Positions 1 through 46,676 of a stretch of 46,676 bases of DNA are shown piece by piece. The stretch covers positions 1-46,676 of the forward strand of contig JAABRO010000023.1 of NCBI GenBank assembly GCA_011390885.1. The letters run 5' to 3'. The number at the start of each line of letters is the position of its first letter. Positions within the stretch are counted from its first letter, which is position 1. The notes under the pieces are model-generated. The model searched no databases. It was not told the origin of the DNA and worked only from the letters and a program-made list of their open reading frames with translations. The stretch comes from Gemmatimonas sp. GTDB lineage: Bacteria; Gemmatimonadota; Gemmatimonadetes; Gemmatimonadales; Gemmatimonadaceae. The translations under genes and the position numbers were made by a program.

Positions 1-1
1 A

Positions 2-1339
2 CTGCAGCGCAAGGTGATTCCGCTCTTCCACTACGCGCTGCGCGAGGGCGGCGTCCTGCTGCTGGGCAGCGCGGAGACGATCGGTTCCGCCACGACGCTC
101 TTCGCGTCCGTCAGCGACCAAGGGCGGGTGTATCGACGCCTGACCGTGGCGGAAGGCGCGGAGGTTCCCACGTTTCCCGCGGTCTTCCGCACCCCCACTC
201 AGAAGGAGCAGGCGACCGTGGTCGCTTCCAGGAAGCCGCCCAGTGACACGCTGCAGTCCACCGCCGACCGCCTGCTGCTCGCACGGTACGCCCCGGCGGC
301 GATCCTGGTGGGTGAGCAGGGAGACATTCTCTACGTGAGCGGCAAGACGGGTCGCTACCTCGAGCCAGCGGCAGGGAAGGCGAATTGGAACGTGTTCGCG
401 ATGGCGCGTGAGGGGCTCGCGGCGTCGCTGAACGAAGGATTCTGGCGCGCCGTGCGCACGAGGGAAACGGTCACGCTCCCCGACGTCGTGGTCGGCAGCG
501 GCACCGACGTGCACCACGTGCGCGTGACGATCGATCCGCTCGAGGAGCCGACCGCGGTCGCGCACTCCGTGCTCATCGTGTTCGCCGACATCGCCCCGCC
601 GAAGCCGCCGACACGGGAGGGTCGCCGCAAGCGGCGCGCCGTGAGCGACGAGGCGCACGAGGCACTGCAGAAGAATCTCGAGGAATCGCGCCTGGCCCTG
701 CTCACGGCGCGCGAGGAGATGCAGGTGTCGCAGGAGGAGCTGCGTTCCACGAACGAGGAGCTGCAGTCCACGAACGAGGAGCTGCAGTCCACCAACGAGG
801 AACTCACCACGTCCAAGGAAGAGCTGCAATCCATGAACGAGGAGCTGCAGACCGTGAACAAGGAGCTGCAGTCCAAGCTCGAGGAGCTGTCCACCTCGAG
901 CACGGACATGGCGAACCTGCTCAACAGCACCGACATCGCCACGCTCTTCCTCGACCGGAAGCTGCGCGTGCGCCGCTTCACGACGTCGGCCACGAGCATC
1001 TTCCACCTCATCGCTGGCGATGTGGGCCGTCCGATCACCGACCTCTCGGCGGTGGTCGATGTGCCGCACCTGGTGGACATGGCCGCCGAAGTGATGCGCA
1101 CCCTGATCAGCGTCGAGCAGGAGCTGGAGGGGCGGGACGGCCGCTGGTTCGCCGTGCGCATCCTGCCGTACCGCACGCAGGACGACCGGATCGACGGTGT
1201 GGTGCTGACGTTCAGCGACATCACGCGGGCCAAGTCGCTGGAGACTGCGTTGCGGTCGTCGCGGACCGTGCTCGAGGGCCAGCTCGCCGACTCGATCGAG
1301 CAGCAGCGCGACGCGACGCCGTCGGGGGAGGTCAAGTGA
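2..1339 (+). CDS. CheB/CheR-type fusion sensor protein, C-terminal part (5' truncated by window)
   Basis: The reading frame is open from base 2, so the start lies outside the window. The first residues (LQRKVIPLFHYAL, then GGVLLLGSAETIG) match the end of a CheR-type SAM methyltransferase domain. They are followed by a PAS-like domain (about nt 260-600), a long coiled coil (about nt 640-900) built from repeated NEELQST/NEELQ heptads, and a second PAS domain (about nt 910-1230). CheB-CheR-PAS fusions are signalling proteins that often pair with histidine kinases. The stop overlaps the GTG of the next gene by 4 bp, so the two are almost certainly co-translated and likely work together. The ligand sensed cannot be read from the sequence. 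The N-terminal CheB part is assumed, not seen. Confidence 0.85.
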   Translation: MQRKVIPLFHYALREGGVLLLGSAETIGSATTLFASVSDQGRVYRRLTVAEGAEVPTFPAVFRTPTQKEQATVVASRKPPSDTLQSTADRLLLARYAPAAILVGEQGDILYVSGKTGRYLEPAAGKANWNVFAMAREGLAASLNEGFWRAVRTRETVTLPDVVVGSGTDVHHVRVTIDPLEEPTAVAHSVLIVFADIAPPKPPTREGRRKRRAVSDEAHEALQKNLEESRLALLTAREEMQVSQEELRSTNEELQSTNEELQSTNEELTTSKEELQSMNEELQTVNKELQSKLEELSTSSTDMANLLNSTDIATLFLDRKLRVRRFTTSATSIFHLIAGDVGRPITDLSAVVDVPHLVDMAAEVMRTLISVEQELEGRDGRWFAVRILPYRTQDDRIDGVVLTFSDITRAKSLETALRSSRTVLEGQLADSIEQQRDATPSGEVK

Positions 1340-3483
1340 GCACCTCACGCGATGAGCCCTCACCCTCAGGGGAAGTGGCAGGCGAACCGTCGGCCGCGGC
1401 GGCGGACGAGTCGCTGCAGACGCTGCGCGCGCGGGCCGAGCGCCACCTGCATGAGTCGGTCGCGCACCCGGGCGAGCTGCCGACCGGCGCGGAGGCGCAC
1501 CGGCTCATTCACGAACTGCAGGTGCACGAGGTCGAGCTGGCCATGCAGTACGAGGAGCTCGTGGCCTCGCGCGCCGAAACCGAGCAGCAGCGCGCGCAGT
1601 ATGTCGACCTGTACGACTTTGCGCCCACGGGGTACCTCACGCTCGATCGCGAGGGACGCATCACGCAGCTGAACCTGGCCGCGGCCGCGCTGCTCGGGGG
1701 CCTGCGCGACGAGCTGTTGCAGCAGTCGTTCAACACGTTCGTCGCCGTGCCCGGTCGCGGGGAGTGCGTCGAGTGCCTGGATCGCGCGTTCGACCACGAC
1801 GGGCGCGCACAGTGCGAACTGACGCTGCGGTCACCCGGTCAGGCCGAGCGTCTCGTGCACCTCGAGGCCGTGTCGGCCGCGTCGGGCGGGGAGGTGCGGG
1901 TGAGTCTTGCGGACGTGACGGCGCGTCGACAGGCCGAAGCCGCGCTGCGACTGCGGGATCGCGCCCTGCGTGCCGTGTCGCATGGCATCCTCATCACCGA
2001 CCCGAACCAGCCGGACAATCCGATCATTTACGCCAACGCCGGCTTCGAGCGGCTGACCGGCTATCGCGCCGCCGATGTGATCGGGCGCAACAGCCGCTTC
2101 CTGCACGGTGCCGATACCGATCCGGCCGTGGTGCGCACGCTGCAGGAGGCGATCCGGGACGGCCGTCCCTGCAGCGTCGAGGTGCTGCACTACACGAGGC
2201 GTGGCACCTCGTACTGGAGCGCGCTCACGCTCACGCCGGTGCGTGACGACGCCGGCCGCCTCGTGCAGTACGTGAGCGTGGACGTGGACATGTCGGAGCG
2301 CCGTGCGCTCGAGGAAGCGTTGCGGCAGTCCCAGCGCATGGAGGCCGTGGGGCGCCTGGCCGGTGGCATCGCGCACGACTTCAACAACCTGCTCACGGTC
2401 ATCAACGGCTACAGCGACGTGCTGTGCACGGATCTCGCACGGTCGGATCCCATGTGGGAGCTGGCATCGGAAATCGGGCACGCGGGTGCGCGCGCCGCCA
2501 CGCTCACGCGGCAGCTGCTCGCGTTCAGCCGCCGCCAGACGCTCGACCTGCGCGTGCTCGACCTGAACGAGATGGTGAACGGGACCGTGACGATGCTGCG
2601 CCGGGTCATCGGCGAGGATGTGGACCTGCAACTCGACCTCGCGCCGGTGCCCGCACGGGTGCGCGGCGATGCGGGACAGCTCGAGCAGGTGCTGGTGAAC
2701 CTGGCCCTCAACGCGCGCGATGCGATGCCGGGCGGTGGCACGCTGAGCGTGCGCGTCGCGACGGTGGAGGTGGACGCGGACTACCGGCGCGCCCATCGGG
2801 ACGTGGCCAGCCTGCACCACGCCGCCGGGCACCAGATGCCATCGGGTGCGTACGTGGTGCTGACCGTGGCGGATACGGGCACCGGGATGGATGCGAAGAC
2901 CGCAGCCCGCGTGTTCGAACCCTTCTTCACCACCAAGGAGGTGGGCAAGGGCACCGGCCTGGGGCTCGCCATGGTGTTCGGCGTGGTCGAGGAGAGCGGG
3001 GGGTACGTCACGGTGGCGAGTGAACTCGGTCGCGGCAGCGAGTTCAGCATCTACCTGCCGGTGGTGCCCGACGCGGTCCCTGCCGGTGACGCGGCGCTCA
3101 CCGTGCACCCGCGCGGACACGAGACGATCCTGCTGGTGGAGGACGAGGCCTCGGTGCGCACGTTCGCGGCGCGGGTGCTGCGGGAGCACGGGTACACGGT
3201 GCTCGAGGCCGACTCGGCGTCACAGGCCCTGCAGATCACCGAATCGGGCAGGGACGTGCAGATGCTCGTCACCGACGTGGTCATGCCGGGCATGGGTGGC
3301 CGGACGCTCGCCGAGACGATCCGGGCCGGCCAGCCGGCGCTGCCGGTGCTGTTCATGTCCGGCTACACCGATGACGAGCTGCTGCGGCGCGGCGTGCAGC
3401 GGCTCGGGGTGCCGTTCCTCCCCAAGCCATTCACCAAGCACACGCTCACGCGGGCGGTCCGGACGGTGCTCGACACCGCCTGA
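1336..3483 (+). CDS. Hybrid sensor histidine kinase, PAS-PAS(LOV-like)-HisKA-HATPase-REC
   Basis: A 715-residue protein starting at GTG 1336, with a strong GGGGGAGGT ribosome site just upstream and a 4 bp overlap with the CheB/CheR gene. Order: helical N-terminus, PAS (about 90-195), LOV-like PAS (about 205-320), HisKA with the H box AHDFNN (phospho-acceptor H347), HATPase_c with N box NLALNARDAM, G1 box VADTGTGMD and the GKGTGLGLAM loop, then a receiver domain with phospho-acceptor D647 in VTDVVMPG. No transmembrane segment is visible, so it should be cytoplasmic. The LOV-like domain has GRNSRFLHG where photoactive LOV domains have GRNCRFLQG, so the adduct-forming cysteine is Ser253. The C-terminal receiver suggests a phosphorelay or self-regulation. 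The output partner is not in the window. Confidence 0.92.
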   Translation: MSTSRDEPSPSGEVAGEPSAAAADESLQTLRARAERHLHESVAHPGELPTGAEAHRLIHELQVHEVELAMQYEELVASRAETEQQRAQYVDLYDFAPTGYLTLDREGRITQLNLAAAALLGGLRDELLQQSFNTFVAVPGRGECVECLDRAFDHDGRAQCELTLRSPGQAERLVHLEAVSAASGGEVRVSLADVTARRQAEAALRLRDRALRAVSHGILITDPNQPDNPIIYANAGFERLTGYRAADVIGRNSRFLHGADTDPAVVRTLQEAIRDGRPCSVEVLHYTRRGTSYWSALTLTPVRDDAGRLVQYVSVDVDMSERRALEEALRQSQRMEAVGRLAGGIAHDFNNLLTVINGYSDVLCTDLARSDPMWELASEIGHAGARAATLTRQLLAFSRRQTLDLRVLDLNEMVNGTVTMLRRVIGEDVDLQLDLAPVPARVRGDAGQLEQVLVNLALNARDAMPGGGTLSVRVATVEVDADYRRAHRDVASLHHAAGHQMPSGAYVVLTVADTGTGMDAKTAARVFEPFFTTKEVGKGTGLGLAMVFGVVEESGGYVTVASELGRGSEFSIYLPVVPDAVPAGDAALTVHPRGHETILLVEDEASVRTFAARVLREHGYTVLEADSASQALQITESGRDVQMLVTDVVMPGMGGRTLAETIRAGQPALPVLFMSGYTDDELLRRGVQRLGVPFLPKPFTKHTLTRAVRTVLDTA

Positions 3484-3516
3484 ACACGAGCCGCCCGCGC
3501 CGAGCGGTGCGACGTG

Positions 3517-3903
3517 TCAGCTCGCCTTGCGCGCCATGCACTCGATTTCCACGCGCGCGCCGAGCGGCAGGCCGGCCACGGCCACGGTGGTGCGCGCCGG
3601 ATAGGGCGCCGAGAAGCGCGTGGCGTAGGCGGCGTTCATGGCGGTGAAGTCGGCCATGTCGGTGAGATACACGTTGCACTTCACCACGTCGTCCATGCTC
3701 AGCCCGGCGTCCTCGAGCACGGCCTGCAGGTTGTCGAACACGCGGTGCGTCTGCGCGCCCACGTCCCCCTCGATGAGCTGCCCGGTGGCGGGGTCGATCG
3801 GGGTCTGGCCGGAGCAGAAGAGTTCGCTGCCGCTCCAGACGGCGTGGGAGTAGGGGCCGATGGCGGCGGGGCCGCGCGGGCTGAGGTGCGACTGGCGGGA
3901 CAT
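3517..3903 (-). CDS. ridA: RidA family enamine/imine deaminase
   Basis: A 128-residue protein, the usual RidA/YjgF length. It has the typical N-terminus (GPAAIGPYSHAV), the GQ motif (LFCSGQTPIDPATG), the V-x-V-Y-L-x-D-M core and the late P-A-R-T-T-V arginine motif that binds the substrate carboxylate. RidA proteins hydrolyse reactive 2-aminoacrylate-type enamines released by PLP enzymes and so protect metabolism from damage. ATG 3903 is chosen because it opens exactly at the conserved domain; upstream in-frame sequence is not family-like. It converges with the histidine kinase gene (33 bp gap) and diverges from the DUF5995 gene. Confidence 0.9.
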   Translation of the reverse strand: MSRQSHLSPRGPAAIGPYSHAVWSGSELFCSGQTPIDPATGQLIEGDVGAQTHRVFDNLQAVLEDAGLSMDDVVKCNVYLTDMADFTAMNAAYATRFSAPYPARTTVAVAGLPLGARVEIECMARKAS

Positions 3904-4023
3904 GGCAGGGGAGTGCAGGGAGTGGGCAGGGTCGGGCGCTTGGACGCCCCGGGAACAGCCTCCGTGCACGATACGCCGCCGGCACCGGCGACACCACGCC
4001 TCCGGCGCCTCGCCTTGCCTCCG

Positions 4024-4803
4024 ATGTCGGGTTGGGGCACGTTTTCGCGCCTCGAGGTGAGACCCGCCTCCCCACTCGCCGTGACCGCTCCCGTTCCGCT
4101 GCTCACCGACCGCATGGATGCGCACATCGCCGCCTGGCAGCAGGCCGGCGACCCGCGGCACGTCTTCCTGCAGTGCTACGGCCTCATGACGCGCAACGTG
4201 CTCGGCGCGATCGAGGCGGGAGAGTTCCACCATCCGGCGTGGGTGCACACGCTGCTGCACCGCTTTGCGGACTACTACTTCGACGCGCTGTCGGCGTACG
4301 AGCGCCACGATGCGCACACGCCCGCCGTGTGGCACTACACCTTTCATGCCACCACGCAGCACCGCCTGCACGTGCTGCAGCAGCTCTTCCTGGGCGTGAA
4401 CGCGCACATCAACTACGACCTCGTGCTCACGCTGCTCGACATGCTCGGGCCGGCGTGGCGCGACCTCGATGACGAGGCACGGCGCTCCTTCCACGCCGAC
4501 CACTGCCACATCAACGCCGTGATCGAACGCACGATCGACGTGGTGCAGGATACCGTGATCGAGCGGGTGAGCCCGTCCATGGACCTCGTGGACACGCTGC
4601 TCGGCCGCACCGACGAATGGCTCATTGGCCAGCTCATTCGCAGCTGGCGCGGCGCCGTGTGGACACGCAGCTGCACGCTGCTGGCCGCGCGGGAGCCGGC
4701 CGAACACGCCCGCCTGCTGCGCGCGCTCGAAGCGGACGTGCTGCGCACGGCGCGGCGCATTGCCCCGGGAATCGCGGGAACCGCATCGGTCCGGTCGTAC
4801 TAG
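4024..4803 (+). CDS. DUF5995 family protein
   Basis: A 259-residue helical protein recognised by the DUF5995 hallmark GVNAHINYDL near the middle and by histidine-rich helices around it (ADHCHINAVIERTIDVVQDTV). The function of the family is unknown. Many His and Asp residues in the core would be compatible with metal binding, but that is inference. ATG 4024 is the first start after the divergent ridA promoter region. GTG 4081, just before the part that resembles the family, is an equally possible start, and neither has a clear Shine-Dalgarno. No signal peptide or membrane helix is seen. Confidence 0.7.
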   Translation: MSGWGTFSRLEVRPASPLAVTAPVPLLTDRMDAHIAAWQQAGDPRHVFLQCYGLMTRNVLGAIEAGEFHHPAWVHTLLHRFADYYFDALSAYERHDAHTPAVWHYTFHATTQHRLHVLQQLFLGVNAHINYDLVLTLLDMLGPAWRDLDDEARRSFHADHCHINAVIERTIDVVQDTVIERVSPSMDLVDTLLGRTDEWLIGQLIRSWRGAVWTRSCTLLAAREPAEHARLLRALEADVLRTARRIAPGIAGTASVRSY

Positions 4804-4925
4804 CTGACAGTCGCCCACGCCGGGGCTGCCCTCCATCGCCGTAGGCGCACTTGCGACCGCGGGGAACGACCCTCAGACTCGTCGGTTGCCTCGGTCGCTC
4901 GCCCCACGCCACGCTCCATCGGGAC

Positions 4926-6602
4926 ATGGAATCGTTCGAACTTCTGCTCGCAGTGCTCGTAGGCGTCATCGTCGGTGCCGGCACTGTGTGGTGGCTCTCC
5001 AGGTCCCGCCTCACGTCGGAGGTCGATGCTGCCGTCGCGAAGGCGGAGTCGACGGCGCGCGTCGATTCGGCGGAGTTGCGCCAGCGGCTGCGCGGTGCCG
5101 AGGATGAGCTTGCGCGACGCCACAGCGAGCTCGCACTCGCCAACGAGCTGCAGCAGGCGCTGCGAGACCAGCTCCTTGCGGCCCGCACCGAGCAGGGACG
5201 GCTCGCCCAGCAGGCAGAGCGGGTGCCGCAGCTCGAAGAGCAGATGCGCACGCTGGGACACGACATGGCGCAGGCGAGCGGACAGATCGCCTCACTGACC
5301 GAGCAGAAGGCGAAGTTCGAGGAGCAGGCCAGCGGACTGCCCGAACTCCGGCGGCGCCTCGACGAGAGCGTGCGTCACATCGACGCGCTGCGGACTGAAC
5401 TGCATGCCGCGCGGGAAGGGCGGGCGCACGAGGTGTCGAGGCTGCACGCCGAACTCGAAGCCGAGCAGCGGGGCGCGAAGGAGAAGCTTGCGCTCCTGCT
5501 CGCCGCGAAGGAGGAGCTGTCCAACCAGTTCAAGTCGCTGTCGAACGAGATCCTCGAGGACAAGGCGAAGCGCTTCACGGAGCAGAACACCGAGTCGCTG
5601 GGACAGCTCCTCGGACCGCTGCGCACGCAGCTGTCGGAGTTTCGCGGCAAGGTGGAGGAGGTCTATGTCCAGGAGGGCAAGGACCGTCACGCGCTCTCCG
5701 AGCAGGTTCGTCTGCTGGCAGACATGAACAGGATGCTGAGCGAGGACGCCCGGAAGCTGACGGAAGCGCTGAAGGGCAACTCGAAGGCCCAGGGCAACTG
5801 GGGTGAGCTGATCCTCGAGCGCGTGCTCGAGTCGGCAGGGCTGCGCAAGGGACATGAGTTCGTCGTGCAGGAGAGCACGCGGCGCGAGGACGGGTCGCGC
5901 GGTCAGCCGGACGTGGTGATCAACCTGCCGGAGTCGCGGCGGCTGATCGTCGATGCGAAGGTGTCGCTGACGGCGTATGAGGAGTACATGCGGGCAGAGT
6001 CCGATGAGGATCGGTCACTGGCAGGGCGTCGGCATCTCGAGTCGGTTCGCGGTCATATCAAGGGCCTCTCGGAGAAGCAGTACGAGGCGCTGCACGGAAC
6101 GCAGTCCCCGGACTTCGTCATCATGTTCGTGCCGATCGATTCCGCCTTCATGGTGGCCTCGATGCAGGACGGTGAGCTGTTCACGCGCGCCTGGGAGCGG
6201 AACGTCCTGCTCGTCAGCCCATCCACGCTGCTGTTCGTGGTTCGGATCGTCGCGCACCTCTGGCGGCAGGAGCAGCAGAACCAGAATGCCCAGGAAATCG
6301 CGGCCCGTGGCGCGAAGCTCTACGAGCAGCTGACGCGCTTCATCGAAGATCTCGAGGAGATGGGGAAGCGTCTCGACCAGGCGCAGGACGCCTTCCAGGG
6401 CGCGTACAAGCGCCTCGTCAAGCAGAAGGGCAACGTGGTGTGGCAGGCCGAGCAGCTCCGGAAGCTCGGCGTCAAGCCGAACAAGGCGCTGCCGCCGGCC
6501 TTGCTCGAGCTCGCCGAGCCGGATGCCGAGGACCCCGCGCTGCCTGCCGCGGTGCCCGCAACGGCGCCACAGCTCGCCGCGGGAACGCCGACGGACGTGT
6601 AG
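4926..6602 (+). CDS. rmuC: DNA recombination protein RmuC
   Basis: A 558-residue protein with one N-terminal membrane anchor (FELLLAVLVGVIVGAG), a coiled coil of roughly 200 residues (about 35-235) and a C-terminal nuclease-like RmuC domain. Family signatures include GNWGELILERVLESAGL, VDAKVSLTAYEEY and the VPIDSAFMVA region; the Asp and Lys in VDAKV match the PD-(D/E)XK-like core. RmuC proteins limit inversions at short inverted repeats in E. coli. That is of interest here because this chromosome segment is rich in long palindromes. ATG 4926 places the membrane segment at the very N-terminus and is preferred over an upstream in-frame ATG at 4851. Confidence 0.93.
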   Translation: MESFELLLAVLVGVIVGAGTVWWLSRSRLTSEVDAAVAKAESTARVDSAELRQRLRGAEDELARRHSELALANELQQALRDQLLAARTEQGRLAQQAERVPQLEEQMRTLGHDMAQASGQIASLTEQKAKFEEQASGLPELRRRLDESVRHIDALRTELHAAREGRAHEVSRLHAELEAEQRGAKEKLALLLAAKEELSNQFKSLSNEILEDKAKRFTEQNTESLGQLLGPLRTQLSEFRGKVEEVYVQEGKDRHALSEQVRLLADMNRMLSEDARKLTEALKGNSKAQGNWGELILERVLESAGLRKGHEFVVQESTRREDGSRGQPDVVINLPESRRLIVDAKVSLTAYEEYMRAESDEDRSLAGRRHLESVRGHIKGLSEKQYEALHGTQSPDFVIMFVPIDSAFMVASMQDGELFTRAWERNVLLVSPSTLLFVVRIVAHLWRQEQQNQNAQEIAARGAKLYEQLTRFIEDLEEMGKRLDQAQDAFQGAYKRLVKQKGNVVWQAEQLRKLGVKPNKALPPALLELAEPDAEDPALPAAVPATAPQLAAGTPTDV

Positions 6603-6687
6603 CGGGATCGAAGCCGCAGCCGCGGCGATCGCGTCGCCAACGTGCCGTGCCCGTGCGCCTGTCGGACCCGGGCCACATCTTCAGGCC

Positions 6688-7773
6688 ATGCCTTCCCATG
6701 ACAAACTGGTCCGCTGGATCGACCTCATCACTGCGCTGCTGCGCCGGCGCTACCCTGCCAGCTTCGAGGAGCTGGCGCGCGACGTGCCCGACTACGACTA
6801 CGACGGCCAGCCCTCCGACACGCTCAAGCGCAAGTTCGAGCGCGACAAGGATGAGTTGCGCAAGGCGGGGGTCGCCATCGAGACCGTCCCTGAAGCCGAC
6901 GGCGAGTCCTCGCGCTACGCGTTGAGCGCGAAGGCCTTCTACCTGCCGTTTCTCGTGATCCTCGGGGCCGATGCACCGCCCGGCGCGCGTCCCGAGGGGT
7001 ACCGCGCGCTCGCCACGCTCGCCCTGCTCCCCGAAGAGGCGGCCATGCTGCGACGGGCTGCCGAGCGGGTCGCGCTGCTCGATGCCGAGTCGCTCACCGT
7101 GGACGCGAACCAAGCGCTGCGCAAGCTGCGCTACGACCTGCCCGGCGAACTGCCCGCGCCGCCCGAATCGGTGCCCGCGAGCAACGGCACGGTCTTTCGC
7201 GCACTGGTGGACGCGACCGAGCGCGCGAAGCGCGTGACCTTCTCGTATCACAGCATGGGACGCGGCGAGCCATCGCTGCGCACCGTGGAGCCCTATGGCC
7301 TCGTGTACCTCACGGGCCATTGGTACCTGGTGGCCCACGACCCGGCGCTCGGCGAGATCCGCCACTATCGCACCTCGCGCATGCACGAGGTGAAGGTGAA
7401 CGACAAGCAGCCGGGGAGCGCCGACTTCACGGTGCCCCGCGGCTTCGACCTCAAGGCGCACGCGCGCTCGCGACAGGCATGGGAACTCGGCACCGGCGAC
7501 ATCGAGGCCATCGACGTGCTGTTCCGCGGACAGGGCGGTGACGTGACCGCCGCGCTTCGGATCGGCGAGCCGGTGGCGCACGACGGCGCCGAACCGCGCC
7601 TGCGCTTCCATGTGCGCCGCCGCGACACGTTCCTGCGCTGGGTGCTGGCCTTCGCCGGCGACGCGGAGCCCGTGGCACCGCCAGAGGTCGTCGACGACTG
7701 GCATACGCTCGTGCGCGACACGCTCGCCGCGCATCAGCGCGCGGCGGATACGCCCGCCGCGGAGGTCGCATGA
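6688..7773 (+). CDS. WYL-domain transcriptional regulator (PafB-like)
   Basis: A 361-residue protein with an N-terminal winged HTH (about 1-75, LRRRYPASFEELARDVPDY then a DTLKRKFERDKDELRKAG recognition region) and a WYL domain (about 170-240) carrying the literal WYL motif in GHWYLVAHD followed by IRHYRTSRM. WYL domains sense nucleic acid or nucleotide ligands; PafBC in actinobacteria activates DNA-damage genes. The last codons overlap the next WYL gene by ATGA, giving the PafB-PafC tandem layout. ATG 6688 is chosen because it opens directly at the HTH. Confidence 0.88.
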   Translation: MPSHDKLVRWIDLITALLRRRYPASFEELARDVPDYDYDGQPSDTLKRKFERDKDELRKAGVAIETVPEADGESSRYALSAKAFYLPFLVILGADAPPGARPEGYRALATLALLPEEAAMLRRAAERVALLDAESLTVDANQALRKLRYDLPGELPAPPESVPASNGTVFRALVDATERAKRVTFSYHSMGRGEPSLRTVEPYGLVYLTGHWYLVAHDPALGEIRHYRTSRMHEVKVNDKQPGSADFTVPRGFDLKAHARSRQAWELGTGDIEAIDVLFRGQGGDVTAALRIGEPVAHDGAEPRLRFHVRRRDTFLRWVLAFAGDAEPVAPPEVVDDWHTLVRDTLAAHQRAADTPAAEVA

Positions 7774-8753
7774 GCGCGCGCGCGCAGGACCAGCTCGAGC
7801 GGCTGCTGCTCGCGCTGCCGCACCTGGCGGAGGACACGGAGATTCCGGTCACGGAGCTCGCGGCGATCGTGGGGTGCGATGCCGACACGCTGCTGGGTGA
7901 TCTCGAGGCACTCACCTCACTCGACCGGGACATCGCCGGCCACGTCGAATCCATCGAGCTGTTCCTGACGGCCGGCTCCGTGGGCGCGCGCACGTCGCAC
8001 TTCCGGCGCCCCATGCGCCTGTCGCGCAGCGAACTCGCCGCACTCGACCTCGGACTCGGCCTGCTCCTCCTCGAGCGGCCGCTCGAGGAGCGCGGCACGG
8101 TCCGCACCGTGCGGCGGAAGCTGCGCGAGGCGTCGGTGCTGCCGCCGGCGCGCGTCAGCCAGGGCGTCGTCACGCGCGCCGAGCCGACGCCGGCGCTGCC
8201 GGTCGAGGCCGAGGGCGTGCCGGAGCCACACCTCGAGTCCTTCGGTCGGTTGTGCACGGCGCACGAGGAGCGGCGCGCCGTGCAGCTCACGTATCAGCGG
8301 GCCGGGGCCGCGTCGGCCGACGTGCGCCTCGTGCATCCGTGGGCCATCGTGCGCGCGCATCAGCACGTGTACGTGGTGGGCTGGTGCACGAATGCGACCG
8401 CCGTGCGCGTCTTCCGGCTCGACCGCATCGTGCAGGTGGAGCTCGACGGGGCGCGCTTCGACGTCCCGTCCGACTTCAACGTGGACGCGGTGCTGCGCGA
8501 AGGACGCATCTTCTCGGGTGAGTGTCCCGAGGACGAACTCGTGGTGCACTACTCCCCGCGCATCGCGCGCTGGATCGCCGAACGCGAGCAGCTGCCGCTC
8601 GAGTCCGACGGCTCCGTGACCGTCACCTGGCCGCTCGCCGATGACGACTGGGCGGTGCGGCACGTGCTCCAGTACGGCGTCGATGCCACGGTCGTCTCGC
8701 CCGCTCGCATTCGCGAGCAGGTGCTGGCCACGCTGCAGCGCCTCGGCGCTTGA
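7770..8753 (+). CDS. WYL-domain transcriptional regulator (PafC-like partner)
   Basis: A 327-residue protein that overlaps the upstream WYL regulator by 4 bp (ATGA). It has an N-terminal winged-helix region (LLALPHLAEDTEIPVTELAAIVGCDADTLL in pieces), then a WYL domain with HPWAIVRAHQHVYVVGWC and VFRLDRI, and a C-terminal WCX-type segment. The WYL tripeptide itself is diverged (VYV). The tandem order and size match PafB/PafC heterodimeric regulators, so the two products probably form one complex. The DNA target cannot be deduced. A TTGACA promoter element of the next unit overlaps its stop codon region. Confidence 0.86.
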   Translation: MSARAQDQLERLLLALPHLAEDTEIPVTELAAIVGCDADTLLGDLEALTSLDRDIAGHVESIELFLTAGSVGARTSHFRRPMRLSRSELAALDLGLGLLLLERPLEERGTVRTVRRKLREASVLPPARVSQGVVTRAEPTPALPVEAEGVPEPHLESFGRLCTAHEERRAVQLTYQRAGAASADVRLVHPWAIVRAHQHVYVVGWCTNATAVRVFRLDRIVQVELDGARFDVPSDFNVDAVLREGRIFSGECPEDELVVHYSPRIARWIAEREQLPLESDGSVTVTWPLADDDWAVRHVLQYGVDATVVSPARIREQVLATLQRLGA

Positions 8754-8778
8754 CAGCGCCCGCCGTCGCGTGCATCAT
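8750..8778 (+). promoter_or_regulatory. Predicted sigma70 promoter of the aroF leader
   Basis: A perfect TTGACA (8750-8755) is followed after exactly 17 bp by CATCAT (8773-8778), a 4/6 match to TATAAT. The predicted transcription start is at about 8785-8786, that is, at the A of the leader-peptide ATG, which would make the leader transcript leaderless. The -35 overlaps the end of the WYL gene. Confidence 0.6.
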
Positions 8779-8785
8779 GCCGCTC

Positions 8786-8857
8786 ATGAGCACCCGCGCC
8801 TTCTCGTATTGGCATGGTTACCGCACGCCGCCCCGCATGGGATCCGGTGTCAGGTAA
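8786..8857 (+). CDS. aroF leader peptide rich in aromatic codons
   Basis: A 23-codon open frame (ATG 8786 to TAA 8855-8857) lies between the promoter and the terminator hairpin ahead of aroF. Its codons 6-12 read FSYWHGY, so Phe, Tyr, Trp and Tyr codons cluster within seven positions, matching the three end products of the pathway that DAHP synthase opens. An in-frame ATG at 8777 would add three residues. Ribosome stalling at these codons when charged aromatic tRNAs are scarce is the classical attenuation logic. The role is inferred from position and composition; translation is not shown. Confidence 0.65.
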   Translation: MSTRAFSYWHGYRTPPRMGSGVR

Positions 8858-8891
8858 TCGCGCGTAACACGCTCACCCTGACCAACCGCGA

Positions 8892-8923
8892 GGCCCGTGC
8901 ACAGTGCACGGGCCTTTTGTGTT
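8892..8923 (+). terminator. Attenuator terminator upstream of aroF
   Basis: GGCCCGTGC (8892-8900) pairs perfectly with GCACGGGCC (8906-8914) around a 5 nt loop, and is followed by TTTTGTGTTT (8915-8924). It lies 34 bp after the leader peptide stop and 58 bp before aroF. An upstream pair, GTCAGG (8849-8854) with CCTGAC (8877-8882), brackets the leader stop codon and could be the competing structure. A clear antiterminator that pairs with the terminator arm was not found by eye. Confidence 0.75.
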
Positions 8924-8981
8924 TCAGCCCGGCACCACGCGCGACGACTCGCGGATCCTCTCACTTCGGCACGGATCCGTC

Positions 8982-10037
8982 ATGATCATCGTCACTGCCA
9001 TCGGCACCCCCGACTCCGCCATCGAACGCATCGTCGAGCACGTCGAGCGGTGCGGCCTGCGCGTCAACGTCAGTCGCGGCGAGCAGCGCACCATCATCGG
9101 CTGCATCGGCGACCACGACCGCCTCATCGCCGCCAACCTCGGGCGGCTCGAAGGCGTCGAGCAGGTGCTCAAGGTGGGCAAGCCGTACAAGCTCGCCTCC
9201 CGCGCCTTCGCGGCCAGCCCCACGCACGTGGCACTCGGCGATGCGGCGGGCACGGTGGTGGGAGGGCGCGAGCTCGTGGTGATCGGCGGCCCCTGCTCGG
9301 TCGAGGGGCGCGACATGCTGCAGCACACCGCGCGTGCCGTGCAGGCGTCCGGCGCGCGCGCGCTGCGCGGCGGGGCATTCAAGCCGCGCTCGAGCCCCTA
9401 CGCCTTCCAGGGGCTGGGTGCCGAGGCGCTCGAACTGCTCGCCGAAACGCGCCGCGACACCGGCCTGCCCGTGGTCACCGAAGTGCTCGATCCGCGCCAG
9501 GTGGAGCTGGTGGCCGAGTACGCCGACGTGCTGCAGGTGGGCGCGCGCAACATGCAGAACTTCGCGCTGCTCACCGAACTCGGGCAGGCGCGGCGTCGGG
9601 TGCTGCTCAAGCGCGGGCTGTCGGCCACGATCACCGAGCTGCTCATGGCGGCCGAGTACATCCTGGCGCAGGGGAACACGCAGGTCATGCTGTGCGAGCG
9701 CGGCATCCGCACCTATGAGACCGCCACGCGCAACACGCTCGACGTGGCGGCGATCCCCGTGCTCAAGCGCGAAACGCACCTGCCGGTGCTGGTGGACCCG
9801 AGCCACGCCGCAGGCAAGGCCGACCTCGTCACGCCACTCGCCATGGCGGCGATCGCCGCCGGCGCCGACGGCCTGCTCGTGGAGGTGCACCCCGATCCCA
9901 CCTGCGCGCAGTCCGACGGCGAGCAGTCGCTCACCTTCGAGGCCTTCGACCAGCTCATGCGCCAGGCACGCGTGCTCGCCGGCGCGATGGGACGCACGAT
10001 CGCACCGGCCACGGTGGTGGAGTCGGCAGCCGTGTGA
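8982..10037 (+). CDS. aroF: 3-deoxy-7-phosphoheptulonate synthase (type I beta)
   Basis: A 351-residue DAHP synthase that condenses phosphoenolpyruvate and erythrose 4-phosphate, the first step of aromatic amino acid synthesis. Residues 1-70 form the ferredoxin-like regulatory domain typical of the type I beta class. The barrel follows, with [11 protein letters not shown], the [11 protein letters not shown] substrate loop, [19 protein letters not shown] and the VDPSHAAGK metal and phosphate site. ATG 8982 opens the regulatory domain. It sits behind its own promoter, leader peptide and terminator hairpin, so expression is probably controlled by attenuation in addition to feedback inhibition. 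It is convergent with bchJ, with 4 bp between the stops. Confidence 0.95.
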
Positions 10038-10041
10038 CCGG

Positions 10042-10716
10042 CTACGCCCAGCGCACCTCGTAGCGGCACGCGCGCCCGCCCGACGCGGCGCTCTCCACCT
10101 GCGCCACGCACGTGTCGCGCCGCACGAGCCGCGACAGCAGCTCTTCGAACGTGCCGGCGTAGAAGTCGCACACCGGCGCGTCGAGCGTGAGCCCGCGGCA
10201 CAGCGGACACTCGGCGATCGTGAACTCGGGCGACGGCGAATAGCGCACGTGGAAGTGTCCGCTCCCTGCGAACGTCCAGGCATGCTGCGCCATGGCGCGC
10301 GCGAGGATGCGCACACCGATCGGGGCGGGGAGTACGCGCAGCAGCCACTGCACGGGGCGCGGGATGCGATGCGCGAGCAGGTACTCGGCGGTGCGCTGTC
10401 CCGATTCGCGTAGCACGGCCTGTGTCTGGCGCGGCCCGAGGTGCGCGAGGCAGGTGCGCACCAGGGCGCGCACCTCCGACTCGTCCACCATGTGCTCCGG
10501 CATCTGCTCCATGGTGCGACCGGTCGCCTCGGCAAGCATGGCCTCGGCCTTCGCGCGTCCGTACCGGTCGCGCAGCACGCGCGCCGTCTGGATCACGGCG
10601 TTGGGCCCGATGCGCGCCGAGGATTCGACGGCATCGGGCGTGTGCGCGGCGCGGTGGTCAGACGGTGCGTGAGAAGCGCGGGGCTTCGGTTCCGAGCTGC
10701 GGCTTGCGGTAGGCAT
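10042..10716 (-). CDS. bchJ: BchJ-like V4R-domain protein (bacteriochlorophyll synthesis)
   Basis: A protein of about 224 residues, with features I associate with Bch[10 protein letters not shown] near the start, [37 protein letters not shown], and a C-terminal V4R (4-vinyl reductase type) domain with several cysteines ([19 protein letters not shown]). BchJ is encoded in photosynthesis gene clusters, often beside bchE. It was first proposed as the vinyl reductase of bacteriochlorophyll synthesis and is now thought to assist the pathway. ATG 10716 is chosen; it overlaps the end of hemN by 59 bp and has no clear Shine-Dalgarno, so translational coupling is likely. The exact start is uncertain. 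It is the last gene of the bchE-hemN-bchJ run. Confidence 0.82.
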
Positions 10717-12010
10717 CGAGCGCCATGGCGAGGTTGCGCAGGAAGAAGCGTCCGGTCGGCGTGACCGTGATCGCTCGTTCCCCGATGAGGACCAGGCCAT
10801 CGGCTTCGAAGGCTCGGAAGGCGTCCAGCGTGCTGCCGTCGTCGTCGGGGAGCAGCGCCCGGTCGAGATGGCTGTTGCAGAGCAGTTCGCGAATGGCGCG
10901 CCCGCGTGCGCGGTCTTCCGCGGTGAGCTTGTGGCCGCGCGTGACGGGAAGCAGCCCCGCGTCCACCGCGCGCTGCCACTCGCCGAGGTGCGCGAAGTTC
11001 TGGATGAAGTAGTCGCCCACCTCGCCGATCGCGCTCACGCCCACGCCGATCAGGTTGCGTGACTGGCGCGTGGTGTAGCCCATGAAGTCGCGGTGCAGCC
11101 GCCCTTCGTCGGCCGCGCGCGCCAGTTCGTCGTCGGGGCGCGCGAAGTGGTCGAGGCCGATCCACACGTAGCCCGCGTCGGTGAAGCGCTCGACCGCCAG
11201 CTGGTAGAGCTCGAAACGCAGCGCGCGGTCGGGGAGCGCCTGTTCATCCATGCGCCGCTGGTGCGGGCGAATCCAGGGCACGTGCGCGTAGCCGAAGCAG
11301 GCGATGCGGTCCGGGTTGAGTGCGATGACCTCGTCGATCGTGTCACGGAACGACGTGACCGACTGATGCGGCAGGCCGTAGATCACGTCCACGTTGAGCG
11401 ACCGGAAGCCGGCCGCGCGCGCCTGGTCCACCACGGTGCGCACCATGCCCACCGGCTGCACGCGCCCGATCCCTTCCTGCACGATCGGGTCGAGGTCCTG
11501 CACGCCGAAGCTGATGCGATCGAAGCCGAGCGCGCGCAGCGTGGCGAGCTGCGACGGCGTGACGAGGCGCGGATCGGCCTCGACGGAGCATTCGATGTCG
11601 TCGGCGAGCGTGAACGCCTGCGCGATCAGGCCGAACGCGCGGCGGATCTGCGCGTCGTCGAGGAAGTTGGGCGTGCCGCCCCCCCAGTGCAGCTCGCGCA
11701 GGACCGGCGCGCGTCCGACGGCGTCGGTCACCATGCGCAGCTCGCGCTCGAGCCGCGCGAGGTACTGGTCCACCACCTGCGCGCGCGTGGTCACCGTGGC
11801 CGTGCAGCCGCAGTACAGGCAGCGCGACGCACAGAAGGGGAGGTGCACGTACAGCGCGAGGTCGCCGTTGCCGAGCGACGCGAGCGCCGTGCGGTACACG
11901 GTTTCGTCCACGCCGCCGGTCCAGTCGGGGACCGGCGGGTAGCTGGTGTAGCGCGGACCGGGGGCGTCGTACTTCGCGAGCAGCTCCGGCGGGATCACGG
12001 GCAGGGGCAT
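10658..12010 (-). CDS. hemN: Oxygen-independent coproporphyrinogen III oxidase (radical SAM)
   Basis: A 450-residue protein, close to the usual HemN length. The N-terminus shows YDAPGPRYTSYPP and the radical-SAM cluster motif C60-x3-C64-x2-C67 followed by GC (HLPFCASRCLYCGC). The HemN-specific GGGTPNFL, ISFGVQD and DVIYGLPHQ segments follow, then the C-terminal HemN domain (FMGYTTRQSRNLIGVGVSAIG). It converts coproporphyrinogen III to protoporphyrinogen IX without oxygen, feeding heme and bacteriochlorophyll. ATG 12010 follows the bchE stop by 7 bp, so co-transcription is expected. HemN genes are common inside photosynthesis gene clusters. Confidence 0.95.
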   Translation of the reverse strand: MPLPVIPPELLAKYDAPGPRYTSYPPVPDWTGGVDETVYRTALASLGNGDLALYVHLPFCASRCLYCGCTATVTTRAQVVDQYLARLERELRMVTDAVGRAPVLRELHWGGGTPNFLDDAQIRRAFGLIAQAFTLADDIECSVEADPRLVTPSQLATLRALGFDRISFGVQDLDPIVQEGIGRVQPVGMVRTVVDQARAAGFRSLNVDVIYGLPHQSVTSFRDTIDEVIALNPDRIACFGYAHVPWIRPHQRRMDEQALPDRALRFELYQLAVERFTDAGYVWIGLDHFARPDDELARAADEGRLHRDFMGYTTRQSRNLIGVGVSAIGEVGDYFIQNFAHLGEWQRAVDAGLLPVTRGHKLTAEDRARGRAIRELLCNSHLDRALLPDDDGSTLDAFRAFEADGLVLIGERAITVTPTGRFFLRNLAMALDAYRKPQLGTEAPRFSRTV

Positions 12011-12017
12011 GACGGTC

Positions 12018-13616
12018 TCAGCAGGCGCGAATGGCGTCGTCCTGCGGTCGCGCCGGCTCCATGCCGCGGATCGGGACGCTGCCGGCGTAGTCCACGTCGG
12101 CCGCGAGTTCGGGGCGCGCCTCGGAGAGCGTGCGCAGCTCCTCGCGCGTGAACACCTTGTCCTCGTCGAAGTCGAAGTCCACGTTCGCGCCGGTCGCACC
12201 GAAGTTGATGCGGCCGAGGTCGTAGAACGTCTTGTTGGCCGTGGTCTTCGCGAACGCCTTGAGGCAGCCCATGAGGTAGCGGCGCTTGAAGGGGTCCTTC
12301 TGCCAGGGGTACGACAGGAACGCCTTCTTGCTGTAGAAGCGGCCGTAGTTGCGCAGCACGCCCTTGAGGACCTGCTCGCGCGTCATGGCGTCGGGCTGGA
12401 TGATCGGCGTCACGAAGTTGTACTTCGCGTAGTCGCGCACTTCCACGCGGTCGCCCAGCTCCTGGAACAGCTCGGCGAACGGCCACGGCGTGTACATGTT
12501 CCAGTTGGCCATGTCCGGCTGCCAGTCCTGCGAGTACTTGTACGTCTCCTCGATCGTCTCCGGCGTCTCGTTCTCGAGGCCGATGATGAACTGCGCCTCG
12601 GCCACCATGCCGTTCTGCTTGAGCAGCTGGATGGCGCGCTTGTTCTGCTCGAGCGTGGTCTCCTTGCGGAAGCGGTCGAGCTTGAGCTGCGCGGCCGCTT
12701 CGGTGCCGAGCGAGACGTGCACGAGGCCGGCCTTGCGGTACAGCGGCAGTTCGGCCTCGTCACGCAGGATGTCGGTGACGCGCGTGTTGATGCCCCAGTA
12801 CACCGGCAGGTTGCGCTCGATGAGCGCCTCGCAGAGCGCGATGAACTTCTTCTTGTTGATCGTGGGCTCCTCGTCGGCGAGGATGAAGAAGCCCACCTTG
12901 TGCTCCTTCACCAGCACCTCGATCTCGTCCACGAACTGCTTCGGGTCGCGTGTGCGGTACTTGCGCCAGAACTTCCACTGCGAGCAGAAGCGGCAGGTGA
13001 AGGGGCAGCCGCGCGCGAAGCTCGGCACCGCCACGCGACAGTTGAGCGGGATGTAGATGTACTTGTCCCACTCGAGCAGCGACCAGTCCGGCGTGAGCGA
13101 GTCGAGGTTGGCGATCGGCGGGCGCGCCGGCGTGGCCACCACGCGGCCGTCCTCCACGAACGCGATGCCGCGGATCTCGTGCTTGGTGTTCACGTCGGTG
13201 CCGTCGCGGATCGCCTCGAGCAGCTCGACGGCGATCTCCTCGCCCTCGCCGCGCACGATGTAGTCCGTCCAGGGCGCCTCGGCGAACACCTGCTGGTACA
13301 TGAACGTGGGATGGATGCCCCCCAGGATCGTGCGGACCTTCGGGTTCACCTCGCGCGCGATCTGCAGCGTGCGCTGCGCCTGGTAGATCATCGGCGTGAT
13401 CGCCGTCGTCATCACGACGTCGGGATTGAGCGCGCGCAGCCGGGAGCGCAGGTCGTCGTCCGCGATGTGGTTGGTCATCGCGTCGATGAACGTGATGTCA
13501 CGAAAGCCGGCGTGCTTGAGGGCGCCGCCGATGTAGGCGACCCAGCCCGGAGGCCAGTTGCCGGCGATCTCGGCGCCGCCGGCGTGGTAGTTGGGCTGGA
13601 CGAAGGCAATGCGCAT
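12018..13616 (-). CDS. bchE: Anaerobic Mg-protoporphyrin IX monomethyl ester cyclase BchE
   Basis: A 532-residue B12-binding radical SAM protein. The N-terminal cobalamin-binding domain begins [18 protein letters not shown], followed by DAMTNHI and [13 protein letters not shown]. The radical-SAM motif is C204-x3-C208-x2-C211 in [18 protein letters not shown]. Further BchE-like segments are [40 protein letters not shown] and [15 protein letters not shown]. BchE forms the isocyclic ring of (bacterio)chlorophyll using cobalamin and SAM. The protein is a little shorter than proteobacterial BchE as I remember it, the difference being at the C-terminus. It leads the bchE-hemN-bchJ run. No TGT-N12-ACA (PpsR/CrtJ) site was seen upstream. 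A related non-photosynthetic radical SAM enzyme is the alternative, but the matched segments argue against it. Confidence 0.9.
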
Positions 13617-13727
13617 GACGGGCCGTCCCGGGTGTGCTGGGGAGAAGCAAGCGCGGCCCGCGTCGGCCGTTGGGGGATGCTACGCCCGACGTCCGTGCGT
13701 GGAATCCGGGGGGCGGATGACCGTTGC

Positions 13728-13744
13728 GTCGGGCAAAGCCCGAC
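13728..13744 (-). terminator. Possible hairpin terminator after pheA
   Basis: GTCGGGC (13728-13734) and GCCCGAC (13738-13744) form a perfect 7 bp stem around a 3 nt loop, 26 bp beyond the pheA stop. There is no U-tract, so it may be only a weak terminator or a transcript-stabilising hairpin ahead of bchE. Confidence 0.3.
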
Positions 13745-13769
13745 GGCCGCCCGGCGGATCCCGTCGCGA

Positions 13770-14324
13770 TTACGCCCGCTGCACCACCACGAAGCGCGTC
13801 CAGTTGTGCGGCACGTCCTGGACGCCGCGCGCCAGCACCTGGAGGCCGTAGCGCTCCGCCGCCATCTCGCTGGCGATGGCGGCCACGGCGCGGTCTCCCG
13901 TCTCGGCCACCTCCCGCGCCGCGCCGGCGGTGTCGGCGTGGCCCTGCACGTCGAGCCACTGGTGGCGCGCCAGGAAGATGCGGCACTGCGCAATCGCCAC
14001 CGGGTGGCTGCGCACGGTGCGCACCGTGGCCAGCATCGCGCCCGGCACGCCGAGCAGGCAGAGCACGATGGTGAGTCGGTGCTCACCCGCCACGGCGAGG
14101 GCCGGGCCGGCCGCGTCGAGTGCGTCGAGGGCGAGACGCACCGGGCCGGCGATGGCGTTCTCGACCGGGATCATGGCCCGGTCACAGCGCCCGTCGGCCA
14201 CGGCCTCGAGCGCCTCGGTGAAGCTGCGGAACGGCACGGCCACCACGTCGGCCCCGAAGTGCTGGCGCACGGCGAGATCGGAGTAGGCCCCCGGCTCGCC
14301 CTGGTAGGCGATGCGCAGCGGCAC
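13770..14324 (-). CDS. pheA: Prephenate dehydratase, catalytic domain only
   Basis: A protein of about 184 residues matching the prephenate dehydratase catalytic domain: LRIAYQGEPGAYSDLAV at the start, IPVENAIAGPV, the REVAETGDRAVAAIAS segment and the catalytic TRF motif in NWTRFVVV at the very end. It makes phenylpyruvate from prephenate in phenylalanine synthesis. Most bacterial homologues carry a C-terminal ACT domain for Phe feedback; here the protein ends seven residues after TRF, so that domain is missing. GTG 14324 is preferred because it opens at MPLRIAYQG with a GGA upstream; GTG 14339 is the alternative. It lies just after the Vgb-like gene on the same strand. Confidence 0.88.
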   Translation of the reverse strand: MPLRIAYQGEPGAYSDLAVRQHFGADVVAVPFRSFTEALEAVADGRCDRAMIPVENAIAGPVRLALDALDAAGPALAVAGEHRLTIVLCLLGVPGAMLATVRTVRSHPVAIAQCRIFLARHQWLDVQGHADTAGAAREVAETGDRAVAAIASEMAAERYGLQVLARGVQDVPHNWTRFVVVQRA

Positions 14325-14346
14325 GGCGCCGTTCCGCACGACGAAA

Positions 14347-15405
14347 TCAGTCCTGCAGCACGGGGAGCCCGCGCGGCACGACCGCGCGCCCGAGCTGCCC
14401 GAGGTCGCTGCCGTACCAGATGCTGCGCGTCTTGGGGTCATACACCATGTGGCGCACCGCGTTGGTGGCGTTCTCGCCGATGGTGGTGTTGCTGAAGACG
14501 CGCTGCGACTTCGTGTCGAAGCCTACGAGGCGGTTGGGTCGCACGCCCGTCTCCACCACCCACACGCGATCCTGCTCGTCCACCGTCATGGCGTACGGCA
14601 GCGAGGCACCCTTGCTCGGCAGCTCGAACTCCTTCACCGTGCCGGTCGCCGGGTCGAGCCGCCCAAGGAAGCCGCGCGAGTAGTCGGTGTACCAGATGCC
14701 GCCGTCGCTGGTGCGCGCGATGCGACGCGGACGCGTGCGCTCGTTGGGGAGCACGTACTCGCGCACGGCCTTCGTGGCCGGATCGATCACGCCGATCTTG
14801 TTCGTGCCGAAGAGGTCGAACCAGACCTTGCCATCGGGCGCGACGATCACGCCGTAGGGTCGCGAACGCGGCGTGGGCATGTCGATGAGCCGCACCGCGC
14901 CGCTGGTGGCGTCGAGGAAGCCCATCTTGTTCGAGTTCTGCAGCGAGAACCACAGGTTGCCCGCCGCGTCGAAGTCGATCGTGTGCGGATCGCGCGCGGC
15001 GGCGTCGGGCATGGGGTAGCGCCGGATGGCCATGGTGCGGCCGTCGATGCGCCCGATCATGCCGTTCTGGTTGCCCGCGTACCAGGCATTGCCCTGCTTG
15101 TCCACCACGACCGTGTGGGGGTGGGTGCCGGAGTCGATGGCGATCCGCTGGAAGCGGCCGTCGGCCGGCGTGAAGTAGGCCACGTAGTTGCCGGCCTGCC
15201 CCACGAACCAGACCCGGTCACCCGCGGGTGCGACGTACGGATCGCGCGGCCGTCCCTTCCAGGGCACGTCCCACGCGCTGTGCTGGACGGTGTCCGCGCC
15301 CCGCGCCACGGCCTGCGCCACGAGAGGGTCGGGGGTGAGCAGCGGCCAGACGAGAGCAATCAGTGCCGCGACAGCGGCGCGATGTTGGAAACCGAACACG
15401 GGCAC
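14347..15405 (-). CDS. Secreted Vgb-like / SMP-30-type beta-propeller protein
   Basis: A 352-residue protein with an N-terminal signal peptide (AVAALIALVWPLL, cleavage near VAQA) and then six or seven repeats of the form D-x-x-G-N-x-W-F/Y typical of the virginiamycin B lyase/NHL propeller fold (PHTVVVDKQGNAWYAG, PHTIDFDAAGNLWFS, YGVIVAPDGKVWFD, RRIARTSDGGIWYTD, YAMTVDEQDRVWVVE). Members are periplasmic hydrolases or lyases; the substrate cannot be inferred. GTG 15405 is the start. The next gene, pheA, starts 22 bp after its stop, so they may be co-transcribed with the bchE run. Confidence 0.85.
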   Translation of the reverse strand: MPVFGFQHRAAVAALIALVWPLLTPDPLVAQAVARGADTVQHSAWDVPWKGRPRDPYVAPAGDRVWFVGQAGNYVAYFTPADGRFQRIAIDSGTHPHTVVVDKQGNAWYAGNQNGMIGRIDGRTMAIRRYPMPDAAARDPHTIDFDAAGNLWFSLQNSNKMGFLDATSGAVRLIDMPTPRSRPYGVIVAPDGKVWFDLFGTNKIGVIDPATKAVREYVLPNERTRPRRIARTSDGGIWYTDYSRGFLGRLDPATGTVKEFELPSKGASLPYAMTVDEQDRVWVVETGVRPNRLVGFDTKSQRVFSNTTIGENATNAVRHMVYDPKTRSIWYGSDLGQLGRAVVPRGLPVLQD

Positions 15406-15465
15406 CTCGGCGTTGAGGATCGTCAGTGTGTACGGGCGGGGCGTTCACCACGGCGGGCGGGACTC

Positions 15466-15485
15466 TGATGGTAATGACACCATCA
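15466..15485. promoter_or_regulatory. Palindrome in the divergent vgb / PH-protein intergenic region
   Basis: TGATGGT (15466-15472) and ACCATCA (15479-15485) form a perfect 7 bp inverted repeat with a 6 bp spacer. It lies in the 366 bp stretch between two divergent genes, where nothing else was recognised. The size and symmetry suit a dimeric regulator site, but no regulator is assigned. Confidence 0.35.
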
Positions 15486-15771
15486 CGGCAGCACGCGATC
15501 TCATCATCAGGGCCGCCGGGCCTTGCTGCTCCATGCTCGGCGACGCCGTGTGCTGCCGCAACGCTACGCATCGCGCGGCCGTCGCGCTGTCACGCCGGTG
15601 GCCGTCCGCGTCCGCCCGATTGCCTCCCGTCCCTCGGCTCTGTACGTTGGCTTCACCAAATCACGCGCACGGTACGCCGCGACATTTGACGGTCTGCGAG
15701 GGAGTGGACCGGAAACGACGTCGGCGCTGGCAACAAGTGCGCGTGGTTCCCCCTCCGGAGGCACTCCCCCA

Positions 15772-16263
15772 GTGTCGGCACTCATCAATCCGTCGTTGTC
15801 GATCGTGACCGCGACGTCCGCTTCAGCCCTTCGCCCTGCGGCGCGTGTGTCCTCGCGCGCCGATCGGGCCCACGTGCAGAACGCCCTCGGCCCGGACGAG
15901 CGATTGCTCGCCATGCTGCCGGGCGGCGATCCATCGGCGCCGAGCACGTGGCTCGTGACCAACGTGCGCCTCGTCATGCTCTGCGCCGCGGGCTGCGAGG
16001 AGCAGATCACGTCCGTCAGCCACTCGGCCGTCTGCTGCGTGGAGCAACGCACAGACCCCATGGGCACCTGGCTTCGTGTGCGCGCCACCGGCAGGCAGTA
16101 CACCCTCAATCACATCGATCCGGTGCAGGCCGCGCAGTTCTGTGCCGTGCTGCGCGAGCGCGCGGGCATCGGTGCCACGCAGCCGCCCGCGAAGCGGTCG
16201 TCCGTGGTGCGTGGCGGCATGCGCACCGGCAGCGCCGGTCTCATGGTGCAGTCGCCGCGCTGA
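15772..16263 (+). CDS. PH-like (YokE-type) domain protein
   Basis: A 163-residue protein. Residues from about 45 (LGPDERLLAMLPG) to 135 resemble bacterial PH-like domains: TWLVTNVRLVMLCA, SVSHSAVCCVEQRTDPMGTWLRV and YTLNHIDPVQAAQFCAVLRE, that is, a beta-sandwich closed by a C-terminal helix. Such domains occur in membrane- or protein-binding roles of unknown function. GTG 15772 is chosen because GGAGG (15757-15761) stands 10 bp upstream. No signal peptide is present. It converges with the M48-like gene, sharing a hairpin terminator. Confidence 0.6.
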   Translation: MSALINPSLSIVTATSASALRPAARVSSRADRAHVQNALGPDERLLAMLPGGDPSAPSTWLVTNVRLVMLCAAGCEEQITSVSHSAVCCVEQRTDPMGTWLRVRATGRQYTLNHIDPVQAAQFCAVLRERAGIGATQPPAKRSSVVRGGMRTGSAGLMVQSPR

Positions 16264-16280
16264 GCGCGCTCGGAGGCTGA

Positions 16281-16308
16281 ACCCGGGCGACGCGTCAGTC
16301 GCCCGGGT
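16281..16308. terminator. Bidirectional hairpin between convergent genes
   Basis: ACCCGGGCGAC (16281-16291) and GTCGCCCGGGT (16298-16308) are a perfect 11 bp inverted repeat with a 6 nt loop. The loop contains the TGA stop of the minus-strand gene, and one arm encodes its last residues. It probably ends transcription from both sides. Confidence 0.6.
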
Positions 16309-17611
16309 ACACCACCCACAGCTCCGGCCGCCCGATGTTGCAGTGCACCACGCGGCCGAGCAGGCTCCCGGACGCGAGCGCGCTGTACAGCGACAGTCGC
16401 GTGAGTTGATGCGCACCGCCATGCACGCGGCGCGGCGTGCGCTGCAGCGCGCGTTCGCGATTGCCGCGTGACGGCACGGGGTGGAAGATGAACTCCACCC
16501 CCGGTGTGCGCTCCGGCTCGTCGTCCTGCCACGCATCGAGCTGACGCACCGCGTGCGTCACCGTGTCGCGGCCCAGTCGTGCGGCCGCCACGGCGTCGGC
16601 GTTGTACACGATCGGGCGCGACAGCGACGGCAGCAGCAGCACACCCACGAACATCCACAGCGTGCTCACCGCTGGCAGCGCGAGCCAGAAAGCCGCCTCG
16701 GTCGTGGCCCACGGCAGCAGCGGGGCGAAGAGCGCCACGCCGAGCGCCGGCCAGAGCGCCGCGCGCAGCACGCCGCGCCGCCGCGCGCCGCTGGTGAACT
16801 GCGCGTGACGCCGCGCGAACTGCACCGACAGCAGCTCGCGCTGCGAGGCGCGCGCCCACGCGCGCGGCATCCACAGCGTGGGCTGCACGAGACCGATCCA
16901 GCCCCCCACGAACGCCTCATCGCGCGCGTCCACCACACGCACGGCGCTCGCGCGAATGCCCTGCGCGAGCGCGAGTGCAGCGATGTCGTCATCGGTGAGT
17001 GCGACATCGTCGTGCGTCTTCTCGGCGCGAGCCACCTGCTCCGCGGGTACTTCCGGGGCAAGCTCGGTCACCCGCAGCGACGCCACCAGCTGCGCGATCG
17101 GGCCCTGCGCTGCGAGCAGCAGCAGCGATCCCGCCACCACGCCGCTGATCACGCCGAACACGCCGAACAGCACGCCGGCCGTGGCGCTCATGGCCGTGAG
17201 CACCGCGAGCAGCACCGCCTGCACGAGCACACCACGCCCCCACGCGCGAAGCCACGCGCTCGCGGTGGGCCGCTGCCGCACCACCACCGCGCCACCGCGA
17301 TACTCGAGCGCGACCGTGAGCGCGGCGTGCGCGGTGAACACGGCCAGCACCAGCAGCACGGCGTCGGCCACGGCGCGCGCCGGTGCCGGCAGCGCCGCGA
17401 ACGGCGAGGACCACGCCGACGGGTTCAGTACGTCCGTGAGCAGCAGCGCGAGCCAGGTGAGCGACGCAGCCACCGAGCCGCCCACACCACTGATGCCAAG
17501 CCGCAGGCGGCGGCGCGCGAAGGTCGGGGCGCTGGCGGGGGGGGACGTGCGCGCAGGCGACGCGTCGGCGTCGGACAGGCGCAGGGTTTCGACAGGAACG
17601 GAACTCGACAT
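16295..17611 (-). CDS. Multi-pass membrane protein, degenerate M48-like
   Basis: A 438-residue protein with about six hydrophobic segments (for example ASLTWLALLLTDVL, VADAVLLVLAVFTAHAAL, VLLAVLTAMSATAGVLFGVFGVISGVVAGSLLLL, ALWPALGVALFAPLLPW, VSTLWMFVGVLLLPSL). Between them, VRVVDARDEAFVGGWIGLVQPTLWMPRAWA resembles the stretch that precedes the active site in M48/M56 membrane proteases. Where HExxH is expected the protein has VQFARRHAQF, so the zinc motif is absent and proteolysis is unlikely. Function is unknown. It shares a hairpin terminator with the convergent PH-domain gene. ATG 17611 is the first start. Confidence 0.6.
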   Translation of the reverse strand: MSSSVPVETLRLSDADASPARTSPPASAPTFARRRLRLGISGVGGSVAASLTWLALLLTDVLNPSAWSSPFAALPAPARAVADAVLLVLAVFTAHAALTVALEYRGGAVVVRQRPTASAWLRAWGRGVLVQAVLLAVLTAMSATAGVLFGVFGVISGVVAGSLLLLAAQGPIAQLVASLRVTELAPEVPAEQVARAEKTHDDVALTDDDIAALALAQGIRASAVRVVDARDEAFVGGWIGLVQPTLWMPRAWARASQRELLSVQFARRHAQFTSGARRRGVLRAALWPALGVALFAPLLPWATTEAAFWLALPAVSTLWMFVGVLLLPSLSRPIVYNADAVAAARLGRDTVTHAVRQLDAWQDDEPERTPGVEFIFHPVPSRGNRERALQRTPRRVHGGAHQLTRLSLYSALASGSLLGRVVHCNIGRPELWVVYPGD

Positions 17612-17735
17612 GCGACCGGGCGATGAGGGAATCGCGTCACGTGTGAGCCCGTGATGCGCTCTCGGTCAGCGGGCCGTGCCGCGTGATCGTTCCCGCTGTC
17701 GCCTGCGGGGGGCGCAGTCCGGGGACAGTGCGCCG

Positions 17736-18902
17736 TCAGCGTGATGCCGTCGCGTGCGTTCCGCCGCGCGCCATCGCGGACGACGGCACGGCGCGCGTGC
17801 GCGCCAGCTCCTCCGGTCGCCGGCGAAACCAGCTCGCCACGAGGTAGAACTCGTCGAGATCGTGCATGGGCACGTCGTCGCCGCGCGGATCGGGGCCGTG
17901 AAAGACCCGCGCGGCCAGTGCGTCGAGCGCGGCGTGCTCCTCAGGGGTTCTGGGCGCCGGCACGTCGGCGCGCACCGTGCCGCGGCGCACCAGGTACACG
18001 CGCCCCGTGTCCCCCTCGTGCGTCGGCGGCGCGTCGTACCGGAAGGTGAGCCGGTCCATGCTCGCGTGAAAGCGCGTGACGCGGCTCCACAGCCACGCCA
18101 GCCGCTCCGCCTTGTCGCGCCACACCGCCGCGCGCTCGAACTGCAGCTCGGCACTCGCGTCATGCATGCGCTGCTGCGCACGTCGCAGCGGCGCGTCGTC
18201 ACGTGCTTCGAGAAAGGCGCGTGCGGTCTGCACGGACTGTGCGTACGACGCCTGCGCACCGCCGCCGATGCACGGTCCCGGGCAGCTGCCCAGTTCGGCA
18301 CGCAGGCAGGCCGGCGTGCGCTGCCGCTTCACGCCCTTCGGTGCCGGCATGTCGGCAAGCCAGAGCGCGCGCCCGCGCGCCGCGCCCACCGTGTCGTCGA
18401 TCGTGCAGTCGCGCACCCCGGTCACGTCGGCGAGCGCGTGCACGGCATCGGCGAGTCGCGACACGAGCCGAAACGGTCCCCACATCGCCTCGGCCTGCGC
18501 GTCGTCGGTGCGCCGCACCACGCGCAACCCCGGCACCGCCCCGAGCGTGAGCGCCACGTACGCGCGCGGCCATTCGTCGTCCATCATCGCGCGGTTGAAG
18601 TGTGGCCGCAGCTGCTTGATCTGTCGCAGCTCCGCGAGCAGCGCACCGAACTCGTCGTTCGCGTACGTCCACTCGATGGCGAACGCGTGGCGCAGGATGC
18701 GCGCCGACTTCTGCCGCCGACCCTTCACGCGGAAGTACGACAGCAGCCGCGTGCGCAGCGCGCGCGATTTGCCCACGTACAGCACGCGCCCGCCCTCGGC
18801 CAGCATGCGATACGTGCCGGGACGGTTCTCGCAGCCGGCGCGCACGTGGGCGAGCAGGGCGCGGCGCTGGGCCGGGGTGTGTCGGCCGGGGCGGTCGGAC
18901 AT
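17736..18902 (-). CDS. Short UvrC-like GIY-YIG endonuclease
   Basis: A 388-residue protein. Residues about 29-105 form a GIY-YIG nuclease domain (PGTYRMLAEGGRVLYVGKSRALRTRLLSYF). A UvrC-type cysteine cluster follows (C166, then C199-x7-C207-x3-C211, in TPACLRAELGSCPGPCIGG), then a UVR-like helix pair (about 240-275). The C-terminal RNase-H-like nuclease and HhH2 domains of full UvrC (about 600 residues) are missing, so it could make only the 3' incision, in the manner of Cho. ATG 18902 is chosen over ATG 18947 because it has GAGG just upstream and because 18947 lies inside a repeat element. No uvrA or uvrB is nearby. Confidence 0.82.
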   Translation of the reverse strand: MSDRPGRHTPAQRRALLAHVRAGCENRPGTYRMLAEGGRVLYVGKSRALRTRLLSYFRVKGRRQKSARILRHAFAIEWTYANDEFGALLAELRQIKQLRPHFNRAMMDDEWPRAYVALTLGAVPGLRVVRRTDDAQAEAMWGPFRLVSRLADAVHALADVTGVRDCTIDDTVGAARGRALWLADMPAPKGVKRQRTPACLRAELGSCPGPCIGGGAQASYAQSVQTARAFLEARDDAPLRRAQQRMHDASAELQFERAAVWRDKAERLAWLWSRVTRFHASMDRLTFRYDAPPTHEGDTGRVYLVRRGTVRADVPAPRTPEEHAALDALAARVFHGPDPRGDDVPMHDLDEFYLVASWFRRRPEELARTRAVPSSAMARGGTHATASR

Positions 18903-18945
18903 GGCCTCAAGGTATCGCCACACACGCGCCGCCACGGGGCTCGCC

Positions 18946-19098
18946 ATGAGCCGGGCCGCCGCCGAGGGTCAGGCCGTTCACCGACCACCGTCCACCGTGG
19001 CCGAAGACCAGCCGATCGCGATCTCGGCTCGAGGCCGACGTGGCATTCACGCGGTCCTCGGCAACGGCAACCGGTACACCGGTCAGCGGGGGACGCCC
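18946..19098. repeat. Palindromic intergenic repeat family 1, copy A
   Basis: A repeat of about 153 bp. Its left end (18946-18982, with GGTCAGGCCGTTCACC) and its right end (19051-19098, CTCGGCAACGGCAACCGG then GGTCAGCGGGGGACGCCC) closely match the ends of copy B at 19977-20012 and 20201-20247. The interior folds back on itself around GATCGCGATC (about 19014-19023). It sits between the UvrC-like gene and the small gene at 19112, and the two copies flank the small-protein/nucleotidyltransferase pair in the same orientation. Confidence 0.75.
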
Positions 19099-19111
19099 AT
19101 AGATTCCACCC

Positions 19112-19342
19112 ATGCGCGACACCCGCCCCGAGGCCGACGCCGTGCGCCGCGCGGCCATCCTGCGCCGCCCGCCGATGCAGCGCCTGCACGACGCGCTGCG
19201 CATGAGCGAAGAGCTGCGCGACGTCGCGTTGTCGGCGCTCCGCGCGCAACACCCCGACGAGCCCCTGCTCTCGCTCGTGGCGCGCCTCACCGGCGAACCG
19301 ATGGTGCTGGGCACGCGGCGCGGCCCCATACCGGGGCGATGA
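19112..19342 (+). CDS. Small protein partnered with nucleotidyltransferase
   Basis: A 76-residue, mainly helical, charged protein (DTRPEADAVRRAAILRRPP, then a MQRLHDALRMSEELRDVAL helix). It resembles short proteins of the pattern P-E-x-x-x-x-x-x-x-L-x-R-x-P-x-x-R-L that often precede nucleotidyltransferase-like genes. The stop overlaps the ATG of the nucleotidyltransferase by 4 bp (ATGA), so both are translated from one message. By position it could be the antitoxin or regulatory half of a two-gene module, but this is inference. Its start lies 13 bp after repeat copy A, so its promoter probably lies in the repeat. Confidence 0.6.
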   Translation: MRDTRPEADAVRRAAILRRPPMQRLHDALRMSEELRDVALSALRAQHPDEPLLSLVARLTGEPMVLGTRRGPIPGR

Positions 19343-19902
19343 CGCTCGCCCCCTTTCTCCAGCAGATCGCGGGCGCGCTCGCCGACGCCGGCGTGCCGGC
19401 CATGCTCACCGGCTCGGTGGCGTCTGCCTATCGCGGCGCGATGCGCGCCACCATGGACATCGACCTCGTCATCGACCCGACCGCCGAGACGCTCGAGGGC
19501 TTCGTGGATCGCATCGAGGCGCTCGGGTTCTATGTGTCGCGTGACGCCGCGCGTGACGCGCTCGCCGAACGCACGATGTTCAACGTGATCGATCCGGAGA
19601 GCGGCTGGAAGGCGGACCTGATCGTCCGCAAGGCGCGCGCGTTCTCGCAGGAAGAGTTCACGCGACGCCAGCCGGTGGAGTACCTCGGCGTGCACGTGAC
19701 CATCGCGCGTCCGGAGGATCTCATCCTCGCCAAGCTCGAGTGGGCAGCGCTCGGTGCGTCGGCGCGCCAGCTCGAGGATGCGCGCGAGCTGGCGCGGCTC
19801 ACCGGCGATACGCTGGACCGGGAGTACATCACGCGATGGGCGGTCACGCTCGGCGTAGCCAACGCCTGGGCCGCGGTGCAGCGCGCCGTGGAGCCGTCGT
19901 GA
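19339..19902 (+). CDS. Nucleotidyltransferase-fold protein (DUF6036/AbiEii-like)
   Basis: A 187-residue protein with the minimal nucleotidyltransferase signature: TGSVASAYRGAMRATMDIDLVID (GS followed by D-x-D), then KADLIVRK and the PEDLILAKLEW helix common to AbiEii/DUF6036-type proteins. Members transfer nucleotides to RNA or protein and several act as toxins (AbiEii and MenT types). Co-translation with the 76-residue protein and bracketing by two copies of a palindromic repeat suggest a self-contained toxin-antitoxin-like or accessory cassette. This is not proven by sequence. Confidence 0.72.
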   Translation: MTLAPFLQQIAGALADAGVPAMLTGSVASAYRGAMRATMDIDLVIDPTAETLEGFVDRIEALGFYVSRDAARDALAERTMFNVIDPESGWKADLIVRKARAFSQEEFTRRQPVEYLGVHVTIARPEDLILAKLEWAALGASARQLEDARELARLTGDTLDREYITRWAVTLGVANAWAAVQRAVEPS

Positions 19903-19927
19903 GCGCGGATATGTGATCCACCGAAGC

Positions 19928-20247
19928 CCGGTTACCGTCTACCGTCGCCGTGCACCGCGCTACCGTGACATCAGCCACGAGCCGGACCACCGCCGTCGGT
20001 CAGGCCGTTCACCTGTAGCCGTCGGCGTGTAGCGGAAAGCGCGCGCGATGCGGACGCCGAGCGCCCGATCGGTGCGGCGCACACCCGGAATCACCGCTCC
20101 TTGGCCCGCATCACACGCGCTCTCGGCTACGCGCTCACGGCCGCGGGTTGTCGGCCTGGCCAGTGAGCACGTCCCGCCTCCTGACCGGCGTCGGTGCAGC
20201 GCGGTGCTCGGCGACGGTGACCGGTACACGGTCAGCGGGGGACGCCC
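19928..20247. repeat. Palindromic intergenic repeat family 1, copy B (long imperfect palindrome)
   Basis: This stretch of about 320 bp holds no gene apart from the tail of hxlR. The left arm begins GGTTACCGTCTACCGTCGCCG (from 19930, given here only in part) and the right arm, read in reverse complement, gives TGTACCGGTCACCGTCGCCG. Pairing continues inward: CGTGTAGCGGAAAGCGCGCG near 20026 against CGCGCTCTCGGCTACGCG near 20117, around a centre at about 20080. Its outer ends match copy A. The right end runs into hxlR and supplies its stop codon. Confidence 0.75.
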
Positions 20248-20585
20248 TCCCCCTCCCGCGCCTTCCGATACCCCGCACCCCACGCCCGCAGCACTTCGAC
20301 GCACGGCACCGCACTCTCCCCGAGCGCCGTGAGCGTGTACTCCACATGCGGTGGCACCACCGGAAACACGGTGCGCGTGACCAGCCCGTCGCGCTCGAGC
20401 TCGCGCAGCTGCTGTGTGAGCATCTTGTGGTTCACCTTGCCCAGGTCGCGCTGCAGTTCGCCGTAGCGCCACGCACGGTCCTTGAGCCGCCAGAGGATCG
20501 GCATCTTCCACTTGCCGCCGATCACGTCGAGCGCGAGCTCCACCGGGTTGTTGTACGTGACGCCACCGAACTCGAAGACCGGCAT
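20232..20585 (-). CDS. HxlR family transcriptional regulator
   Basis: A 117-residue winged-helix regulator with the HxlR core: NPVELALDVIGGKWKMPILW, RYGELQRDLG, VNHKMLTQQLRELERDGLV and YTLTALGES. Members respond to electrophiles, disulfide stress or aldehydes, and often control a divergent enzyme gene. ATG 20585 has the Shine-Dalgarno TGAGGT just upstream. It diverges from the DJ-1/PfpI gene, and a GGGTG-n5-CACCC palindrome lies between them. The last six residues (GEGVPR) and the stop lie in repeat copy B, so the 3' end appears to have been replaced or extended by the repeat. The single cysteine of typical redox-sensing members is not at the N-terminus. Confidence 0.9.
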   Translation of the reverse strand: MPVFEFGGVTYNNPVELALDVIGGKWKMPILWRLKDRAWRYGELQRDLGKVNHKMLTQQLRELERDGLVTRTVFPVVPPHVEYTLTALGESAVPCVEVLRAWGAGYRKAREGEGVPR

Positions 20586-20598
20586 GATACTTACCTCA

Positions 20599-20613
20599 GG
20601 GTGTGTATCACCC
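20599..20613. promoter_or_regulatory. Probable HxlR operator
   Basis: GGGTG-TGTAT-CACCC is a perfect 5+5 inverted repeat with a 5 bp spacer. It lies 14 bp upstream of the hxlR start codon and about 100 bp upstream of the divergent DJ-1/PfpI gene. Position and symmetry fit autoregulation and control of the redox operon. Confidence 0.45.
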
Positions 20614-20716
20614 GAAAAAGTGCATACTGGCAAGCAACAGCGTGTCGGCTAATCTGGACGCCGTGCCGCGCGGCCGCCATCGCCGCGCCCGACTGTCACG
20701 TGTTCCGGAGTTCCGC

Positions 20717-21463
20717 ATGAGCGCCAACGCCAACATCACCCGTCCCGAGCGCCCCAAGCGCATCCTGATCGTCGCCGCCAACCCGAGCACCAGCCCCGTC
20801 ACCGGCTGGCCCGTCGGCTTCTGGTGGGCCGAGCTCACGCACCCGTGGTGGGCCTTCACCGAGGCGGGCTACACCGTGGAGATCCGCAGCCCGCAGGGCG
20901 GTGCGCTCGTCGCCGACGGCTTCTCGGACCCCGAGGACGCGAGCGGCTACAGCGCCGCCGACATCCTCTCGCTCGGCTTCAAGCACTCGCCCACGCACGC
21001 CGCGCTGCTCGCGAACACGCCGAGCATCGCCGATGTGAACGTGCACGACTACGACGCGATCTTCGTGGCCGGCGGCCAGTCGCCCATGATCACCATGGTG
21101 CAGGACACCGCGCTGCACCGCCTCGTGGCCGCCTTCCACGACGCGGGCAAGATCACGGCGCTCGTCTGCCACGCCACCTGCATCCTGCTGCACGCGCGCG
21201 GTGCCGACGGTGAGCTGCTCGTGAACGGCCGCACTTGGACGGGCTTCGCCGACGCGGAAGAGCAGTTCGCCGACGACTTCGTGGGCATGCGCATCCAGCC
21301 GTTCTGGATCGAGACCGAAGCGCGCAAGCTCGCGGGCACCAACTTCGTGGTGGACCAGCGCTTCCGCGAGTTCGCCGTGCGCGACGGCCGCCTCATCACC
21401 GGACAGCAGCAGTTCAGTGGCGCCGCGGCCGCGCGCCTCGTGATCGAGGCGCTGGGACGGTAG
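20717..21463 (+). CDS. DJ-1/PfpI (ThiJ) family protein
   Basis: A 248-residue protein of the larger DJ-1/PfpI subgroup (Hsp31/glyoxalase III-like). The nucleophile elbow is LVCHATCILL, with the catalytic cysteine followed by His, and YDAIFVAGGQSPMI gives the preceding strand. The N-terminus RILIVAANPSTSPVTGWPVGFWWAELTHPWW (in parts) is typical of amidase or methylglyoxal-handling members. Likely roles are deglycation or glutathione-independent glyoxalase activity. GGAG upstream supports ATG 20717. It heads a same-strand run with the NTF2/ABM protein (1 bp gap) and is divergent from hxlR. Confidence 0.88.
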   Translation: MSANANITRPERPKRILIVAANPSTSPVTGWPVGFWWAELTHPWWAFTEAGYTVEIRSPQGGALVADGFSDPEDASGYSAADILSLGFKHSPTHAALLANTPSIADVNVHDYDAIFVAGGQSPMITMVQDTALHRLVAAFHDAGKITALVCHATCILLHARGADGELLVNGRTWTGFADAEEQFADDFVGMRIQPFWIETEARKLAGTNFVVDQRFREFAVRDGRLITGQQQFSGAAAARLVIEALGR

Positions 21464-21464
21464 C

Positions 21465-22331
21465 GTGCACGTGGCACCCGACACGATCGCGGCCTGGCTC
21501 GCCGCGTGGAACGCGCGCAACGCCGACGCGCTGGCCACGCTGCTCGGCGCGCAGGGCACGTATCGCGATCCGCTCCTCGCGTCGCCGATCGGCGCGGCCG
21601 ACATCGCGTCGCATCTCGTGCGCGTGACCGACGCGATGCCGGATCATCGGCTCGCGGTCGCCAGCGCGTGTACTGACGGGATCGCGGCCGTGCGGCTCAC
21701 GGGCACCAACACCGGCCCGCTCGTGCCGGGTGCCACGCCACTCGGCCAGCCGATCGACCTGCACGCGATGCTCGCGGCGACACGCGAAGACGCCGCGCCG
21801 CGTCTCACGCTCACCTTCGACCGGCACGCACTCTGGGAGCAGGCCGGGCTGCAGGTGCTCGTGCTGCCGCACACGCAGGGATCGGCGCAGTTCGGCTACT
21901 CCATGCGCGTGGCGAGTGGCAACCGGGCGGTGCCGGGCGTGATCGCGCTCACCTGGATCGCCGCGCGCGACACCGACGAGCAGGACCACATCCGCTCGCA
22001 TTCGCGCGAGATCGTGCGCAACTTTCTCGACGAGCCCGGCTTCATCGGGATCGTCACCGGCTTCCAGGCCGGTCGCGGCTTCACCGTCACGGCCTGGGAG
22101 GACGAGGCCGCGCTGCGGCGCGGGCTCGCGCGGCAGCACCGCACGGCGGCGCGCGAGTTGCGCACCACCGACCTCGCCCCCGGCGTGTGGACGAGCGTGT
22201 GGCAGCCGCTGCGCATCAACCGCATCTGGACGCGCTGCTCGGCGTGCGCGTCGCTCGAGGACGTGACCGACGACCATCGCGCGTGTGGAGGCTGCGGCGC
22301 ACCGCTCGCGGAGCGGCCGCCCTTCTGGTGA
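21465..22331 (+). CDS. Three-domain protein: NTF2/SnoaL-like, ABM-like, zinc ribbon
   Basis: A 288-residue protein starting at GTG 21465, one base after the DJ-1 stop. Residues 1-130 look like a SnoaL/NTF2 fold (TIAAWLAAWNARNADALATLLG, YRDPLLASPIGAADIASHL). About 145-245 look like an antibiotic-biosynthesis-monooxygenase ferredoxin fold (PGFIGIVTGFQAGRGFTVTAWEDEAALRR). The last 40 residues hold a C-x2-C ... C-x2-C zinc ribbon (CSAC then CGGC). ABM domains handle quinones and other redox substrates. The domain joining is unusual and no precise reaction can be assigned. Tight coupling to the DJ-1 gene suggests a role in electrophile or quinone handling. Confidence 0.6.
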   Translation: MHVAPDTIAAWLAAWNARNADALATLLGAQGTYRDPLLASPIGAADIASHLVRVTDAMPDHRLAVASACTDGIAAVRLTGTNTGPLVPGATPLGQPIDLHAMLAATREDAAPRLTLTFDRHALWEQAGLQVLVLPHTQGSAQFGYSMRVASGNRAVPGVIALTWIAARDTDEQDHIRSHSREIVRNFLDEPGFIGIVTGFQAGRGFTVTAWEDEAALRRGLARQHRTAARELRTTDLAPGVWTSVWQPLRINRIWTRCSACASLEDVTDDHRACGGCGAPLAERPPFW

Positions 22332-22362
22332 GTGCGTTTCCTTCTTCCTTCCTGATGCTTCG

Positions 22363-23049
22363 ATGATCGATTCAATGACGCCGATCGCCGTGCTCGGCGC
22401 CGGCAAGGTGGGCCAGGCGCTGGCACTGCGCCTGCACGAGGCGGGCTTTCATGTGTGGTTCGGCGTGCGCAGCGCGCCGGGCGTGCGCGATGAGGGCGCG
22501 CCCAAGCGGCTCATGGCCGAACCCGCGCCCGAGCCCGAGGAGCTGCCGGTGCCCGAGGTGCCGCGCCTTGGCATCCATGACGCGGTGCGGCACGCCGGCG
22601 TGGTGTTCGTGGCGCTGCCCGCGGCGGCGGCGCGCGACGTGCTCGCCGAAGCGCCGCTGCCGAGCGGCGTGATCGTGGTGGACTGCACGAATCCGGTGCG
22701 CTGGGACAACGGCCCGGTGCTCGATCCGCCGGCCGAGGGCTCGATGGCGGCGCACCTCGCGGCCGCGCTTCCCTCCGCGCGCGTGGTGAAGGCGTTCAAC
22801 CACTTCGGCGCCGAGATCCAGCGTGAGCCGGGCATGGCGCACGGACCCGCCGAGGCGTACGTGGCCGGTGACGACGCGGCGGCGAAGGCCGACGTGATCG
22901 CGCTCGCCAACACGCTCGGCTTCACCGGGCGCGACGCGGGTCCGCTCCGCAACGCGGCGCTGCTCGAGGCGATGGCCGTGCTGTGGATTCATCTCGCCAC
23001 GGTGGGCGGGCAGGGGCGCGAGTTCGCGTTCCGGCAGGACGGGCGCTGA
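22363..23049 (+). CDS. NADP oxidoreductase, coenzyme F420-dependent type
   Basis: A protein of about 228 residues with an N-terminal Rossmann fold (PIAVLGAGKVGQALALRL, the GxGxxG nucleotide loop), the VVFVALPAAAARDVL strand-helix, VIVVDCTNPV, VVKAFNHFGAE and the C-terminal LEAMAVLWIHLA segment. These match the NADPH:F420/NAD-binding dehydrogenase family (DUF2 reductase type). It reduces or oxidises a small substrate or cofactor with NADPH; whether F420 is used is not determinable. ATG 22363 or ATG 22375 could be the start, and neither has a good Shine-Dalgarno. It ends the run that starts with the DJ-1 gene. Confidence 0.8.
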   Translation: MIDSMTPIAVLGAGKVGQALALRLHEAGFHVWFGVRSAPGVRDEGAPKRLMAEPAPEPEELPVPEVPRLGIHDAVRHAGVVFVALPAAAARDVLAEAPLPSGVIVVDCTNPVRWDNGPVLDPPAEGSMAAHLAAALPSARVVKAFNHFGAEIQREPGMAHGPAEAYVAGDDAAAKADVIALANTLGFTGRDAGPLRNAALLEAMAVLWIHLATVGGQGREFAFRQDGR

Positions 23050-23127
23050 CGACAGCTCCGCAGCGCGCACACGTTCCGGGGGTACATTGAGGAATCCCTC
23101 CCGATCCACCCCCCGACCGCACCGACC

Positions 23128-23430
23128 ATGGCCACCGAACACACCCCCAGCCGGAACGAGGAAGAGTACTTCGCGCGTCTCGACGCGGAGCTGCGCAAGG
23201 AGCTGCGCGCGAAGGCCGACGCCGAACGTGCTGCACAGCAGGCGGCGGAGCGCAACAAGTGCCCGCGCGACGGCACCGCGCTCGTGGCGCGCGAGACGCA
23301 TCACGTGGTGATCGACGAGTGTCCCACCTGCGGCGGCATGTGGCTCGACAAGGGCGAGCTCGCGATCCTCGCGGCCGGCGAATCGGAGAAATCGGGCTTC
23401 GTGGGCAACCTGCTGAACATCTTCAAGTAA
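23128..23430 (+). CDS. TFIIB-type zinc-ribbon protein
   Basis: A 100-residue protein: an N-terminal charged helix (EEEYFARLDAELRKELRAKADAERAAQQ), then a zf-TFIIB zinc ribbon, C-x14-20 type, with NKCPRDGTAL and DECPTCGGMWLDKGEL. This small family is widespread and of unknown function. The GGMWLDKGEL turn is its hallmark. A strong hairpin follows its stop. Confidence 0.85.
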   Translation: MATEHTPSRNEEEYFARLDAELRKELRAKADAERAAQQAAERNKCPRDGTALVARETHHVVIDECPTCGGMWLDKGELAILAAGESEKSGFVGNLLNIFK

Positions 23431-23456
23431 CAGCACACTGCAGTCCGGACGTCACG

Positions 23457-23489
23457 CGCCCCATCGCCGCCTCGCGCGGCGGTGGGGCG
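23457..23489 (+). terminator. Hairpin terminator after the zinc-ribbon gene
   Basis: CGCCCCATCGCCGC (23457-23470) pairs with GCGGCGGTGGGGCG (23476-23489) with one G:U-type mismatch, around the loop CTCGC. The U-tract is poor (TGTT). Confidence 0.55.
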
Positions 23490-23563
23490 TGTTGCGCTCT
23501 GCGCCGGTGCGGGCGCATGTTCCGACAGGCGGTTTCGCTCCCCTACCTCAGGAGGATGTTGCC

Positions 23564-23956
23564 ATGAGTCTCGACGATCGACTCCGCACGCCCCCACGCG
23601 AGCGCCTGGCCGGCCTCGTGCAGCACGTGAACCTCGGCGAAGCGGCGGCCACGCTGCGCGCCGAACCGCACGCCGCCGTGTCGGGGCACCGGCAGCTCGC
23701 GCTGGTGCGTCACGGCCCGCTGTCGCTCATTCTCTTCGCGTTCGACGCGGACGGCTCGCTCAAGGAGCACCGCACCGAGGGTGAGGTCACCATCCACGTG
23801 CTGCGCGGCCGGCTCGCGGTCACCGTGGACGATGACGAGTTCACGCTGGGCGGCGGCGAACTGCTCTCGCTCGCACCGGGCCAGCCGCACGCCGTGCGCG
23901 CGCTCGAGGCGAGCGACATGCTGCTGTCCATCTGCCGCGATCCCGGGGAACAGTGA
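23564..23956 (+). CDS. Cupin-fold protein
   Basis: A 130-residue single-domain cupin. The characteristic strands are HRTEGEVTIHVLRGRLAVTVDDDEFTLGGGELLSLAPGQPHAVRALE, where the first motif has H and E residues and the second ends in PGQPH-V, a plausible metal site. AGGAGG (23550-23555) stands 8 bp before ATG 23564, the best ribosome site in this area. The ligand is unknown. It lies upstream of the ZIP gene on the same strand with a 35 bp gap. Confidence 0.85.
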   Translation: MSLDDRLRTPPRERLAGLVQHVNLGEAAATLRAEPHAAVSGHRQLALVRHGPLSLILFAFDADGSLKEHRTEGEVTIHVLRGRLAVTVDDDEFTLGGGELLSLAPGQPHAVRALEASDMLLSICRDPGEQ

Positions 23957-23991
23957 TGCGCGATGGGCGCGATGGACCGTAGCCGTCGCGC

Positions 23992-24750
23992 ATGAACACC
24001 CTTGGCTGGATCCTCGTCGGCGGCTTCCTCATGAGCGCCGTCGCCATGGTGGGCGGGCTCACCACGGTGCTGCGGCCGGCCACGCTCGAGCGCCTGCTGC
24101 TGCCGATGGTGGCGCTCGCCGCCGGCACGCTGTTGGGCGGGGCGTTCTTCCACATGATTCCCGAGACGCTCGCGGCCATGGCGCCGCTGCACGCGGCCAT
24201 GTGGGTGATGGGCGGCTTCACCACGTTCCTCATGCTCGAGCAGTTCCTGCACTGGCACCATTCCCACCGCGGTGGGGGTGCCGGTGCTGATGCGGGCAAT
24301 GCACGGCAGCCGGTCACCTACCTCATCCTCGCGGGTGACGCGCTGCACAACTTTCTGGGCGGCCTGGGCATCGCCAGCACCTTCCTGATCGACACGCGCG
24401 CCGGCGTGCTGGCCTGGCTGGCGGCGGTGGCGCACGAAATACCGCAGGAGCTCGGCGACTTCGGCGTGCTGGTGCATGGCGGGTGGAGCCGGCGTCGGGC
24501 GCTGCTGTGGAACCTGCTGTCGGCGCTCACCTTTCCGCTCGGCGCGGTGCTCGCGTACCTGCTCTCGCAGCGGGTGTCGGTGGCCGGCTTGGTGCTGTTC
24601 GGCGCGGGCAACTTCATCTACATCGCAGCCTCCGACCTGGTACCGGAGATCAAGGCGCAGCCCACCCTCGGGAGCGCGCTGCAGACGTTCGCGGCGTTCG
24701 CACTCGGCCTCGGCCTGATGCTCGCACTGGCGCTCGGCCTCCAAGCCTGA
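23992..24750 (+). CDS. ZIP family divalent metal transporter
   Basis: A 252-residue membrane protein with about eight hydrophobic segments. The histidine-rich loop (FLHWHHSHRGGG, about 80-92) and the two signature helices (GDALHNFLGGLGIAS in helix 4, VAHEIPQELGDFGVL in helix 5) carry the metal-pathway His, Asn and Glu residues of ZIP carriers. It imports Zn or another divalent cation into the cytoplasm. A gene for an Asp-rich lipoprotein follows on the same strand, which may be a functional partner. Confidence 0.92.
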   Translation: MNTLGWILVGGFLMSAVAMVGGLTTVLRPATLERLLLPMVALAAGTLLGGAFFHMIPETLAAMAPLHAAMWVMGGFTTFLMLEQFLHWHHSHRGGGAGADAGNARQPVTYLILAGDALHNFLGGLGIASTFLIDTRAGVLAWLAAVAHEIPQELGDFGVLVHGGWSRRRALLWNLLSALTFPLGAVLAYLLSQRVSVAGLVLFGAGNFIYIAASDLVPEIKAQPTLGSALQTFAAFALGLGLMLALALGLQA

Positions 24751-24839
24751 CGTGCCGAGTTCGTGCGGCGCGTCACGGCGCGCCGACCGCAGGTGATATG
24801 AGATTCCCGGCAATAACCCCATGCCTTTGGAGGAGTTTC

Positions 24840-25679
24840 ATGTTGGCACCTGTGCAGGGCGCGCGCCCCATCGCGCGCGCGATCACCGTGCTGTCGGCCG
24901 CGCTGCTTGCGGCCTGCGGCGAATCGGCGTCGTCCACCGGCCTCGACGGCGGTCCCGGGGCGCGGCTCTCCTTTGGCGTCAGCACTGGCGTCACCGGTGC
25001 GCCGCTCGAGGGCACCAATGGCCAGACCGACGGCACGGCCCGGTCCGAGGCGGTCGCCAGCGGTCTGCGCGTGACGAGCGGCGGCGACGAGCTGCTGATC
25101 TCTCGCGTGCAGCTCGTGGTGCGCGAGGTGGAGCTCGAGCGCGCGGGCGACGATGATGATGACGATTGCGACGACCGTCCGTTCCGCCAGCGCGACTGTG
25201 ACGATGACGATGAAGTCGAGATCGGGCCGTTCCTCATCGACCTGCCGCTCGCGGAGGGCGTGACACCGGCGCTCGCGCTCGACGTGCCGCCGGGCACGTA
25301 CGAGGAGCTCGAGCTCGTGCTGCACACGCCCGACGACGATGACGACGACGACCGTGCGTTTCTCGTGGCCAACCCGGGCTTCCGTCGCATCAGCGCGATC
25401 GTGGAGGGCACCTTCAACGGGCAGGCGTTCACCTACGTGACGCGCACGCGCGCGAAGTACGAGCTGGAGTTCGAACCGCCCATCACGATCGGCCCCGACG
25501 GTGATCGCATCACCGTGGACGTGAACGTGGGTGCCTGGTTCGTGCGCCGTGGCGGCGGCCTCATCTCGCCGCTCGAGGCGAGCATGCCGGGCGAGGCGCG
25601 GGCGCGCGTGGAGCAGAACATCCGGCACACGTTCCGCGCCTTCCGCGACCGCGATCGGGACGGGCGTCGCGACCGATAA
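24840..25679 (+). CDS. Asp-rich lipoprotein (DUF4382-like)
   Basis: A 279-residue lipoprotein with an N-terminal signal and lipobox (ALLAAC, Cys26). After a low-complexity linker, a DUF4382-like beta domain starts (ISRVQLVVREVELE). It is interrupted by an extreme acidic insert (AGDDDDDDCDDRPF, then RQRDCDDDDEVE) holding two cysteines, and a second acidic loop (PDDDDDDDRA). The C-terminus reads RDRDRDGRRDR, an EF-hand-like DxDxDG calcium loop. The acidic loops suggest divalent cation binding on the cell surface or in the periplasm. GGAGG (24829-24833) fixes ATG 24840. Position after the ZIP transporter supports, but does not prove, a metal role. Confidence 0.7.
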   Translation: MLAPVQGARPIARAITVLSAALLAACGESASSTGLDGGPGARLSFGVSTGVTGAPLEGTNGQTDGTARSEAVASGLRVTSGGDELLISRVQLVVREVELERAGDDDDDDCDDRPFRQRDCDDDDEVEIGPFLIDLPLAEGVTPALALDVPPGTYEELELVLHTPDDDDDDDRAFLVANPGFRRISAIVEGTFNGQAFTYVTRTRAKYELEFEPPITIGPDGDRITVDVNVGAWFVRRGGGLISPLEASMPGEARARVEQNIRHTFRAFRDRDRDGRRDR

Positions 25680-25690
25680 GTGGTGCCGCG

Positions 25691-25721
25691 CTCGGCGTGT
25701 GCGCTCGGCACGTGCGCCGAG
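25691..25721. terminator. First hairpin between convergent genes
   Basis: CTCGGCG (25691-25697) and CGCCGAG (25715-25721) are perfectly complementary; further pairing is possible inside the 17 nt loop. It follows the lipoprotein stop by 12 bp. Confidence 0.45.
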
Positions 25722-25739
25722 TGATGGTGTGCCGTGATG

Positions 25740-25773
25740 ATCGCGCGCTGCCCGACGTCGGGTGGCGCGCGAT
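25740..25773. terminator. Second hairpin between convergent genes
   Basis: ATCGCGCG (25740-25747) pairs with CGCGCGAT (25766-25773), and an inner self-complementary CCCGACGTCGGG (25751-25762) extends the stem. It sits just beyond the stop of the flavin reductase gene and likely acts as its terminator. Confidence 0.55.
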
Positions 25774-25779
25774 CGTCGT

Positions 25780-26355
25780 TCAGCGCTGGCGCAGTGTGCG
25801 CAGCGCCCCTTCCCATCGCACCAGCTCGTCGAGCATGGCGCGCGCCGCCTTGTCCTGCACCTCGCCGGGTTCGAAGCGTCCCGTGTCGGCGTTCACCAGC
25901 TTGCCGGCGAACGGAATCGACACGGCGCCGGGCAGCGGCATCATGCTGTTGGCCGTGCAGATGATGCGCAGCTGGTTGGCCGACCGCAGGCCGGCCGACA
26001 CGCCGCCGTAGCTCACGAGGCCGACCGGCTTGTACATCCACTCCTTCGCCAGGTACTGGATGGCGTTGAGCAGCGACGCCGGCGGCGAGAAGTCGTACTC
26101 GGGCGTGACGAACACGTAGGCATCGCCACGCGCGATGGTGGCGCTCCAGCGCTTCGTGTGCTCGTGCTCGTACCGCTGCTGCACGGGGTGGTGCGGCTCG
26201 TCGAGCAGCGGCAGCGCGATCTCGCGCAGGTCGACACGTTCGACCGTGAAGCCGCCATGCGACTCGGCGATGGGGAGGAACCAATCGCCCACGGCGCCAC
26301 CGATGCGCGTGGGTCGGGTGCTGGCGATGATGACCTGCAGCGTTGGTGTCGTCAT
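25780..26355 (-). CDS. NADPH-dependent FMN reductase (flavodoxin fold)
   Basis: A 191-residue flavoprotein: IIASTRPTRIGGAVGDW is the FMN phosphate loop, VERVDLREIALPLLDEP gives the second strand, and DAYVFVTPEYDFSPPASLLNAIQYL with GLVSYGGVSAGLRS form the isoalloxazine site. It matches the NADPH-dependent FMN reductase/quinone reductase family (ChrR/Azr type). It likely reduces quinones, azo compounds or free flavin in the cytoplasm. ATG 26355 opens right at the fold. Confidence 0.9.
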   Translation of the reverse strand: MTTPTLQVIIASTRPTRIGGAVGDWFLPIAESHGGFTVERVDLREIALPLLDEPHHPVQQRYEHEHTKRWSATIARGDAYVFVTPEYDFSPPASLLNAIQYLAKEWMYKPVGLVSYGGVSAGLRSANQLRIICTANSMMPLPGAVSIPFAGKLVNADTGRFEPGEVQDKAARAMLDELVRWEGALRTLRQR

Positions 26356-26487
26356 GATGGTTGAACCCGCGACGATGGCGGTGCGTTCCGCTCGCGCGCT
26401 GCACCGAACCGCTGGGCAAGGCGCCCAGTGCCGTGACTGGCGCCCGACTCGATTGACGACCGGGTGATCGCGCGCAATTCTTGCGCC

Positions 26488-26688
26488 ATGTCCATCGCCC
26501 CGCGCTGTGAGCAGTGCGATCACACGTTCGCCGTCCTGGACGGCGGCATCTGTCCATCGTGCCATCGCCTGCTGTGCGGTGCGTGCCTGCGCGGCCGGTG
26601 GGTGTCGATGTTGCCGCGCGTGGGGGGTCGGGACCGCTGCGTGCGGTGCCGTGAGGAGGGGCCGACCACGACGCCTACACCGGGCTGA
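26488..26688 (+). CDS. Small double zinc-knuckle protein
   Basis: A 66-residue protein with four CxxC/CxxH-type pairs: PRCEQCDHTF, GICPSCHRLLCGACL and DRCVRCREE. The arrangement resembles treble-clef or B-box-like zinc ribbons that bind protein or nucleic acid. The function is unknown. GTG 26464 in the same frame would add 8 residues. Its 3' end overlaps the convergent photolyase gene by 14 bp. Confidence 0.6.
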   Translation: MSIAPRCEQCDHTFAVLDGGICPSCHRLLCGACLRGRWVSMLPRVGGRDRCVRCREEGPTTTPTPG

Positions 26689-28234
26689 CCCGCTCGCGAA
26701 ACGCCGCCGCCTCCCGCCGGATCTGCACCAGCTCCGCCTCCGGAATCCGCTCGAGGTTGCGCACCATCATCCCCATGCGCGGATGCTGCGCAAAGCGCGC
26801 CCGGTGCCGATCGAGAAAGTCCCAGTACAGCAGCGTGAACGGACACGCGCGCTCACCCGTGCGCTGCTTGGGATCGTAGCGGCACGACGCGCAGTGGTTG
26901 CCCATGCGCTGGATGTACTGCCCGGTGCTCACGTACGGCTTGCTGGCGATCACGCCCCCGTCGCCCCACGTGGCCATGCCCGCCACGTTCGGCAGCTCCA
27001 CCCACTCGTACGCGTCGGTGAACGCCGCCCAGAACCAGCGCGAGAGTGCCGCCGGCTCCACGCCGAAGAGCGTGGCGAAGTTGCCCTGCACCATGAGCCG
27101 ATTGATGTGATGCGTGCGGCCATGGTCGCGCACCTGACGAATGGAATCGGCCAGGCACGGCAGGTCGCACGGTGCACCGTGCGTGCCCTCGTACGCCTCG
27201 CCGTCCGGCGCCCAGAACCAGCGCGGCAGGTCGTGCGTGGCCTCCAGCGCGTTCGTGGTGCGCAGCCCGGGCATGAGATGCCAGTACACACCGCGCATGT
27301 ATTCACGCCACCCCAGAATCTGTCGAATGAACCCCTCGGCACTGGCAATGGGCACGAGACCCTCGCGATACGCCTGCTCCGCACGCCGCACCACCTCGAG
27401 CGGATGCAGCAGTCCCACGTTGATGATCGACGACAGCGACGAATGCAGCAGCTCGTGCTCGCCGGCCACGAGCGCATCTTCGTACGGCCCGAACTCGGGC
27501 AGCCGTTCCGTCACGAAGCGCTCGAGCCACGCCTTCGCATCACGTCGCGTGACCGGCAAACCGAATGAGTCCACACTGCCCCAGGGACCCGTCCACTGCG
27601 CCACACGCGCCATCTGTCCGCGCGTGATGGCATCGGGCTCCACATGAAACGGCGCCGGCACCGCGCGCCCCTTCGGCCACGCCTTGCGATTCTCGGCGTC
27701 GTAGTTCCACGTGCCGCCCTCGGGCTTGCCGTCCGGTTGCATGAGCACGTCGTGCTGCCGGCGCATGTCGCGGTAGAACCACTCCATGCGCAGCTCCTTG
27801 CGCCCCGCGGCCCACGTGGCGAACTGCTCGCGCGACGACAGGAAGCCGCGATCGGGGCGCAGTGCGAGCTCCACCCCGTCGGCCTCGAGCAGCGTGCGCG
27901 CACGATCGAGCTCTTGCATGTGATCCCACTCGCGCGGCTCGGTGGCCACCACGCGGTGCGCGTTCGTTTCCTTCGCGATCGCAGCGAGCCCCTCGGCGTA
28001 GCTCGGTGCGCGCTCGAGGCGCACCGTGTAGCCAGCCTGCTCGAGCGACGCGGCGAAGTGGCGCATGGCCGAGAGCAGGAGGACGAGCTTCTGCCGGTGC
28101 CACGGGAGTGACGCGCCCTTGGCCACGGATTCGAGCAGCACGACGATCACATCGCTGCGCGGTTCACGCGGGATGTTGGCGACGGCGCGGGAGCATTCCC
28201 AGGGGGCCACGAAGGCGATGGTCGGTCGGGGCAT
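26675..28234 (-). CDS. FeS-type bacterial cryptochrome/(6-4) photolyase (PhrB-like)
   Basis: A 519-residue protein of the deoxyribodipyrimidine photolyase-related class. The C-terminal half has the FAD and antenna region (GFIRQILGWREYMRGVYW, THHINRLMVQGNFATLFG, WVELPNVAGMATWGDGG). Cysteines C360, C448, C451 and C464 keep the same spacing (88, 3, 13) as the four [4Fe-4S] ligands of Agrobacterium PhrB. These enzymes repair (6-4) photoproducts in DNA using blue light, FAD and a lumazine-type antenna. ATG 28234 opens at RPTIAFVAPWE. An FeS photolyase fits a light-exposed lifestyle. Confidence 0.93.
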   Translation of the reverse strand: MPRPTIAFVAPWECSRAVANIPREPRSDVIVVLLESVAKGASLPWHRQKLVLLLSAMRHFAASLEQAGYTVRLERAPSYAEGLAAIAKETNAHRVVATEPREWDHMQELDRARTLLEADGVELALRPDRGFLSSREQFATWAAGRKELRMEWFYRDMRRQHDVLMQPDGKPEGGTWNYDAENRKAWPKGRAVPAPFHVEPDAITRGQMARVAQWTGPWGSVDSFGLPVTRRDAKAWLERFVTERLPEFGPYEDALVAGEHELLHSSLSSIINVGLLHPLEVVRRAEQAYREGLVPIASAEGFIRQILGWREYMRGVYWHLMPGLRTTNALEATHDLPRWFWAPDGEAYEGTHGAPCDLPCLADSIRQVRDHGRTHHINRLMVQGNFATLFGVEPAALSRWFWAAFTDAYEWVELPNVAGMATWGDGGVIASKPYVSTGQYIQRMGNHCASCRYDPKQRTGERACPFTLLYWDFLDRHRARFAQHPRMGMMVRNLERIPEAELVQIRREAAAFRERVSPV

Positions 28235-28267
28235 GGGGGGAAACGAAGCCCGCGCCGGGCACCGTTC

Positions 28268-28394
28268 CCGCAGTTGCACCCTCGCGGCTCGGGACTCGCG
28301 GCGTGTCGCTCTGGTTCAATGAGCCGCGATCACGGCGGAACGGACCCGAGCGCAAAGCCGCGAGCCGCGAGCCACGAGGGTTCGACTGCAGCGG
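28268..28394. repeat. Palindromic intergenic repeat family 2, copy 1
   Basis: A 127 bp element with inverted ends: CAGTTGCACCCTCGCGGCTC on the left (from 28271) against, in reverse complement, CAGTCGAACCCTCGTGGCTC on the right (to 28390). The interior (CTCTGGTTCAATGAGCCGCG, CGGACCCGAGCGCAAAGC) matches copy 2 at 29374-29422. It starts 34 bp upstream of the photolyase start codon. The remaining stretch to 28651 holds only an open frame of doubtful reality. Confidence 0.8.
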
Positions 28395-28651
28395 TGAGCG
28401 CAGAGGCACAAGGTGGCCACCGCCATCATGCTCTCGGCGGCGCCGAGCTGGACAGCCACTACTCGCTGCTCACCTGCTACTTGGTCGCGAGCGCCATGGC
28501 GATGGTGGGCCCCATCTGCCAGGGCGAAGGACGCGTGGCGGTGCGCATGGCCAAGGCGGGGCGCTCGCTCGAGGACATCTGCATCGCCATCGACGCGCAG
28601 TTCGGCTGACTGCGCATCTGCTCCGTTCACCGATATTCCGCGAGACGATTC

Positions 28652-29266
28652 ATGCGCCATGCGACGCTGCTGGTCCTGCTGTCCGCGCTCACGCTGCTGC
28701 CGCCACGTGACGCCTCGGCGCAGATCCGCGCAAGCGAACTGCAGACCATTGCGCAGGTGGTGGACGGCACGCGCATCACCGTCGAGTACTCACGGCCCCG
28801 CCTGCGTGGACGCACGGCGATCTTCGGCACGAAGGCCGTGAAGTGGGACGAGGTGTGGACGCCCGGCGCCAACTGGGCCACGACGCTCGAACGGAAGAGG
28901 TGCTGACGTGGTCGTTCCCGGCCATCACCGCGCGCGGCGGCACGATGGCCATGCACTGGAACCGCACGCGCGTGACCATGGACTTCGCGGTGCAGCCTAC
29001 GCTGAGCGAACTGCTCCCCGAGGCTGAAGCCGCGCTTCGACCCCGAAGACAGCTACCTGCAGACGTTCGCGCTCATGAAGGTGGGGCCGGACATCTTCAC
29101 GATCGGGCTGTACATGTCGGCCGAGGTGTGCGCGAACGGCGAGATCTACGAGGTGCTGCGGCCGGACTTCATGCTCACGTTCCGCGAGGAGAACGGGGTG
29201 ATGGTGGTGGAGTCACGGGATGCTGATGACCAGCTGATGTTCACCGCGCGTCGTTCGGGGCGGTGA
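28652..29266 (+). pseudogene. Decayed DUF2911 family gene (two frame breaks)
   Basis: The first part, from ATG 28652, encodes a signal peptide and a DUF2911 N-terminus (RASELQTIAQVVDGTRITVEYSRPRLRGRTAIFG, then WDEVWTPGANWATTLE, in parts) but stops at 28906 in a new frame. The expected middle of the domain (the GKYS-type strand) is missing. A second frame continues with VLTWSFPAITARGGTMAMHW and TMDFAV, like the end of a DUF2911 domain. A third frame (FDPEDSYLQTFALMKVG to MFTARRSGR, stop 29266) completes a C-terminal region. At least one internal deletion and two frame changes are needed, so this is a broken gene unless the assembly is wrong. It lies between two copies of repeat family 2. Confidence 0.65.
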
Positions 29267-29300
29267 TTCGGCGCTGAGGGATCGCGCGGATTTGCTGGCG

Positions 29301-29488
29301 AACTCTCGTGACTCGGGGCTCGCGGCTTCCCGCTGCAGTTGAACCCTCGCGGCTCGTGGCTCGCCCCTTCGACCTCTGGTCCGATGAGTCGTGATCGCGG
29401 CGTATCGGACCCGAGCGCAAAGCTGCGAGTTCCGAGTCCCGAGGGTTCAACTGCAGCGGGAAGCCGCGAGCCTCGAGCCGCGAGGGTT
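29301..29488. repeat. Palindromic intergenic repeat family 2, copy 2 (long hairpin)
   Basis: A 188 bp element. The left arm (29301-29348) and right arm (29442-29488) are reverse complements over about 47 bp with four or five mismatches, including the shared CTGCAGTTGAACCCTCG. An inner perfect pair GGTCCGAT (29378-29385) and ATCGGACC (29404-29411) extends the foldback. The inner 130 bp matches copy 1 at 28268-28394; the outer arms here are an extra repeat of the same motif. It separates the DUF2911 remnant from the DUF6526 gene and contains no gene. Confidence 0.85.
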
Positions 29489-29503
29489 CAACCGCCCGCT
29501 GCC

Positions 29504-29944
29504 TCACACCCGGAAATGATCCGCGCGCCAGCTCCGGATCGCCTGCTTGATCGCCTTCGGTTCGGTGAGCGTACCGGCCAGCACCTGCCGCACCAGCCCC
29601 TCCACCTCGGCATCGCTCGCAAACCGCAGCGCGATCAGCTGCCGCGGCCGCAGCTCCTCGATGCGCGGCTGCAGGTCGGCGGGGAGGAGCCGCTGCAGGC
29701 GCAGCCGCTCCTCGAGGCGGATCACCCGATCCTGCGCCTTGAGCGGGAAGAGCCGTGTGTAGGCGTACACGCCGAAGAGCGCGAACGCGCCGAGCAGGTC
29801 GTAGTGGCTCTCCCAGTCACGCAGCGAGTAGGCGCGCGCGATGCTCCACACGAGGTAGGCCAGGACGAGCGGTCCGGTCACGTAGTGGTAGCCCGGGACC
29901 ATCTGGGCGTGGTTGGCGTAGCTCTGCGGTGTCTGGCCTGGCAT
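29504..29944 (-). CDS. DUF6526 family membrane protein
   Basis: A 146-residue protein recognised by the start PQSYANHAQMVPGYHYVTGPLVLAYLVW, typical of DUF6526, followed by a second hydrophobic segment (DLLGAFALFGVYAYTRLF). The C-terminal cytoplasmic region (RVIRLEERLRLQRLLPADL, ELRPRQLIALRFASDAEV) is strongly conserved in the family. The function is unknown. ATG 29944 is chosen because it opens at the conserved motif. Confidence 0.8.
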   Translation of the reverse strand: MPGQTPQSYANHAQMVPGYHYVTGPLVLAYLVWSIARAYSLRDWESHYDLLGAFALFGVYAYTRLFPLKAQDRVIRLEERLRLQRLLPADLQPRIEELRPRQLIALRFASDAEVEGLVRQVLAGTLTEPKAIKQAIRSWRADHFRV

Positions 29945-30082
29945 GGGGGCGGTCGTGCGGTTGGGGGAAGGGTCCGGTGTCACTCGGCGAGCGCGAGGGG
30001 CGGGCACCGGGTTCCCCGGGTGAGGTCCCGTGCCGCATCGCTCCCCGACAAGATCGCGGCGCTGCCGTGATGGCCAAGGGGC

Positions 30083-30139
30083 TTGACGGTCTCACGGATT
30101 AACCGTATGGTTAAACCATGAGCCCTAACCAACTGGTTA
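30083..30139 (+). promoter_or_regulatory. TetR-gene promoter with two palindromic operators
   Basis: TTGACG (30083-30088) and TATGGT (30106-30111) are spaced by 17 bp. The -10 lies inside TTAACC-GTAT-GGTTAA (30099-30114), a perfect palindrome. A second copy, TAACC-AACT-GGTTA (30126-30139), lies inside codons 3-8 of the regulator gene, 26 bp centre to centre. The predicted start of transcription is the A of the ATG at 30118, so the message would be leaderless. The geometry implies autorepression by a TetR dimer bound to one face of the DNA. Confidence 0.7.
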
Positions 30140-30801
30140 AACAGTCGCGCAAGAAGTCCGCGGCCCCCGTCACCGCCTCTGCCAAGGCCTCCGCCCCCGC
30201 CGACGAGGAAACCCGCGCGCGCATCCTGCACGCCGCGCACCGCGTCTTCCTGCGCGCCGGCACGGCCAAGGCCCGCACGCAGGAAATCGCCGACGAGGCG
30301 GGCGTGAACAAGGCGCTGCTGCACTACTACTTCGGCTCCAAGGCCGCCCTCGCCGACGCGGTCTTCGCCCAGCAGGCGGCCCAGCTCCTCCCGCGCATCT
30401 TCGGCATTCTCGGCGCGCCCGACCGCTCCGTGGAGCAGAAGGTGCGCGCCGTCGTGGACGAGCAGATCGGATTCCATCGCGCCAACCCGTACCTCGCCGG
30501 CTTCCTCGCCACCGAACTGCACGTGGAGCCGGACCGCATCAAGCGGCTCATCGCACCGCACGGCACGCCGCCGCTCGCCGTGCTCGAACAGCAGCTGCAG
30601 CAGGCCGCCGCCGCCGGCACCATGCGCCCCATGCCGGTCGCCCAGTTCGTGCTCGCCCTCATGGGCGCGCTCATGCTCCCCTTCCTCATGCGTCCCATGG
30701 TCTCCCTCTTCTTCAATCTCGAGGGCGACCGCTTCGACGCGTTCCTCGACGAGCGTCAGGAGCTGCTCCCCGACTTCTTCCTCGCGGGGCTCCGGCCGTG
30801 A
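30118..30801 (+). CDS. TetR family regulator (CecR-like)
   Basis: A 227-residue regulator. The N-terminal HTH (about 34-80) reads ETRARILHAAHRVFLRAGTAKARTQEIADEAGVNKALLHYYFGSKAALADAV in sections, a standard TetR motif. The C-terminal helical domain resembles the CecR/YbiH type that controls the ybhGFSR exporter in E. coli. It is the first gene of the efflux operon: its stop overlaps the start of the TolC gene by GTGA. The promoter and the first codons hold two TTAACC-n4-GGTTAA palindromes, so it probably represses its own operon and is released by an exported compound. Confidence 0.93.
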   Translation: MSPNQLVKQSRKKSAAPVTASAKASAPADEETRARILHAAHRVFLRAGTAKARTQEIADEAGVNKALLHYYFGSKAALADAVFAQQAAQLLPRIFGILGAPDRSVEQKVRAVVDEQIGFHRANPYLAGFLATELHVEPDRIKRLIAPHGTPPLAVLEQQLQQAAAAGTMRPMPVAQFVLALMGALMLPFLMRPMVSLFFNLEGDRFDAFLDERQELLPDFFLAGLRP

Positions 30802-32099
30802 CCGCCTTCCGACTCGCTGCGCTCGTCGCGCTGCTGCTCGCCCCATCACTCGCGGCACGCCCGGCGAAGGCCCAGGACACCATCTCGTTGCGCGCGCTTC
30901 ACGAGGCGGCCATTGCCCGCGACGCGCGCGCTGGCGCGGCCGAGCTCATTCGCCAGCAGGGAGCGCTGCGCGACCGCGTGATCGCCTCTGATCGCCTCGC
31001 GCAGCCACAGCTGAACGCGCAGGCTACACACCAGTCCGACGTGACGGCCGTGCCGCTACGGCTGCCGGGCAACGAGATCCCCACGCCACCGTACACGCGC
31101 TACCAGCTCACGCTCGACCTCGACCAGCCGCTGTACGACGCAGGCTCGGTGAGCGCCCGCCGCGCGGTGGAGCGCAGCCGTACCACCGAGAGCGAGGCCG
31201 AGCTCCGCACGCGCCTCTACGGCCTCACCTTCGAGGTGAACGCCGCCGTGTTCACACTGTTACTGCAGCAGGAACAGCGCGACGAACTGCTCGCCGTGCA
31301 GCGCGCGCTCGATCAGCGCCTCGCGGAAACACGACTCCGCGTGCGCGAAGGCGCCGCACTGGGACGCGACACGAGTGCGCTGCTCGCGGAACGCTTTCAA
31401 GTGGACGAGATGCTCGATGCCGTGGCCAGCCGCCGCGCCGCTGCGGCGTCGCAACTCGCCGCGCTCACGGGACGCACGATCGATGTGAACCGCACCGTGG
31501 CCGTGCCGGGCTTCTCCCCGGCATCGCCGCGCGCAGACGCAGCGACCGTGCGCGCGCGCCCCGAGTTCGCGCGCTTCGAGGCCACGCGCACGCGCCTCGC
31601 CGAGGAGGTGGCCGCCACCGCGGTGGAGTCGCGTCCTCGCGTGAGCGCCTTCGTGCAGGCCGGCGTGGGCCAGCCCGGCCTCAACCAGCTCCGCCCCGAC
31701 GCCGACGCGTTCTACATCGCCGGCGTGCGCGCCGCCTGGCGACCGTTCGCCTCGCGCGACGCCGGTCGCCGCGCCGAGCAGCTGCGCGTGCAGCAGCGCA
31801 TCACCGACCTCGAGGAGAAGGCGTTCGCCGAACTGCTCGCGCGCGCCGCGACCACCGACTCGGCCGAAATCGAACGCCTCACCGCGCTCGCCGAGCGTGA
31901 TGCGCAGGTGATCGCCGCACGCACCGAGATCGAGCGCGTGGCGCGCCTCGAGCTCGATGAAAGCCTCACCACCACGGCGCAGTGGATCACCGCCCAGACC
32001 GACCTCGCCGAAGCGCGCATCGCGGCGCGCCGGCACACCGTGGAGCTCGCCCTCGCGTGGGCCCGCCTGCACACCACGCTCGGCCTCCCGCTTCCGTGA
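30798..32099 (+). CDS. TolC-family outer membrane efflux protein
   Basis: A 433-residue protein with a signal peptide (LAALVALLLAPSLAARPAKAQ) and the OMF pattern: two internally related halves of long alpha-helices (LRALHEAAIARDARAGAAEL; ALAERDAQVIAARTEIERVARLELDESLTT) separated by beta-strand segments (YQLTLDLDQPLYDAG, AFYIAGVRAAWRPFAS). It should form the outer-membrane exit duct for the ABC exporter encoded downstream. GTG 30798 overlaps the tetR stop by 4 bp. E. coli ybhGFSR has no dedicated TolC gene, so its presence here is a local elaboration. Confidence 0.92.
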   Translation: MTAFRLAALVALLLAPSLAARPAKAQDTISLRALHEAAIARDARAGAAELIRQQGALRDRVIASDRLAQPQLNAQATHQSDVTAVPLRLPGNEIPTPPYTRYQLTLDLDQPLYDAGSVSARRAVERSRTTESEAELRTRLYGLTFEVNAAVFTLLLQQEQRDELLAVQRALDQRLAETRLRVREGAALGRDTSALLAERFQVDEMLDAVASRRAAAASQLAALTGRTIDVNRTVAVPGFSPASPRADAATVRARPEFARFEATRTRLAEEVAATAVESRPRVSAFVQAGVGQPGLNQLRPDADAFYIAGVRAAWRPFASRDAGRRAEQLRVQQRITDLEEKAFAELLARAATTDSAEIERLTALAERDAQVIAARTEIERVARLELDESLTTTAQWITAQTDLAEARIAARRHTVELALAWARLHTTLGLPLP

Positions 32100-32104
32100 C
32101 CGAC

Positions 32105-33034
32105 ATGCACAACGCCCTCACCCTCCGTTCCGTCGCGTCGCTCGTCGCCGCGGCCTCCCTGCTGGCCGCGTGCAGCGCACCGCCGGCCGATGCCAACGGT
32201 CGCTTCGAAGCCACCGAAGTCACCGTGAGCGCCGAAGCGACCGGGCGCGTGCTCACGCTCACCGTCGATGATGGCGACGCGGTACAGGCAGGCGCCGTGC
32301 TCGGTGGCATCGATACGATCGCCCTCAGCATCTCGCAGCAGGAACTCGACGCGCGTGTGGCCGCCCTGTCGGCCCGCCTCGAGGAAGCACGATCCCAGGG
32401 CCGCGCCATCGCCGGCCAGGCGGCCGTGGCCGAGCGTGAGGCCGCGCGCATTGCGCGCCTCGCGGCCGGTGGTGCGGCCACGGCGCAGCAGCTCGATCGT
32501 GCGCAGCGCGAGCAGGAAACGCTCGTGCAGCAGGTGGCCGCCAACGCGGCCATGCAACGCGCCGTGCGTGCCGAATCCGAGGCGATCACGGCGCAGCGTG
32601 CGCAGCTCGAGGACCGGCTCGCGCGCGCCACCGTGCGCAGTCCGATCAGCGGCGTGGTGCTCACGCGCTACGTGGAGCCCGGTGAGCTCGTGCAGCCGGG
32701 CACGCCGCTGCTCAAGGTGGCCGCGCTCGACACGCTCACGCTGCGCGCGTACGTGTCGGAGGCCCAGCTGCAACAGGTGCGGCTCGGCCAGTCCGTGACC
32801 GTCCAGGTGGACGGCACCTACGGCGCGCTGCAGCAGCTCACCGGCCGCGTGAACTGGATCGCCTCGCAGGCCGAGTTCACGCCCACGCCGATCCAGACGC
32901 GCGAGGAGCGGGTGGCGCAGGTGTACGCCGTGACGGTGCGCGTGCCCAACCCCGAGGGCCGGCTGCGCATCGGCATGCCCGGGGAGCTCATGCTCGCCAC
33001 CACGGAGGCCGCGTCGTCCGGTTCACCGGAATGA
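32105..33034 (+). CDS. HlyD/YbhG-like periplasmic adaptor lipoprotein
   Basis: A 309-residue membrane-fusion protein. The signal peptide ends in a lipobox (SLLAAC), so it is lipid-anchored. A biotinyl-lipoyl half (VTVSAEATGRVLTLTVDDGDAVQAG), a long coiled-coil hairpin (about 80-180), the second lipoyl half (ATVRSPISGVVLTRYVEPGELVQPGTPLLKV) and a beta-barrel follow. It links the ABC permeases to TolC. ATG 32105 is used; GTG 32096, which overlaps the TolC stop as GTGA, is an equally likely start adding three residues. It overlaps the next gene by 4 bp. Confidence 0.93.
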   Translation: MHNALTLRSVASLVAAASLLAACSAPPADANGRFEATEVTVSAEATGRVLTLTVDDGDAVQAGAVLGGIDTIALSISQQELDARVAALSARLEEARSQGRAIAGQAAVAEREAARIARLAAGGAATAQQLDRAQREQETLVQQVAANAAMQRAVRAESEAITAQRAQLEDRLARATVRSPISGVVLTRYVEPGELVQPGTPLLKVAALDTLTLRAYVSEAQLQQVRLGQSVTVQVDGTYGALQQLTGRVNWIASQAEFTPTPIQTREERVAQVYAVTVRVPNPEGRLRIGMPGELMLATTEAASSGSPE

Positions 33035-41488: not shown

Positions 41489-41739
41489 TGCTCTGGTTCT
41501 CGCAGGCCTTCCTCAAGGCCAGCCTGGCGTGGCTGGGGCTGGGGTTCGTGCTGCGGGCCCAAGGGCAGGTGGCGGGCACGGCGGTGCTGGCCACGGGTGG
41601 CACCCTGTCGGCGCTGGGCGCCTACACGTTCATCTGGCTGATCTGGCGCACCATCGACGGGCCGCGCGGATTGCGCAACGCGGTGGCGGCGGCGAGTCAG
41701 GCCACCGAGGGGCCGCGGGCGCTCCGGGTGCAGCAGTAA
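41488..41739 (+). CDS. Small two-helix membrane protein
   Basis: An 83-residue protein with two hydrophobic helices (AFLKASLAWLGLGFVL and LSALGAYTFIWLIW) and a short charged tail. ATG 41488 overlaps the stop of the RIC-domain gene as TGATG, so translation is coupled. No family is recognised. Its context suggests involvement in NO or respiratory adaptation; nothing in the sequence shows a cofactor site. Confidence 0.6.
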   Translation: MLWFSQAFLKASLAWLGLGFVLRAQGQVAGTAVLATGGTLSALGAYTFIWLIWRTIDGPRGLRNAVAAASQATEGPRALRVQQ

Positions 41740-41863
41740 CAGGCGCCGTTGCCGGTTCGCGGCGCGACGTCGGGTGCCTTGGTCGCGACGTGTCGCGGGA
41801 ACGGCACGCGGCATGACGGGCTTGGTCTTGCGTTGGCAGAAGGCATTTCGGAGTTGTTTATGC

Positions 41864-41920
41864 GAAAATCAGGGAAACCCGCCCAGTCATCACGGATTTT
41901 CCCTGACGCTCCCTGATTTC
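41864..41920. repeat. Low-GC inverted repeat with TCCCTGA core
   Basis: GAAAATCAGGGAAA (41864-41877) is matched in reverse complement by two overlapping halves downstream, TTTTCCCTGA (41897-41906) and TCCCTGATTTC (41910-41920). The patch is clearly AT-richer than its surroundings and lies in the 276 bp gap before the secreted-protein gene; the rest of that gap shows nothing recognisable. Confidence 0.5.
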
Positions 41921-42015
41921 GGCGGCCCCATCATGCAGGCAGCACCATGCGGCCATGCGCTGCAGGGTGCGCTGCGGCTACCGATTCACGTGCTTCACTT
42001 TCCGAGGACTTGATC

Positions 42016-42684
42016 ATGTCGCGATACATCACCCTGCTGGCCGCGGCCGCCACGTTCGTGGCTGGCGCCTCCGTCGCCGGCGCGCAGGAGCAGCCGCCCA
42101 CCAAGCTGCCCGCCGCCACCACGGTCGGGGCTGCCAAGTCGGTCACCGTGCAGAACGACCGCGCCACGCCCGTCACGCTCTACCTCGACGCCGGCCGCCT
42201 CGAGCGCGCCATCGGCACCGTGGCGCCGGGCGCCGTGAGCACCCTCGAGCTGCCCGCCTGGGCCGTGAAGGGACAGCGCACCGCGAAGCTCGTGGCGCGC
42301 GCCGAGGGCGAGCAGTTGGCCGCCGCTTCCTACACGCTGCCGCTCGACGCGATCGTGCCGGTGGGCGTGCTCGTGCCGCCCCGCGCCGGACTGCCGCGCG
42401 TGGACAGCGCGCTCGTGACGGTGCCCGCCGGAGCGGCCGACAAGGCCACGGTGACGGTCACCAACGAGCGTTCGGCGCCGGTGAAGGTGTTCGCCGAGCA
42501 GGGGCTGCTGGTCGTGTCGCTGGGTGAAGTGGCTGCGAAGTCGGAAGGCACGCTCGTGCTCCCCGAGTCGCTGACGGCGCGCAAGGGCGCGATCCGCGTG
42601 TTCACGCGCTCGGGCGTGAAGGAGCAGGCCACGAAGGCGCTCGACCTCAAGAACGGCGACCGGATCTCCGTGATCGTGATGTAA
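42016..42684 (+). CDS. Secreted protein with two Ig-like beta repeats
   Basis: A 222-residue protein with a clear signal peptide (ITLLAAAATFVAGASVAGAQ). The mature part has two similar halves: KSVTVQNDRATPVTLYLDAGRLERAIGTVAPGAVSTLELPAW and KATVTVTNERSAPVKVFAEQGLLVVSLGEVAAKSEGTLVLPE (in parts), each resembling a small beta-sandwich domain, a pattern seen in secreted proteins of this phylum. The function is unknown. GAGGA upstream supports ATG 42016, and a hairpin terminator follows the stop. Confidence 0.7.
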   Translation: MSRYITLLAAAATFVAGASVAGAQEQPPTKLPAATTVGAAKSVTVQNDRATPVTLYLDAGRLERAIGTVAPGAVSTLELPAWAVKGQRTAKLVARAEGEQLAAASYTLPLDAIVPVGVLVPPRAGLPRVDSALVTVPAGAADKATVTVTNERSAPVKVFAEQGLLVVSLGEVAAKSEGTLVLPESLTARKGAIRVFTRSGVKEQATKALDLKNGDRISVIVM

Positions 42685-42708
42685 GCAGCTGGCAGGGCAG
42701 GAGGGACG

Positions 42709-42736
42709 GGGGCGCGTCGCGGGTGCGGCGCGCCCC
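42709..42736 (+). terminator. Hairpin terminator after the secreted-protein gene
   Basis: GGGGCGCG (42709-42716) and CGCGCCCC (42729-42736) are perfectly complementary, with a 12 nt loop, followed by TCTCGCATTCT. Confidence 0.55.
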
Positions 42737-42773
42737 TCTCGCATTCTGAACCTTGCGAGCAGCTCGCGTTCAG

Positions 42774-43118
42774 TTGACCGCCGATTCCGAACCCAGCATT
42801 CACCCGTTGCTGAGCACGTCCGCGCGCACCCTCTCCTCACTCGACGTGCGCATCAATGCCGAGTCCGCCAGGCTGATCGCCGATGCGGAGCACGCGATCC
42901 GCGACCTGGATGCGATGGCGATCCCGCCGCTGGCACCGCTGACTCGGCTCCTGCGGCGCACCGAAGCGACTGCCTCCTCCGAACGCATGGCGCGGGTGCG
43001 GTGGACGGACCGCGACCGCGCGCTCGACCCGTCCACCCTGAACCAAGGGCAGCGCCATCAGCGCTACGGTGCGGAATACTCGATCGTGGACCTGGGCGAA
43101 GTGGCGCCGCGCGGCTGA
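42774..43118 (+). pseudogene. Remnant of a Fic-family protein N-terminal domain
   Basis: The frame encodes LIADAEHAIRDLDAMAIPPLAPLTRLLRRTEATASSERMA (in parts), which closely follows the N-terminal domain of Fic (AMPylator) proteins: L-x-D-A-E-x-A-I-x-x-L-D, then A-P-L-x-R-L-L-x-R-T-E-x-x-A-S-S-x-I-E-G. Here the inhibitory-helix-like SSxIEG has become SSERMA, and no Fic catalytic core (HPFxxGNGR) follows. Only about 115 codons remain. It has no good start or ribosome site. It could be a dead fragment or a short stand-alone protein. Confidence 0.45.
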
Positions 43119-43127
43119 GCAAATGAA

Positions 43128-43154
43128 CAGGCCGCGCCTGTGGGGCGCGGCCTG
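43128..43154. terminator. Bidirectional hairpin before csbD
   Basis: CAGGCCGCGC (43128-43137) and GCGCGGCCTG (43145-43154) form a perfect 10 bp stem with a 7 nt loop. It lies 24 bp beyond the csbD stop and just after the Fic-like frame. Confidence 0.65.
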
Positions 43155-43177
43155 CCTGGCGTGAATGTGTGGGCGCG

Positions 43178-43417
43178 CTACTCGTTCATCGCGCCGAAGC
43201 CGTCATTGCGATGCTGCTCGTCCATGGTGCGCTCGAACGCAGCTACTTCGTCGCTCACGGCCTCGCTGGTCTTGCCGTACCGCTCCTTGAGCTTGCCGAT
43301 CAGCTGGTCACGCCTGCCGGCGATGACATCCATGTCATCGTCGGTGAGCTTGCCCCACTGCTCGCGCACCTTGCCCTTGAGCTGCATCCAGTTGCCTTCG
43401 ATGATCTGGTTGTTCAT
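43178..43417 (-). CDS. CsbD family stress protein
   Basis: A 79-residue protein starting NNQIIEGNWMQLKGKVREQWGKLTDDDMDVI (in parts), the CsbD signature, continuing with AGRRDQLIGKLKERYG. CsbD-like proteins are small, hydrophilic and induced by general stress; their molecular role is unknown. AGGAGA just upstream supports ATG 43417. It lies downstream of the BON lipoprotein gene on the same strand (79 bp), a pairing often seen in stress-related gene groups. Confidence 0.93.
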   Translation of the reverse strand: MNNQIIEGNWMQLKGKVREQWGKLTDDDMDVIAGRRDQLIGKLKERYGKTSEAVSDEVAAFERTMDEQHRNDGFGAMNE

Positions 43418-43496
43418 GCTCTGATCTCCTCTCGCCGTCACGGTCGATCACCCGCCGTTCATTCGAAGCGGCGGGCTGCTGCACGCGGTCCGGCGC

Positions 43497-43856
43497 TTAC
43501 GGCCGGACCGCGAGGTTGTTCACGATCGAGTAGCCGGCCGCCTTCGACGCCGCGATCTCGCCGGCGATGCGCTTCTGCTCCTCGGTCCGCACGGCGCCAT
43601 TGAGCGTGACCGTCTTGGTGGCCTCGTCCGTGTCCACGTTGATGTCGCTCGCACCGACGCGTTCGTCGGCGATGATCGCGGCCTTCACCGAGGCCGTCTC
43701 GAGCGCGCCCCCCATGGCATCGGCCGTCGCGGAGGCGGCCTCGGCGGTCTTCTCGGCGGCCACCTCCGTGTCCTCCTTCACGCCTTCGGCGGTGTTGCCG
43801 CACCCGATCGTAAGAGCGAGCAACGCCATGCTGATGCTGATGCCGATAGTCTTCAT
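43497..43856 (-). CDS. BON-domain lipoprotein
   Basis: A 119-residue lipoprotein: signal peptide with lipobox ending at Cys19 (LALTIGCG), an Ala/Glu-rich linker (EDTEVAAEKTAEAASATADAMGGALE), and one BON domain (VKAAIIADERVGASDINVDTDEATKTVTLNGAVRTEEQKRIAGEIAA, in parts). BON domains bind phospholipid surfaces, as in OsmY, and protect the envelope in osmotic stress. GGAGT upstream supports ATG 43856. It is likely co-expressed with csbD as an envelope-stress pair. The 503 bp upstream, to the kinase gene, holds no convincing gene. Confidence 0.9.
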   Translation of the reverse strand: MKTIGISISMALLALTIGCGNTAEGVKEDTEVAAEKTAEAASATADAMGGALETASVKAAIIADERVGASDINVDTDEATKTVTLNGAVRTEEQKRIAGEIAASKAAGYSIVNNLAVRP

Positions 43857-44359
43857 TGCCGACTCCTTGATGATGAATGCCGAGGACCGTCGCGACTCGA
43901 GGCCGCGCCGGTCGCACTGAAAGATCGGGGGTTCGGGGCGTCGCAACCATCGCCCGCGGGAGGGACTGTGGGAGTGCTCCATTGGGAGTAGGCGAGCTCG
44001 TGCGTGCGGGCGCGCGATGGGCGTCGGGCCGGCAGCGTGCACGCAGCACGGCCTCGCGCGTGGCCTGTGGGAACTCGGGGTGGGCAAACTCCACGTCCTC
44101 GACGGTGCTGCGACGGAGCGGCACGACGGGCGACATCCTCCCGTGTCCTCCTGCATGCGTGCCAGGGACGCGCCCGGTGTGAGCGTTCAGCGGGCGAACG
44201 GCTGGATGCACGCAGTGCATCTCTGCCCCCGAAGCAGCCAGCCACCTCCAGTGTGACACTCCGGGCCCCTGGCGCATGGCAACGCCGAACCCGCGGTGAC
44301 GCCGCACCACAGCAGTCAGTCCGGTTTGGAGAGACCACGAGCCCCTCCTCGCCCCGCGC

Positions 44360-46303
44360 ATGCCGCCTGCCTCCATCGCGCCCGATTCGCTGTTCGTCGC
44401 CTTCCAGGCGGCGCTGGCCGGCCGCTACTCCATCGATCGCGAGCTGGGTCGCGGCGGCATGGGCGTGGTGTACCTCGCGCGTGAGGTGATGCTCGACCGG
44501 GCCGTCGCGATCAAGCTGCTGCCGCCGGCGATGGCCACGCAGCCGGCCCTGCGCGATCGCTTCCTTCGCGAAGCACAGCTCGCCGCGAAGCTGTCGCACC
44601 CGCACATCGTGCCGATTCACAGCGTCGACGCGATCGACGACTTCGTGTTCTTCGTGATGGCGTACGTGGACGGCGAGACGCTCGCGCAGCGCGTGCAGAC
44701 GCGCGGACCGCTGCCGGCACGCGAAGGCGCGCGCGTGCTGCGCGAAGTGGCCTGGGCACTCGGCTACGCGCACGTGCAGCAGGTGGTGCACCGCGACGTG
44801 AAGCCGGACAACATCCTGCTCGAGGCGAACACCGGGCGTGCGCTCGTGGCCGACTTCGGCATTGCGGCGGCTACCGGTGACGCGGGCATCGGCAATGCGC
44901 CCACGAGCGACATCGGCCGCGAGCAGATCGCGGGCACGCCGGACTTCATGAGCCCGGAGCAGATCCTCGGCGCCGACATCGACGCGCGCAGCGACCTTTA
45001 CGCGCTCGGGGCCACGGCCTTCTACGCGCTCTCGGGACAGCTGCCCTTCGCCGGCGCGAACACCGGCGACATGCTGGCGCGCAAACTCACCGCGTCGGCA
45101 CCCTCGCTGGCCTCGACCGGCACCCGCGTGCCGCGCAAGCTCGTGCAGCTCGTGGACTGGTGCCTCGCGCGCCAGCCCGCCGACCGTCCCGCGAGCGCGC
45201 AGCTGATCGCCGACCAGCTCGGCGTGGCGATCGAACAGCGCCGCGAGCTGCCGGTGGCGCTGCGCGCGTTCGTGAAGCGCAACGGCCGCACCGATGGCGC
45301 CGGCACGATGCTCACCCTGGTGGGCACGGTGGTCGGGGCCGGCGTCGTGGCGGCGATTGCCGGGCCGGTGCAGGCGCTCGCGGTGACTGCGCTGAGTGCC
45401 GTCGTTGCGCCGGTCACGTTCGGCGTGCTCGCAGCCCGACGCATGCTCGACCTCGGCTTCACGCACCAGGATCTCGCGCCGGCCTTCGAGGCGGAGCGGG
45501 AGAGCAGTCGCGAGGAGCGCGCGGTGCACCCTGGTCGCCTGCGACGCCTCGCGGAGTCGGTGCTGCGGCATGTCGCGCGGGTCTCCTCGGCGACCACGGC
45601 GGCGGTGATTCCCGCCATCGCGCAAGGTTCCGAATCGGGGTGGCTGTACGGCATTCCGCTGGTGCTGCTGTGCCTTGCCGTCGCGATCCCCAGCGTGTTC
45701 GGCTATCTGGTGGTGCTGCAGCTGCGCCGAGATGTGGACGTGGAGTTCTGGAGCCGCGTGTGGACGGGTCGCTTCGGCGCGTGGGCCTTTGCGTTCGCCA
45801 GGAAGTGGCGCGGACGCGCACCGGTCGCGCCGGCCATGACGCACCGCGCCACCGAACTGTCGCTCGGCCTCGCCGCCGAGCAGCTCTTCGAGAGCCTGCC
45901 GAAGGCGTCGCGCGAATCCCTCGGCGACCTGCCCGCACTCATCGAGCGGCTGCAGCGCGACGCCAACGCGCTGCGCACCCGGTTCGATGCGCTGCAGCAG
46001 GCGCTGCACGGGTCCGTGCCGTCGGTCTCGTTGTCGGATGACGCTGAATCGACACACCATGACGCACTCGCGGAGGAGCGCGACCTCGTGCAGTCGCGCC
46101 TGCGCGAGACGGTGAGTGCGCTCGAGAACATCCGCCTCGGCCTGCTGCGCCTGCACGCCGGGTCGCTCAGCCTCGAGTCGCTCACCACGCACATCGGCAT
46201 GGCGATGGACGCCTCCGACCAGGTGGATCGCCTGCTCGAGGCGCAGCACGACGTGGATGCCGTATTGCGCGTGCCGCAGCACGTGTCCCTCACACCGGCC
46301 TGA
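44360..46303 (+). CDS. PknB-type serine/threonine protein kinase with membrane tail
   Basis: A 647-residue protein. The kinase domain (about 23-290) has the Gly loop LGRGGMGVVYLA, catalytic K52, HRDVKPDN with D146, DFG (165-167) and the GTPDFMSPEQ activation segment, all intact. Three hydrophobic segments follow (about 315-335 TLVGTVVGAGVVAAIAGPV, the adjacent ALAVTALSAVVAPVTFGVL, and about 435-455 IPLVLLCLAVAIPSVFGYL). The C-terminal 180 residues are coiled-coil rich (LPALIERLQRDANALRTRFDALQQAL). There is no PASTA domain. It phosphorylates Ser/Thr targets, which are unknown. The next gene, 5 bp downstream, may be a functional partner. Confidence 0.93.
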   Translation: MPPASIAPDSLFVAFQAALAGRYSIDRELGRGGMGVVYLAREVMLDRAVAIKLLPPAMATQPALRDRFLREAQLAAKLSHPHIVPIHSVDAIDDFVFFVMAYVDGETLAQRVQTRGPLPAREGARVLREVAWALGYAHVQQVVHRDVKPDNILLEANTGRALVADFGIAAATGDAGIGNAPTSDIGREQIAGTPDFMSPEQILGADIDARSDLYALGATAFYALSGQLPFAGANTGDMLARKLTASAPSLASTGTRVPRKLVQLVDWCLARQPADRPASAQLIADQLGVAIEQRRELPVALRAFVKRNGRTDGAGTMLTLVGTVVGAGVVAAIAGPVQALAVTALSAVVAPVTFGVLAARRMLDLGFTHQDLAPAFEAERESSREERAVHPGRLRRLAESVLRHVARVSSATTAAVIPAIAQGSESGWLYGIPLVLLCLAVAIPSVFGYLVVLQLRRDVDVEFWSRVWTGRFGAWAFAFARKWRGRAPVAPAMTHRATELSLGLAAEQLFESLPKASRESLGDLPALIERLQRDANALRTRFDALQQALHGSVPSVSLSDDAESTHHDALAEERDLVQSRLRETVSALENIRLGLLRLHAGSLSLESLTTHIGMAMDASDQVDRLLEAQHDVDAVLRVPQHVSLTPA

Positions 46304-46308
46304 GCCGC

Positions 46309-46676
46309 ATGCACCACAAGCCCGTCATCACCGCCGACGCCGTGTCACCCGAGTGGATGGGTGCGGCTGCGCGTCCCCTGCCCGATCGCGCGCACCACGC
46401 GGGCCCGCTCGTTGGCGAGCGCGCGGACGGCGAGTCATTGAGCGACGCGCCAGCGGCGAGCGTGTGGCGCTCGGCGCTCCGGTGGCTGCGTGATGCCACG
46501 ATCGGCCTGGCGATCATCACCAGCATTCCGCTGGTGGCGATCGCGGCGCGGGGCCATGGGCTCAACTTCAACGAGACCGGACTCGCCGCGAAGATCGCGC
46601 AGGTGGAGCCGCTTCGCGTGCTGCGCCTGCCGACTACGAGCGAGCTGTCGCCGCTGGCCGCGGGGCAGCTGTGGCA
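46309..46676 (+). CDS. Membrane protein, 3' truncated by window
   Basis: An open frame starts at ATG 46309, 5 bp after the kinase stop, and runs off the window. The visible 122 residues comprise a polar N-terminus, one hydrophobic helix (DATIGLAIITSIPLVAIAA) and the beginning of an extracytoplasmic region. No family is recognised. Close spacing suggests co-transcription with the kinase gene. Confidence 0.6.
   Translation, partial: MHHKPVITADAVSPEWMGAAARPLPDRAHHAGPLVGERADGESLSDAPAASVWRSALRWLRDATIGLAIITSIPLVAIAARGHGLNFNETGLAAKIAQVEPLRVLRLPTTSELSPLAAGQLW

Follow-up and report, generated by a model that had tools for sequence, protein, structure and literature searches.

Gemmatimonas phototrophica carries acsF plus bchE and also hemF, according to the available part of PMC7844134, and in its strain AP64 the genes hemN, bchJ, bchE and hemJ (GEMMAAP_RS19165-19180) lie outside the photosynthesis gene cluster (PGC), as given in the available part of PMC9862903. 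A satellite low-oxygen arm in a genome with both acsF and bchE is therefore largely known, being in print for this species. Here we report on a bchE-hemN-bchJ trio that, at a rough probability of 0.87, serves a phototrophic Gemmatimonadota bacterium as its low-oxygen arm of bacteriochlorophyll synthesis. An earlier, sequence-only reading of the same DNA had correctly supposed a Gemmatimonadota member and had held that the trio bears on the distribution of phototrophy within the phylum; since the satellite arrangement is already described for G. phototrophica (PMC9862903, part available), by itself it does not change that distribution.

Gene content of the window and of the rest of the genome

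The window, i.e. the whole stretch of 46,676 nucleotides that was analysed, is one entire contig (C23). The following features are considered:

8982..10037, plus strand: aroF-type DAHP synthase, convergent neighbour marking the chromosomal site, outside the pathway (NF006421, 473.7 bits)
10042..10716, minus strand: bchJ, V4R-domain bacteriochlorophyll-synthesis accessory protein (TIGR02019, start ATG 10716, dN/dS)
10658..12010, minus strand: hemN, oxygen-independent coproporphyrinogen III oxidase (TIGR00538, start ATG 12010, dN/dS)
12018..13616, minus strand: bchE, anaerobic Mg-protoporphyrin IX monomethyl ester cyclase, type A (TIGR02026, B12-binding and radical SAM domains, tree, dN/dS)
13770..14441, minus strand: pheA-like, prephenate dehydratase domain protein, upstream neighbour, outside the pathway (PF00800, 184.9 bits, the profile beginning at residue 44 of this frame)
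14347..15405, minus strand: Vgb-like beta-propeller protein, upstream neighbour of the site, outside the pathway (PF24684, 135 bits)

In an equivalog profile search BchE scored 811.8 bits to TIGR02026 (cut-off 481.35), and HemN scored 480 bits to TIGR00538 (cut-off 324.95) and BchJ 205 bits to TIGR02019 (cut-off 74.3). By these scores all three are true members of their families, as had been proposed, and the 10042-10716 product, whose membership had been singled out for checking, belongs to BchJ. BchE has an N-terminal B12-binding domain and a radical SAM domain (profile search), and its Cys motif, CPFTCRFC, fits CxxxCxxC; HemN carries CASRCLYCGC, fitting CxxxCxxCxC, which we take to be the motif expected of HemN, and the V4R domain of BchJ matches PF02830 with 45.3 bits. 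The tight order claimed for the trio, with a 7 bp gap between bchE and hemN and a 59 bp overlap between bchJ and hemN, holds if ATG 12010 (hemN) and ATG 10716 (bchJ) are used; bchJ has other candidate starts and its profile match begins only at 10614, so the overlap hinges on ATG 10716. All three frames are open in the window and under purifying selection, with dN/dS values of 0.069 (bchE), 0.153 (hemN) and 0.162 (bchJ) against the same-genus genome G184 (aroF, 0.156). A look for FNR-type and PpsR-type sites in front of the window's bchE gave none, which counts against a low-oxygen arm.

The PGC genes of the same genome are on two other contigs, C20 and C22. The window gave no match to the reaction-centre family, PF00148 (BchN/B/Y/Z type), AcsF or BchH, and all matches of the genome fall on C20 or C22, in agreement, for these families, with the earlier statement that the window lacks puf, bchXYZ and chelatase genes. 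A search of the rest of the genome, as had been recommended, recovered pufL, pufM, puhA, AcsF, BchM, BchH, BchB, BchN, PpsR and BchG, and also BchP, HemA, HemE, HemF, BchX, BchY, BchZ, BchI and BchD (BchI and BchD on C20; BchH, BchI, BchD and BchM on C20/C22). AcsF and HemF, the oxygen-dependent equivalents of BchE and HemN, are encoded in or beside the PGC, and the genome thus has bchE and hemN in addition to a PGC with acsF and hemF, as expected of the G. phototrophica type. Its hemJ match is on C3 and does not adjoin the trio.

What the trio catalyses, that it does so at low oxygen, and what BchJ contributes are inferred from the families. HemN would oxidise coproporphyrinogen III in place of HemF, and BchE, in place of AcsF, would close the isocyclic ring with water, SAM, cobalamin and an iron-sulphur cluster; at low oxygen the two oxygen-using steps, whose enzymes are encoded in or beside the PGC, would in this way be bypassed. 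BchJ probably passes pigment intermediates between enzymes or enhances enzymes, and the chelatase, BchM and the reductases from C20 and C22 would take up the intermediates. The earlier proposal that the trio alone runs from coproporphyrinogen to divinyl-protochlorophyllide was overstated: the steps of protoporphyrinogen oxidase, Mg chelatase and BchM lie between the two. A role of BchJ as 8-vinyl reductase, its old name, is not established, and in the available parts of PMC4432870 and PMC7242693 the evidence in general speaks against it. As regards expression in G. phototrophica, the available part of PMC11406998 lists hemN as one of the genes that go up when oxygen is lowered, and, as a point against the low-oxygen arm, does not have the photosynthesis genes among the oxygen-responsive ones.

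Trees of bchE, hemN and bchJ

The BchE tree held 61 rows, i.e. the window, 18 Gemmatimonadota loci, 36 other loci, 4 plasmid loci and 2 outgroup rows. The 36 loci (34 from other phyla, plus L186 and L200) were drawn from the best 80 listed as most similar to the type A of the window, a sampling in which type B relatives among Alphaproteobacteria are under-represented; L194 (type B) and records duplicating the 18 Gemmatimonadota loci were left out. In this tree the Gemmatimonadota bchE are of two kinds. Type A, that of the window, groups with sequences that are mainly gammaproteobacterial, chloroflexal, cyanobacterial and heliobacterial. Falling outside this group is type B, found in nine further sampled genomes, one of which belongs to the genus of the window. 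A single Gemmatimonadota BchE clade was rejected (AU p = 4e-5), and type B as one clade was not recovered, yet not rejected (p = 0.147, quick trees). Among the bchE fragments those of G087 and G336 are type B and that of G079 is type A; G087 carries the type B label in the HemN, BchJ and AcsF trees as well. We found no account of this two-kind split in print. Types A and B were also considered as paralogues kept side by side, and this was rejected, no sampled genome having two matches over the BchE cut-off. As to a placement among non-photosynthetic B12 radical SAM enzymes, which the sequence-only reading had wished to see checked, the BchE of the window groups with the BchE of phototrophs, away from the two B12 radical SAM outgroup rows, both of which are very distant.

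In the other two trees hemN and bchJ from type A and type B genomes interleave. The HemN tree excludes G166 (a wrong-frame row). Among candidate outgroups for the trees, L037 was discarded, its longest frame appearing to run antisense. As one clade, a 25-row Gemmatimonadota HemN set was rejected with p = 0.005 in an earlier tree still holding the wrong-frame G166 row, all 21 Gemmatimonadota BchJ gave p = 0.07, and the 16 BchJ rows of families f1 and f2 gave p = 0.28. With respect to the chromosomal site, aroF is near the trio or near hemN in several relatives, the Vgb-like gene is near aroF in several relatives, and one genome having neither bchE nor reaction centre keeps hemN-hemJ near the same aroF gene.

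Since a single BchE clade is rejected, hemN and bchJ interleave, and hemN lies near aroF as in the bchE-less genome, bchE appears to be a replacement made within an older module of heme genes. We lean towards a mosaic, in which hemN and bchJ of most sampled f1 members and of G319 (f2) would share a history, with hemN near aroF in several genomes, and bchE would have been replaced, once or more often, by a copy of another lineage, type A in the lineage of the window and type B in others. If so, the oxygen-using PGC and the oxygen-free arm had independent histories of gain, loss and exchange, and the gene order bchE-hemN-bchJ, common with purple sulphur bacteria, arose separately. Trees of Gemmatimonadota bchE are no substitute for a history of the PGC in this phylum.

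Import of the trio as a block from a purple sulphur bacterium with this order would fit Thiodictyon plasmid pTs485, which carries puhABCE-bchE-hemN-bchJ, the same order at Thiocapsa and Thiocystis loci, and an identity of 67.9 to 72% between the BchE of the window and purple sulphur BchE. However, type A HemN constrained with the Chromatiaceae rows was rejected (AU p = 3e-4), as was type A BchJ constrained with Proteobacteria and Eremiobacterota (p = 0.005), and no supported branch of the BchE tree joins type A BchE itself to Chromatiaceae. The HemN of the window, moreover, scores 354-370 bits against Chromatiaceae-type loci and 470-962 against most Gemmatimonadota trio HemN (407-427 against those of G288, G166 and IP29b). 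Such an import is thus improbable, the HemN and BchJ trees in particular speaking against it.

Distribution among sampled Gemmatimonadota

Among the 44 reaction-centre genomes of our sample, bchE is kept in 18 (two of them incompletely seen), absent in 25 and decayed in 1. The trio genes co-occur: hemN is over its cut-off in 18/18 genomes with bchE and 5/26 without intact bchE (Fisher p 3e-8), and bchJ in 17/18 and 2/26, respectively (Fisher p 4e-9), both tests ignoring relatedness. With 25 of 44 genomes lacking bchE the arm is dispensable, and our data suggest that the genetic ability for oxygen-free bacteriochlorophyll synthesis is a detachable module in Gemmatimonadota. Because of this distribution, and because bchE seems to differ in history from its neighbours and from AcsF, acsF or reaction-centre counts alone say little on oxygen range.

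Three genomes have bchE and no match to the reaction centre, AcsF, PF00148 or BchH, namely G331 (8 contigs, 93% complete), G166 (20 contigs, 95%) and G352 (430 contigs, 85%), as would be expected if BchE and its partners served a non-photosynthetic tetrapyrrole job to which the PGC is incidental. Being only 85 to 95% complete, these genomes may, however, miss a PGC contig; AcsF without reaction centre (G123 and G367) and the reverse (G093) occur as well, and we know of no other role of BchE, which leaves this explanation very improbable. Least credible is that the trio is left from a lost phototrophy, decaying or unused: decay is known from a relative (in G079 bchE is reduced to its first part, which is joined to a piece of bchJ, and no hemN exceeds the cut-off) and G129 has hemN-bchJ and no bchE match, but in the window the frames are open and constrained, and with PGC genes found on C20 and C22 a remnant was dropped. 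Of the two options offered earlier, a satellite of a PGC elsewhere or a retained remnant, the first consequently stands and the second is excluded in this genome.

Comparison with known systems

In G039, which we take to be G. phototrophica AP64, bchE-hemN-bchJ-hemJ and the aroF gene also seen in the window are ~3 kb apart. The window and AP64 have the same genes, outside the PGC, in genomes also with acsF and hemF (available parts of PMC9862903 and PMC7844134); unlike in AP64, hemJ is not adjacent in the window and the trio directly adjoins aroF and the pheA-like gene. Chromatiaceae (Thiodictyon, Thiocapsa, Thiocystis) have the order and strand of bchE-hemN-bchJ in common with the window, whereas the Thiodictyon segment adjoins puhABCE and bchM and their HemN and BchJ are of other lineages. 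In the Rhodobacterales (Roseinatronobacter) bchE is likewise followed by bchJ, but in a bchE-bchJ-chlorophyll synthase arrangement inside the PGC with no hemN between, and with a BchE outside the group of type A. Finally, Myxococcota resemble the window in having a satellite bchE outside a PGC that has acsF, as described in the available part of PMC10576062.

The trio and the photosynthesis genes of genome G000

Family profile scores, and a domain content consistent with these profiles, confirm the positions and identities that the sequence-only reading had assigned to bchE, hemN and bchJ, and the spacing it described (7 bp gap, 59 bp overlap) is right given the following starts:

12018-13616, minus strand: bchE, TIGR02026 811.8 bits (cut-off 481)
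start ATG 12010, minus strand: hemN, TIGR00538 480 bits (cut-off 325)
start ATG 10716, minus strand: bchJ, TIGR02019 205 bits (cut-off 74)

Compared with G184, a genome of the same genus, the three window genes show constraint (dN/dS 0.069, 0.153 and 0.162, respectively; 0.156 for the neighbouring DAHP synthase gene aroF).

That reading had also allowed for a photosynthesis gene cluster (PGC) elsewhere in the genome (4.07 Mb, 62 contigs, 95.1% complete; the window is the entire 46,676 bases of contig C23), and two other contigs indeed carry photosynthesis genes. Of the genes searched for, bchZ, bchY, bchX, bchI and bchD are close to the start of C20, while C22 carries pufL, pufM, puhA, acsF, bchM, bchH, bchB, bchN and ppsR as well as bchG, bchP, hemA, hemE and hemF. 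Since bchZ is ≈2 kb from the C20 start and C22 opens inside pufL, the PGC was probably divided between C20 (locus L005) and C22 (L008) by the assembly. Together with the window this gives G000 both the oxygen-using HemF and AcsF and the oxygen-independent HemN and BchE. A protoporphyrinogen oxidase-like reading frame, judged by eye, follows hemF on C22; hemJ has its match on C3. The window aroF is 84 to 87% identical to its counterparts in the other three genomes sampled from the genus and, judged by such neighbour genes, C23 fits with belonging to the same organism.

Distribution and gene order in Gemmatimonadota

Among 395 Gemmatimonadota genomes, most of them incomplete, 44 have a reaction-centre match and 19 a BchE match over the cut-off. 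The 44 comprise 16 with full BchE, one with BchE split over two contigs (G336), one cut at a contig end (G087), one decayed (G079) and 25 with none. Three of the 19 BchE-bearing genomes have no reaction centre, and no AcsF, PF00148 or BchH match either; their full-length BchE genes are:

C7:691284-692759 in G331 (L092), no PGC family match
C2:5561-7045 in G166 (L090), no PGC family match
C310:6685-8166 in G352 (L087), no PGC family match

Either contigs are missing from these three, or bchE has been retained without phototrophy.

Within the 44 reaction-centre genomes, hemN is over the cut-off in 18/18 with bchE vs 5/26 without intact bchE, and bchJ in 17/18 vs 2/26 (one of the two being the G079 fragment); because the genomes are related, the p values of this co-occurrence are indicative only. 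In G079, which is 99% complete and has reaction centre and AcsF, only the bchE start remains, fused to part of bchJ (L100 9190-10222), and no hemN over the cut-off was found. The single-contig genome G129 has a reaction centre and hemN-bchJ at C1:948792-950692 (L110), with no BchE match.

The order bchE-hemN-bchJ occurs in 13 of 22 BchE-bearing genomes, only in families f1 and f2. In three bchE is separate from hemN (G180, G331 and G135), two have bchE-bchJ-hemN (G150 and G344) and two bchJ-bchE-hemN (G288 and G166); the remaining ones are the decayed G079 and G336, to which no order was assigned. A bchE-bchJ pair occurs on a plasmid of Rhodobacteraceae SC52 and on one of Skermanella mucosa (L203 5001-7245 and L204 5001-7209); the annotation shows no photosynthesis gene within 5 kb of the pair, and neither plasmid has an AcsF match.

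Two kinds of bchE and a shared chromosomal site

Gemmatimonadota BchE sequences divide into type A, to which the window BchE is 80 to 95% identical, and type B, where its identity is 64 to 68%, even though it reaches up to 75% with BchE of other phyla among the matches listed. In a 61-row BchE tree, from a sample skewed to type A relatives and with few Alphaproteobacteria, the 10 type A rows (100/100) are inside a starred 45-row group (96/100) with Gammaproteobacteria, Chloroflexota, Cyanobacteria, Heliobacteria, Eremiobacterota and two of five alphaproteobacterial rows. Outside it are the other three alphaproteobacterial rows and every one of the 11 type B rows. One clade of A and B was rejected (AU test, p = 4e-5), and type B as one clade was not (p = 0.147). 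None of the 395 genomes has both types over the cut-off. We did not find this two-type result in print within the open-access literature searched.

The hemN and bchJ phylogenies, of lower resolution than that of BchE, do not follow the A/B split. Type A and B rows are interleaved in the HemN tree (44 rows), where nine rows of type A, three of type B (G319, G331 and G135) and three from genomes without bchE make up a 15-row set (96/93). In the BchJ tree the same type B genomes are in a starred group (97/99) together with six rows of type A. Family f5 genomes with type B have their HemN and BchJ elsewhere in the trees. For HemN, a clade of type A alone was rejected (p = 1e-4), as was one of type A plus Chromatiaceae (p = 3e-4), with very large likelihood losses that perhaps stem partly from poor search, and we therefore put more weight on starred branches than on these p values. 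For BchJ, a clade of type A alone was likewise rejected (p = 0.015), as was one that adds Proteobacteria and Eremiobacterota to type A (p = 0.005). The 34 Gemmatimonadota AcsF rows were not recovered as one clade, but such a clade was not rejected (p = 0.149).

G243 bears type B though it belongs to the window's genus (genus code; AcsF tree 100/100). Its BchE and HemN group with G182, and its BchJ with G182 and G087, both g2 genomes; given that no trio is near its aroF, this suggests within-family transfer of the whole trio.

The trio adjoins aroF in G000 and G184 and is ≈3 to 14 kb from it in G269, G039, G366, G249 and G055, the order being bchE-hemN-bchJ-hemJ in G039 and G249. In G331 and G180 hemN is ≈3 and ≈4 kb from aroF, with bchE elsewhere. 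G019 has hemN-hemJ ≈3 kb from the same aroF, with no reaction-centre or BchE match, and G074 has hemJ 4 kb away, with none of the trio over the cut-off. We take G039 to be G. phototrophica, G074 G. groenlandica and G019 G. aurantiaca. Two histories would fit: insertion of bchE and bchJ to either side of a resident hemN, or loss of both in G019. Two adjacent, weakly interrelated genes at 6685-8753 of the window, presumably WYL-like regulators, are also beside aroF in G184 and G243.

Proposed role and known arrangements

HemN converts coproporphyrinogen III using S-adenosylmethionine in place of oxygen. BchE takes the oxygen for E ring closure from water and requires cobalamin and an iron-sulphur cluster (excerpt of PMC7242693). 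BchJ is not established as a vinyl reductase, and mutants suggest that it acts as a carrier, scaffold or enhancer (excerpt of PMC4432870). The trio is best read as a bypass of two oxygen-using steps, in which HemN would stand in for HemF and BchE for AcsF, and the products would feed PGC-encoded enzymes. We infer that it is employed at low oxygen. No FNR or PpsR site was found upstream of the window bchE; the G. phototrophica genes raised at lowered oxygen include hemN, while photosynthesis genes are absent from the oxygen-responding set, as excerpted from PMC11406998.

According to excerpts of Zeng et al. 2021 (PMC7844134), G. phototrophica has acsF with bchE and hemF with hemN, and G. groenlandica is without bchE and hemN. 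A 2022 paper, likewise in excerpt (PMC9862903), describes a G. phototrophica locus outside the PGC with oxygen-independent coproporphyrinogen oxidase, bchJ, bchE and hemJ, and bchE is similarly reported outside the PGC in some Myxococcota (excerpt of PMC10576062); the kind of arrangement found in the window is therefore already known.
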